Source: a virus. From it: a stretch of 33,156 bases of DNA. Of this stretch, positions 1 to 33,156 are shown one piece after another (within the stretch, counting starts at the first letter, position 1; each line of letters opens with the position of its first letter). Position numbers and translations under genes: made by a program. The stretch lies in the IMG/VR virus record IMGVR_UViG_3300037042_003829, positions 1 to 33,156 of that record, one strand, 5' to 3'. The notes beneath the pieces were generated by a model. That model was given only the letters and a program-made list of their open reading frames with translations. It was not told where the DNA came from and made no database searches.

Positions 1-87
1 GGTTGCCGACCGTGAATCTTTCCCATGAATGAATATTTATATAAATTCAGACACATTTTATAATGAAACGTAATACAAAATAAGAAT
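1..87 (+). promoter_or_regulatory. Leader of the first gene, weak promoter candidate
   Basis: A/T-rich leader before the first gene. TATAAT at 59-64 lies 23 bases before the ATG at 88 and could be a -10 box, but the best -35 candidate 17 bases upstream (TTTATA) is poor. If the map is circular this joins the 104 bases after 33052 to make an intergenic region of about 190 bases. The promoter call is weak. Confidence 0.3.
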
Positions 88-285
88 ATGGCAAATATAA
101 TTAGCAATGAAGGGGAACTATTCCGTAAAACATTGGATGATACGGCACGTTCATTTAGTTCTGTTAAAAATGGTAAAGGTAGTCGTTGGCGTACCTTACC
201 AACCGATAGATATAAACAGAATTATGATGATATTTTTGGAAAGAAAGATAAATATAAAAAGAAAAAGGAACAAGATGATAAATAA
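88..285 (+). CDS. Small basic protein at the start of the packaging operon
   Basis: A 65-residue protein I do not recognise. It is strongly charged and ends in a lysine-rich tail (KKDKYKKKKEQDDK), which suggests nucleic-acid or protein contact in the cytoplasm, though that is inference. The start is the first ATG after the leader, in the context AATATGGC that recurs through the window. Its last 11 bases overlap the next gene in another frame, so the two are probably translationally coupled. Position ahead of the terminase genes suggests a packaging or early regulatory role. Confidence 0.7.
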   Translation: MANIISNEGELFRKTLDDTARSFSSVKNGKGSRWRTLPTDRYKQNYDDIFGKKDKYKKKKEQDDK

Positions 286-655
286 TGATAATAATATAAA
301 TTACAGTGAACCTTTTCGTTATCCAATGGAAGAAGATGATGTCACAGAAAACACCCATGATACTAATGATATTGTAGTTCGTATGTCCCAATTACTATTT
401 GCCAGTAAAGCACCAAAGGTAACACTGGCAGCATTGTTATATTCTTGTGGTATGGATGTTGGTATATATTTAGGATGTGAAAATAATATCACCCATATAG
501 CAAAGTCCCTTGGTATTAGTAAGCAACGATTTAGTAAAAGTATCAATGATGTTCGTCAACAACTAAATATAAAATATGCTGATACTGGTAAGTCTTCCTT
601 ATCAAAAGACACATATAGTAAATCTAATTCACGAAATGATAAATCTAATAAATGA
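275..655 (+). CDS. Helix-turn-helix protein upstream of terminase
   Basis: A 126-residue protein. I chose the ATG at 275 rather than an in-frame ATG at 107 because 275 gives the normal short overlap with the preceding gene, whereas the longer form would read through most of it. Residues from about 80 to 105 (ITHIAKSLGISKQRFSKSI) have the spacing of a helix-turn-helix like those of sigma region 4 or small terminases. The N-terminus is acidic (MEEDDVTEN) and the C-terminus is Ser/Lys-rich. It could recognise the packaging site or act as a transcription factor; the sequence does not decide which. Confidence 0.72.
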   Translation: MINNDNNINYSEPFRYPMEEDDVTENTHDTNDIVVRMSQLLFASKAPKVTLAALLYSCGMDVGIYLGCENNITHIAKSLGISKQRFSKSINDVRQQLNIKYADTGKSSLSKDTYSKSNSRNDKSNK

Positions 656-1082
656 ATATAAAAAAGCAGTATTTAATCTGGCGATTGAAATGGAAAAGAT
701 TAGGAAAGCACACAATCGAAAGGTTGTGGAAGACATTAGCGGTTTTGATATTTGTCGTATTACTTGGTTCTTTTCTATTGCTAGCACTTATAATAGCACA
801 TATACAGATTTGTTACCGGAACATTTTCTGGAAGTATATGGAATGGAAAAAAAGGAAGCAAGTAAATATCTAAACATTGCCCGTCAAAAGAAGTTGAAAC
901 CCCTTCAATTACGTAAGTTAATTAGGAAACGTCAACAGAAAACCCATAATCATACAGAAAAGGTTAAGGTAAGTTCATGGGGTAAGAATATGGTATTACT
1001 GGAAAATGATATAAAAAACATGAATGATGAAGAAAAGAAACGTGCCTTATCCCATTTAGCAAACACCCTACTAAAGATATAA
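636..1082 (+). CDS. Hypothetical basic protein in packaging operon
   Basis: A 148-residue protein of unknown function. The start at ATG 636 gives a 20-base overlap with the previous gene; an earlier in-frame start at 576 would lie deep in that gene. The C-terminal half is very basic (LRKLIRKRQQKTHNHTEKVKV, about residues 95-115), consistent with nucleic-acid binding. The middle is rich in aromatic residues and probably helical. It ends three bases before the small terminase gene, so it belongs to the same transcript. A second DNA-recognition or regulatory protein is possible, but no family is recognised. Confidence 0.7.
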   Translation: MINLINEYKKAVFNLAIEMEKIRKAHNRKVVEDISGFDICRITWFFSIASTYNSTYTDLLPEHFLEVYGMEKKEASKYLNIARQKKLKPLQLRKLIRKRQQKTHNHTEKVKVSSWGKNMVLLENDIKNMNDEEKKRALSHLANTLLKI

Positions 1083-1085
1083 TAA

Positions 1086-1580
1086 ATGAATCCCCTATTT
1101 GAAACAGATAAATATAAGAAAGCAGAATTACGTATGTATAATAACTTATCCATGCTTAGTGATGCTACTGGCATTCCCAGAAAGATGTTGAAACTTGCAA
1201 AGAAGAAAGATATTCGTGGTTTCTTCACCAATGGGTCTATAAACTGGACAGTATTAAAACCTGAATTGGAAAGGGTATATGATACATTGGTTGCTACAGA
1301 AATAGATGATATTGCTTACTGGAAGAAGGAAATTGCCAAGCGTGATGTTGAATTGAAGGATTTACAGATTGACCAGATTAAGAATGATACTATTGAACCC
1401 GATGATGTAAGAAGATTGTTTGTGGAAATATCAACACAACAAAGTATTGTTCTTAATAAAGTATTTAAAGAATTGCCACCAAAGTTGGCAGGTGCGGGGG
1501 AAACAGAAATCAAGGTTATACTGGATGATGAACTACAGACAATATATAAAGTGATAAAGGAACGTATTGCTAAAATATGA
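1086..1580 (+). CDS. Terminase small subunit, Nu1-like
   Basis: A 164-residue protein in the position and of the size of lambda gpNu1, the DNA-recognition subunit of the packaging motor. Residues about 25-50 (DATGIPRKMLKLAKKKDIRGFF) look like a Nu1-type winged-helix segment. The stretch WKKEIAKRDVELKDLQIDQIKNDTIEPDDVRRLF is a helix followed by the DxxR region often seen in phage Nu1 proteins, and KELPPKLAG near residue 130 is also typical. The stop TGA overlaps the start of the large terminase gene (ATGA), a common coupling for subunits made together. Family assignment is by pattern, not by search. Confidence 0.78.
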   Translation: MNPLFETDKYKKAELRMYNNLSMLSDATGIPRKMLKLAKKKDIRGFFTNGSINWTVLKPELERVYDTLVATEIDDIAYWKKEIAKRDVELKDLQIDQIKNDTIEPDDVRRLFVEISTQQSIVLNKVFKELPPKLAGAGETEIKVILDDELQTIYKVIKERIAKI

Positions 1581-3442
1581 AAATAAAGAAGGAATTACTA
1601 TCTTTATATACAACTAATCTTAAACCCCCCTTTCAGGGAAGTATGAAGGAATGGGTCGAAGAAAATGTTATATTACCCCCTGCCTATGCTATACCCGGTA
1701 AGTTGAACCTTAACTTATCCCCCTATCTTCATCAACCCATGGAAGATATAACCAATCCACGTATTACACAGGTTAATATGATTACGGCAACACAGATTGG
1801 TAAATCATTATTATCAGAACTTGCTATTGTATATTGGGTAATCAATGAACCCGGACCTATATTTCGTATATTTAGTACGGATGAACTTAGTAAATTATTT
1901 TCAGAAACACGACTACTTCCCCTTCTAAAGAATACGGAAGTAATTAAACCGTTATTGGCACAGGATAGATTTGCTGCCAAGAAAAGTGGTGTCCTATTTC
2001 CACATATGTCTATTACCATGGGTAGTAGTAATACAGCAAAGGCACATGGTATGTCTGTTAAACATCTAATTGCCGATGAAGTTCATTTATGGGAACAGGG
2101 TAAATTCAATCTATTTACGGCACGAACGACGGCATTTGCGGGTCGAAGGAAGATTATTGTGGCATCCCAACCGAATGAATGTAAAAGTGAATTGGATGGA
2201 ATATATAGTAAAGGGATGATATATGAATGGCAGTGGTTATGTCCTTCCTGTAATAAAAGACAACCCTTCATATGGTCAAAGGAAAAGAAAGATGGTTCCT
2301 ATGCTGGTTTCAACTGGGATAAAGTTCTGAATGATGATGGAACTACCAACATTATAGAAAGTAGTAAAACAGGATGGTTGGAATGTGATGAATGTAATCA
2401 TCGTGTATATGATACCCCTACGGAACGTCGTTATCTTAATGAAACAGGAAAGTATATTTGTATTAAAAAGGATGGGGATAGTCAGATACATAGTTACACA
2501 TGTCCGAATTTCGTCAATGTAAACTTAACATTTGCTGCTTCCATAACACAATATCTACTTGCCAAACAGGTAATGCGTTCCACTGGATTAGATGAACAGA
2601 TGAAAATATTTGTTAATCAGACACTTGGTAAATTTTACAAGAAGGATGATAATGTTGATGTTAGTAAGATTGTAATGGAAATCTATGATAGGGAAAATCT
2701 TGATAAAGAATGGATTATTACAATGGGGGTTGACGTTCAACGTGTGGGTGGTGTGAAGTATTATGTTATTCGTGCATGGAATCGAAATGGTAATGAAAGT
2801 AGAAGATTGGATTTTGGGGTGGTATTATCCTTTGACCAAATTGAAGAATTACGAAAGAAATATAATGTTCCCCTACCTTTAGTTCATGTCGATAGTGGTG
2901 ATGGTGTTACCGCAGCGGAAGTATATCAAAACTGTTTAATAAGGGGAAGTGTATTAAAGGTTGGTAATAGTTTACAGTATATATCTTATACACCAACAAA
3001 GGGGGATGGTAATAAATCATCGTATAAACATCCAGATAATATAACAAGATTATATGCCCCTGTAAGTAATCAAGATGCTGGGTTTCCAGTCGGTCATAAA
3101 TTAAAGGGTATTCCAGCACCCCTTGTATTATTCAGTAATTTCAGTATAAAAACTATTTTAGCAAATTTAAGGGATAATCAGATTCCTGCCGTTACATGGA
3201 AGATTGATAGACCGGATGAAGAATATGATAAACAAATATATTCCGAAGGTCTGAAAGATGTTGTTGATAAGAAAAGTGGTATAATGACAAAGCGTTGGTT
3301 ACAGTTACATCAAGATAACCATTTCTGGGATTGTGAAGTTCTTAACCTTGTGGCAGCAATACGTGCCAATGTTTTTTCAGCAACAAAGATTAATGAAATA
3401 GATATAAAATCGATTATTGAAAGTAATCAGAAAGATAAATAA
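1577..3442 (+). CDS. Terminase large subunit, GpA family
   Basis: The 621-residue ATPase/nuclease of the DNA packaging motor, of the lambda gpA type and close to that family's usual length. Visible elements: an unusual Walker A, ATQIGKS, at residues 71-77; Walker B LIADE at 164-168; a CPSC...CDEC zinc-binding pair at 222-225 and 270-273; and C-terminal nuclease-type acidic motifs GVDVQ (384-388) and HVDSGD (437-442). It would cut concatemers and pump DNA through the portal. GpA-type enzymes usually make cohesive ends, so a cos site would be expected, but I could not locate one. Confidence 0.95.
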   Translation: MKIKKELLSLYTTNLKPPFQGSMKEWVEENVILPPAYAIPGKLNLNLSPYLHQPMEDITNPRITQVNMITATQIGKSLLSELAIVYWVINEPGPIFRIFSTDELSKLFSETRLLPLLKNTEVIKPLLAQDRFAAKKSGVLFPHMSITMGSSNTAKAHGMSVKHLIADEVHLWEQGKFNLFTARTTAFAGRRKIIVASQPNECKSELDGIYSKGMIYEWQWLCPSCNKRQPFIWSKEKKDGSYAGFNWDKVLNDDGTTNIIESSKTGWLECDECNHRVYDTPTERRYLNETGKYICIKKDGDSQIHSYTCPNFVNVNLTFAASITQYLLAKQVMRSTGLDEQMKIFVNQTLGKFYKKDDNVDVSKIVMEIYDRENLDKEWIITMGVDVQRVGGVKYYVIRAWNRNGNESRRLDFGVVLSFDQIEELRKKYNVPLPLVHVDSGDGVTAAEVYQNCLIRGSVLKVGNSLQYISYTPTKGDGNKSSYKHPDNITRLYAPVSNQDAGFPVGHKLKGIPAPLVLFSNFSIKTILANLRDNQIPAVTWKIDRPDEEYDKQIYSEGLKDVVDKKSGIMTKRWLQLHQDNHFWDCEVLNLVAAIRANVFSATKINEIDIKSIIESNQKDK

Positions 3443-3443
3443 T

Positions 3444-4115
3444 ATGAATAACTGGCAACCAAAAAAACTAATAAATGATGAATTGATACGTCTTGGAAAT
3501 CCAAGGGGGGATGGTGGATATGCTATCAGTAAATCCCTTCTAAATACAGTAGATGTATTATATAGTTATGGGGTGGGTGACAATTCAACATTTGAAAACC
3601 ATTTTACGGATATAACAGGTAAACCTACCCATCTATACGACCATACAGTAGATTGTAATCCCATATATAGTAATCATACATTCCATAAGGAAGGTTTATC
3701 TGGACTACCAACCTATAACTGTAATAATTATCTTAATCATATTCAACAGAATGGCGATGAAGGTAAGAATGTATTACTGAAAATTGATGTCGAAGGGTCA
3801 GAATACAACTGGATATATAATACAGATATGAAAGAACTTGGTAAGACTGTTAAGGGACTTATTATTGAATTTCATAATGTTGTGGAAACCAGTCTGGCAG
3901 GTTCCCTTAACCCCCTAAAAGAAGAATATAATATTATCCACTGGCATAGTAATAACTTTGGTGGTAGTTTCCAGAATATACCTGCCGTACCAGAAATATC
4001 CTTCCTACATAAAGATATTATCATTGGTGATTATGTTATGGGTGATTATCCCATCGTTGGTCTGGATATACCAAATAACGGAAAAGAAGAAACCTACTTT
4101 TATCGATATAGTTAA
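3444..4115 (+). CDS. FkbM-type SAM methyltransferase
   Basis: A 223-residue protein with FkbM-family hallmarks: a motif-I-like loop SYGVGDNSTFE at residues 41-51 and LLKIDVEGSE at 111-120, where the DxEG signature sits. Members typically methylate sugar hydroxyls in glycans or natural products. ATG 3444 follows the terminase stop by one base. The gene lies between terminase and the gpW-like gene, which are usually adjacent in lambda-like phages, so it looks like an accessory insertion. A second FkbM-like gene lies at 22745 and glycosyltransferases at 28895-32364, suggesting a shared glycan substrate. Confidence 0.85.
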   Translation: MNNWQPKKLINDELIRLGNPRGDGGYAISKSLLNTVDVLYSYGVGDNSTFENHFTDITGKPTHLYDHTVDCNPIYSNHTFHKEGLSGLPTYNCNNYLNHIQQNGDEGKNVLLKIDVEGSEYNWIYNTDMKELGKTVKGLIIEFHNVVETSLAGSLNPLKEEYNIIHWHSNNFGGSFQNIPAVPEISFLHKDIIIGDYVMGDYPIVGLDIPNNGKEETYFYRYS

Positions 4116-4124
4116 GTGTCATCA

Positions 4125-4145
4125 TTGACATCATACATAATATGT
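4125..4145 (+). promoter_or_regulatory. TTGACATCA start motif, copy 1
   Basis: TTGACATCA at 4125-4133 is followed by a 12-base gap and ATGG. The same nonamer at 8685 and 18183 has the identical gap, and looser copies lie at 6832 and 11059. Here it starts 9 bases after the methyltransferase stop codon. It looks like a -35 box, but a -10 at normal spacing would fall after the ATG, so an ordinary promoter does not fit. Its role is unknown. Confidence 0.6.
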
Positions 4146-4403
4146 ATGGCATTATCGAAAAATATATTTTTAGACCCATTAATTGACGATGAAGCAACTG
4201 TGCTTGCAATTCGTGCGAAAGCAATATCCCTATTACAAGCAGGAATAACTGTTATGTCGTGGCAGGGGGAAGGGACAAGTGCCAGTAAGCAATTCACTGC
4301 CCCTGTTATGGATATATTGAATGAAACACGGGCATTTCTTAAACAGAAAAATCCGCAGCGGTATGGTTTTATAACAAATAGAAGTCGTGTCATATTTTCC
4401 TAA
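4146..4403 (+). CDS. gpW-like head-tail joining protein
   Basis: An 85-residue protein in the position of lambda W, between terminase and portal. gpW-like proteins plug the filled head and give the tail its docking site. The ATG at 4146 was chosen over the upstream GTG at 4116 because it lies 12 bases after the TTGACATCA motif, exactly as for two other genes. The segment MSWQGEGTSASKQFTAPVMD followed by a long helix resembles the beta-turn then helix plan of such connectors. Sequence similarity to gpW itself is not obvious, so the call rests on length and order. Confidence 0.65.
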   Translation: MALSKNIFLDPLIDDEATVLAIRAKAISLLQAGITVMSWQGEGTSASKQFTAPVMDILNETRAFLKQKNPQRYGFITNRSRVIFS

Positions 4404-4406
4404 TCT

Positions 4407-5999
4407 ATGATTAAAAAACCCACATTATTTGATAGTAGGGGTAATACTATCCAGTCCCAACCCCCTAAGAAAAAAGCATTGGGTTTATACGGAAATATCT
4501 ATTCTTTTCCCAATTATGGGAAGTTCCGTCCCCGTTTTTATACATTGGGTGATAGTTCCCAGGGTGTTGATACCTTAAGTCGTGAACTGGTTGTTAGGTG
4601 GTCCCGTGAAATGTATAGTCAGTTACCATTCATTCCAGCAGCAATCAATGCCCTTGCTGAATATAGTGTGGGGGATACTTATGTTCCTGAATATTATGGG
4701 GAAAATAAGGAATGGTGGAAAATAGCAAAAGATTGGTTGATGGAAAGTTTCTATCCGAACTGTTGTGTAAGGGGAAATGATTATGATTTTCAAACCTGTT
4801 TAAATCTGGAAAGTAAACTTATTGATGTGGACGGTGATTATCTTGTTATATATGGTATTGATAAGGGATTTCCACGATTTCAAATCATTCAGAATAACCG
4901 TATTAAGTCCAATAATCTTGATAATCAGATGATTACAACAGGACCATATGCAGGAACTATATTATCCGATGGTGTTTACTATACATTACAGGGTAAAGCA
5001 GTAGCATATAATGTTGCTAATGCTGGTAATCTTGTAAATAATATGGTTAGTCAGACCGATGATGCTGTATATTCAACAAAGAATAGTCGATTAGTATATG
5101 ATGCCAAGTATATTGATAAATCCCGTGGCATTCCTTCCATTGGGGCAGCAATTCTACAAGCACTTAGTATTCAAGAACTTGACCAGTATTTAATGGAAAA
5201 AATCAAGATTGAATCAACAGTAGCATTAGTTGAAAAGACACCCAGTGGGGAAGCACCCCTTGAACTTCAGAATACATTGGAAGCATTAAATCAACAAGGT
5301 ACTGAATATGGTTCCTTTACTGTACCACCAAATACACATGCTGTTGATATTGTTCAGGGTTCATCCATTCGTTATATACATGCAGAAGGCGGTGATTTAC
5401 AGACATTAAATAGTAATAGTCCTGCCAATGAAACAGCAGAATATATGCTTCGGTTGGAATCCCAAATACTTTCAACCCTTGGTGTTCCCCATCAGTTAAT
5501 ATATTCAACGGATAAAGTGGGGGGACGTATTACCAGTGGTATTGGTGAAATATTTCGTAGTGCTATTAGACGGCGACAGAAAATAGTAGATAAACGTGCT
5601 AAATTCTGTCTGGTATGGGCATTGAATGTAGCAATGGAACAAGGATTAATACCAGATAATCGTGATGAAAATATCTATAAATATATTGAATTCAGTCATC
5701 CAAAGGACTTTTCATTGGATGCCAAGTATGATGCTGATATTGTAATCAACAATCTTAATAATGGTATTTCAACCCTTAATGATGCTACATCCAAACTATA
5801 TAATAAGACCAGCGAAGAAACCCTTGATATTCAGAAGAATGAACAGATAAGTTTCTATAAGAAATGTCAGGAAGTATCGGAAACAACGGGTGTTGATATA
5901 AATACAGTCATTGTTGGATGGCGTAATAATATTAAAATTCAACCACAACCTTCTACACCAACGGAAGATACTACTACTAACACAGAAATAGAACAGTAA
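4407..5999 (+). CDS. Portal protein, lambda gpB-like
   Basis: A 530-residue protein with the length, position and N-terminal pattern of lambda-type portal proteins. RELVVRWSREMYSQLPFIPAAINALAEYSVGD (about residues 58-90) is the usual start of the portal core; SKLIDVDGDYLVIY and the later FSHPKDFSLDAKYDADIV region also fit the family. Twelve copies would form the ring through which DNA enters and to which the neck binds. The C-terminal 25 residues are Thr/Pro-rich and probably disordered. It starts three bases after the gpW-like gene, in the same transcript. Confidence 0.92.
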   Translation: MIKKPTLFDSRGNTIQSQPPKKKALGLYGNIYSFPNYGKFRPRFYTLGDSSQGVDTLSRELVVRWSREMYSQLPFIPAAINALAEYSVGDTYVPEYYGENKEWWKIAKDWLMESFYPNCCVRGNDYDFQTCLNLESKLIDVDGDYLVIYGIDKGFPRFQIIQNNRIKSNNLDNQMITTGPYAGTILSDGVYYTLQGKAVAYNVANAGNLVNNMVSQTDDAVYSTKNSRLVYDAKYIDKSRGIPSIGAAILQALSIQELDQYLMEKIKIESTVALVEKTPSGEAPLELQNTLEALNQQGTEYGSFTVPPNTHAVDIVQGSSIRYIHAEGGDLQTLNSNSPANETAEYMLRLESQILSTLGVPHQLIYSTDKVGGRITSGIGEIFRSAIRRRQKIVDKRAKFCLVWALNVAMEQGLIPDNRDENIYKYIEFSHPKDFSLDAKYDADIVINNLNNGISTLNDATSKLYNKTSEETLDIQKNEQISFYKKCQEVSETTGVDINTVIVGWRNNIKIQPQPSTPTEDTTTNTEIEQ

Positions 6000-6006
6000 A
6001 TAGATT

Positions 6007-7191
6007 ATGAATAAGATTAAAATGAACATTGCTGTTTTAGCAGATAAATTGGTGAATACCAAGTGGTTGCTGAATAATACTGCCTATAATAACCTATCAA
6101 AAATGGTTATGACTTATATGGCAAATCCTACTTATATGGAAGTAGAAGAATCTGAATATATACCATCCCCCCTAACAGATGGTATTATTACGGAAAAGGT
6201 TACGGCAGTCATAAATATTAATGGTATTCTTGTTAAGGGTGCCAGTAATGCTGAATGTACTGCCTTTGGATTGATGGATGTTGATTATGTTCGTCATTGT
6301 CTGGAAGATGCCGTAAATGATGATAGTGTTACAGAAATATTACTGAATATAAATAGTCCAGGGGGGGAAGTAACGGGTATTGAAGAACTTGGTAGAAAAA
6401 TCCAGCAAATAGATAAAATAAAACCTATATATGCATGGACGGAATCCATGATGTGTAGTGCTGCTTATTGGTTGGGTAGTCAATGTCGTAAAATTGGTAT
6501 GACCCCCAGTGCCATTGTTGGTAGTATTGGTGTATATTCATTAATTGAAGATACCAGTAAAGCATTGGAACAGGAAGGTATTAATATACAAGCAATATCT
6601 GCCGGTAAATATAAACTTCTTGGTGCTAATTTCAAACCCTTATCCGATGAAGAAAGAAAGATTTTACAGGATGATGTAAGTAATCAGCATACCAAATTTA
6701 AAAATGCTGTATTATCATCCCGTAAAATAGATATGGAATTTATGGAAGGTTTATCCTATGAAGGTGTCAATGCTTTATCGGCAAACCTAGTAGATGTTGT
6801 CGTTGATGACATTGAAAAATATATAACATCGTTGACATCACAGGATATACATAATATGAATTTAGAAGATAATAAACAAGCAGTTGTTGTAACTACAGAA
6901 GTAAAAGCAGAACTTCCTGGTGTTCCAACCGATGATAAGAAAGCAAAATATGATGGTGGATATGCAGAATGTCCCCATTGCGGAAAGAAACTTTCGGACC
7001 CCGTTGAACCCCATAAAGAACCCGATGGCGATGAAGTTGAACCTGCCGATAATAAAGACGAAAAGAAAATGGCAGTCGTTCCATCTGTAAAGTTTGATAT
7101 GTCCATTGAAAACTGGAATAAACAACGTGGTATTGCCAATGTGGAAACCAATAAGTTTGTCCTTTCTGCCTATAAATCATTACATCCCTAA
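6007..7191 (+). CDS. Head maturation protease, S49 (SppA/gpC-like)
   Basis: A 394-residue serine protease of the S49 family, matching lambda gpC, which trims the prohead. Visible catalytic features: INSPGGEVTG at 115-124, the nucleophile Ser151 in MMCSAAYW, and the likely general base Lys203 in GKYKLLG. The fold ends near residue 280. The rest is acidic, low in complexity, and carries half a zinc ribbon (CPHCGKK). In lambda the equivalent C-terminal part is also made separately as the scaffold Nu3, and a matching internal start is present here at 6856. The coiled-coil gene downstream may also serve in scaffolding. Confidence 0.92.
   Translation: MNKIKMNIAVLADKLVNTKWLLNNTAYNNLSKMVMTYMANPTYMEVEESEYIPSPLTDGIITEKVTAVININGILVKGASNAECTAFGLMDVDYVRHCLEDAVNDDSVTEILLNINSPGGEVTGIEELGRKIQQIDKIKPIYAWTESMMCSAAYWLGSQCRKIGMTPSAIVGSIGVYSLIEDTSKALEQEGINIQAISAGKYKLLGANFKPLSDEERKILQDDVSNQHTKFKNAVLSSRKIDMEFMEGLSYEGVNALSANLVDVVVDDIEKYITSLTSQDIHNMNLEDNKQAVVVTTEVKAELPGVPTDDKKAKYDGGYAECPHCGKKLSDPVEPHKEPDGDEVEPADNKDEKKMAVVPSVKFDMSIENWNKQRGIANVETNKFVLSAYKSLHP
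6832..6855 (+). promoter_or_regulatory. TTGACATCA start motif inside the protease gene
   Basis: TTGACATCA at 6832-6840 lies 15 bases before the in-frame internal ATG at 6856. The bases just before the ATG (TACATAATATG) are identical to those after copy 1 at 4134-4144. This is the only copy I found inside a coding region, and it precedes the position where a Nu3-like scaffold should begin, which supports both the motif and the internal start. Confidence 0.55.
6856..7191 (+). CDS. Nested in-frame scaffold protein, Nu3-like (putative)
   Basis: A 111-residue product made from an internal start (Met284) of the protease gene, same frame and same stop. It begins MNLEDNKQAVVV and comprises the acidic, Pro/Asp-rich tail with CPHCGKK and a C-terminal helix. 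Lambda makes its scaffold Nu3 in exactly this way from the C gene. Support here is the position after the protease fold and the TTGACATCA motif 15 bases upstream. The protein sequence alone does not prove a scaffold, and the internal start needs experimental proof. Confidence 0.55.
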   Translation: MNLEDNKQAVVVTTEVKAELPGVPTDDKKAKYDGGYAECPHCGKKLSDPVEPHKEPDGDEVEPADNKDEKKMAVVPSVKFDMSIENWNKQRGIANVETNKFVLSAYKSLHP

Positions 7192-7194
7192 TAT

Positions 7195-7629
7195 ATGATG
7201 TCGTTTCTAAATAATAGCAAAGAAATGAAAGGTAAATTTGATTCCCTTACCAAGGAATTATCTGACCTTTCTGCCGAAAATATTTCCCTAAGAAATAAAC
7301 TGGATGATTCTATGTCTATTATGGAAACCTTTGATGCTGAAAAGAAAGCAATCCATAAAAAGAATGCAGAATATAAAAAAGAAATTGAAGCATTGAAGAA
7401 TAGTAATAAACAGAATATAGAAACAGTTTCCCTTAGTGTTAATAGAAAAATCAATGAATTTCTAGCGACTATCGGTGTTACCGAATTTGCCGCTGAATCT
7501 TTTACCAATAATAGTTCTGTAAACGATGAACAAGTGTATAACAAGTTTCAAAGTTTATCTGGTAATGAAAGAACAGAATTTTACAATAAAAACAAGGCAC
7601 AAATTACCCGTGTTTTGTTGAAACAATAA
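7195..7629 (+). CDS. Coiled-coil protein, possible scaffold or head assembly factor
   Basis: A 144-residue protein whose residues 8-85 are a heptad-rich coiled coil (SLTKELSDLSAENISLRNKLDDSMSIMETFDAEKKA). The C-terminal part (KFQSLSGNERTEFYNKNKAQITRVLL) is helical and charged, a motif often seen at the end of phage scaffold or protease fusion proteins. It starts three bases after the protease stop (ATGATG, first Met used) and ends 29 bases before the major capsid gene. Placement between protease and capsid makes a scaffold role likely; the nested product at 6856 is a competing or partner candidate. Confidence 0.7.
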   Translation: MMSFLNNSKEMKGKFDSLTKELSDLSAENISLRNKLDDSMSIMETFDAEKKAIHKKNAEYKKEIEALKNSNKQNIETVSLSVNRKINEFLATIGVTEFAAESFTNNSSVNDEQVYNKFQSLSGNERTEFYNKNKAQITRVLLKQ

Positions 7630-7658
7630 GGGTAATAAATAGAAAGAATATATAATAT
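7630..7658 (+). promoter_or_regulatory. Translation leader of the capsid gene
   Basis: The leader contains AGAAAGAATATATAATATATGCC, in which the last five bases are the start. Near-identical leaders precede the tail-tube gene at 10565 and the gene at 23422 (AGAAAGAA, then an AT run, then TATATATGCC). The purine stretch is the closest thing to a ribosome binding site among abundant structural proteins here. No separate promoter is visible. Confidence 0.45.
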
Positions 7659-8618
7659 ATGCCTTCAACAGCAAACAGTTTATCGGGGTTCCTTGCGGTA
7701 TTTGCCCAGCAATCCCTTGACGCATTCATTGCAGGAATGCCGCCCATCAACCTTTTCACAAAAAACTTCGACACTTCCATTGCTAATGGTGGTGTATCGG
7801 TAACTACACGTATCCCTACTACTTCATGGGGTGCTGCTAACGATTTGTCCACTAATGGTTGGGCAAGTACTGCTGCTTCTGCTTCCAGCATTACAGCAAC
7901 CCTTAAAGAACGTGCTTATGATATTCCTTTCAGTGAATTGGAATTTGCTACCATTACACCACAGATGTTAACCAATCTATACTTACCAGTTATGTCTAAA
8001 CAGTTGGCAAACAGTATCGTTGTGGATGCCATTCAGAACATTACTTCAAGTTATTTTACAAAGACAGTTACTTGTAACAGTTCTTCTTTGTTTACTTGCA
8101 CTGGTTCAAGTTCTTCCCTTCAAGCAGTTGCGACTAAACTTAGTAACCTTGAAATTCCAGAAGAAGGACGTTATGCCGTTGTTACACCAAATGTATATGA
8201 AGCATTGTCTGCCTATGTGATGCCTACATATATCTATGGTAATTCCAATGCGATTCAGAACTATAATGCACAGAAGTTGCTTAACTTTGACTTGTATAAG
8301 TATGCACGTTTATGGACTACGGGTTCAACGGGTGCATTGAAACCCCTTGGTGGTGACATCTATACAGCGGGTGACAAACTTGTTGGTTTTGCTGGTAATG
8401 CATCTGGATTGGTTGCTGCCATGCGTAGTCCGATTGATGTGAATAATGGACTTGTTCAAAGTGCGACTGCTACTGACCCTTCAAGTGGTATATCCCTTCA
8501 AACACGGTTAGTATATGATGTGTCCAAACCCATGTGGCGTTTGGCAGTTGTAAGTGTATTTGGTACTGCTGCTGGAAACCCCAATGGTATTGTTCCAATT
8601 ATCACTACTTCCGTATAA
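7659..8618 (+). CDS. Major capsid protein
   Basis: A 319-residue protein in the major capsid position, after protease and scaffold genes and before a strong terminator. It is rich in Ala, Ser and Thr, poor in charge, and has the alternating beta content and the late segment RSPIDVNNGLVQSATATDPSSGISLQTRLVYDVSKPMWRLAVVSVFG, which resembles the P-domain strands and last strand of HK97-fold coat proteins. The leader is the purine-rich one shared with the tail-tube gene, consistent with high expression. It may be closest to the P22-like coat families; a structure prediction would settle this. Confidence 0.88.
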   Translation: MPSTANSLSGFLAVFAQQSLDAFIAGMPPINLFTKNFDTSIANGGVSVTTRIPTTSWGAANDLSTNGWASTAASASSITATLKERAYDIPFSELEFATITPQMLTNLYLPVMSKQLANSIVVDAIQNITSSYFTKTVTCNSSSLFTCTGSSSSLQAVATKLSNLEIPEEGRYAVVTPNVYEALSAYVMPTYIYGNSNAIQNYNAQKLLNFDLYKYARLWTTGSTGALKPLGGDIYTAGDKLVGFAGNASGLVAAMRSPIDVNNGLVQSATATDPSSGISLQTRLVYDVSKPMWRLAVVSVFGTAAGNPNGIVPIITTSV

Positions 8619-8648
8619 TCTATAAAAACATAAGTAGTAAGAACACAC

Positions 8649-8675
8649 CCCCCTAGAAATAGGGGGTATTTTTTT
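8649..8675 (+). terminator. Intrinsic terminator after capsid gene
   Basis: A perfect 7-bp stem, CCCCCTA (8649-8655) with TAGGGGG (8660-8666), closed by a GAAA tetraloop and followed by TATTTTTTT. It should stop or attenuate transcription after the major capsid gene, so the downstream neck genes would be made at a lower level or restarted. Confidence 0.92.
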
Positions 8676-8684
8676 GCGTCATCA

Positions 8685-8705
8685 TTGACATCATACTATT
8701 ATTGT
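8685..8705 (+). promoter_or_regulatory. TTGACATCA start motif, copy 2
   Basis: TTGACATCA (8685-8693), a gap of 12 bases, then ATGGCATTA. The gene at 4146 also begins ATGGCATTA after the same motif and spacing, and both are preceded by GTCATCA. It begins 10 bases after the T-tract of the capsid terminator, so it marks the place where expression must restart. Confidence 0.6.
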
Positions 8706-9047
8706 ATGGCATTACAGGCAGATATTATAGCAGACTTAATCACTATTGAAGGTGAATTGGGAAATCCTACGTTTACATGGAAAACAGGAACCTATAACTT
8801 CATTCCTAGTATAAGTGAATTCAATAGGGAACTGGAAGACGGTGGTTTTTCTACTAATCAGTTAATGACGGCAACTGTAAGAAAACTAACATCTATGGGA
8901 ACCAATGTTTTCACCACTTTACCAACTGCCCAACAAATAATCACTTATAATATGGATGGTTCAACTTTTCGTATTGAAAGTATTCGACAAGATTCAACAG
9001 GTGCTTATTTTCGTCTTACTGCCGTATCAACTGTAAGGGGTATATAA
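8706..9047 (+). CDS. Head-tail connector / stopper protein
   Basis: A 113-residue protein just after the capsid gene, where lambda has its FI/FII genes. The C-terminal beta-rich segment GSTFRIESIRQDSTGAYFRLTAVSTVRG is typical of neck stopper or connector proteins, which have a small beta barrel. The ATG at 8706 was preferred to an in-frame TTG at 8685 because the latter is part of the start motif. The stop is followed after one base by the next gene. Role: forms part of the neck that closes the filled head. Confidence 0.68.
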   Translation: MALQADIIADLITIEGELGNPTFTWKTGTYNFIPSISEFNRELEDGGFSTNQLMTATVRKLTSMGTNVFTTLPTAQQIITYNMDGSTFRIESIRQDSTGAYFRLTAVSTVRGI

Positions 9048-9048
9048 T

Positions 9049-9714
9049 ATGGATTTTAAAGTTGAAGTAGATATGAAACGCTTTGATGATGTATTCAAGG
9101 ACTATATGTATTTCAGTAAGAAACAACCAGCAGAAATCGTCAATGCCAAATTATATTTTATAGCATTGGAATCCATGAATCTTACCAAGAAAGCAGATGG
9201 TAATGCCATACGTAGTCAATTATCTAAACCTTCCCATAAGAATCCTAAATTGACACTTGGACAGATATTGGCATATGCTGACCTAAAGAAACGTGGTAAA
9301 ATGCCAAAGAAAAGTAGAACATTGGCAGGAAAAGTAGAAAAATTCATTAAACGAAGAATACATAATATTCAGTTTTTACGTAGTGGATGGATTCCTGCGA
9401 TGAAAAAGTTGGATTTCTGGAATAAAAGGGGTGATATAAGATTTGTAAAAAGATATGCCCCCAAAAAACCAGAAGGAATAAAAACTTATGGTAAAGAAAA
9501 AGGTTCGGCAAATCCAGCAGCATTAAATGAAAGTCGTGTAAGGGGATGGATAGAAAACTGGATTGGTCAAGGTAAACAAGCAAGTACAACTGTAACCAAT
9601 ATATTAAGGGATGGATTACAGAAAGGTGTTAATAAAGAAATAGCATCAATGCGTATATATATTGAAAAGAAATTCAATACAAAGCATGATGAAATGAAAC
9701 GAAAAGGAATGTAA
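9049..9714 (+). CDS. Tail completion / neck protein
   Basis: A 221-residue, strongly basic protein. FLRSGWIPAMKKLDFWNKRGD (about residues 110-130) matches the pattern FxRxGWxPA seen in gpZ-like and HK97-gp10-like neck proteins, which bind the top of the tail. The long C-terminal helix (SRVRGWIENWIGQGKQASTTVTNILRDGLQKGVNKEIASMRIYIEKKFN) is also typical. It lies between the connector and tail-terminator candidates, as expected for this role. The assignment to gpZ-like proteins is based on pattern and order. Confidence 0.65.
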   Translation: MDFKVEVDMKRFDDVFKDYMYFSKKQPAEIVNAKLYFIALESMNLTKKADGNAIRSQLSKPSHKNPKLTLGQILAYADLKKRGKMPKKSRTLAGKVEKFIKRRIHNIQFLRSGWIPAMKKLDFWNKRGDIRFVKRYAPKKPEGIKTYGKEKGSANPAALNESRVRGWIENWIGQGKQASTTVTNILRDGLQKGVNKEIASMRIYIEKKFNTKHDEMKRKGM

Positions 9715-9723
9715 TTCAATTTT

Positions 9724-10092
9724 ATGTCAAATATAATCAATATAAACGGACAAGTTGTTCTTACCAATAATAATATGCGAAATATTGGTGCTATTACAAC
9801 TGCCCTAACAACAACGGGCAGTAATAATATATCCAATGTAATGAATGTTACAACGGGTTCATGGGCAGTTATATCGCAGGGAAGTAATGCTGATTTTCGA
9901 TTTGGATACTTTGTAAATCTTGATACAACGTCCAGTGTTGCCATTGCTGTAAATAGTTCAGCAAGTGTAGCATCATATTTATTGCCGGGGGACTTCTGTA
10001 TATTAACCTATAGTGGTAGTCCTGCTTTATATGCTTCTGGCAGTGGTGCCAATGGAACAGTATTACTACAGTATATACTTTCTGAAAAGTAA
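9724..10092 (+). CDS. Small beta-rich virion protein (putative)
   Basis: A 122-residue protein, rich in Ser, Asn, Gly and Val with almost no charge, so probably an all-beta virion component. The segment DFRFGYFVNLDTTSSVAIAVNSSASVASYLLPGDFCILTYSGSPALYA has the look of a small jelly-roll or barrel. Placed between the neck and tail-terminator genes, it could be a decoration protein or an additional neck component. I do not recognise a family. Confidence 0.6.
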   Translation: MSNIININGQVVLTNNNMRNIGAITTALTTTGSNNISNVMNVTTGSWAVISQGSNADFRFGYFVNLDTTSSVAIAVNSSASVASYLLPGDFCILTYSGSPALYASGSGANGTVLLQYILSEK

Positions 10093-10097
10093 TAGAT

Positions 10098-10535
10098 ATG
10101 CCAACATATTATACACCATCTACTGCCGTTGAAAATACTATAATAAGTTATATTAGTAGAAGTGTAGGTGCTTATCTACCAACTGATATGAATTATTATA
10201 CGGGAATGGATAATGGGGATAAGATTGCCCCTGCCATTATTGTAGCATGTCATAGTAGCATGGAAGTATATTTCAATTCAAGGGTATATTCCTTTGATGT
10301 TGATATTTCCGTCAAGGACATTGCTGCCGATACAACTAAAATACAATTTGATAGTGCTAGTGCGGAAGTCTTCGCTTTATTTGGTGACAGTAAGAAAATG
10401 ATTTCGCACAGCAATGTCTATAGTTCGGGAAGTTTTTATACTTACCAAACGCAAACAATGAATTTGGGAAATAATCACGATGAAGATGCGTGGTCATCCG
10501 TCCTAAATATAAAACTAATAGGTGCCTTGATATAA
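10098..10535 (+). CDS. Tail terminator protein, gpU-like (putative)
   Basis: A 145-residue protein in the lambda U position, just before the tail-tube gene. The pattern fits tail terminators: an N-terminal helix, GDKIAPAIIVACHSS followed by beta strands VYSFDVDISVKDIAADT, then DSASAEVFALFG helix and a C-terminal strand VLNIKLIGALI. Such proteins cap the tail tube and bind the neck. Starts five bases after the previous stop. Moderate certainty, from order and secondary-structure pattern. Confidence 0.62.
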   Translation: MPTYYTPSTAVENTIISYISRSVGAYLPTDMNYYTGMDNGDKIAPAIIVACHSSMEVYFNSRVYSFDVDISVKDIAADTTKIQFDSASAEVFALFGDSKKMISHSNVYSSGSFYTYQTQTMNLGNNHDEDAWSSVLNIKLIGALI

Positions 10536-10564
10536 TGGCACATACACAGAAAGAATAAATATAT

Positions 10565-10984
10565 ATGCCACAAACAGCACAAAATATGCCTGCCCAAGCA
10601 TACCAAGGTCTAAATTTGAATTGGGGATTGGGTGCCACAGATTACGCAATCAGCGGTGTTACAGGATTGTTTCAAACATCCGATACTGAACTGAAATATG
10701 ATGAAATGGAAATACGGGACCAACGGGGTAACGTCAAAGCATGGGTTGGGTATAATCCAACGGACGGGGGAACCATTGAATATGTAGTATCAACCACAGC
10801 ATCTGCTGCCGGTAATGCTTCTATTTCTTATCCTTCCCAAGGAACAAAGATTACCATTACTGCTGCTGCCGATGAACCTATTAGTGGGTCGTCATGGATT
10901 GTCCAAGGTGTAACAGTAAGAAAATCCAATACAGATGCTTGTAAAGTATCATTGAAAGTAATCCGTTACGGTGGAATTTCCTAA
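10565..10984 (+). CDS. Major tail tube protein (putative)
   Basis: A 139-residue beta-rich protein placed before the tape-measure block. The plan fits a short tail-tube protein: strands around DTELKYDEMEIRDQRGNVKAWVGYN, then GTIEYVVSTTAS, a GTKITITAAAD strand and a final VTVRKSNTDACKVSLKVIRYG pair. Its leader, AGAAAGAATAAATATATATGCC, is nearly the same as that of the capsid gene, and an intrinsic terminator follows, both as expected for an abundant structural protein. Confidence 0.72.
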   Translation: MPQTAQNMPAQAYQGLNLNWGLGATDYAISGVTGLFQTSDTELKYDEMEIRDQRGNVKAWVGYNPTDGGTIEYVVSTTASAAGNASISYPSQGTKITITAAADEPISGSSWIVQGVTVRKSNTDACKVSLKVIRYGGIS

Positions 10985-11014
10985 GTAATAGTAGTATAGG
11001 AATATAAATAGTCG

Positions 11015-11050
11015 GGATGGTATTCTAGCAATAGTTTACCATCCTTTTTT
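11015..11050 (+). terminator. Intrinsic terminator after tail-tube gene
   Basis: GGATGGTA (11015-11022) pairs with TACCATCC (11037-11044), an 8-bp stem with a 14-base loop, followed directly by six T. It separates the highly expressed tail-tube gene from the chaperone and tape-measure genes. Confidence 0.88.
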
Positions 11051-11058
11051 ATTCTTCA

Positions 11059-11077
11059 TTGACATCACCCTATGATT
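11059..11077 (+). promoter_or_regulatory. TTGACATCA start motif, copy 3
   Basis: TTGACATCA at 11059-11067 follows the T-tract of the terminator by eight bases. The ATG at 11078 is 10 bases downstream and continues ATGGG, like the ATGG of the other copies; the ATG at 11072 is only 4 bases away. This favours 11078 as the start. Confidence 0.52.
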
Positions 11078-11677
11078 ATGGGTAAAACACCAGATTATAC
11101 AGCATATAGATATACGGATGCCGTCATACCAATCACATTTAGTATATGTGGGGTTGAATTGAAACCCCTATGTCTTGGTCATTTACTTGTTCTTGAAAAA
11201 CTGGAAAATCCCATTATTAGTAAGGAAGAATTATCCTGTAATATGGAAGAAGGAATGTTATGGTTTTTTAATGCTTTACTGGTATGTGCTTTATCCTATG
11301 AAGATAATATAAAATATCTAAATGATGATAAATTATATAAAGAACTTATTGATGAATTTACAGCAAATCTACTGATAAACATTGAAAAGGATAAGGACTG
11401 GAATATATTCGCTAAAATACAACTATTCAAGGAATATATGAATTTCCACCTTGATATACCCATCTATACGGAAGAAAGAACGGATAATTCCCTTCCTTCT
11501 GGTACAGATTGGAAACAAAACATATATCTTGTATTCAAGAAGATGGGATATAAAGATACGGAAATATATAATATGAATATTAGAAGACTATTCTATGAAT
11601 GGTGTTCCTATGCAGAATCCGAAGGTGGTATAAAAGTTATGAATAGATATGATTTACAAATGATGGGAAAACTATAA
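11078..11677 (+). CDS. Tail assembly chaperone-like protein
   Basis: A 199-residue protein (201 if the ATG at 11072 is used). It lies between tail-tube and tape-measure genes, the place of lambda G/GT, whose products coat the tape measure during tail assembly. The N-terminal half (IPITFSICGVELKPLCLGHLLVLEKLENPIIS) is strand-rich and the rest is helical and acidic, in keeping with such chaperones. I see no obvious overlapping -1 frame extension of the G/GT kind, because the tape-measure gene starts one base after the stop. Function inferred from order. Confidence 0.6.
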   Translation: MGKTPDYTAYRYTDAVIPITFSICGVELKPLCLGHLLVLEKLENPIISKEELSCNMEEGMLWFFNALLVCALSYEDNIKYLNDDKLYKELIDEFTANLLINIEKDKDWNIFAKIQLFKEYMNFHLDIPIYTEERTDNSLPSGTDWKQNIYLVFKKMGYKDTEIYNMNIRRLFYEWCSYAESEGGIKVMNRYDLQMMGKL

Positions 11678-11678
11678 T

Positions 11679-13439
11679 ATGGCAATATCTGGTATAAAAT
11701 TCACAATTGATGCTGATAATACAAAGTCATTATCGGCAATCAAACAAGTAATGTATGCTGCCAAGGATGCTGGTAAGCAGATACAGGAAGCATTTGGTGC
11801 TAAACTTAAACAAGTAATTAGTGTTACTGCCATTGAAGAAGGAATACGACGTACAGCAGAATGGGCAGCAGAAGTTGATAGATTTAGTAAATCCCTTAAT
11901 ATATCACGGGAAGCAATGCAGACCTTGAATGTCATAAGTCAACGAACCGGAACAAGTATGGATACTGTTCAGGGCATGTTTGAAAATATAAATAAAGCAC
12001 GTAATGAAGCATTGAAGGGTAATCAAGATATGATTAAATCCTTTGCTAGATTGGGGGTAGCAATGTCTGACCTAAAGAAGATGACACCTTCCCAATTATT
12101 CAGTGAAACAATGGGTAAGATAAATATTGATAAGTCGGATAATCTTCAACGGGCAGCAATTCAAGATATTACAGGAACACCGGAAGGAACCATTGAAGGA
12201 TTTCAGGAAGGAATGGATGGTAAATCTTTTACAGAAACACAATCAGACTTATTAAAAGAAGGTAGCATTCAACCGGAAGAAGTTGTCGGTGGTATAGCAA
12301 AACAATGGGCAGATTTAAAGTCATCGGGGGAAGAATTATGGACATCAATGGCACCTATAGTTGAAATATTACTTGGTATATTTCGTATGATGGTTGATAC
12401 ATTGGGTGCTGTATTTGATGTTATAAATAGTTTGGGTAGTATTCTAATGGGAATAGTTACCTTAGATGGTGAAAAAATAAAAAAAGCATTCATGGATTTA
12501 TTTGGTTTATTTGCCAACCTTGGATATGGATTGGGAAAATTTGTAACAGGAATATTGGAACTAATACCGGGGGTAAAGAAACTTGGTATGACGGAAGGTA
12601 TTCAGAAAATACAAGATGAAGCAAATAAAGGTGCAGGAATATCAAAGAAGATGATTAAACATGGGGAAGGGGCAGGGGAAATGCTTGGAACTTATTTGGG
12701 GGGTGAACTTATTGGTGCTGCTGGTCGTACAAGTCTTGGTAATAAGATAGTTAATAAAGCATTAAATCCTATCGGCGTTGATGCAACAGCATATACGGAA
12801 GGAATGACTGCTAGGCAAGCCGTGCCTAAAAAATTTGGAATTCATAAAAAAAGGGAATCATTAAGTTTAAAAACAAGAAACGCAATAGATTCCCAAATAA
12901 AAAGACAGATGGAAAATTTAAAACAAAAACCTGTAAAAGAACTTACATTGGAAGAAACCGAAGCATTGAAATGGTATGAACAATGGTCGCAAGATATTGG
13001 TAAAAAAATGGGAAATGAAACAGGATTTTCTACTACCAAAAAAAGTCTGGAAGGAAATAAACTTGAACAATTTATGGGAAAATGGGGTAGTAAAGGATTG
13101 TCTGCCGTTGGTAAATATCTTCCTATTTCTGCTACATCAACAACAGCAGGATGGTCAGAAGCACAGGAAGCAAGAAAAGGGGCAAAACCTATTACAGAAC
13201 GTGGTCCTATTAGTCCAATGTTTTCAGGGGGTATTAGTGGTATGGGGGATATTGGTGGTAGTGCCAATCTAAAAATTGGTGGTATGTTTGGTCAGTCCAC
13301 CAATAAACTAATAAAATTGAATACAGATATGGTAACATTACTATCAGTCATTAAAGATAATACAAGTATATTTGCTAATAATCAGCAACTATCTGGTGGT
13401 GGTAGTAATAACTTTGGTGGTATGTCAGGTGGAATGTAA
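11679..13439 (+). CDS. Tape measure protein
   Basis: A 586-residue protein with the classical tape-measure build: long helices (IKQVMYAAKDAGKQIQEAFGAKLKQ; SREAMQTLNVISQRTGTSMDTVQGMFENINKARNEALKG), two hydrophobic stretches at about 228-268 and 277-310, and a Gly-rich C-terminus ending GGGSNNFGGMSGGM. It sets tail length and would be ejected with the DNA. By the usual rule of about 0.15 nm per residue the tail would be roughly 90 nm, a siphovirus tail. Start one base after the chaperone-like stop. Confidence 0.85.
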   Translation: MAISGIKFTIDADNTKSLSAIKQVMYAAKDAGKQIQEAFGAKLKQVISVTAIEEGIRRTAEWAAEVDRFSKSLNISREAMQTLNVISQRTGTSMDTVQGMFENINKARNEALKGNQDMIKSFARLGVAMSDLKKMTPSQLFSETMGKINIDKSDNLQRAAIQDITGTPEGTIEGFQEGMDGKSFTETQSDLLKEGSIQPEEVVGGIAKQWADLKSSGEELWTSMAPIVEILLGIFRMMVDTLGAVFDVINSLGSILMGIVTLDGEKIKKAFMDLFGLFANLGYGLGKFVTGILELIPGVKKLGMTEGIQKIQDEANKGAGISKKMIKHGEGAGEMLGTYLGGELIGAAGRTSLGNKIVNKALNPIGVDATAYTEGMTARQAVPKKFGIHKKRESLSLKTRNAIDSQIKRQMENLKQKPVKELTLEETEALKWYEQWSQDIGKKMGNETGFSTTKKSLEGNKLEQFMGKWGSKGLSAVGKYLPISATSTTAGWSEAQEARKGAKPITERGPISPMFSGGISGMGDIGGSANLKIGGMFGQSTNKLIKLNTDMVTLLSVIKDNTSIFANNQQLSGGGSNNFGGMSGGM

Positions 13440-13456
13440 TATAGAAGGAATATAAT

Positions 13457-14497
13457 ATGGCAATAACAGCAAATAACAGTAATACATTGAACTACTATCA
13501 AAGTGGTAATCTATCCTATTCGGAAACAACATCATACTGTTGGCCTGACCCATTTAGGACACTTACTAGTCCCTATAAAGCATTATCTTTTCCCCTTGGA
13601 ACAGGTATCATGCTTCAGGCAAGACAAGTTCAATTCACCCCCAACACATTGGGTTCAACGACCCATATATATACTAGTCCTTTATATGCCGATATGGTTG
13701 GACTGGCAGCATACTTTGCAGATTGGGGATGTTCTTATAATATACAGGAAGGACCAATTCATACTATAACGGTAACATGTCCGTGGGATACCATTACCAC
13801 ACAGGATTGGTATATTAGTATATATGCAAGTGAACAGTGGGAAATTGTTCCCAATCAGATTACAAAGGAATTAAAGAATGCTGGATTGTTATATGATTGT
13901 TTCCTACCTTCTTCCCCAACCAATCTTGTAATACTTCCCAATCTATTAAAACTTGCCGTTGATTATGGTAGAAAGAATGATGTGGGTATTACATTAAGTG
14001 GTAGTGATATGAATCCTACATTGATAAGTGATATAACACCTTATCTTCCTGCTGCCAAACAAACATTGGATTACTATAAAATGGGTATTGATGGTGTTCC
14101 TAATTATTCGCAAACTGTCAAAAGAACGGCAGTCATTGATAAGAATAATAAGAATATGGCATTTCAGAAACAGATTGATGCTACACAGGCATCCCTTAGT
14201 AAGACAACAGGAACAAATAACTTTATTTTATCAACACCTGATTTAATAAAATATTATGATATTCCTGCCGATACTGTTGGTAAGTTTCTTATGCCATCCT
14301 ATAAGAAGAAGATGACTATTACCAATGTAGATGAAGCAACATATTATTCCTTTGCAGGATGGTTGGTAAAACCCCCTTCTTTTCAATTTATTGGACGTAA
14401 TAAAGTTCAATTAACACAGGAATTTGTATGGGATGAATGGTTGGAAGGACTATACTATATATATTCTTCCGTAAATGATTTTGTAGGTGTAAACTAA
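13457..14497 (+). CDS. Distal tail protein (putative)
   Basis: A 346-residue protein directly after the tape measure, where siphophages encode the distal tail protein. It is beta-rich at the N-terminus (SFPLGTGIMLQARQVQFTPNTLGSTTHIYTSPLYADMVGLAAYFADWGCSYNIQEGPIHTITVTCPW) and ends in an aromatic segment, QLTQEFVWDEWLEGLYYIYSS. No recognised family. The leader AGAAGGAATATAATATGGC contains a purine-rich stretch at a plausible ribosome-binding distance. Probably part of the tail tip. Confidence 0.6.
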   Translation: MAITANNSNTLNYYQSGNLSYSETTSYCWPDPFRTLTSPYKALSFPLGTGIMLQARQVQFTPNTLGSTTHIYTSPLYADMVGLAAYFADWGCSYNIQEGPIHTITVTCPWDTITTQDWYISIYASEQWEIVPNQITKELKNAGLLYDCFLPSSPTNLVILPNLLKLAVDYGRKNDVGITLSGSDMNPTLISDITPYLPAAKQTLDYYKMGIDGVPNYSQTVKRTAVIDKNNKNMAFQKQIDATQASLSKTTGTNNFILSTPDLIKYYDIPADTVGKFLMPSYKKKMTITNVDEATYYSFAGWLVKPPSFQFIGRNKVQLTQEFVWDEWLEGLYYIYSSVNDFVGVN

Positions 14498-14509
14498 GTA
14501 ACTAATTAT

Positions 14510-15193
14510 ATGTCACATATACGTCCCTTACCACCCATATCTGAACAAGATTCTTTTTTTACTAATCTTGGTCAATCCGTCAATAATAATAATATTGTGG
14601 GCGGTAATGGTATATCTGTTAGCAAGGGTCATAATGGTCTTGTCGTAAAGAATAATCTTCCCCTTAATAATACAAATAATATGAAGTATAGGGGAACATT
14701 CAATGTTTCTTCTTCTTATAATATATATGATGTTGTATTTGTTGACCCCAATATTACTTATACCAATATATCAAGTACAGGTAGTGGTAGTGTAAATATT
14801 CCCTATGAAGCAACGGCATCCTATAATAGACCACCAATCTGTGCTGGATTATTTATATGTTGTAATAATATAATGCCTTATCAGTTTACAGAAGGATATG
14901 TTACCGGTAGTTTATTACCAGCATATACATCCATGTCAAGGACACTTAATCCTGATGGATATAGATTTCATCGATTCAATGTCTATTATCCCATATATCC
15001 CCTTATTCCAACAAGTAGTCGTTCTTGGATAAGTCAAAGTGGTTTTTACACTGTCGTAAATCAAACTTATTGGTTTCCCCTAACACCCTATGTTCCAGCA
15101 AGATTTTGTTATAATAATGCAGAAACAACAATGTTTATTGCTGGTATGGTTAGTGGTTCAACATTTGATATGACAAAGTTACCGTATATTTAA
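14510..15193 (+). CDS. Tail tip structural protein (putative)
   Basis: A 227-residue protein, low in charge and very rich in Tyr, Pro, Asn and Ser, with likely extended beta structure. MKYRGTFNVSSSYNIYDVVFVD (about residues 58-80) resembles the small carbohydrate-binding-like modules (GxFNxxxxYxxxDVV) found in phage tail proteins. It sits between the distal tail candidate and a large Cys-rich tail protein, all with short spacers. Likely a component of the tail tip or receptor-binding apparatus; no family recognised. Confidence 0.6.
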   Translation: MSHIRPLPPISEQDSFFTNLGQSVNNNNIVGGNGISVSKGHNGLVVKNNLPLNNTNNMKYRGTFNVSSSYNIYDVVFVDPNITYTNISSTGSGSVNIPYEATASYNRPPICAGLFICCNNIMPYQFTEGYVTGSLLPAYTSMSRTLNPDGYRFHRFNVYYPIYPLIPTSSRSWISQSGFYTVVNQTYWFPLTPYVPARFCYNNAETTMFIAGMVSGSTFDMTKLPYI

Positions 15194-15201
15194 TATACCA
15201 T

Positions 15202-17829
15202 ATGTCTAAACGTGCTACATGTTCAGGAAGTAATCCCTTCACAATCTGTTCCCCCATAATTCTTGGAACAGGTAATGGTTCCTTTGCCTATAGTGGTAGT
15301 ATATTTGATAATAATACAAAAATTCGTGATAGTTCCAGTATAGCACCCTATCCCCGTGTTGATGTTACTGCCCTTGGATATGGTATTGCATCTTATGTAT
15401 CCCCCTATCATGGTCAAGGTTCATGGAATTGTAACAACTGGTCAACGGGAAGTTCTTCTTCTTTCATATCCCGTAATTCTTATAATAGTTCCGGTAGTTA
15501 TACATCTTCCTATTGTAGTGCTTCTTCCCGTAAAAAAGGACATAAACTTGTTCAGGCAGTAAAGCAATGGCATGGTAGGGAAGGATTTATGTGTCCAACG
15601 GATGAATGTTGGCAGGTAAGTAATAGATATTTAACAGTAACAAGACATACACAATATAGGGAAGGATATTTTACAGGTGCCAGTGGTTCTTATACGGGTT
15701 CCCTTACAGTAACATTTGATGCTACATCGGAACGGTCTTATACAGTTGATAGATTTTCAGGGGCAATAACAATGGGTAGTTGTTTGGATACTGCCAGTGT
15801 AGGAACATGGAATAGCACAAAGGCAGCAATAGTTCAAAATTCATATAATGGATTGGCAATGGGTATGGGTTGTTATGATAGTGCAAGTCGTGCTGCCATG
15901 AACTATGATAACGGGTGGCCGGAATACGGTTATATTGAATATCAATCCTGTAGTATATCGGAAACAGATATTGCCCTTCATTTTGAAACAAATTATAGTA
16001 ATGATTATCAGGAACATATAACTAATGTATCCCTTGCCGGTGCCTATAGTAGTTCTGTATTATATTCGGATGCCATTAATTTACTATCATTTCTACCATT
16101 AAATAATGATACAATTACACCGTGGTCAACCTTTGGATATAGGGGATTTGGTCCCTTACTTACAATGGATGAAGCACCCGGACCAGTAAGTCCTGATTTT
16201 GGTATAACTGACTGTACAATGTATAATGGTATATTATATACGGGTAGTGGTTCACAACCTGCTGACTGGGAAGCAACCCATCAATCGGAATGGAACCAAA
16301 CTGGATATACAACAGGTAGTAAAAACTGTACCTATTCGGGGGAAATACTTGGTAGAACCATTAATAATATAAGTAGTTCAACATTAGTTACATCTTCCTT
16401 TGACTGGCAACATGTTACATGGCGATGGGCAACAGTTGATGGTGGAATAACTTATGCATGGTTTCCAACTTATTATGGGGCATGGTCTGGACAGAATGTT
16501 GCATTATATGATACATTGGATGGCATTGCCGATACACGATGGACACAATTTACCAGTAATTATTGGGCAAGTTATTTACCAATGGGTGCATATATCATTG
16601 TTCCCAATGGGGCCGGTAGTATAATGGTTCAGAAATATGAAGAAATAAAAGAACCCATACAATCTTATAATTTTGCTAGACCATGTGGTGTTGATAGATT
16701 TCAACCGGATGTTTCCAGTGGTTCATGTATTGGTACTGGTTATAGTTATCCCGATATATTAACTAATACAGATTTAACGGGATATATGGGTGCTGGTGAT
16801 TATATATATGTTGATAGTGGAAGTATAACAAGGGTTAGTGTTGTTGACGGTGTGTATAGTGACCACATTACAGAAGGAACTATACTATATCAAGACCAAT
16901 CTTTATTTTCTACAGTAAGACCACGAAACTTTGTTGCACCTTTAAGGTGGTTTCCCTATAACTTCCGTAATACAGGAATATGTGGACGGAAGATGTTTAC
17001 TGTTGATGCAACGAAGAATACAAGTGGTCAACCCCTTACATGTAGTTCGGCAGATAATAATAATCATTATTTAATCACGGGGGATACTGTATATATCTAT
17101 AGTAATATGACCCAAAATGTTTCTGGTGGTTATAGAAATATAACAAGGGTAAATAGTCAGTCCTTTGCAGTTGGTGGAACAGTATGGTTGCCTACCATTG
17201 ACCAAGGAAGAAATTTCTGGGTATGTCATAGTAGTTCCCTTGGTATAGATGCCAATACATTAGATTATTATAATGATAAAGAAACTAAAGGGGATATTGT
17301 ATTTGTTAATGCTGAACCATGTGGGGTAGCAACACCCAATAGTGGATGTAATGTAATAAATCTGGGGGAAGATGGATTAAATTTTCTTGGTAGATATAGT
17401 GCTAGTATCAGTGGTTCATCCTATGGTTTATCATGGACGGGTAGTTGTGTAAAATATGGTCCCTGTGGTGCTTATTTTGGATGTAGTCCCAATGGGGATT
17501 ATCATTATGGGGCAACAACTTCTAGTTTTCGTGGAATGTTTCCTGTCAGTTCCTGTGGCAGTCAATGGTCCTGTCAGGGAATACAGATGGTAGTTGACCC
17601 CCTATTTCAATCTTCCAGTATATGTAATACAGTATCGGGGGATTGTAGTGATTATGTTGAACCCATAACGAATACAACAAGTATATCCATGCCATCTTTA
17701 CCACCGGATATATACTTTGATATTCCCATATCAGGTGCTGTTGGTCTTGGTAAGGGGGCATCATCCATGCCGAATTATCAAGTCCCTGTACCGTGGTCCC
17801 TTGATATTTGTGTCGAAGAACCCATTTAA
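15202..17829 (+). CDS. Large cysteine-rich tail protein, possible receptor-binding component
   Basis: An 875-residue protein dominated by Ser, Gly, Tyr, Asn and Thr with many cysteines (for example SSCGSQWSCQG, SVSGDCSDYVEP and SGCNVINLG), and little charge. No membrane segment is seen, so it is probably an extended beta-structured virion protein. Order after the tail-tip genes and before the fibre suggests a host-contact role. The cysteine content is unusual for a protein folded in the cytoplasm and could indicate metal sites or disulfides formed outside the cell. No family recognised. Confidence 0.62.
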   Translation: MSKRATCSGSNPFTICSPIILGTGNGSFAYSGSIFDNNTKIRDSSSIAPYPRVDVTALGYGIASYVSPYHGQGSWNCNNWSTGSSSSFISRNSYNSSGSYTSSYCSASSRKKGHKLVQAVKQWHGREGFMCPTDECWQVSNRYLTVTRHTQYREGYFTGASGSYTGSLTVTFDATSERSYTVDRFSGAITMGSCLDTASVGTWNSTKAAIVQNSYNGLAMGMGCYDSASRAAMNYDNGWPEYGYIEYQSCSISETDIALHFETNYSNDYQEHITNVSLAGAYSSSVLYSDAINLLSFLPLNNDTITPWSTFGYRGFGPLLTMDEAPGPVSPDFGITDCTMYNGILYTGSGSQPADWEATHQSEWNQTGYTTGSKNCTYSGEILGRTINNISSSTLVTSSFDWQHVTWRWATVDGGITYAWFPTYYGAWSGQNVALYDTLDGIADTRWTQFTSNYWASYLPMGAYIIVPNGAGSIMVQKYEEIKEPIQSYNFARPCGVDRFQPDVSSGSCIGTGYSYPDILTNTDLTGYMGAGDYIYVDSGSITRVSVVDGVYSDHITEGTILYQDQSLFSTVRPRNFVAPLRWFPYNFRNTGICGRKMFTVDATKNTSGQPLTCSSADNNNHYLITGDTVYIYSNMTQNVSGGYRNITRVNSQSFAVGGTVWLPTIDQGRNFWVCHSSSLGIDANTLDYYNDKETKGDIVFVNAEPCGVATPNSGCNVINLGEDGLNFLGRYSASISGSSYGLSWTGSCVKYGPCGAYFGCSPNGDYHYGATTSSFRGMFPVSSCGSQWSCQGIQMVVDPLFQSSSICNTVSGDCSDYVEPITNTTSISMPSLPPDIYFDIPISGAVGLGKGASSMPNYQVPVPWSLDICVEEPI

Positions 17830-17834
17830 CCCCC

Positions 17835-18140
17835 ATGTCATGTAACTGTAATAATAATAAATTAATAATACCTTCCTTATCGCAAGCAATGAATGGTATT
17901 GGTCCTGCTACCCAAGCAATCATGAATATAAATGTATTACCGATTTTAGATATTAATAAAAGAAGGGATATATGTCGTTATTGTGAATTTTCAACGAAAT
18001 CCGATGATGAAAAGTATAAAAACTATAATGGACTAACAAGTTATAGTCAATGTATAAAATGTGCTTGTATTATTTCCCTAAAGACTAAACTAGCAACGGA
18101 AACATGTCCCTTGGATAAATGGGATAAAAAGTCGGTCTGA
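17835..18140 (+). CDS. Cys-rich zinc-ribbon-like small protein
   Basis: A 101-residue protein. ATG 17835 (MSCNCNNN) was chosen over an ATG at 17808, which overlaps the previous gene more. The C-terminal half has ordered cysteine pairs, RDICRYCEFS...SQCIKCACIISLKTKLATETCPLDKW, a pattern I have seen in small phage proteins next to tail genes and probably a zinc ribbon. Its job is unknown; a virion or assembly role is likely from position. The stop codon TGA (18138-18140) lies in the loop of a repeated hairpin element. Confidence 0.7.
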   Translation: MSCNCNNNKLIIPSLSQAMNGIGPATQAIMNINVLPILDINKRRDICRYCEFSTKSDDEKYKNYNGLTSYSQCIKCACIISLKTKLATETCPLDKWDKKSV

Positions 18141-18173
18141 CCGACGTATAAAAAGTCGGAAGAACCGACGTAC
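18124..18173 (+). repeat. Tandem GTCGG-N5-CCGAC hairpin elements (copies 1a, 1b)
   Basis: Two copies in tandem. Copy 1a: ATAAAAA, then GTCGG (18131-18135), loop TCTGA, CCGAC (18141-18145), GTATA. Copy 1b: ATAAAAA, GTCGG (18155-18159), loop AAGAA, CCGAC (18165-18169), GTAC. Related copies lie at 25422 (+) and 26451 (-). Read on the - strand each is a 5-bp stem followed by five T, like a weak intrinsic terminator. The stem is conserved while the loop changes. Confidence 0.8.
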
Positions 18174-18182
18174 TAACCGTCA

Positions 18183-18203
18183 TTGACATCACCTACACTG
18201 TAT
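18183..18203 (+). promoter_or_regulatory. TTGACATCA start motif, copy 4
   Basis: TTGACATCA at 18183-18191, then 12 bases, then ATGG at 18204: the same motif and gap as at 4125 and 8685. It follows the tandem hairpin elements by ten bases and restarts expression for the two fibre-related genes. Confidence 0.6.
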
Positions 18204-18488
18204 ATGGTAGATGTTCAATTTAAGATACGAAACATGGAAGATGAAGTCATAAAGGCAATGCTTTATGTTTCCCCAACTGTTATACCCAATAGTTCAAGTA
18301 ATAGTATTATTGTCGGTAATTCCTATAAAGTTGGTATTGGTGGTGCTAATATTGACCCTGTAATATCATTATATCCTTCTATTTATGACATTCGTATTGC
18401 TGGATGTAACTTCAATACACAGTTTAGCATTGATATTTCTAACGCACCCACTGGTTCAACTGTACAAGCATCTTCCTATATAATATAA
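18204..18488 (+). CDS. Stand-alone paralogue of the fibre N-terminal domain
   Basis: A 94-residue protein homologous to residues 4-96 of the next protein, the long tail fibre. The two align without large gaps: VQFKIRNMEDEVIKAMLYVSP with VIFSLVDSTAGRFYSRIYISP, then SIIVGNSYKVGI with SIVVGDSIASLT, and LYPSIYDIRIAGCNFNTQFSIDIS with LVPNQYEVRCIGQDNTYETQFYIS. In tail fibres the N-terminal domain attaches to the virion, so this may be a cap, a spacer or the remnant of a second fibre. The ATG at 18204 is set by the start motif. Confidence 0.72.
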   Translation: MVDVQFKIRNMEDEVIKAMLYVSPTVIPNSSSNSIIVGNSYKVGIGGANIDPVISLYPSIYDIRIAGCNFNTQFSIDISNAPTGSTVQASSYII

Positions 18489-18490
18489 AT

Positions 18491-21400
18491 ATGGCAACAA
18501 CATCCGTAATATTTTCTTTAGTTGATTCAACCGCTGGTAGATTCTATAGTAGAATTTATATCAGTCCAATATCCTATCCCCTTGTATTTAGTGGTAGTAT
18601 TGTCGTTGGTGATAGTATTGCTTCCCTGACAAGTGATGTTGCCCCCATACAAACAATTGGATTAGTACCCAATCAATATGAAGTTCGCTGTATCGGACAA
18701 GATAATACATATGAAACACAGTTCTATATTTCCGTTCCTTCTTCATCTACACCAGTTTCTGCAAGTGCAATCCTTTATAATATACAGAACTTTACTGCCA
18801 ATACAACAGCAAGTTATGCAGTATCTTCCAGTTATGCTACGACTGCTAGTTATGCCTTAAATGGGGGTGGTGGTGGTGGTGTATGGACAGACGCTGGCAC
18901 TTATATTGTAAATAATAATGCTGGATTTGTTTCTGCTTCTTATATTGAAACACCTTCTATTCAAGCAAATACAGTCGTATTGCCGTCCCAGTCACCGGAA
19001 TATATTCTTGCTACCAATGACACCTATGAAGTTGTTTCGACCACAACTACACCCTTACAACTGGAATATATAAATAATGTTACTTCCGACATACAACAAC
19101 AACTAAATGATAAATATGGAAGTGGTAGTGTAATACAAACACCTTATATTGATTTTACCGTTGACGGTGCCCCAACATATGCAGAAGGACGGGTATTTTA
19201 TGATTCAACACAGCATACACTTTGCGTATATAATGACCAAAGCAATGTAACCCTAAATGTGGGGGAAGAACAGTTTGTTCGTATCGTAAATAAGACGCAT
19301 GCTATTATTACAAATGGTAGTGCCGTAACGATTTCCGGTAGTCAAGGACATAGACCAAAAGGTATATTGGCACAATCTACCCTGACAAGTGGTAGTAATA
19401 GTTATGGTATCATTGGTATTGCTACTTCCGATATTGCTGCAAATGACGAAGGAATGGTTACTATACTTGGTGTTGTTCGTAGTATCAATACTTCTGGATA
19501 TACAGCAGGGGATACCCTTTATGTTAGTAGTAGTGCTGGTAAGATTACCAATGTTAAACCAGCATTACCCTATGAACTTATCAAAATCGGTATTGCCCTT
19601 AATAGCACTGCCAATGGGTCTATACTTGTTTCCCCCTATGACGTAATACACCCTTCTGATATAAGTGGATATGGTGATTTAACCGTTACCAATAATCAGG
19701 CAAATATCAATATCAATACGATACCCAGTAATAGTTATGGTAGATTAGTATTTAAGGATAGTGGTTCGGAACGTGTTGCTATTCAGTTTCTAAACAATCA
19801 GTTTGATACTTATTATACAACAAGTGGACGTAGTAATGCCCTTGAAATCTATAATAATACGGGTAGCACAATCTTTTTTAATAGTGGGTCGGAAAGAATG
19901 CGAATAACAAAGGACGGGTCTATACTTATAAATAAACCCGGTGTTACTTCTTCTGCTTATAAAGTTGAAGTAAATGGTAATGTTAGTGCCAGTGCTGTTA
20001 CAGCAACTACAATGGCGATTGGGATTACCAGTAATGTTGGTAGCACTATACAATGTAATGGCAATCTATACATGGGAACCAGTAATAATAGTGGATTACG
20101 GACCTATAACACAGAACATAATCTTCAGTTATATGGTTATTACAATGTTAATGTAGCAGGACAAGCAGGGGCACAGTATAGTCAGGCAACTGTATTTGAC
20201 GTTAATGGAAATGTTGCTATTGGTGTTCCGGCAAGAAGCACTACGGGTGCCATGACTACAGGAAGATTTTATGTATCAGCAAGTAATGGGACAGATCCAT
20301 TGATTACTGCCAATAATGGTGCTATTAATAGTTTTATTGTAAATCCCATAGGAAGTATAGAACTTAATAATGGTAGTGGTTCAATAATGATTGGTAAATC
20401 CCTTGGTAATACAACTACTTCAACTTCCAGTTATGCTATAGAAATAGGCACTAATATTTTTAATAATAATGTCAGTAACAGTTACAGTATAGCAATGGGT
20501 TATAATGTTGGTTGTGGGGGTAGCACTGTTACGTCAGATTATAGTGTGCAAATGGGGTGGTATGCTGGTTATAGCAGTAAATATTCAGACGGTGCAGTTA
20601 TCATTGGTAAAAAAGCAGGACAGAATGCAAATACGGCAAGTAATGCAGTTTTTATTGGAAACAATGCTGGATACACATGTCGAACAGGTAGCGGTGCTGT
20701 TTGTATAGGACTGAATGCTGGGTTAAATCTGACGGATGGAACTAATACCACTTGTATTGGGGCGGGGGCAGGGCAAGGTGGTTCTGCTTATGGTTTATAT
20801 GCTGGGTGGAATGCTGGTGCTACTGCCAACACAAGTAGTTATGCTGTAATGCTAGGTAGTCATGCTGGTTACTATTCTACCCAATCGACAGACAGTGTAA
20901 TGATTGGTAGGGAAGCAGGATTTCGTGCCCTTCTTGCCAACAAAAGTGTATTTGTGGGAACATATGCAGGATATTATAACTATGCTTCGGGTTCAATATG
21001 TCTTGGATATAGGTCTGGTTATGACAATAAAACAGGTTCCAATAATATATTCCTTGGATATGGTTCAGACGTAATATCGGATACTGCCACAGTCAGTAAC
21101 AGTGTTGCTATAGGTATAAATAGCAGAATATCCCAAAACAATACAATCACCCTTGGTGGCACGGGAAGTTATGCAGTAAATGTTGGTATTGGAACAAGCA
21201 CCCCTTCTGCTAAACTTGATTTATCAGGAAGTGTTGCTTCTGAAAAACTACTTAATATAAAGAACAATGCAGGAACACAAATAATGCTTGTAAGTAGCAG
21301 TGGGGCAGTTGTTATTGGGAATAATACTAATATACATTCAACAGTTACATTCCAAGTAAATACAGGAACTGATAAAAACATAGCATACCAAACGTCAGGC

Positions 21401-22081
21401 ACGGGAATAAAACTAAATGCTTACAATGACGCAGCAACAACGAATATTCCACTTGAAATAAATGGTTTCCCAGTTGTAATAAAATGTGGTGAATCAGAAA
21501 GGGGCAGATTTGATACAAATGGATTAACTGTCACTGGCAATGTAACTGCAAGTTATGCAGGATTTTATTGTCCGGGGAATACAGCAAACAGTGGGTTGAA
21601 AGTTGGTGCACTGGAAGTTCAGGGGTTTGCCGTAAACAATAACTGGTTTGGCGACAATGTTTTTTATAATGGTTCAAACTTCATTGCACGTGCCGCTGGG
21701 TATGTAGGACTGTTCTATTTTCAGGGTAGCGAAGGACAGTTTAGATTTAGTGACGCTTCCTTAACAGCAGGTGCTACATGGTCCCCCACAGTGATACAGA
21801 AAATGTATGGACCTACAAAGACCATAGCATTAGGGGGTGTTATGCCGACCACTGCAGGGAACTTCGCCAATGCTGTCTTGTATGTCAGTGGCAGTGGATT
21901 AGTGGGTATAAATAATGTAAATCCTGCTACTGCCCTTGACGTTACAGGAACTACAAGAACAACTGCTTTTGTTACACCTACAACATTACCAGCAACATTA
22001 TATACAGGGTCAACATACTTTAGTGCTTCATTTTTATTTATCTATACTGGAACGGCATGGAAAAGTGCTTCTTTAAGTTAA
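18491..22081 (+). CDS. Long tail fibre / host adhesin
   Basis: A 1196-residue fibre. Domains: N-terminal attachment domain (4-96) shared with the preceding gene; a linker of SYA repeats, SYAVSSSYATTASYAL, then six glycines (about 108-132); a middle beta region; a run of repeats with the pattern IGxxAG (VIIGKKAGQ, VFIGNNAGY, VCIGLNAGL, VMIGREAGF) over about residues 640-885, as in the beta-roll heads of trimeric adhesins; GIGTSTPSAKLDLSG (about 899-913); and a C-terminal tip. No C-terminal chaperone domain is evident. It should bind the host surface. The distal third differs in style from the rest and holds the only GATC I found, suggesting exchange. Confidence 0.88.
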   Translation: MATTSVIFSLVDSTAGRFYSRIYISPISYPLVFSGSIVVGDSIASLTSDVAPIQTIGLVPNQYEVRCIGQDNTYETQFYISVPSSSTPVSASAILYNIQNFTANTTASYAVSSSYATTASYALNGGGGGGVWTDAGTYIVNNNAGFVSASYIETPSIQANTVVLPSQSPEYILATNDTYEVVSTTTTPLQLEYINNVTSDIQQQLNDKYGSGSVIQTPYIDFTVDGAPTYAEGRVFYDSTQHTLCVYNDQSNVTLNVGEEQFVRIVNKTHAIITNGSAVTISGSQGHRPKGILAQSTLTSGSNSYGIIGIATSDIAANDEGMVTILGVVRSINTSGYTAGDTLYVSSSAGKITNVKPALPYELIKIGIALNSTANGSILVSPYDVIHPSDISGYGDLTVTNNQANININTIPSNSYGRLVFKDSGSERVAIQFLNNQFDTYYTTSGRSNALEIYNNTGSTIFFNSGSERMRITKDGSILINKPGVTSSAYKVEVNGNVSASAVTATTMAIGITSNVGSTIQCNGNLYMGTSNNSGLRTYNTEHNLQLYGYYNVNVAGQAGAQYSQATVFDVNGNVAIGVPARSTTGAMTTGRFYVSASNGTDPLITANNGAINSFIVNPIGSIELNNGSGSIMIGKSLGNTTTSTSSYAIEIGTNIFNNNVSNSYSIAMGYNVGCGGSTVTSDYSVQMGWYAGYSSKYSDGAVIIGKKAGQNANTASNAVFIGNNAGYTCRTGSGAVCIGLNAGLNLTDGTNTTCIGAGAGQGGSAYGLYAGWNAGATANTSSYAVMLGSHAGYYSTQSTDSVMIGREAGFRALLANKSVFVGTYAGYYNYASGSICLGYRSGYDNKTGSNNIFLGYGSDVISDTATVSNSVAIGINSRISQNNTITLGGTGSYAVNVGIGTSTPSAKLDLSGSVASEKLLNIKNNAGTQIMLVSSSGAVVIGNNTNIHSTVTFQVNTGTDKNIAYQTSGTGIKLNAYNDAATTNIPLEINGFPVVIKCGESERGRFDTNGLTVTGNVTASYAGFYCPGNTANSGLKVGALEVQGFAVNNNWFGDNVFYNGSNFIARAAGYVGLFYFQGSEGQFRFSDASLTAGATWSPTVIQKMYGPTKTIALGGVMPTTAGNFANAVLYVSGSGLVGINNVNPATALDVTGTTRTTAFVTPTTLPATLYTGSTYFSASFLFIYTGTAWKSASLS

Positions 22082-22085
22082 AAAC

Positions 22086-22121
22086 TTGAAATATAATAAG
22101 AACTGTGTTATACTTATAAGC
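22086..22121 (+). promoter_or_regulatory. Promoter of the GIY-YIG gene, leaderless arrangement
   Basis: TTGAAA (22086-22091), 17-base spacer, TATACT (22109-22114). The ATG at 22122 is 7 bases after the -10 box, where transcription would normally begin, so the mRNA may start at the start codon. The 14 bases TGTGTTATACTTAT (22104-22117) are identical to those in the promoter at 25348-25378. Confidence 0.7.
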
Positions 22122-22748
22122 ATGAAGAAAATAGGAATATATAAAATCGAAAATGTGGTCAACAATAAATATTATATTGGAAGTTCAAATGATATTGATA
22201 TAAGGTGGACTGCCCATAAACGTGCCAAAGAAAAGGGCAACTTACTTCACCGTTCAATAAAAAAACATGGAATACAGGATTTTTACTTTGAAGTGCTGGA
22301 AGAATGTGCCGAAGCAGATTTGTTAAATATTGAACAGCAGTATCTTGACATTGCATTTCTTATGCCCCATATGATTTATAATACAAATCCCTTGGCAGCA
22401 TGTCCCCCCAACGGTAAACGTGGCAAATATAGTGCTGAACATTGTGCTAATATATCGGCAGCAAAGAAAGGTAAGAAACTTGGCAAACAGTCAAAGGAAC
22501 GTAGTGCTGAACATTGTGCTAAAATATCAGCAGCAAAGACAGGTAAAAAACAAAGTGCTGAACATTGTGCTAAAAAATCAGCAGCAAATAAAGATTATAC
22601 AATATATTCTTTTAATAATATCAATACAGGGGAAGTATTTACAGGAATACAGTATGATTTCTATACTAAATATAATCTAAACATTGGTAATGTAAATGCC
22701 CTTATCAAAGGCAAGATTAAATCCGTAAAAGGGTGGGTGTTAATATGA
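22122..22748 (+). CDS. GIY-YIG homing endonuclease with NUMOD3 repeats
   Basis: A 208-residue free-standing homing endonuclease. The nuclease domain has GIY at residues 5-7, YIG at 18-20, Arg28 and the catalytic Glu71 (NIEQQYLD). It is followed by three NUMOD3-type DNA-binding repeats (SAEHCAxxSAA at about 104, 128 and 145) and a C-terminal NUMOD1-like segment (YSFNNINTGEVFTG). The ATG at 22122 gives the canonical MKKIGIYKIEN start; the in-frame ATG at 22086 lies in the promoter. The gene has its own promoter, follows the fibre gene and overlaps the next gene by four bases (ATGA). It may drive spread of this segment among related phages. Confidence 0.93.
   Translation: MKKIGIYKIENVVNNKYYIGSSNDIDIRWTAHKRAKEKGNLLHRSIKKHGIQDFYFEVLEECAEADLLNIEQQYLDIAFLMPHMIYNTNPLAACPPNGKRGKYSAEHCANISAAKKGKKLGKQSKERSAEHCAKISAAKTGKKQSAEHCAKKSAANKDYTIYSFNNINTGEVFTGIQYDFYTKYNLNIGNVNALIKGKIKSVKGWVLI
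22431..22573 (+). repeat. Three exact 20-bp repeats inside the endonuclease gene
   Basis: AGTGCTGAACATTGTGCTAA occurs at 22431-22450, 22503-22522 and 22554-22573. The repeats encode SAEHCAN/K of the NUMOD3 modules. Exact identity at the DNA level points to recent amplification of the module, since synonymous changes have not built up. Confidence 0.9.
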
Positions 22749-23431
22749 TACTTGATTTCCATACAAAATATAGCAGTCAGTTCCTTTCGGACGGAATAAC
22801 AGAATCCCTTATAAAAGAACTATGGGGACATGATTGTTATAAAAAGAATGCTTTTGAAATCGGTGTTAGTCCAACAGAAAATAATACAAAGTTTCTGAAG
22901 GATAAATATTCATGGGCAGTAACACAGGTGGACGGTGCTTATAGTGTTCCCCATGAAAAGATATATCAACATTTTATTACAAAAGAAAATGTGGTGGGTA
23001 TTATGAAATCCTATGATACACCCCGTAATCTTAATCTATTCAGTATAGATATTGACGGTAATGACGTATGGGTTCTTCATGAAGTGTTGAAACATTATAC
23101 TGCTGATATAGTAATCGCAGAATACAATGTATCCTTTGGAACGGAAGATAAGGTAATGCCCTATGATTCCCAAGCAGTATGGTCAGGGGACAACTACTAT
23201 GGTGCCAGTATAACTTCCTGGAAGAAACTTATGGATTATCATGGTTATTATTTTGTAACATGTGATAAGGAAGGCGTGAACTGCTTCTTTACAAACCATA
23301 AACTTAATATAGAAAATGGATTAGATTTTACAAACGGTAATGTTGGTAGGTGGCCGGAATGCGGTAAACCTATGACAACTATCGATTCAGTTCTAAATAT
23401 AAATAAGAAAGAAATATATATATGCCAATAA
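22745..23431 (+). CDS. FkbM-like methyltransferase, second copy
   Basis: A 228-residue SAM-methyltransferase-like protein. FEIGVSPTENNTKFL at residues 37-51 resembles motif I, and NLFSIDIDGNDVWVL at 97-111 carries the DIDGxD variant of the FkbM DxEG signature; DIVIAEYN follows. FkbM-like enzymes usually methylate sugars. The start overlaps the stop of the homing endonuclease by ATGA, so both are made from the same message, and the pair may have arrived together. The last 10 bases overlap the next gene. Only distantly similar to the methyltransferase at 3444. Confidence 0.78.
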   Translation: MILDFHTKYSSQFLSDGITESLIKELWGHDCYKKNAFEIGVSPTENNTKFLKDKYSWAVTQVDGAYSVPHEKIYQHFITKENVVGIMKSYDTPRNLNLFSIDIDGNDVWVLHEVLKHYTADIVIAEYNVSFGTEDKVMPYDSQAVWSGDNYYGASITSWKKLMDYHGYYFVTCDKEGVNCFFTNHKLNIENGLDFTNGNVGRWPECGKPMTTIDSVLNINKKEIYICQ

Positions 23432-23724
23432 AAAGCGATAAACTAAACGCAATAGTAATACCAGCAACGGAAACAAGGACACCGGACCAGTATTACATAC
23501 GACAACTTACTATTAACTGGTCTACACCGTCCGAACCGATTAATGCCTTTGTGGTATTGACCCCTTACATTAGTTCAACGGGGGAACCTTTTCCTGACCA
23601 TAGTGTAAGTTTTACCCTTGAAAATATCATGGAACTTAGTCAGACTGATTTACAGTTGGCAGAAGTCTTTGATAAAATAGTATCCCTAACAAATAGGGTA
23701 GCAACGGAACGGGGGGTAATCTAA
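23422..23724 (+). CDS. Hypothetical protein, possible virion component
   Basis: A 100-residue protein I do not recognise. It starts MPIKSDKLNAIVIPATETRTPDQYYIRQLTINWSTPSEPINAFVVLTPY, a beta-rich segment, and ends in a helix (SQTDLQLAEVFDKIVSLTNRVATERGVI). Its leader, AAGAAAGAAATATATATATGCC, is nearly the same as those of the capsid and tail-tube genes, which suggests strong late expression. It overlaps the methyltransferase gene by 10 bases and precedes membrane proteins, so it could be structural or part of the lysis block. Confidence 0.62.
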   Translation: MPIKSDKLNAIVIPATETRTPDQYYIRQLTINWSTPSEPINAFVVLTPYISSTGEPFPDHSVSFTLENIMELSQTDLQLAEVFDKIVSLTNRVATERGVI

Positions 23725-23729
23725 GTCTT

Positions 23730-24137
23730 ATGGGTGATACAGAACTAATATCATACCGTATACAGCAGAATGAAAAAGACAACATTCAACTGAAATCTGA
23801 TATACTGGAAATCAAACAGTCTTTATCACGCATGGAACAACGATTGGCAATCATACCTGAAAAAGGATTTGACTGCCCCCTTCATTTACTTCGTATGAAT
23901 CAATATGAAAAACGTCTGGAAACCATGGAAACTAAAATGGAAAGTGTCCATACAAAGATTATATCATGGTCAGCAGTTGCTGCAGTAAGTCTATTTCTTA
24001 TTAGTTCTTTTCTAGTTCCATATATAAATAAGCATATGAATGAAGCACCCCCTAAGACGACATGGAATGGTTTCCCTATGCCTAGTCCAATGCCCTTCCA
24101 GTATTCCACCAACGTCACTTCTTTAATATTGCAATAG
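23730..24137 (+). CDS. Coiled-coil membrane protein, XhlA-like (putative lysis)
   Basis: A 135-residue protein with an N-terminal coiled coil (NEKDNIQLKSDILEIKQSLSRMEQRL) and one strong membrane segment at about 77-99 (IISWSAVAAVSLFLISSFLVPYI). The coiled-coil-then-membrane plan resembles hemolysin XhlA of phage-like elements, a membrane partner in lysis. The C-terminal 35 residues are Pro/Met-rich. It precedes a lipoprotein gene, which strengthens a lysis or envelope role. No holin family is certain. Stop is TAG, rare in this window. Confidence 0.6.
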   Translation: MGDTELISYRIQQNEKDNIQLKSDILEIKQSLSRMEQRLAIIPEKGFDCPLHLLRMNQYEKRLETMETKMESVHTKIISWSAVAAVSLFLISSFLVPYINKHMNEAPPKTTWNGFPMPSPMPFQYSTNVTSLILQ

Positions 24138-24164
24138 CATACGTTACATTCGGACACATAAACC

Positions 24165-24896
24165 ATGAAGACATACCCCCTGACATACACACTGTTACTA
24201 ATCATTGCTATATTAACTGGACAGGGGTGTAGTGTTCTTCAACCAAACAAATCGAAAGCACAGGTTAATATTAAAAAGTTAGACCTTGTTAAACAGGTGG
24301 CATATACTACTGATTTATATTTAGTTAAAACAAATGTTCCTGCTGCTATTGATAGTAACAATAAGGTTATATCTATTGTTGGTGTTCCTAGTATAGTCCA
24401 AATGGAATCTGCCAAGAACAGTATATCAACCACGAATTTCCATGATATAGATAAGGCGATACAATCCGTTCAAAAAGAAGATAAACGTGTTGACGATAAT
24501 ATTGTAAAGGAAGCAAGTAAAGTCCCTGCCCTTGAACAAGAATTGTCCGAATACAAATCGTGGTTTGGTCTGGGTGGTATATTTCAATCAATTAAGCATT
24601 TTAGCATGTGGTTACTTGTTGCTGGTATAATATTTTTTATACTACGTATCCTTGCTACTGCCAATCCTGTTACGGCAGCAATCTTTGGAATCATTGAAAG
24701 CATTGTGTCATGGATAGTAAAAGGCATACATATACTTATTCCACGGGCAGTTGAAATGGTGACACATTCAAATTCAGCATTAAAGAAAGTGGTTACAGCA
24801 GTTGAAAATAATCAGTCTATTGTTGAACTGAAAACTGAATTAAAAGATAAAATGTCAACGGCAGAAAAAACTATAATCAAAGAACTTAAATTATAA
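24165..24896 (+). CDS. Lipoprotein with membrane segments, lysis/envelope candidate
   Basis: A 243-residue protein with a signal peptide and lipidation site: LLLIIAILTGQGC places Cys22 after a hydrophobic core, with a relaxed lipobox (GQG before Cys) as tolerated in Bacteroidota. A helical middle part is followed by a membrane segment (MWLLVAGIIFFILRILA, about 148-164) and another hydrophobic stretch (TAAIFGIIESIVSWIVKGIHILIP), then a C-terminal helix. Lipid anchor plus membrane helix could bridge inner and outer membrane, in the manner of a spanin, but no such family is recognised. It is a candidate part of the lysis block. Confidence 0.62.
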   Translation: MKTYPLTYTLLLIIAILTGQGCSVLQPNKSKAQVNIKKLDLVKQVAYTTDLYLVKTNVPAAIDSNNKVISIVGVPSIVQMESAKNSISTTNFHDIDKAIQSVQKEDKRVDDNIVKEASKVPALEQELSEYKSWFGLGGIFQSIKHFSMWLLVAGIIFFILRILATANPVTAAIFGIIESIVSWIVKGIHILIPRAVEMVTHSNSALKKVVTAVENNQSIVELKTELKDKMSTAEKTIIKELKL

Positions 24897-24897
24897 T

Positions 24898-25188
24898 ATG
24901 AATCGAAATGAAAGAATGGGTCTTGTAATATTAAGGGATGAACTGAATCGCTGCAAAGTTCATGTTCAACGTGTCATCGAATATACGAATGTAGTATCAC
25001 AGATACAACATAGGGAAGATAGGGATATTGCTTTACAATCACAGGAAGAACAGTTGGAATGCCATTTAGCAGAAACTAATGATGCCTTTGATAATCTGGG
25101 ATGGGTAATTGAAAATGAATGGGAATTGAATAAGGATAAAATAAAAAAAGATATGAAATTGCTAAGGAAAAGGAATTCTGTAAGTTAA
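24898..25188 (+). CDS. Small charged coiled-coil protein
   Basis: A 96-residue, highly charged and almost wholly helical protein (LRDELNRCKVHVQRVIEYTNVV; SQEEQLECHLAETNDAFDNLG; ELNKDKIKKDMKLLRKR). It starts one base after the lipoprotein stop, so it is in the same transcript, and is the last gene before the long gene-free stretch. It may work with the two membrane proteins before it. No family recognised. Confidence 0.6.
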   Translation: MNRNERMGLVILRDELNRCKVHVQRVIEYTNVVSQIQHREDRDIALQSQEEQLECHLAETNDAFDNLGWVIENEWELNKDKIKKDMKLLRKRNSVS

Positions 25189-25234
25189 GACTTAATTCTG
25201 TTATAATTCCCCCCCCCCTTTGAAAGATTATATG

Positions 25235-25262
25235 TTGACTTCTACTTATTATATGATATATT
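25235..25262 (+). promoter_or_regulatory. Promoter of a possible ~65-nt RNA
   Basis: TTGACT (25235-25240), 16-base spacer, TATATT (25257-25262). Transcription would begin near 25269 and meet the terminator at 25298-25334, giving an RNA of only about 65 bases. Either this is a small RNA or the terminator is a controlled attenuator. Confidence 0.55.
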
Positions 25263-25297
25263 ACTATCATTACAAAAAACTGTTATATAGTAGATAA

Positions 25298-25334
25298 TCC
25301 CCTAGAATGAAAGATTTTCTAGGGGACTTTTTTT
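25298..25334 (+). terminator. Intrinsic terminator after late block
   Basis: TCCCCTAGAA (25298-25307) pairs perfectly with TTCTAGGGGA (25317-25326), followed by C and seven T. It ends the late transcript and any RNA from the promoter at 25235. Confidence 0.92.
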
Positions 25335-25347
25335 ATTTGAAAAAATA

Positions 25348-25375
25348 TTGACGTTTGGTTTTTTTGTGTTATACT
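25348..25375 (+). promoter_or_regulatory. Strong promoter of the structured RNA
   Basis: TTGACG (25348-25353), 16-base spacer, TATACT (25370-25375), with start expected near 25382. The -10 region TGTGTTATACTTAT (25365-25378) is identical to that of the homing endonuclease promoter. No start codon with a convincing ORF follows for 600 bases, so the product is probably RNA. Confidence 0.75.
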
Positions 25376-25421
25376 TATTGGTATAGTTAATAGTTAAAAA
25401 ATATAATTAAACACTTAATGA

Positions 25422-25450
25422 ATAAAAAGTCGGTCAGACCGACGTATAAA
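25422..25450 (+). repeat. GTCGG-N5-CCGAC hairpin element, copy 2
   Basis: ATAAAAA, GTCGG (25429-25433), loop TCAGA, CCGAC (25439-25443), GTATAAA. It lies about 40 bases inside the predicted start of the structured RNA, in the same orientation relative to the transcript as copies 1a and 1b relative to the fibre genes. Confidence 0.8.
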
Positions 25451-25878
25451 CTGAAGTCGAACATATATAATTAAAACAAGTCTGTAATTAACAAAACATA
25501 ATTAATAATTAAAAGTTAGAATATGGTTGGTATTGCTGTAGTGGAATTCTACAACCAAGTGGAAATCAGTGAAAGGATTACGTGGAAGTCGTAAACAAGT
25601 AACTGGTGGATTGTTCAAGACCGTTTAACAAATTTGAACACTAAGATAAGGGTTAATAACACGTTAACTGATTCATATATCAAAATATGAACCACATGAA
25701 AGTCGGTATTTCATGTATGATTATTGTAAAAGTATAGTAATCTGTAGGTCTTAGTAAAATGTTCTTAGACTAGGAAAGTAAGTTAGAACTTGACTGAAAT
25801 AATTCTAGGTGATACTGAAATAAATATAAGGTATTTATATCAGGACATGAAAGTGTTCGTAAGTAGTAGATTTTTTTT

Positions 25879-25902
25879 AAACAGTTAATTCTGTTTTTTT
25901 TT
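25879..25902 (+). terminator. Terminator nested in a long-range stem
   Basis: AAACAG (25879-25884) pairs with CTGTTT (25891-25896) around TTAATT, and T continues to 25902. The hairpin lies inside larger helices, TAGTAGA (25864-25870) with TCTACTA (25906-25912) and GTTC (25855-25858) with GAAC (25919-25922), so folding of the flanks could affect whether transcription proceeds to the gene at 25987. Confidence 0.65.
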
Positions 25903-25986
25903 GATTCTACTAACTGAAGAACTTTTGTGTCCTGAAATAAATATAAGTAAAATAATTAAGTACATAGTACAGTAAATAAGGATATT

Positions 25987-26250
25987 ATGAATAGAAAACA
26001 GGAAGAATATAAAAGGAATAGATATAAAGAACTGTGTAAAGAAGAAGAAATAGAAATTAAAAACTATAAAGATTCTTCCATTGGTAAATATGAATATGAA
26101 CATAACCGTAAGAAATATTACTATAACTGTGATACAATTCATGTAAAATATTTAGTAAAGAAACGTAATGTTTATGGTAAGGGACCATATGGAATTGCTT
26201 TCTGTCATAGAAAAAGAATACAGGGTGGATTTAATACTTGTCCACGATAA
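25987..26250 (+). CDS. Small basic protein downstream of the structured RNA
   Basis: An 87-residue, very basic and Tyr-rich protein (MNRKQEEYKRNRYKELCKEEEIEIKNYK...NRKKYYYNCDTIHVKYLVKKRNVYGKGPYGIAFCHRKR). It could bind nucleic acid. It follows the structured RNA by about 85 bases and ends just before a strong terminator, so it is either expressed by readthrough from the RNA promoter or from a weak promoter (TTGTGT, 17 bases, TAAAAT at about 25926-25954). No family recognised. A role linked to the RNA is an attractive guess only. Confidence 0.6.
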   Translation: MNRKQEEYKRNRYKELCKEEEIEIKNYKDSSIGKYEYEHNRKKYYYNCDTIHVKYLVKKRNVYGKGPYGIAFCHRKRIQGGFNTCPR

Positions 26251-26255
26251 TAAAG

Positions 26256-26288
26256 AAACCCTTACTAAATTAACAGTAAGGGTTTTTT
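26256..26288 (+). terminator. Terminator between convergent genes
   Basis: AAACCCTTACT (26256-26266) pairs perfectly with AGTAAGGGTTT (26275-26285), T continuing to 26288. It starts six bases after the stop of the + strand gene and 23 bases beyond the end of the - strand gene at 26311. The - strand reading has a poorer T-tract but could work in both directions. Confidence 0.9.
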
Positions 26289-26310
26289 GTTTTATATATT
26301 TAATATTATT

Positions 26311-26448
26311 TTACTTCGTAATCACATCAATAATCTGTCTGGCATGTTTCTTGGATTCTGCCAGAAAACATATACCATTTCCAATAACATAGCAACTGCC
26401 ATCATATTCACCACTGTCCTTGATAATGTAACCTTTATAGTTTTTCAT
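26311..26448 (-). CDS. Small - strand protein, only gene on this strand
   Basis: A 45-residue protein, MKNYKGYIIKDSGEYDGSCYVIGN followed by GICFLAESKKHARQIIDVITK. The pattern YKGYxIxxxxxGxYxV...GICFLAESxxxARxxID is that of small phage proteins with a beta hairpin followed by one helix, and the composition is that of a real protein rather than a shadow. It has a matching promoter 67-95 bases upstream (26515-26543, - strand) and one copy of the hairpin element directly before the start. It is divergent from the genes at 26698 onward, a layout common in phage control regions. Confidence 0.7.
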   Translation of the reverse strand: MKNYKGYIIKDSGEYDGSCYVIGNGICFLAESKKHARQIIDVITK

Positions 26449-26450
26449 AT

Positions 26451-26480
26451 TTTATACGTCGGTTCTTCTGACTTTTTATT
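26451..26480 (-). repeat. GTCGG-N5-CCGAC hairpin element, copy 3 (inverted)
   Basis: On the - strand: ATAAAAA, GTCAG, loop AAGAA, CCGAC, GTATAAA, ending just before the ATG of the - strand gene at 26448. One base of the stem differs from the other copies. Thus this copy also lies in a sense leader. On the + strand it reads as a stem followed by TTTTTATT and could stop + strand readthrough. Confidence 0.75.
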
Positions 26481-26514
26481 CTTTGTTTTTTTATATTGTT
26501 TCTACCAACACCAT

Positions 26515-26543
26515 AGAATACTACATCCTATAAAAAGAATCAA
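26515..26543 (-). promoter_or_regulatory. Promoter for the - strand gene
   Basis: On the - strand, TTGATT (26543-26538), 17-base spacer, TATTCT (26520-26515). Start expected near 26508, giving a leader of about 60 bases that contains the hairpin element. A sequence related to the + strand promoters (TTGAxTxTTTTTxTAGGATxTAG) is found in it. Confidence 0.6.
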
Positions 26544-26594
26544 GACATTTTTTATACTATTTCCCTGTCAGTCAGGGTCCCTGTCCTATAATAA

Positions 26595-26697
26595 GACAGT
26601 TGACTTTTTTTGTAGGATATAGAAAAGAAAGAATATTATGATAAAGACAGTTGACTTTTTTTAAAAGTGTGGTAGGATATAGGAAAGAAAGAATATT
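26595..26697 (+). repeat. Tandem duplication of promoter and start region
   Basis: The stretch GACAGTTGACTTTTTTT, then GTAGGATATAG and AAAGAAAGAATATTATGATAAA, occurs twice in tandem (from 26595 and from 26646). The first copy lacks nine bases between TTGACT and TAGGAT, leaving a 7-base spacer that cannot serve sigma70. Copy 1 ends in a nine-codon micro-ORF, MIKTVDFF (26638-26664), which resembles the start MIKSLDSFF of the real gene. Confidence 0.8.
26651..26678 (+). promoter_or_regulatory. Promoter of the small membrane protein gene
   Basis: TTGACT (26651-26656), 16-base spacer, TAGGAT (26673-26678). Start expected near 26685, 13 bases before ATG 26698, with GGAAAGAAAG as the likely ribosome binding sequence. 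The same arrangement one repeat upstream has been broken by a 9-base deletion. Confidence 0.68.
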
Positions 26698-26865
26698 ATG
26701 ATAAAGTCACTTGATTCGTTTTTTAATATGCCTTGTTGGAATCGTCCCGTACCCGACACAAGGGAAGCAGGATGGGAAGGTATGGTAGGATTTATTTTAT
26801 GTGTAACAGTTGGTATCTGTATATTCCGACTTTTTAAAAATATTAAGAAAAAATATCTATTATGA
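26698..26865 (+). CDS. 55-residue single-pass membrane protein
   Basis: MIKSLDSFFNMPCWNRPVPD at the N-terminus, one membrane segment at about 30-46 (MVGFILCVTVGICIFRLF) and a basic tail (KNIKKKYLL), so probably N-out, C-in by the positive-inside rule. A promoter with a good -35 and -10 and a purine-rich leader directly precede it, which supports a real gene. It could be a holin-like or superinfection-exclusion protein; its size allows neither to be chosen. Confidence 0.62.
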   Translation: MIKSLDSFFNMPCWNRPVPDTREAGWEGMVGFILCVTVGICIFRLFKNIKKKYLL

Positions 26866-27020
26866 TGAAATGATTGGTATGGTGGTTTTTTTAATAGTGG
26901 TGGGGATTCCCGTGGTGGTGGTTGGAACGAAAGGACAGTCCTTTTAAAGAACATGATGAATGGTGTAAGGAACAGATAAAGGAACATATAAAAAAAATGA
27001 TGGATACCCCTGAACAATAA
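26866..27020 (+). pseudogene. Possible frameshifted or decayed small gene
   Basis: Two partial reading frames look protein-like: NDWYGGFFNSGGDSRGGGWNER in the frame of the preceding gene beyond its stop, and ERKDSPFKEHDEWCKEQIKEHIKKMMDTPEQ ending with TAA at 27018-27020 in another frame. They would join if one base were changed near 26925. Alternatives are a 25-residue hydrophobic peptide from ATG 26870 (MIGMVVFLIVVGIPVVVVG...) or a sequencing error. A real - strand gene is not supported. Confidence 0.35.
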
Positions 27021-27026
27021 CCGTTC

Positions 27027-27133
27027 TTGACTTTTTTCATTCATACCGTATACTATAGAAAGATGGTGATAGGTCCAATCCCTATTCCATCGGATGGATT
27101 CCATCGAATAACATATAACATATAACATAAAAC
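27027..27133 (+). promoter_or_regulatory. Promoter and leader with palindromes
   Basis: TTGACT (27027-27032), 16-base spacer, TATACT (27049-27054). The ~75-base leader holds TCCATC-G-GATGGA, a palindrome with a one-base centre, flanked by a second TTCCATCG, and a run of ACATATA repeats just before ATG 27134. The palindrome lies where an operator or a leader hairpin could act. Confidence 0.7.
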
Positions 27134-27682
27134 ATGAAAAATAGAACATTGTCAGACATTCAACTGGAACACAACCTGTATAGGTTCATGATGACTTCCA
27201 AACATAACTTCCTTCACATGGATAACACAGTGATTAACTGTCACTTCCAGACACTTATCTACGAAGGACTAACCCCCGAAGTGAAAAATATGGATACCAT
27301 TAAGGTATGGATATTTGAACTTCCAAGGGGGATAAATGGACTTACTACCACTTCCAATATTAATGATGACATGGAAGAAGAAGTTTTCTGTCTGTTAATC
27401 AATGAACATTTTCGTACAATTGTTGAAAGGATTAAGATTAAACACGATGACTGGAAGGATACATACAAACTAAAAGTTTTGGAAAGTCAGGTTGTAAAAA
27501 CGATGGAATCCATTCGACCCATCCTAAAGGTATCAACGTCTGTCATTAAAAAGGATGGGGTCATATATAAGAATCCCCCCATCAATATTATAAAATACAA
27601 GTGGAATGTGAAAAATGTTCGGACGAATCTTCTGAATCTTCGTAAGGAAGATAATCAAAATCCCCTTTACCAGTTGACATAA
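27134..27682 (+). CDS. Hypothetical protein with its own promoter
   Basis: A 182-residue protein of unknown function. The first half is mixed alpha/beta (FMMTSKHNFLHMDNTVINCHFQTLIYEGLTPEVKNMDTIKVWIFELP); residues about 75-110 are acidic and helical; the C-terminus is basic (KYKWNVKNVRTNLLNLRKEDNQ). It has a strong promoter and a strong terminator of its own, so it is a single-gene unit, which in phages is common for early or regulatory genes. No motif for replication, lysis or DNA binding is recognised. Confidence 0.72.
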   Translation: MKNRTLSDIQLEHNLYRFMMTSKHNFLHMDNTVINCHFQTLIYEGLTPEVKNMDTIKVWIFELPRGINGLTTTSNINDDMEEEVFCLLINEHFRTIVERIKIKHDDWKDTYKLKVLESQVVKTMESIRPILKVSTSVIKKDGVIYKNPPINIIKYKWNVKNVRTNLLNLRKEDNQNPLYQLT

Positions 27683-27739
27683 CAGTTATTATAGTATATA
27701 CTTTTTAAGTGGGTTTAGTGATGTTTGCCTACTTGTCAG

Positions 27740-27772
27740 GGACTAACCGATAAAAAGGTTAGTCCTTTTTTT
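27740..27772 (+). terminator. Intrinsic terminator
   Basis: GGACTAACC (27740-27748) pairs perfectly with GGTTAGTCC (27757-27765), then seven T. It ends the unit at 27134. Confidence 0.92.
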
Positions 27773-27796
27773 CTATTCTACATTAACATAATGTTC

Positions 27797-27833
27797 TTGA
27801 CTTTTTGCTAGATACCCCTATACTTATTTGGAT
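27797..27833 (+). promoter_or_regulatory. Promoter of a two-gene unit, nearly leaderless
   Basis: TTGACT (27797-27802), 16-base spacer, TATACT (27819-27824), then nine bases to ATG 27834. Transcription would start within two or three bases of the start codon. Confidence 0.72.
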
Positions 27834-28073
27834 ATGACAATAGAAAACATCTTATATGGAAAAACCCTTTTTAAGGATAGGGATGAAACTTACCACCAGA
27901 TTTATAATACGGTGGGACGTATCAACAACATTCAACGTAACCTAAATCAGTGGAATGATAGTATTGATAAACATTATAATAACAGGGATAGAATATCCTT
28001 GGGTAATCTATACCTACCCCTTCGTAAAATGACAGTTATGATTAGGGATTCTGTACAGGAAGGAAAAATATGA
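27834..28073 (+). CDS. Small helical protein
   Basis: A 79-residue protein, helical and charged (RDETYHQIYNTVGRINNIQRNLNQWNDSIDKHYNNRDRISLGNLYLPLRKMTVMIRDSVQEGK). The ATG at 27834 was chosen over a TTG at 27828 because it is the first ATG after the promoter. The stop overlaps the next start (ATGA), so the two products are coupled and may act together. Family not recognised. Confidence 0.65.
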   Translation: MTIENILYGKTLFKDRDETYHQIYNTVGRINNIQRNLNQWNDSIDKHYNNRDRISLGNLYLPLRKMTVMIRDSVQEGKI

Positions 28074-28306
28074 CACGTGAACAGATACTGGAACAGTTCT
28101 TTAATACACCACATTTTAAACTTTATCTTGAACTATATAAGAATTATACTGACCAAGGAATTATCAATAAAATGATGAAAGATTGTGGTCCCCATATGAA
28201 TGAATTATTCTTTTATAAAGGGGGTGAATTGGTTCTACAAATGGAAAAAACAAAAGATATGATGATGGAAGAATATAATACACTACATAGTCCGACAATA
28301 AAATAA
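28070..28306 (+). CDS. Small helical protein, coupled to previous gene
   Basis: A 78-residue, mainly helical protein (MTREQILEQFFNTPHFKLYLELYKNYTDQGIINKMMKDCGPHMNELFFYKGGELVLQMEKTKDMMMEEYN). It begins in the ATGA overlap with the previous gene and ends just before a terminator. Together they form a two-gene unit with a separate promoter. No known motif. Confidence 0.65.
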   Translation: MTREQILEQFFNTPHFKLYLELYKNYTDQGIINKMMKDCGPHMNELFFYKGGELVLQMEKTKDMMMEEYNTLHSPTIK

Positions 28307-28314
28307 AATAATAA

Positions 28315-28350
28315 AAAAACATAAAATATTTTATGTTTTTCTTTTTTTTA
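28315..28350 (+). terminator. AT-rich intrinsic terminator
   Basis: AAAAACATAAA (28315-28325) pairs perfectly with TTTATGTTTTT (28330-28340) around ATAT, followed by C and eight T. The flanking A-run makes it likely to work in both directions. Confidence 0.82.
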
Positions 28351-28358
28351 CTACTATA

Positions 28359-28373
28359 TATACTGTGACATCT
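28359..28373 (+). promoter_or_regulatory. -10-like box nine bases before a start codon
   Basis: TATACT at 28359-28364 lies nine bases before ATG 28374, as in the unit at 27834. No good -35 box is seen because the terminator occupies that position. TGACATC, seven bases of the TTGACATCA motif, lies directly before the ATG. Tentative. Confidence 0.4.
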
Positions 28374-28883
28374 ATGAATGATAAATCAGTCAATTTTAAT
28401 AAATCGGTGGAACTTGATAAAAAGTTAGTTCCCATTGCCCTTCGTAAATTTGGATATAATGGACCATGTATATCCATTGAAGGTACTGAATATGACACGA
28501 TGTTTGGTATTGATTTCCTTACAAAAGATGATAAAGGAATTCATACATTTGCTACCCGTATTAGGTATGCGAAGGAAGGTGGTAGATATTGGTCAGATTT
28601 TACAGTAAGACAGGAACTATATCCGAATACACCAAGTGAATATCTTAAAAGAACAAGTTCCATCAAGGAAGGTAGTTTATATCCAACATATACATTACAA
28701 GCATGGTTCACAGAAAAAGAAGAATTTGTAAGTGGTGCTGTCATAGAAACACAACACTTATATCATTTTATAAATAAATACTGGTCTTATGTGGGAACTA
28801 GTTATAGTGATAGACCATTCCTTACAATTGATTGGAATAAAATACAATCAAAGGGTTATCCCATTTCGATAATAAATAAATAA
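28374..28883 (+). CDS. Hypothetical alpha/beta protein
   Basis: A 169-residue protein of unknown function. The stretch IEGTEYDTMFGIDFLTKDDKGIHTFATRIRYAKEGGRYWSDFTVR (about residues 35-80) alternates strands and acidic residues in a way that could suit a nuclease-like core (E...D...ATRIRY), but the catalytic pattern is not clear enough to claim. ATG 28374 was preferred to GTG 28365. The stop lies in a run of AAATAAATAAATAAATAA, 11 bases before the first glycosyltransferase gene. Confidence 0.68.
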   Translation: MNDKSVNFNKSVELDKKLVPIALRKFGYNGPCISIEGTEYDTMFGIDFLTKDDKGIHTFATRIRYAKEGGRYWSDFTVRQELYPNTPSEYLKRTSSIKEGSLYPTYTLQAWFTEKEEFVSGAVIETQHLYHFINKYWSYVGTSYSDRPFLTIDWNKIQSKGYPISIINK

Positions 28884-28894
28884 ATAAATAAATT

Positions 28895-30166
28895 ATGATA
28901 ACAAACAAAACAATTTTAATCGTTGGTGATTCTGTAATACATTCAAGTGGTGTTGGAAATCAATTACGACATGTATCACGTAAATTAATTCAGAATGGCA
29001 ATAAAGTAATAACCATTGGTGTAATCAATGATAAGAATATACCACAACCCCACATTCATAAGTTTGATGGGGGGGAAGAAGTAATGATTTATTATAGCAA
29101 TAAATATGATGATATTATGCTATACGACCATATTATAAAGACACATGCTATTGATTGTATAGTATTAATGACTGACCCCTATAGATTTTATAATTACTTC
29201 ACATACAGTTATTTATTTCGTAATAAACTTAGTGTGTACTACATTTCTGTATGGGATTCGGATTTAGTTCCCGTTGAAGGTGGTAAATATCATTTCAATC
29301 TTCCCCTATATGAATCCTTTGATGCCATTGGATGTATAAGTAAACAAACAGTTGATTTTACAAATAATGTTTTAAGTAAATCATTTCAGAATAATTTACC
29401 AGTCGTATCCTATGTTGGACATGGTAGCGATGAAAATGTATTTAAACCCTTAATGCCCAATGAATATACAAATGTAAAGGATAGATTGTTTCGTGGTATG
29501 AATCCATCATTCGTCGTAATGCTTAATAGTCGTAATCAATCACGAAAGAAAATACCTGATTTGATTGAAGCATTTAAATTATTTTCGGATTCCCTATCCT
29601 ATGATGAAAAAAGTAAGGTAGCATTACTATTACAGACCGAACTTAGTAGTGAATATGGTACAAATTTAGTGGAAGTATGTGCTGCCCTTGCCCCCCACTG
29701 TAATATATTCATTAATACAGACCGTGTACCTGAATATATATTAAATCAAATGTATAACTGTGCAGATGTTGTTGTTAATATAAGTAATGCCGAAGGATTT
29801 GGTTTAAGTGCGAATGAAGGAATGCTTGCCGGTAAACCACTTATACTTAATAATACAGGGGGACTGAAAGACCAAGGTAACGGTCCGTGGTGTAAGTATG
29901 TAACTAATCAACGTACAATAATTGGTTCCCCCCAGACACCATATTTGACAGACCTTAATGCTAATATTGATGATGTTGCTAGGAAAATACGGGAATGGTA
30001 TGATACACCCCCTTATCAACGAAAAGAACTTGGTTTACAGGGAAGACAATACTGTATCCTTAATGGGTTAACTGCCATCCAATTTTCAACGGCAGTTGTC
30101 GAAGGAATAACAAAAATGGTAGAATCCTTTGTTCCTATTAATAATTTCAATCTTTATAAAATATAA
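28895..30166 (+). CDS. GT-B glycosyltransferase, GT4-like
   Basis: A 423-residue glycosyltransferase. The N-terminal domain starts ILIVGDSVIHSSGVGNQLRHVSRKL, the acceptor-side loop typical of GT4 enzymes; a linker around GHGSDENVFKPLMPNEY opens the donor domain; the signature AEGFGLSANEGMLAGKPLILNNTGG (about 298-322) contains the EGFGL..nEgm segment that binds the nucleotide sugar. The enzyme would act in the cytoplasm on a glycan or virion protein. It is followed within three bases by a second GT4-like gene. Confidence 0.9.
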   Translation: MITNKTILIVGDSVIHSSGVGNQLRHVSRKLIQNGNKVITIGVINDKNIPQPHIHKFDGGEEVMIYYSNKYDDIMLYDHIIKTHAIDCIVLMTDPYRFYNYFTYSYLFRNKLSVYYISVWDSDLVPVEGGKYHFNLPLYESFDAIGCISKQTVDFTNNVLSKSFQNNLPVVSYVGHGSDENVFKPLMPNEYTNVKDRLFRGMNPSFVVMLNSRNQSRKKIPDLIEAFKLFSDSLSYDEKSKVALLLQTELSSEYGTNLVEVCAALAPHCNIFINTDRVPEYILNQMYNCADVVVNISNAEGFGLSANEGMLAGKPLILNNTGGLKDQGNGPWCKYVTNQRTIIGSPQTPYLTDLNANIDDVARKIREWYDTPPYQRKELGLQGRQYCILNGLTAIQFSTAVVEGITKMVESFVPINNFNLYKI

Positions 30167-30169
30167 TAT

Positions 30170-31381
30170 ATGACTAAATATACAACAATACTTGAAGGTC
30201 CGGCATTGAACCGCAGTGGATATGGCGAAATGACAGATTCCATTTTTGAATGTCTACATTCTTATCTTAAATGTGATACATCGATTAATGTTACGGGATG
30301 GGGTGCTTGCCCGAACCGAAGTTCGACAGAACCCCGTGATAGACTTATTGAAAGTAAAATCATAAGGGGTCAGAAAGAAGTACCACAACCTGACATATAT
30401 TTCGCTGTAACCATACCCCATTTAAGTCATGCCCCTGTTGGTAAGAAAATGGATATTAACTTTAGTGCTGGCATTGAAGTAGATTTTGTTTATGATAATG
30501 TTATTGATGGATTGAATAAACATAGTCTGAATATCGTCTGTAGTGAATTCGCAAGAACAGTATATGAAAACAGTCCGAAAAAGGTAACAAGTCCCATTGA
30601 AGTAGTATCTTGGTCTGCCAATACAGCAGTATATAAAATGACGAAGGAAACCTTACCAACAGTTGATAAGATGATGGAAGAAGTTGATGAAAAGGAAGCA
30701 TTCCTATTTGTTGGTCAGATTACCCATAATAATATATTTAGTGATAGAAAAGATGTCGGTAATCTATGTAAGACATTCTATGAAACATTCTGGCAGGAAG
30801 AAGTAATGCCTGCCCTTATATTAAAAACAAGTGGTATTAGTTTTAGTACAATGGATAGAAATCACTGTATGGAAAGAATACAACAATTGAAAAATGCAAT
30901 GGCAGCAGAATTGAAAGTGGATGTTAAAGAATTACCATCTATCTACGTTCTTCATGGTGAATTAACGGAAATTGAAATGAATGCTTTATATAATCATAAT
31001 AAGGTAATAGCACATATCAGTTTCAGTCACGGGGAAGGATTTGGAATGCCTTTACTTCAGTCATCCTTAAGCGGTAAACCTGTTATAGCACCCAACTATA
31101 GTGGGCATTTGGATTTCCTACCAAAGGAACGTGCTATATTGTTGGATGGTGAACTAAAGGAAATACATCCATCCATTGTGTCGGAATACTTTCCACCAAA
31201 GTCCAAATGGTTTGTAGTGGATTATAAGAAAGCAATGACTGTTTTAATGAATTTCTATAAAAATGATAGAACATTACATAATACACTGGCAACATTACTT
31301 GCTAAGGAAAATTCAGAAAAGTTCAATATGGAAAAAATGAAGTACAGACTGCATAAAGTGCTTGATAAATACATAAAATAA
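30170..31381 (+). CDS. GT-B glycosyltransferase, GT4-like, second
   Basis: A 403-residue glycosyltransferase. ILEGPALNRSGYGEMTDSIFECL at the N-terminus is the acceptor-side loop, and HGEGFGMPLLQSSLSGKPVIAPNYSGHLDFL (about 287-317) is the donor-binding signature with its EGFGMP core. It is only distantly similar to the preceding enzyme, so the pair are probably sequential transferases rather than a recent duplication. The stop is followed by about 115 bases without a clear gene. Confidence 0.9.
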   Translation: MTKYTTILEGPALNRSGYGEMTDSIFECLHSYLKCDTSINVTGWGACPNRSSTEPRDRLIESKIIRGQKEVPQPDIYFAVTIPHLSHAPVGKKMDINFSAGIEVDFVYDNVIDGLNKHSLNIVCSEFARTVYENSPKKVTSPIEVVSWSANTAVYKMTKETLPTVDKMMEEVDEKEAFLFVGQITHNNIFSDRKDVGNLCKTFYETFWQEEVMPALILKTSGISFSTMDRNHCMERIQQLKNAMAAELKVDVKELPSIYVLHGELTEIEMNALYNHNKVIAHISFSHGEGFGMPLLQSSLSGKPVIAPNYSGHLDFLPKERAILLDGELKEIHPSIVSEYFPPKSKWFVVDYKKAMTVLMNFYKNDRTLHNTLATLLAKENSEKFNMEKMKYRLHKVLDKYIK

Positions 31382-31496
31382 TATATAATGATTCTATGAA
31401 ATATTATGAAATGTTGTGAACACAGATTAGAAAAAAATAAATTCAACTTTACAAATTCTATTTACTATTTATATGGAATGACAGTAATATAAAAAT
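31382..31496 (+). other. Short intergenic stretch
   Basis: AT-rich spacer with no terminator or promoter that I can support. Reading TTTATATGG and AATATAAAAAT before ATG 31497 as promoter parts would be speculation. Confidence 0.5.
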
Positions 31497-31706
31497 ATGA
31501 ATAAACTAAAAACTATAAATATTGATGGTATTGAATACAATCTTACCCCCGTCAAAAGACTACAAGTGGAAGTTGGGGATATTATTACTGTAATAGACCA
31601 TGTTGGTAATTCCAATAAACTACAGGTGGAAGAAATTGAATGGGATAATTTATGTGGTGATTATGTTAAGACTACCTATACCCTTATAAGTTATGAAAAA
31701 ATCTAA
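31497..31706 (+). CDS. Small beta-rich protein
   Basis: A 69-residue protein with likely beta-barrel or SH3-like plan (MNKLKTINIDGIEYNLTPVKRLQVEVGDIITVIDHVGNSNKLQVEEIEWDNLCGDYVKTTYTLISYEKI). The segment VEVGDIITVIDHVG resembles small RNA- or protein-binding barrels. It overlaps the next gene by 14 bases, so it is expressed with the third glycosyltransferase. No family is recognised. Confidence 0.62.
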   Translation: MNKLKTINIDGIEYNLTPVKRLQVEVGDIITVIDHVGNSNKLQVEEIEWDNLCGDYVKTTYTLISYEKI

Positions 31707-32364
31707 AATATCAATAAACTATGTTGTATTGTCCTGTCCAAAAGACAATGAAAAAGTGGTGGTATCATTGCTTCAATATCTATCAAAAAATAAAGATACT
31801 AATGATAACATATTGCTATTATTTGACGGTTCAGAAGATAATGTGCCGTCATGCTATAAAAAGTATGCCCAACCATTCTGTCACAAGTTGGATTACAGTT
31901 ATTCGGAACACCGCAATTACATTCTGGGGTTCCTTAAAAATGATTATTCGCTGTTTCTTGATAGTGACGAAAGAATACCGAAAGAATTAATATATAATAT
32001 AAAGGATATAATTAGTAATAATGACTATCCAGATTTGATTAATTTACCACGTATCAATATAGTAGAAGGCCTTACACAGGAAGCAGCAAAACAGTATGGT
32101 TGGTCAGTGACAGATAATAATATCATTCAATGGGAACAGGGTGATTATCAAACAAGGTTATTCAAGAATGGGATTGGTCTAAAATGGACGGGTAATTTAC
32201 ACGAAAGAATCTATACTGGTAAAAATAATACAGTATATACCTTAATGCGTCTTCCACAGAATGCTATCATACATAGAAAGACACTGGAAGTTCAATTGAA
32301 GGGTAATGAAGATTATAAGTCTAAATATACCCTATCAGAAAACCAAGGAAAACATATATGCTAA
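31693..32364 (+). CDS. GT-A glycosyltransferase, GT2/WaaE-like
   Basis: A 223-residue glycosyltransferase. LLLFDGSEDN (41-50) is the nucleotide-sugar loop, SEHRNYIL (71-78) and the metal-binding LFLDSDER (88-94; the DxD equivalent) follow the pattern RNxxLxxxxxDYxLxLDxDE of the WaaE/KdtX-like GT2 enzymes. The later WTGNLHERIYTG fits the acceptor part (xxxxHExxx). It overlaps the gene before by 14 bases and the next by 7. Confidence 0.85.
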   Translation: MKKSKISINYVVLSCPKDNEKVVVSLLQYLSKNKDTNDNILLLFDGSEDNVPSCYKKYAQPFCHKLDYSYSEHRNYILGFLKNDYSLFLDSDERIPKELIYNIKDIISNNDYPDLINLPRINIVEGLTQEAAKQYGWSVTDNNIIQWEQGDYQTRLFKNGIGLKWTGNLHERIYTGKNNTVYTLMRLPQNAIIHRKTLEVQLKGNEDYKSKYTLSENQGKHIC

Positions 32365-32798
32365 CAAATGAAAATATAAAATCCCTGACATACTACGCCA
32401 ATCATAGGTCATTTGGACATTGGTTATATAATGGCGTCGGTGAACCAGATACAGCATTTGGATTTACTTATATCATTACTAGTCTTATAAACCATAAGAA
32501 ATACATTGGGTGTAAACAGATAAAAGTAAAGAAGAAGAAAGATGATTGGCGTGTATATACAGGCAGTAATACAGAACTTAATCAAGATATAACGACCCAC
32601 GGCAAGCAATACTTTCTATTTGAAATCATATCCTTATACTATAATAAGCAGTCATTACGTATGGCAGAAGCACGTATGATACTGGGGTCCGATGCATTGA
32701 ATAGGAATGACTACTACAATCAATATTTACAGATAAGACTACGTGTACTGCCGAAGAACAAAGTGTCCTATCTACCAACACTTAACAAAATAAAATGA
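32358..32798 (+). CDS. GIY-YIG-like nuclease, Seg-like
   Basis: A 146-residue protein with a degenerate GIY-YIG core: GFTYIITSLINHKKYIGCKQ (35-54) holds the GxxY and YIG parts, and WRVYTGSNTELNQDITTHGKQYFLFEIISLYYNKQSLRMAEARMILGSDAL carries the conserved pattern WxxYxGSxxxLxxDixxxGkxxFxxEIi...E (catalytic Glu about 104). This pattern is common in Seg-like phage homing endonucleases. No DNA-binding repeats follow, unlike the nuclease at 22122. It may be a homing or a defence nuclease. Confidence 0.78.
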   Translation: MLTNENIKSLTYYANHRSFGHWLYNGVGEPDTAFGFTYIITSLINHKKYIGCKQIKVKKKKDDWRVYTGSNTELNQDITTHGKQYFLFEIISLYYNKQSLRMAEARMILGSDALNRNDYYNQYLQIRLRVLPKNKVSYLPTLNKIK

Positions 32799-33052
32799 AA
32801 ATAACCTATACAGAACATGACCTTGGTGGTCCCGTAGAAGTCGAACATAATGTTGATGATACAGTATGGCATAAGATTAAAAATCTATTACATAAGCAAG
32901 TCCCCCCTTTTACCCCCCTAGTCAATACAATGATTACATTAAGGGATAGGAATGGCATAGAACAACAGGCACTTGTAACACGAATGGAACCCCAATATAC
33001 GGGGGATGATTACGTTAAGATGATGCTTGTAGTGGATTACTTCACAAAGTAG
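32795..33052 (+). CDS. Small beta-rich protein at the end of the map
   Basis: An 85-residue protein with alternating strands (MKITYTEHDLGGPVEVEHNVDDTVWHKIKNLLHKQVPPFTPLVNTMITLRDRNGIEQQALVTRMEPQYTGDDYVKMMLVVDYF). It starts in the ATGA overlap with the nuclease gene. The stop TAG is used, which is rare here. Function unknown. Confidence 0.6.
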   Translation: MKITYTEHDLGGPVEVEHNVDDTVWHKIKNLLHKQVPPFTPLVNTMITLRDRNGIEQQALVTRMEPQYTGDDYVKMMLVVDYFTK

Positions 33053-33156
33053 TAATAATAACGATAAAGTGTATAAAAAGGGACATTACATATATACTGT
33101 GTATAAAAAAGGGAACCTATACTTCCGTATATACGTAAGAATCGAAGGTTGCCGAC
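33053..33156 (+). other. Terminal intergenic segment with short repeats
   Basis: Contains GTGTATAAAAA(A)GGGA twice (from 33069 and from about 33101), TATACT twice, and the perfect palindrome CGTATATACG at 33125-33134. With bases 1-87 it forms one intergenic region if the molecule is circular. A cos site or a control region may lie here, but I cannot define it. Confidence 0.5.
33147..33156 (+). repeat. Terminal direct repeat
   Basis: GGTTGCCGAC at 33147-33156 is identical to 1-10. A ten-base match at both ends is not expected by chance and most likely reflects overlap of a circular or circularly permuted assembly, though a genuine short terminal repeat cannot be excluded. Confidence 0.85.

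Follow-up and report, generated by a model that had tools for sequence, protein, structure and literature searches.

Positions 25382 to 25944 (plus strand) of the phage DNA analyzed here, a virus record of 33,156 bases (the window), are best explained, if tentatively, as an orphan transcript of about 560 nt that is probably non-coding, is co-transcribed with an 87-residue gene, and is set off by a long hairpin at its 3' end. This candidate non-coding or leader RNA contains no ORF, lies in the largest gap of the window, and folds more stably than shuffled versions of itself (z -5.0). Its start is placed by the promoter, and the base of the long hairpin is taken as its 3' end. The promoter motif, the absence of an ORF, the direct repeat, the excess stability of the 3' domain, and the order of folding are computed; transcription, processing, and function are what we infer.

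The phage and its likely host

The window carries terminase, capsid, and tail genes, and the main phage genes all lie on the plus strand. The sequence before the ATG of the phage genes is A/T-rich and a Shine-Dalgarno sequence is mostly absent, a combination that is a known trait of the Bacteroidetes (PMC6847099). The glycosyltransferase encoded at 28895-30166 has its best matches (29%) in Flavobacterium phages. Because of this start-site pattern and these glycosyltransferase matches, the phage host is likely a member of the Bacteroidota. The phage has no known close relative, and a comparison of its capsid protein with annotated phages gives no match. Regions 28895-31381 and 31693-32364 apparently hold several glycosyltransferase genes, of which only that at 28895-30166 was compared, and two proteins (encoded at 3417-4115 and 22733-23431) look like FkbM-type methyltransferases when judged by eye.

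Promoter and transcription unit

The gap that holds the candidate RNA (25189-25986) is 798 nt long, about three times the next largest between main ORFs of the window (268 nt), and is conspicuous in a genome whose genes are otherwise closely packed. Within it, a strong intrinsic terminator (25298-25335, plus strand), an inverted repeat of the form CCCCTAGAA-loop-TTCTAGGGG with a T-rich tail, closes the upstream late operon and insulates the unit that follows. A motif scan of the window then finds a promoter-like site, TTGAC-N17-TATACTT, at 25348-25376 on the plus strand. The promoter proposed here by the initial annotation is well founded: the full motif occurs with zero mismatch only at this site and at 27797-27825, where its exact twin precedes another phage gene. 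The stretch is also free of ORFs, as had been reported, in that no long reading frame crosses 25382-25943 and no ATG frame of more than 25 residues lies wholly within it on either strand. A decayed gene in the region was considered and rejected; there are stops in every frame.

Six hundred nucleotides without a gene after a promoter are unusual for this phage because its other promoters (27797 and 26651) have short leaders. At promoter 27797 the start codon is reached almost immediately, and since it lies close to the expected transcription start, the mRNA may be leaderless; the related promoter at 26651 has a short leader. That short leaders are usual in this phage tilts slightly towards an RNA product of its own. 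Promoter-like sites of this kind, of the form TTGACTTTTT...TATACT/TAGGAT, are present at 26651-26698, 27027-27134, and 27797-27831, immediately 5' of ORFs. On the minus strand, within the candidate RNA itself, a promoter-like site with one mismatch to the phage motif (25730-25758) could give rise to an antisense transcript.

Behind the candidate RNA lies the 87-residue ORF (25987-26250, plus strand), which is probably part of the same transcription unit and has no Pfam or PHROG match and no known relatives. It is followed by a strong intrinsic terminator (26253-26288, plus strand), identified by a terminator scan. A terminator had also been proposed inside the candidate RNA. A hairpin, AAACAG/CUGUUU, followed by U's, is indeed found there (25879-25903, plus strand), nested in the long 3' hairpin, but it is weak: the stem is 6 bp with two G-C pairs (-4.4 kcal/mol), and it was missed by the same scan that caught 26253-26288. 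Because this internal terminator-like hairpin is weak and the strong one lies behind the gene, the simplest unit consists of the promoter, the RNA, the 87-residue gene, and the terminator at 26253-26288. Of the features of a standalone non-coding RNA, a promoter of its own and the lack of a reading frame are present at the sequence level, while the strong terminator stands behind the next gene rather than before it.

In the main rival explanation, the region serves the 87-residue gene as a long 5' leader, within one transcript from 25348 to 26253-26288, and its hairpins tune translation, stability, or read-through. Since no strong internal terminator parts the RNA from the gene, a leader is equally compatible with this anatomy. 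The promoter scans find no other convincing promoter between the RNA and the gene, the first strong terminator past the promoter stands behind the gene, and the 5' part of the RNA holds a repeat element that it has in common with the leader of a small minus-strand gene (discussed later). However, other phage promoters stand close to their genes, no homologue of the 87-residue protein was found to show linkage, and the refolding at the 3' end (discussed later) leaves untouched both the terminator-like stem and, judged by position, the gene's start codon. Taken with the evidence on both sides, a leader is a credible, if somewhat unlikely, account of the region.

Folding strength

The 579 nt that begin at 25382 fold with -126.5 kcal/mol, a value that beats 100 of 100 dinucleotide shuffles (z -5.0). 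The minus strand of the stretch is also better than its shuffles (-102.1 kcal/mol, z -4.3); the plus strand is the more stable of the two because its stems contain G-U pairs. These G-U-containing stems argue for an RNA over an element that acts at the level of DNA, such as a replication origin. A large intergenic gap with its inverted and direct repeats would suit such an element, but the stems rely on G-U pairs and the cumulative GC skew climbs steadily across the region with no turning point, leaving this explanation with very little probability.

The folding signal is unevenly distributed. When 160-base tiles covering the plus strand of the window, together with minus-strand tiles around the region, are compared, the minimum z of those tested (-5.0) belongs to the tile at 25782. 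The 5' 134 nt alone give a z of -1.1, and the middle domain alone (25516-25760) gives -2.2 (6 of 200 shuffles). For all 446 nt that precede the 3' hairpin, z is -1.6 and 7 of 100 shuffles are as good. The signal therefore lies mostly in the 3' hairpin (25831-25944), where the special nature of the sequence is clear; structure outside this hairpin is suggestive only. The initial annotation had described a dense series of perfect or near-perfect hairpins, but clean stems with 7 or more base pairs number 6, versus 4.55 (sd 2.1) in shuffles, which is not above chance for an A+T-rich sequence; in such a sequence, visible hairpins are weak evidence on their own. Its large structured RNA fares better in part. 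An RNA that is promoter-driven, probably non-coding, and partly structured agrees with the results, but the words "large structured" rest mostly on one 3' hairpin. That the 446 nt before the hairpin are not clearly beyond shuffles, that the minus strand also beats its shuffles, and that the searches for relatives found no homologue count against the orphan transcript as well.

These values bear on a further explanation, in which the region is mostly an unstructured regulatory or remnant spacer (as would be left, for example, when a gene is lost) that ends in one real hairpin and has other stems that arise by chance in A+T-rich sequence. The count of clean hairpins, which equals that of shuffles, and the modest z values of the first 446 nt and of the 5' 134 nt are what such a spacer predicts. 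It fits less well with a promoter of its own and an insulating terminator, or with a middle domain slightly above shuffles. In addition, the base composition differs from that of neighboring spacer sequence: G+C is 0.316 in 25516-25860, which is strongly G-skewed, versus 0.216 in the adjoining 5' spacer. A spacer is an unlikely explanation.

The 3' hairpin and its refolding

The long 3' hairpin (25831-25944, plus strand; about -40 kcal/mol) is nearly perfect, contains 23 bp in two runs (8 + 15 bp), and encloses inner stems. A 16-base repeat, CTGAAATAAATATAAG, had been noted at 25815 and 25932, and both copies are present on the plus strand, A1 at 25815-25830 and A2 at 25932-25947. Their identity is beyond chance, as an exact 16-mer repeat is unmatched in 1000 shuffles of the stretch (longest 15). 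Both copies are partners of segment B (25832-25847, plus strand), A1 in an early fold and A2 in the final fold. The mutually exclusive pairings that had been claimed are confirmed: 25832-25843 can pair with 25815-25826 or, when extended, with 25928-25943, and the extended B-A2 pairing belongs to a longer stem that joins 25831-25854 to 25921-25944. The two folds are unbalanced, the long fold winning by about 9 kcal/mol (-42.7 versus -6.8 plus -26.9).

Structure ensembles of growing transcripts, starting at 25764, indicate the order in which these pairings would form. The A1-B pairing has a probability of 0.74-0.99 until the transcript reaches 25927; with the end at 25933 there is an even mix of A1-B and B-A2, and from 25939 B-A2 replaces A1-B completely. 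Throughout these ensembles, the terminator-like stem at 25879-25903 stays paired in both folds. Because it forms in both states, the refolding does not control it. Consequently, of the switch-like 3' end described earlier, the two exclusive folds stand, but they amount to an order of folding that leaves the terminator-like hairpin unaffected. An attenuator was rejected, given that the A1/B/A2 refolding neither makes nor breaks this stem, and a ligand switch is not supported. The candidate resembles attenuators and riboswitch platforms in that one segment has two possible partners and can pair with only one at a time; it differs in that its folds leave the terminator stem intact and in that no aptamer is identified. 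In the folding model, a stop at the U-tract (25897-25903) would leave A2 absent and A1-B would persist, so the two folds could mark short and long transcripts.

For the orphan transcript, a sequence of events can be proposed. Transcription would start near 25382 from the RNA's own host-type promoter and would run on into the 87-residue gene behind it. During transcription, segment B would pair with A1; once A2 emerges, B would swap to A2, and the long duplex would close the RNA. This duplex might protect the 3' end of the RNA or might offer an RNase III-type cleavage site, and cleavage there would free the RNA from the mRNA that follows. In some molecules transcription may instead stop at the weak U-tract hairpin, in which case the A1-B hairpin would persist. 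For the RNA body, protein binding, a decoy, and assembly are candidate roles. RNase III processing stems are known in phage and rRNA precursors. Like them, the duplex of about 23 bp could part the RNA from the downstream mRNA, cleavage being a prediction here; unlike them, its first strand can also pair with an upstream repeat copy.

Predicted hairpins in the RNA body

Upstream of the 3' hairpin, a possible long-range stem, 25412-25423 with 25802-25811, would close most of the body (25412-25811, plus strand) with a pairing probability of about 0.5. A hairpin at 25525-25558 (plus strand) with a 7-base loop, TGGAATT (25542-25548), competes with one other local fold. The hairpin at 25565-25607 (plus strand), AUCAGU/ACUGGU with an inner stem UUACG/CGUAA and a 7-base loop UGGAAGU, is predicted with a pairing probability of 0.94-0.95. 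The seven-base loops UGGAAUU and UGGAAGU are presumably T-loop-like, a likeness that we take as a lead only. Further downstream, a five-way junction is predicted (25640-25755, plus strand), with a closing stem 25640-25647/25748-25755 and four predicted hairpins inside it (25651-25669, 25672-25691, 25694-25716, and 25719-25742). The stems of the junction are individually confident (0.86-0.98), yet the z of the domain is only -2.2.

In the hairpin at 25565-25607, 25584-25603 (GGAAGTCGTAAACAAGTAAC) resembles a conserved stretch of 16S rRNA, GAAGTCGTAACAAGGTAAC, and 25585-25603 likewise resembles the 3' part of that rRNA (AAGTCGTAACAAGGTAAC); for one 22-mer the resemblance beats 300 shuffles. The resemblance is probably chance and is not counted, because the 22-mer that was compared was picked after the fact.

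Searches for relatives and comparison with known large RNAs

Searches for homologues return the region alone. There is none by blastn of the DNA against phages and plasmids and none of the region by exact sequence patterns in viral contigs; exact patterns in genome contigs give 15 stretches, none of them similar outside the pattern. In a search of viral contigs guided by the major capsid protein, the terminase, and the 243-, 232-, and 87-residue proteins, the only near relatives are three contigs whose capsid (63%) and terminase (54%) genes are related. All three end in tail genes, before the place corresponding to the candidate RNA, and their weak DNA matches fall within coding sequence. The remaining relatives are distant terminases (≤28%), whose records contain no convincing match. 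A capsid profile finds nothing in genome contigs or in 395 genomes from the phylum to which a Flavobacterium genome belongs. The covariance model R1 (25562-25757) finds only itself among the loci and 395, 291, and 399 genomes, although for a model built from a single sequence this is weak evidence of absence. Rfam, applied to the window at the gathering threshold, gives no match, riboswitch families included.

ROOL and GOLLD form RNA-only cages. ROOL (Rumen-Originating, Ornate, Large) is a large RNA of phages and prophages whose function is unknown, and its member env-120 is 659 nt; many members of GOLLD exceed 800 nt and share a universally conserved 3' region; both RNAs are often found near tRNA islands (PMC12286853). 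The comparable size of the candidate (about 560 nt) and its phage location would fit membership in one of these or in another known family of large RNAs. The Rfam result speaks against membership, as do the ROOL and GOLLD models, which have no match in 25200-26100 up to E 10, and the 33-kb window, possibly a fragment, has no tRNA gene. We regard membership as extremely improbable. The likeness to ROOL and to GOLLD is therefore that of another large, phage-encoded RNA; it differs from both in having no Rfam match, and from ROOL possibly also in having no tRNA gene nearby. Furthermore, ROOL has a complex pseudoknotted structure, whereas the candidate is known from the predicted fold of one sequence. 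Even so, its mode of action may be that of a large phage RNA, though it is filed under neither name.

A stronger proposal is that the junction, the T-loop-like hairpins, and the refolding 3' end make up a defined three-dimensional object, and that the RNA founds a new class of large phage RNA from a probable Bacteroidota-phage lineage, unrelated to ROOL or GOLLD. This is quite improbable, and a new class cannot be claimed, as the searches gave no second member. The candidate is a well-placed orphan, one sequence without relatives, rather than a class. A further unrelated large phage RNA would help to separate the general features of such RNAs from the special ones.

A dispersed 27-base element

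The 5' part of the candidate RNA contains a 27-base hairpin element, AAAAAGTCGG-N5-CCGACGTATAAA (25424-25450, plus strand), that recurs elsewhere in this phage. The window holds four copies versus 0.05 expected, at 18126-18152, 18150-18176, and 25424-25450 (+), and at 26451-26477 (-). It resembles a dispersed regulatory repeat or a binding site. Each copy is in sense orientation relative to the probable transcript. The copies at 18126-18152 and 18150-18176 are in tandem over the stop codon of the ORF at 17808-18140. The minus-strand copy lies just 5' of the ATG of a small ORF (26311-26448, minus strand) that encodes 45 residues, MKNYKGYIIKDSGEYDGSCYVIGNGICFLAESKKHARQIIDVITK, on the strand opposite to the main genes, and has no confident family match. 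Read backwards, the element is terminator-like.
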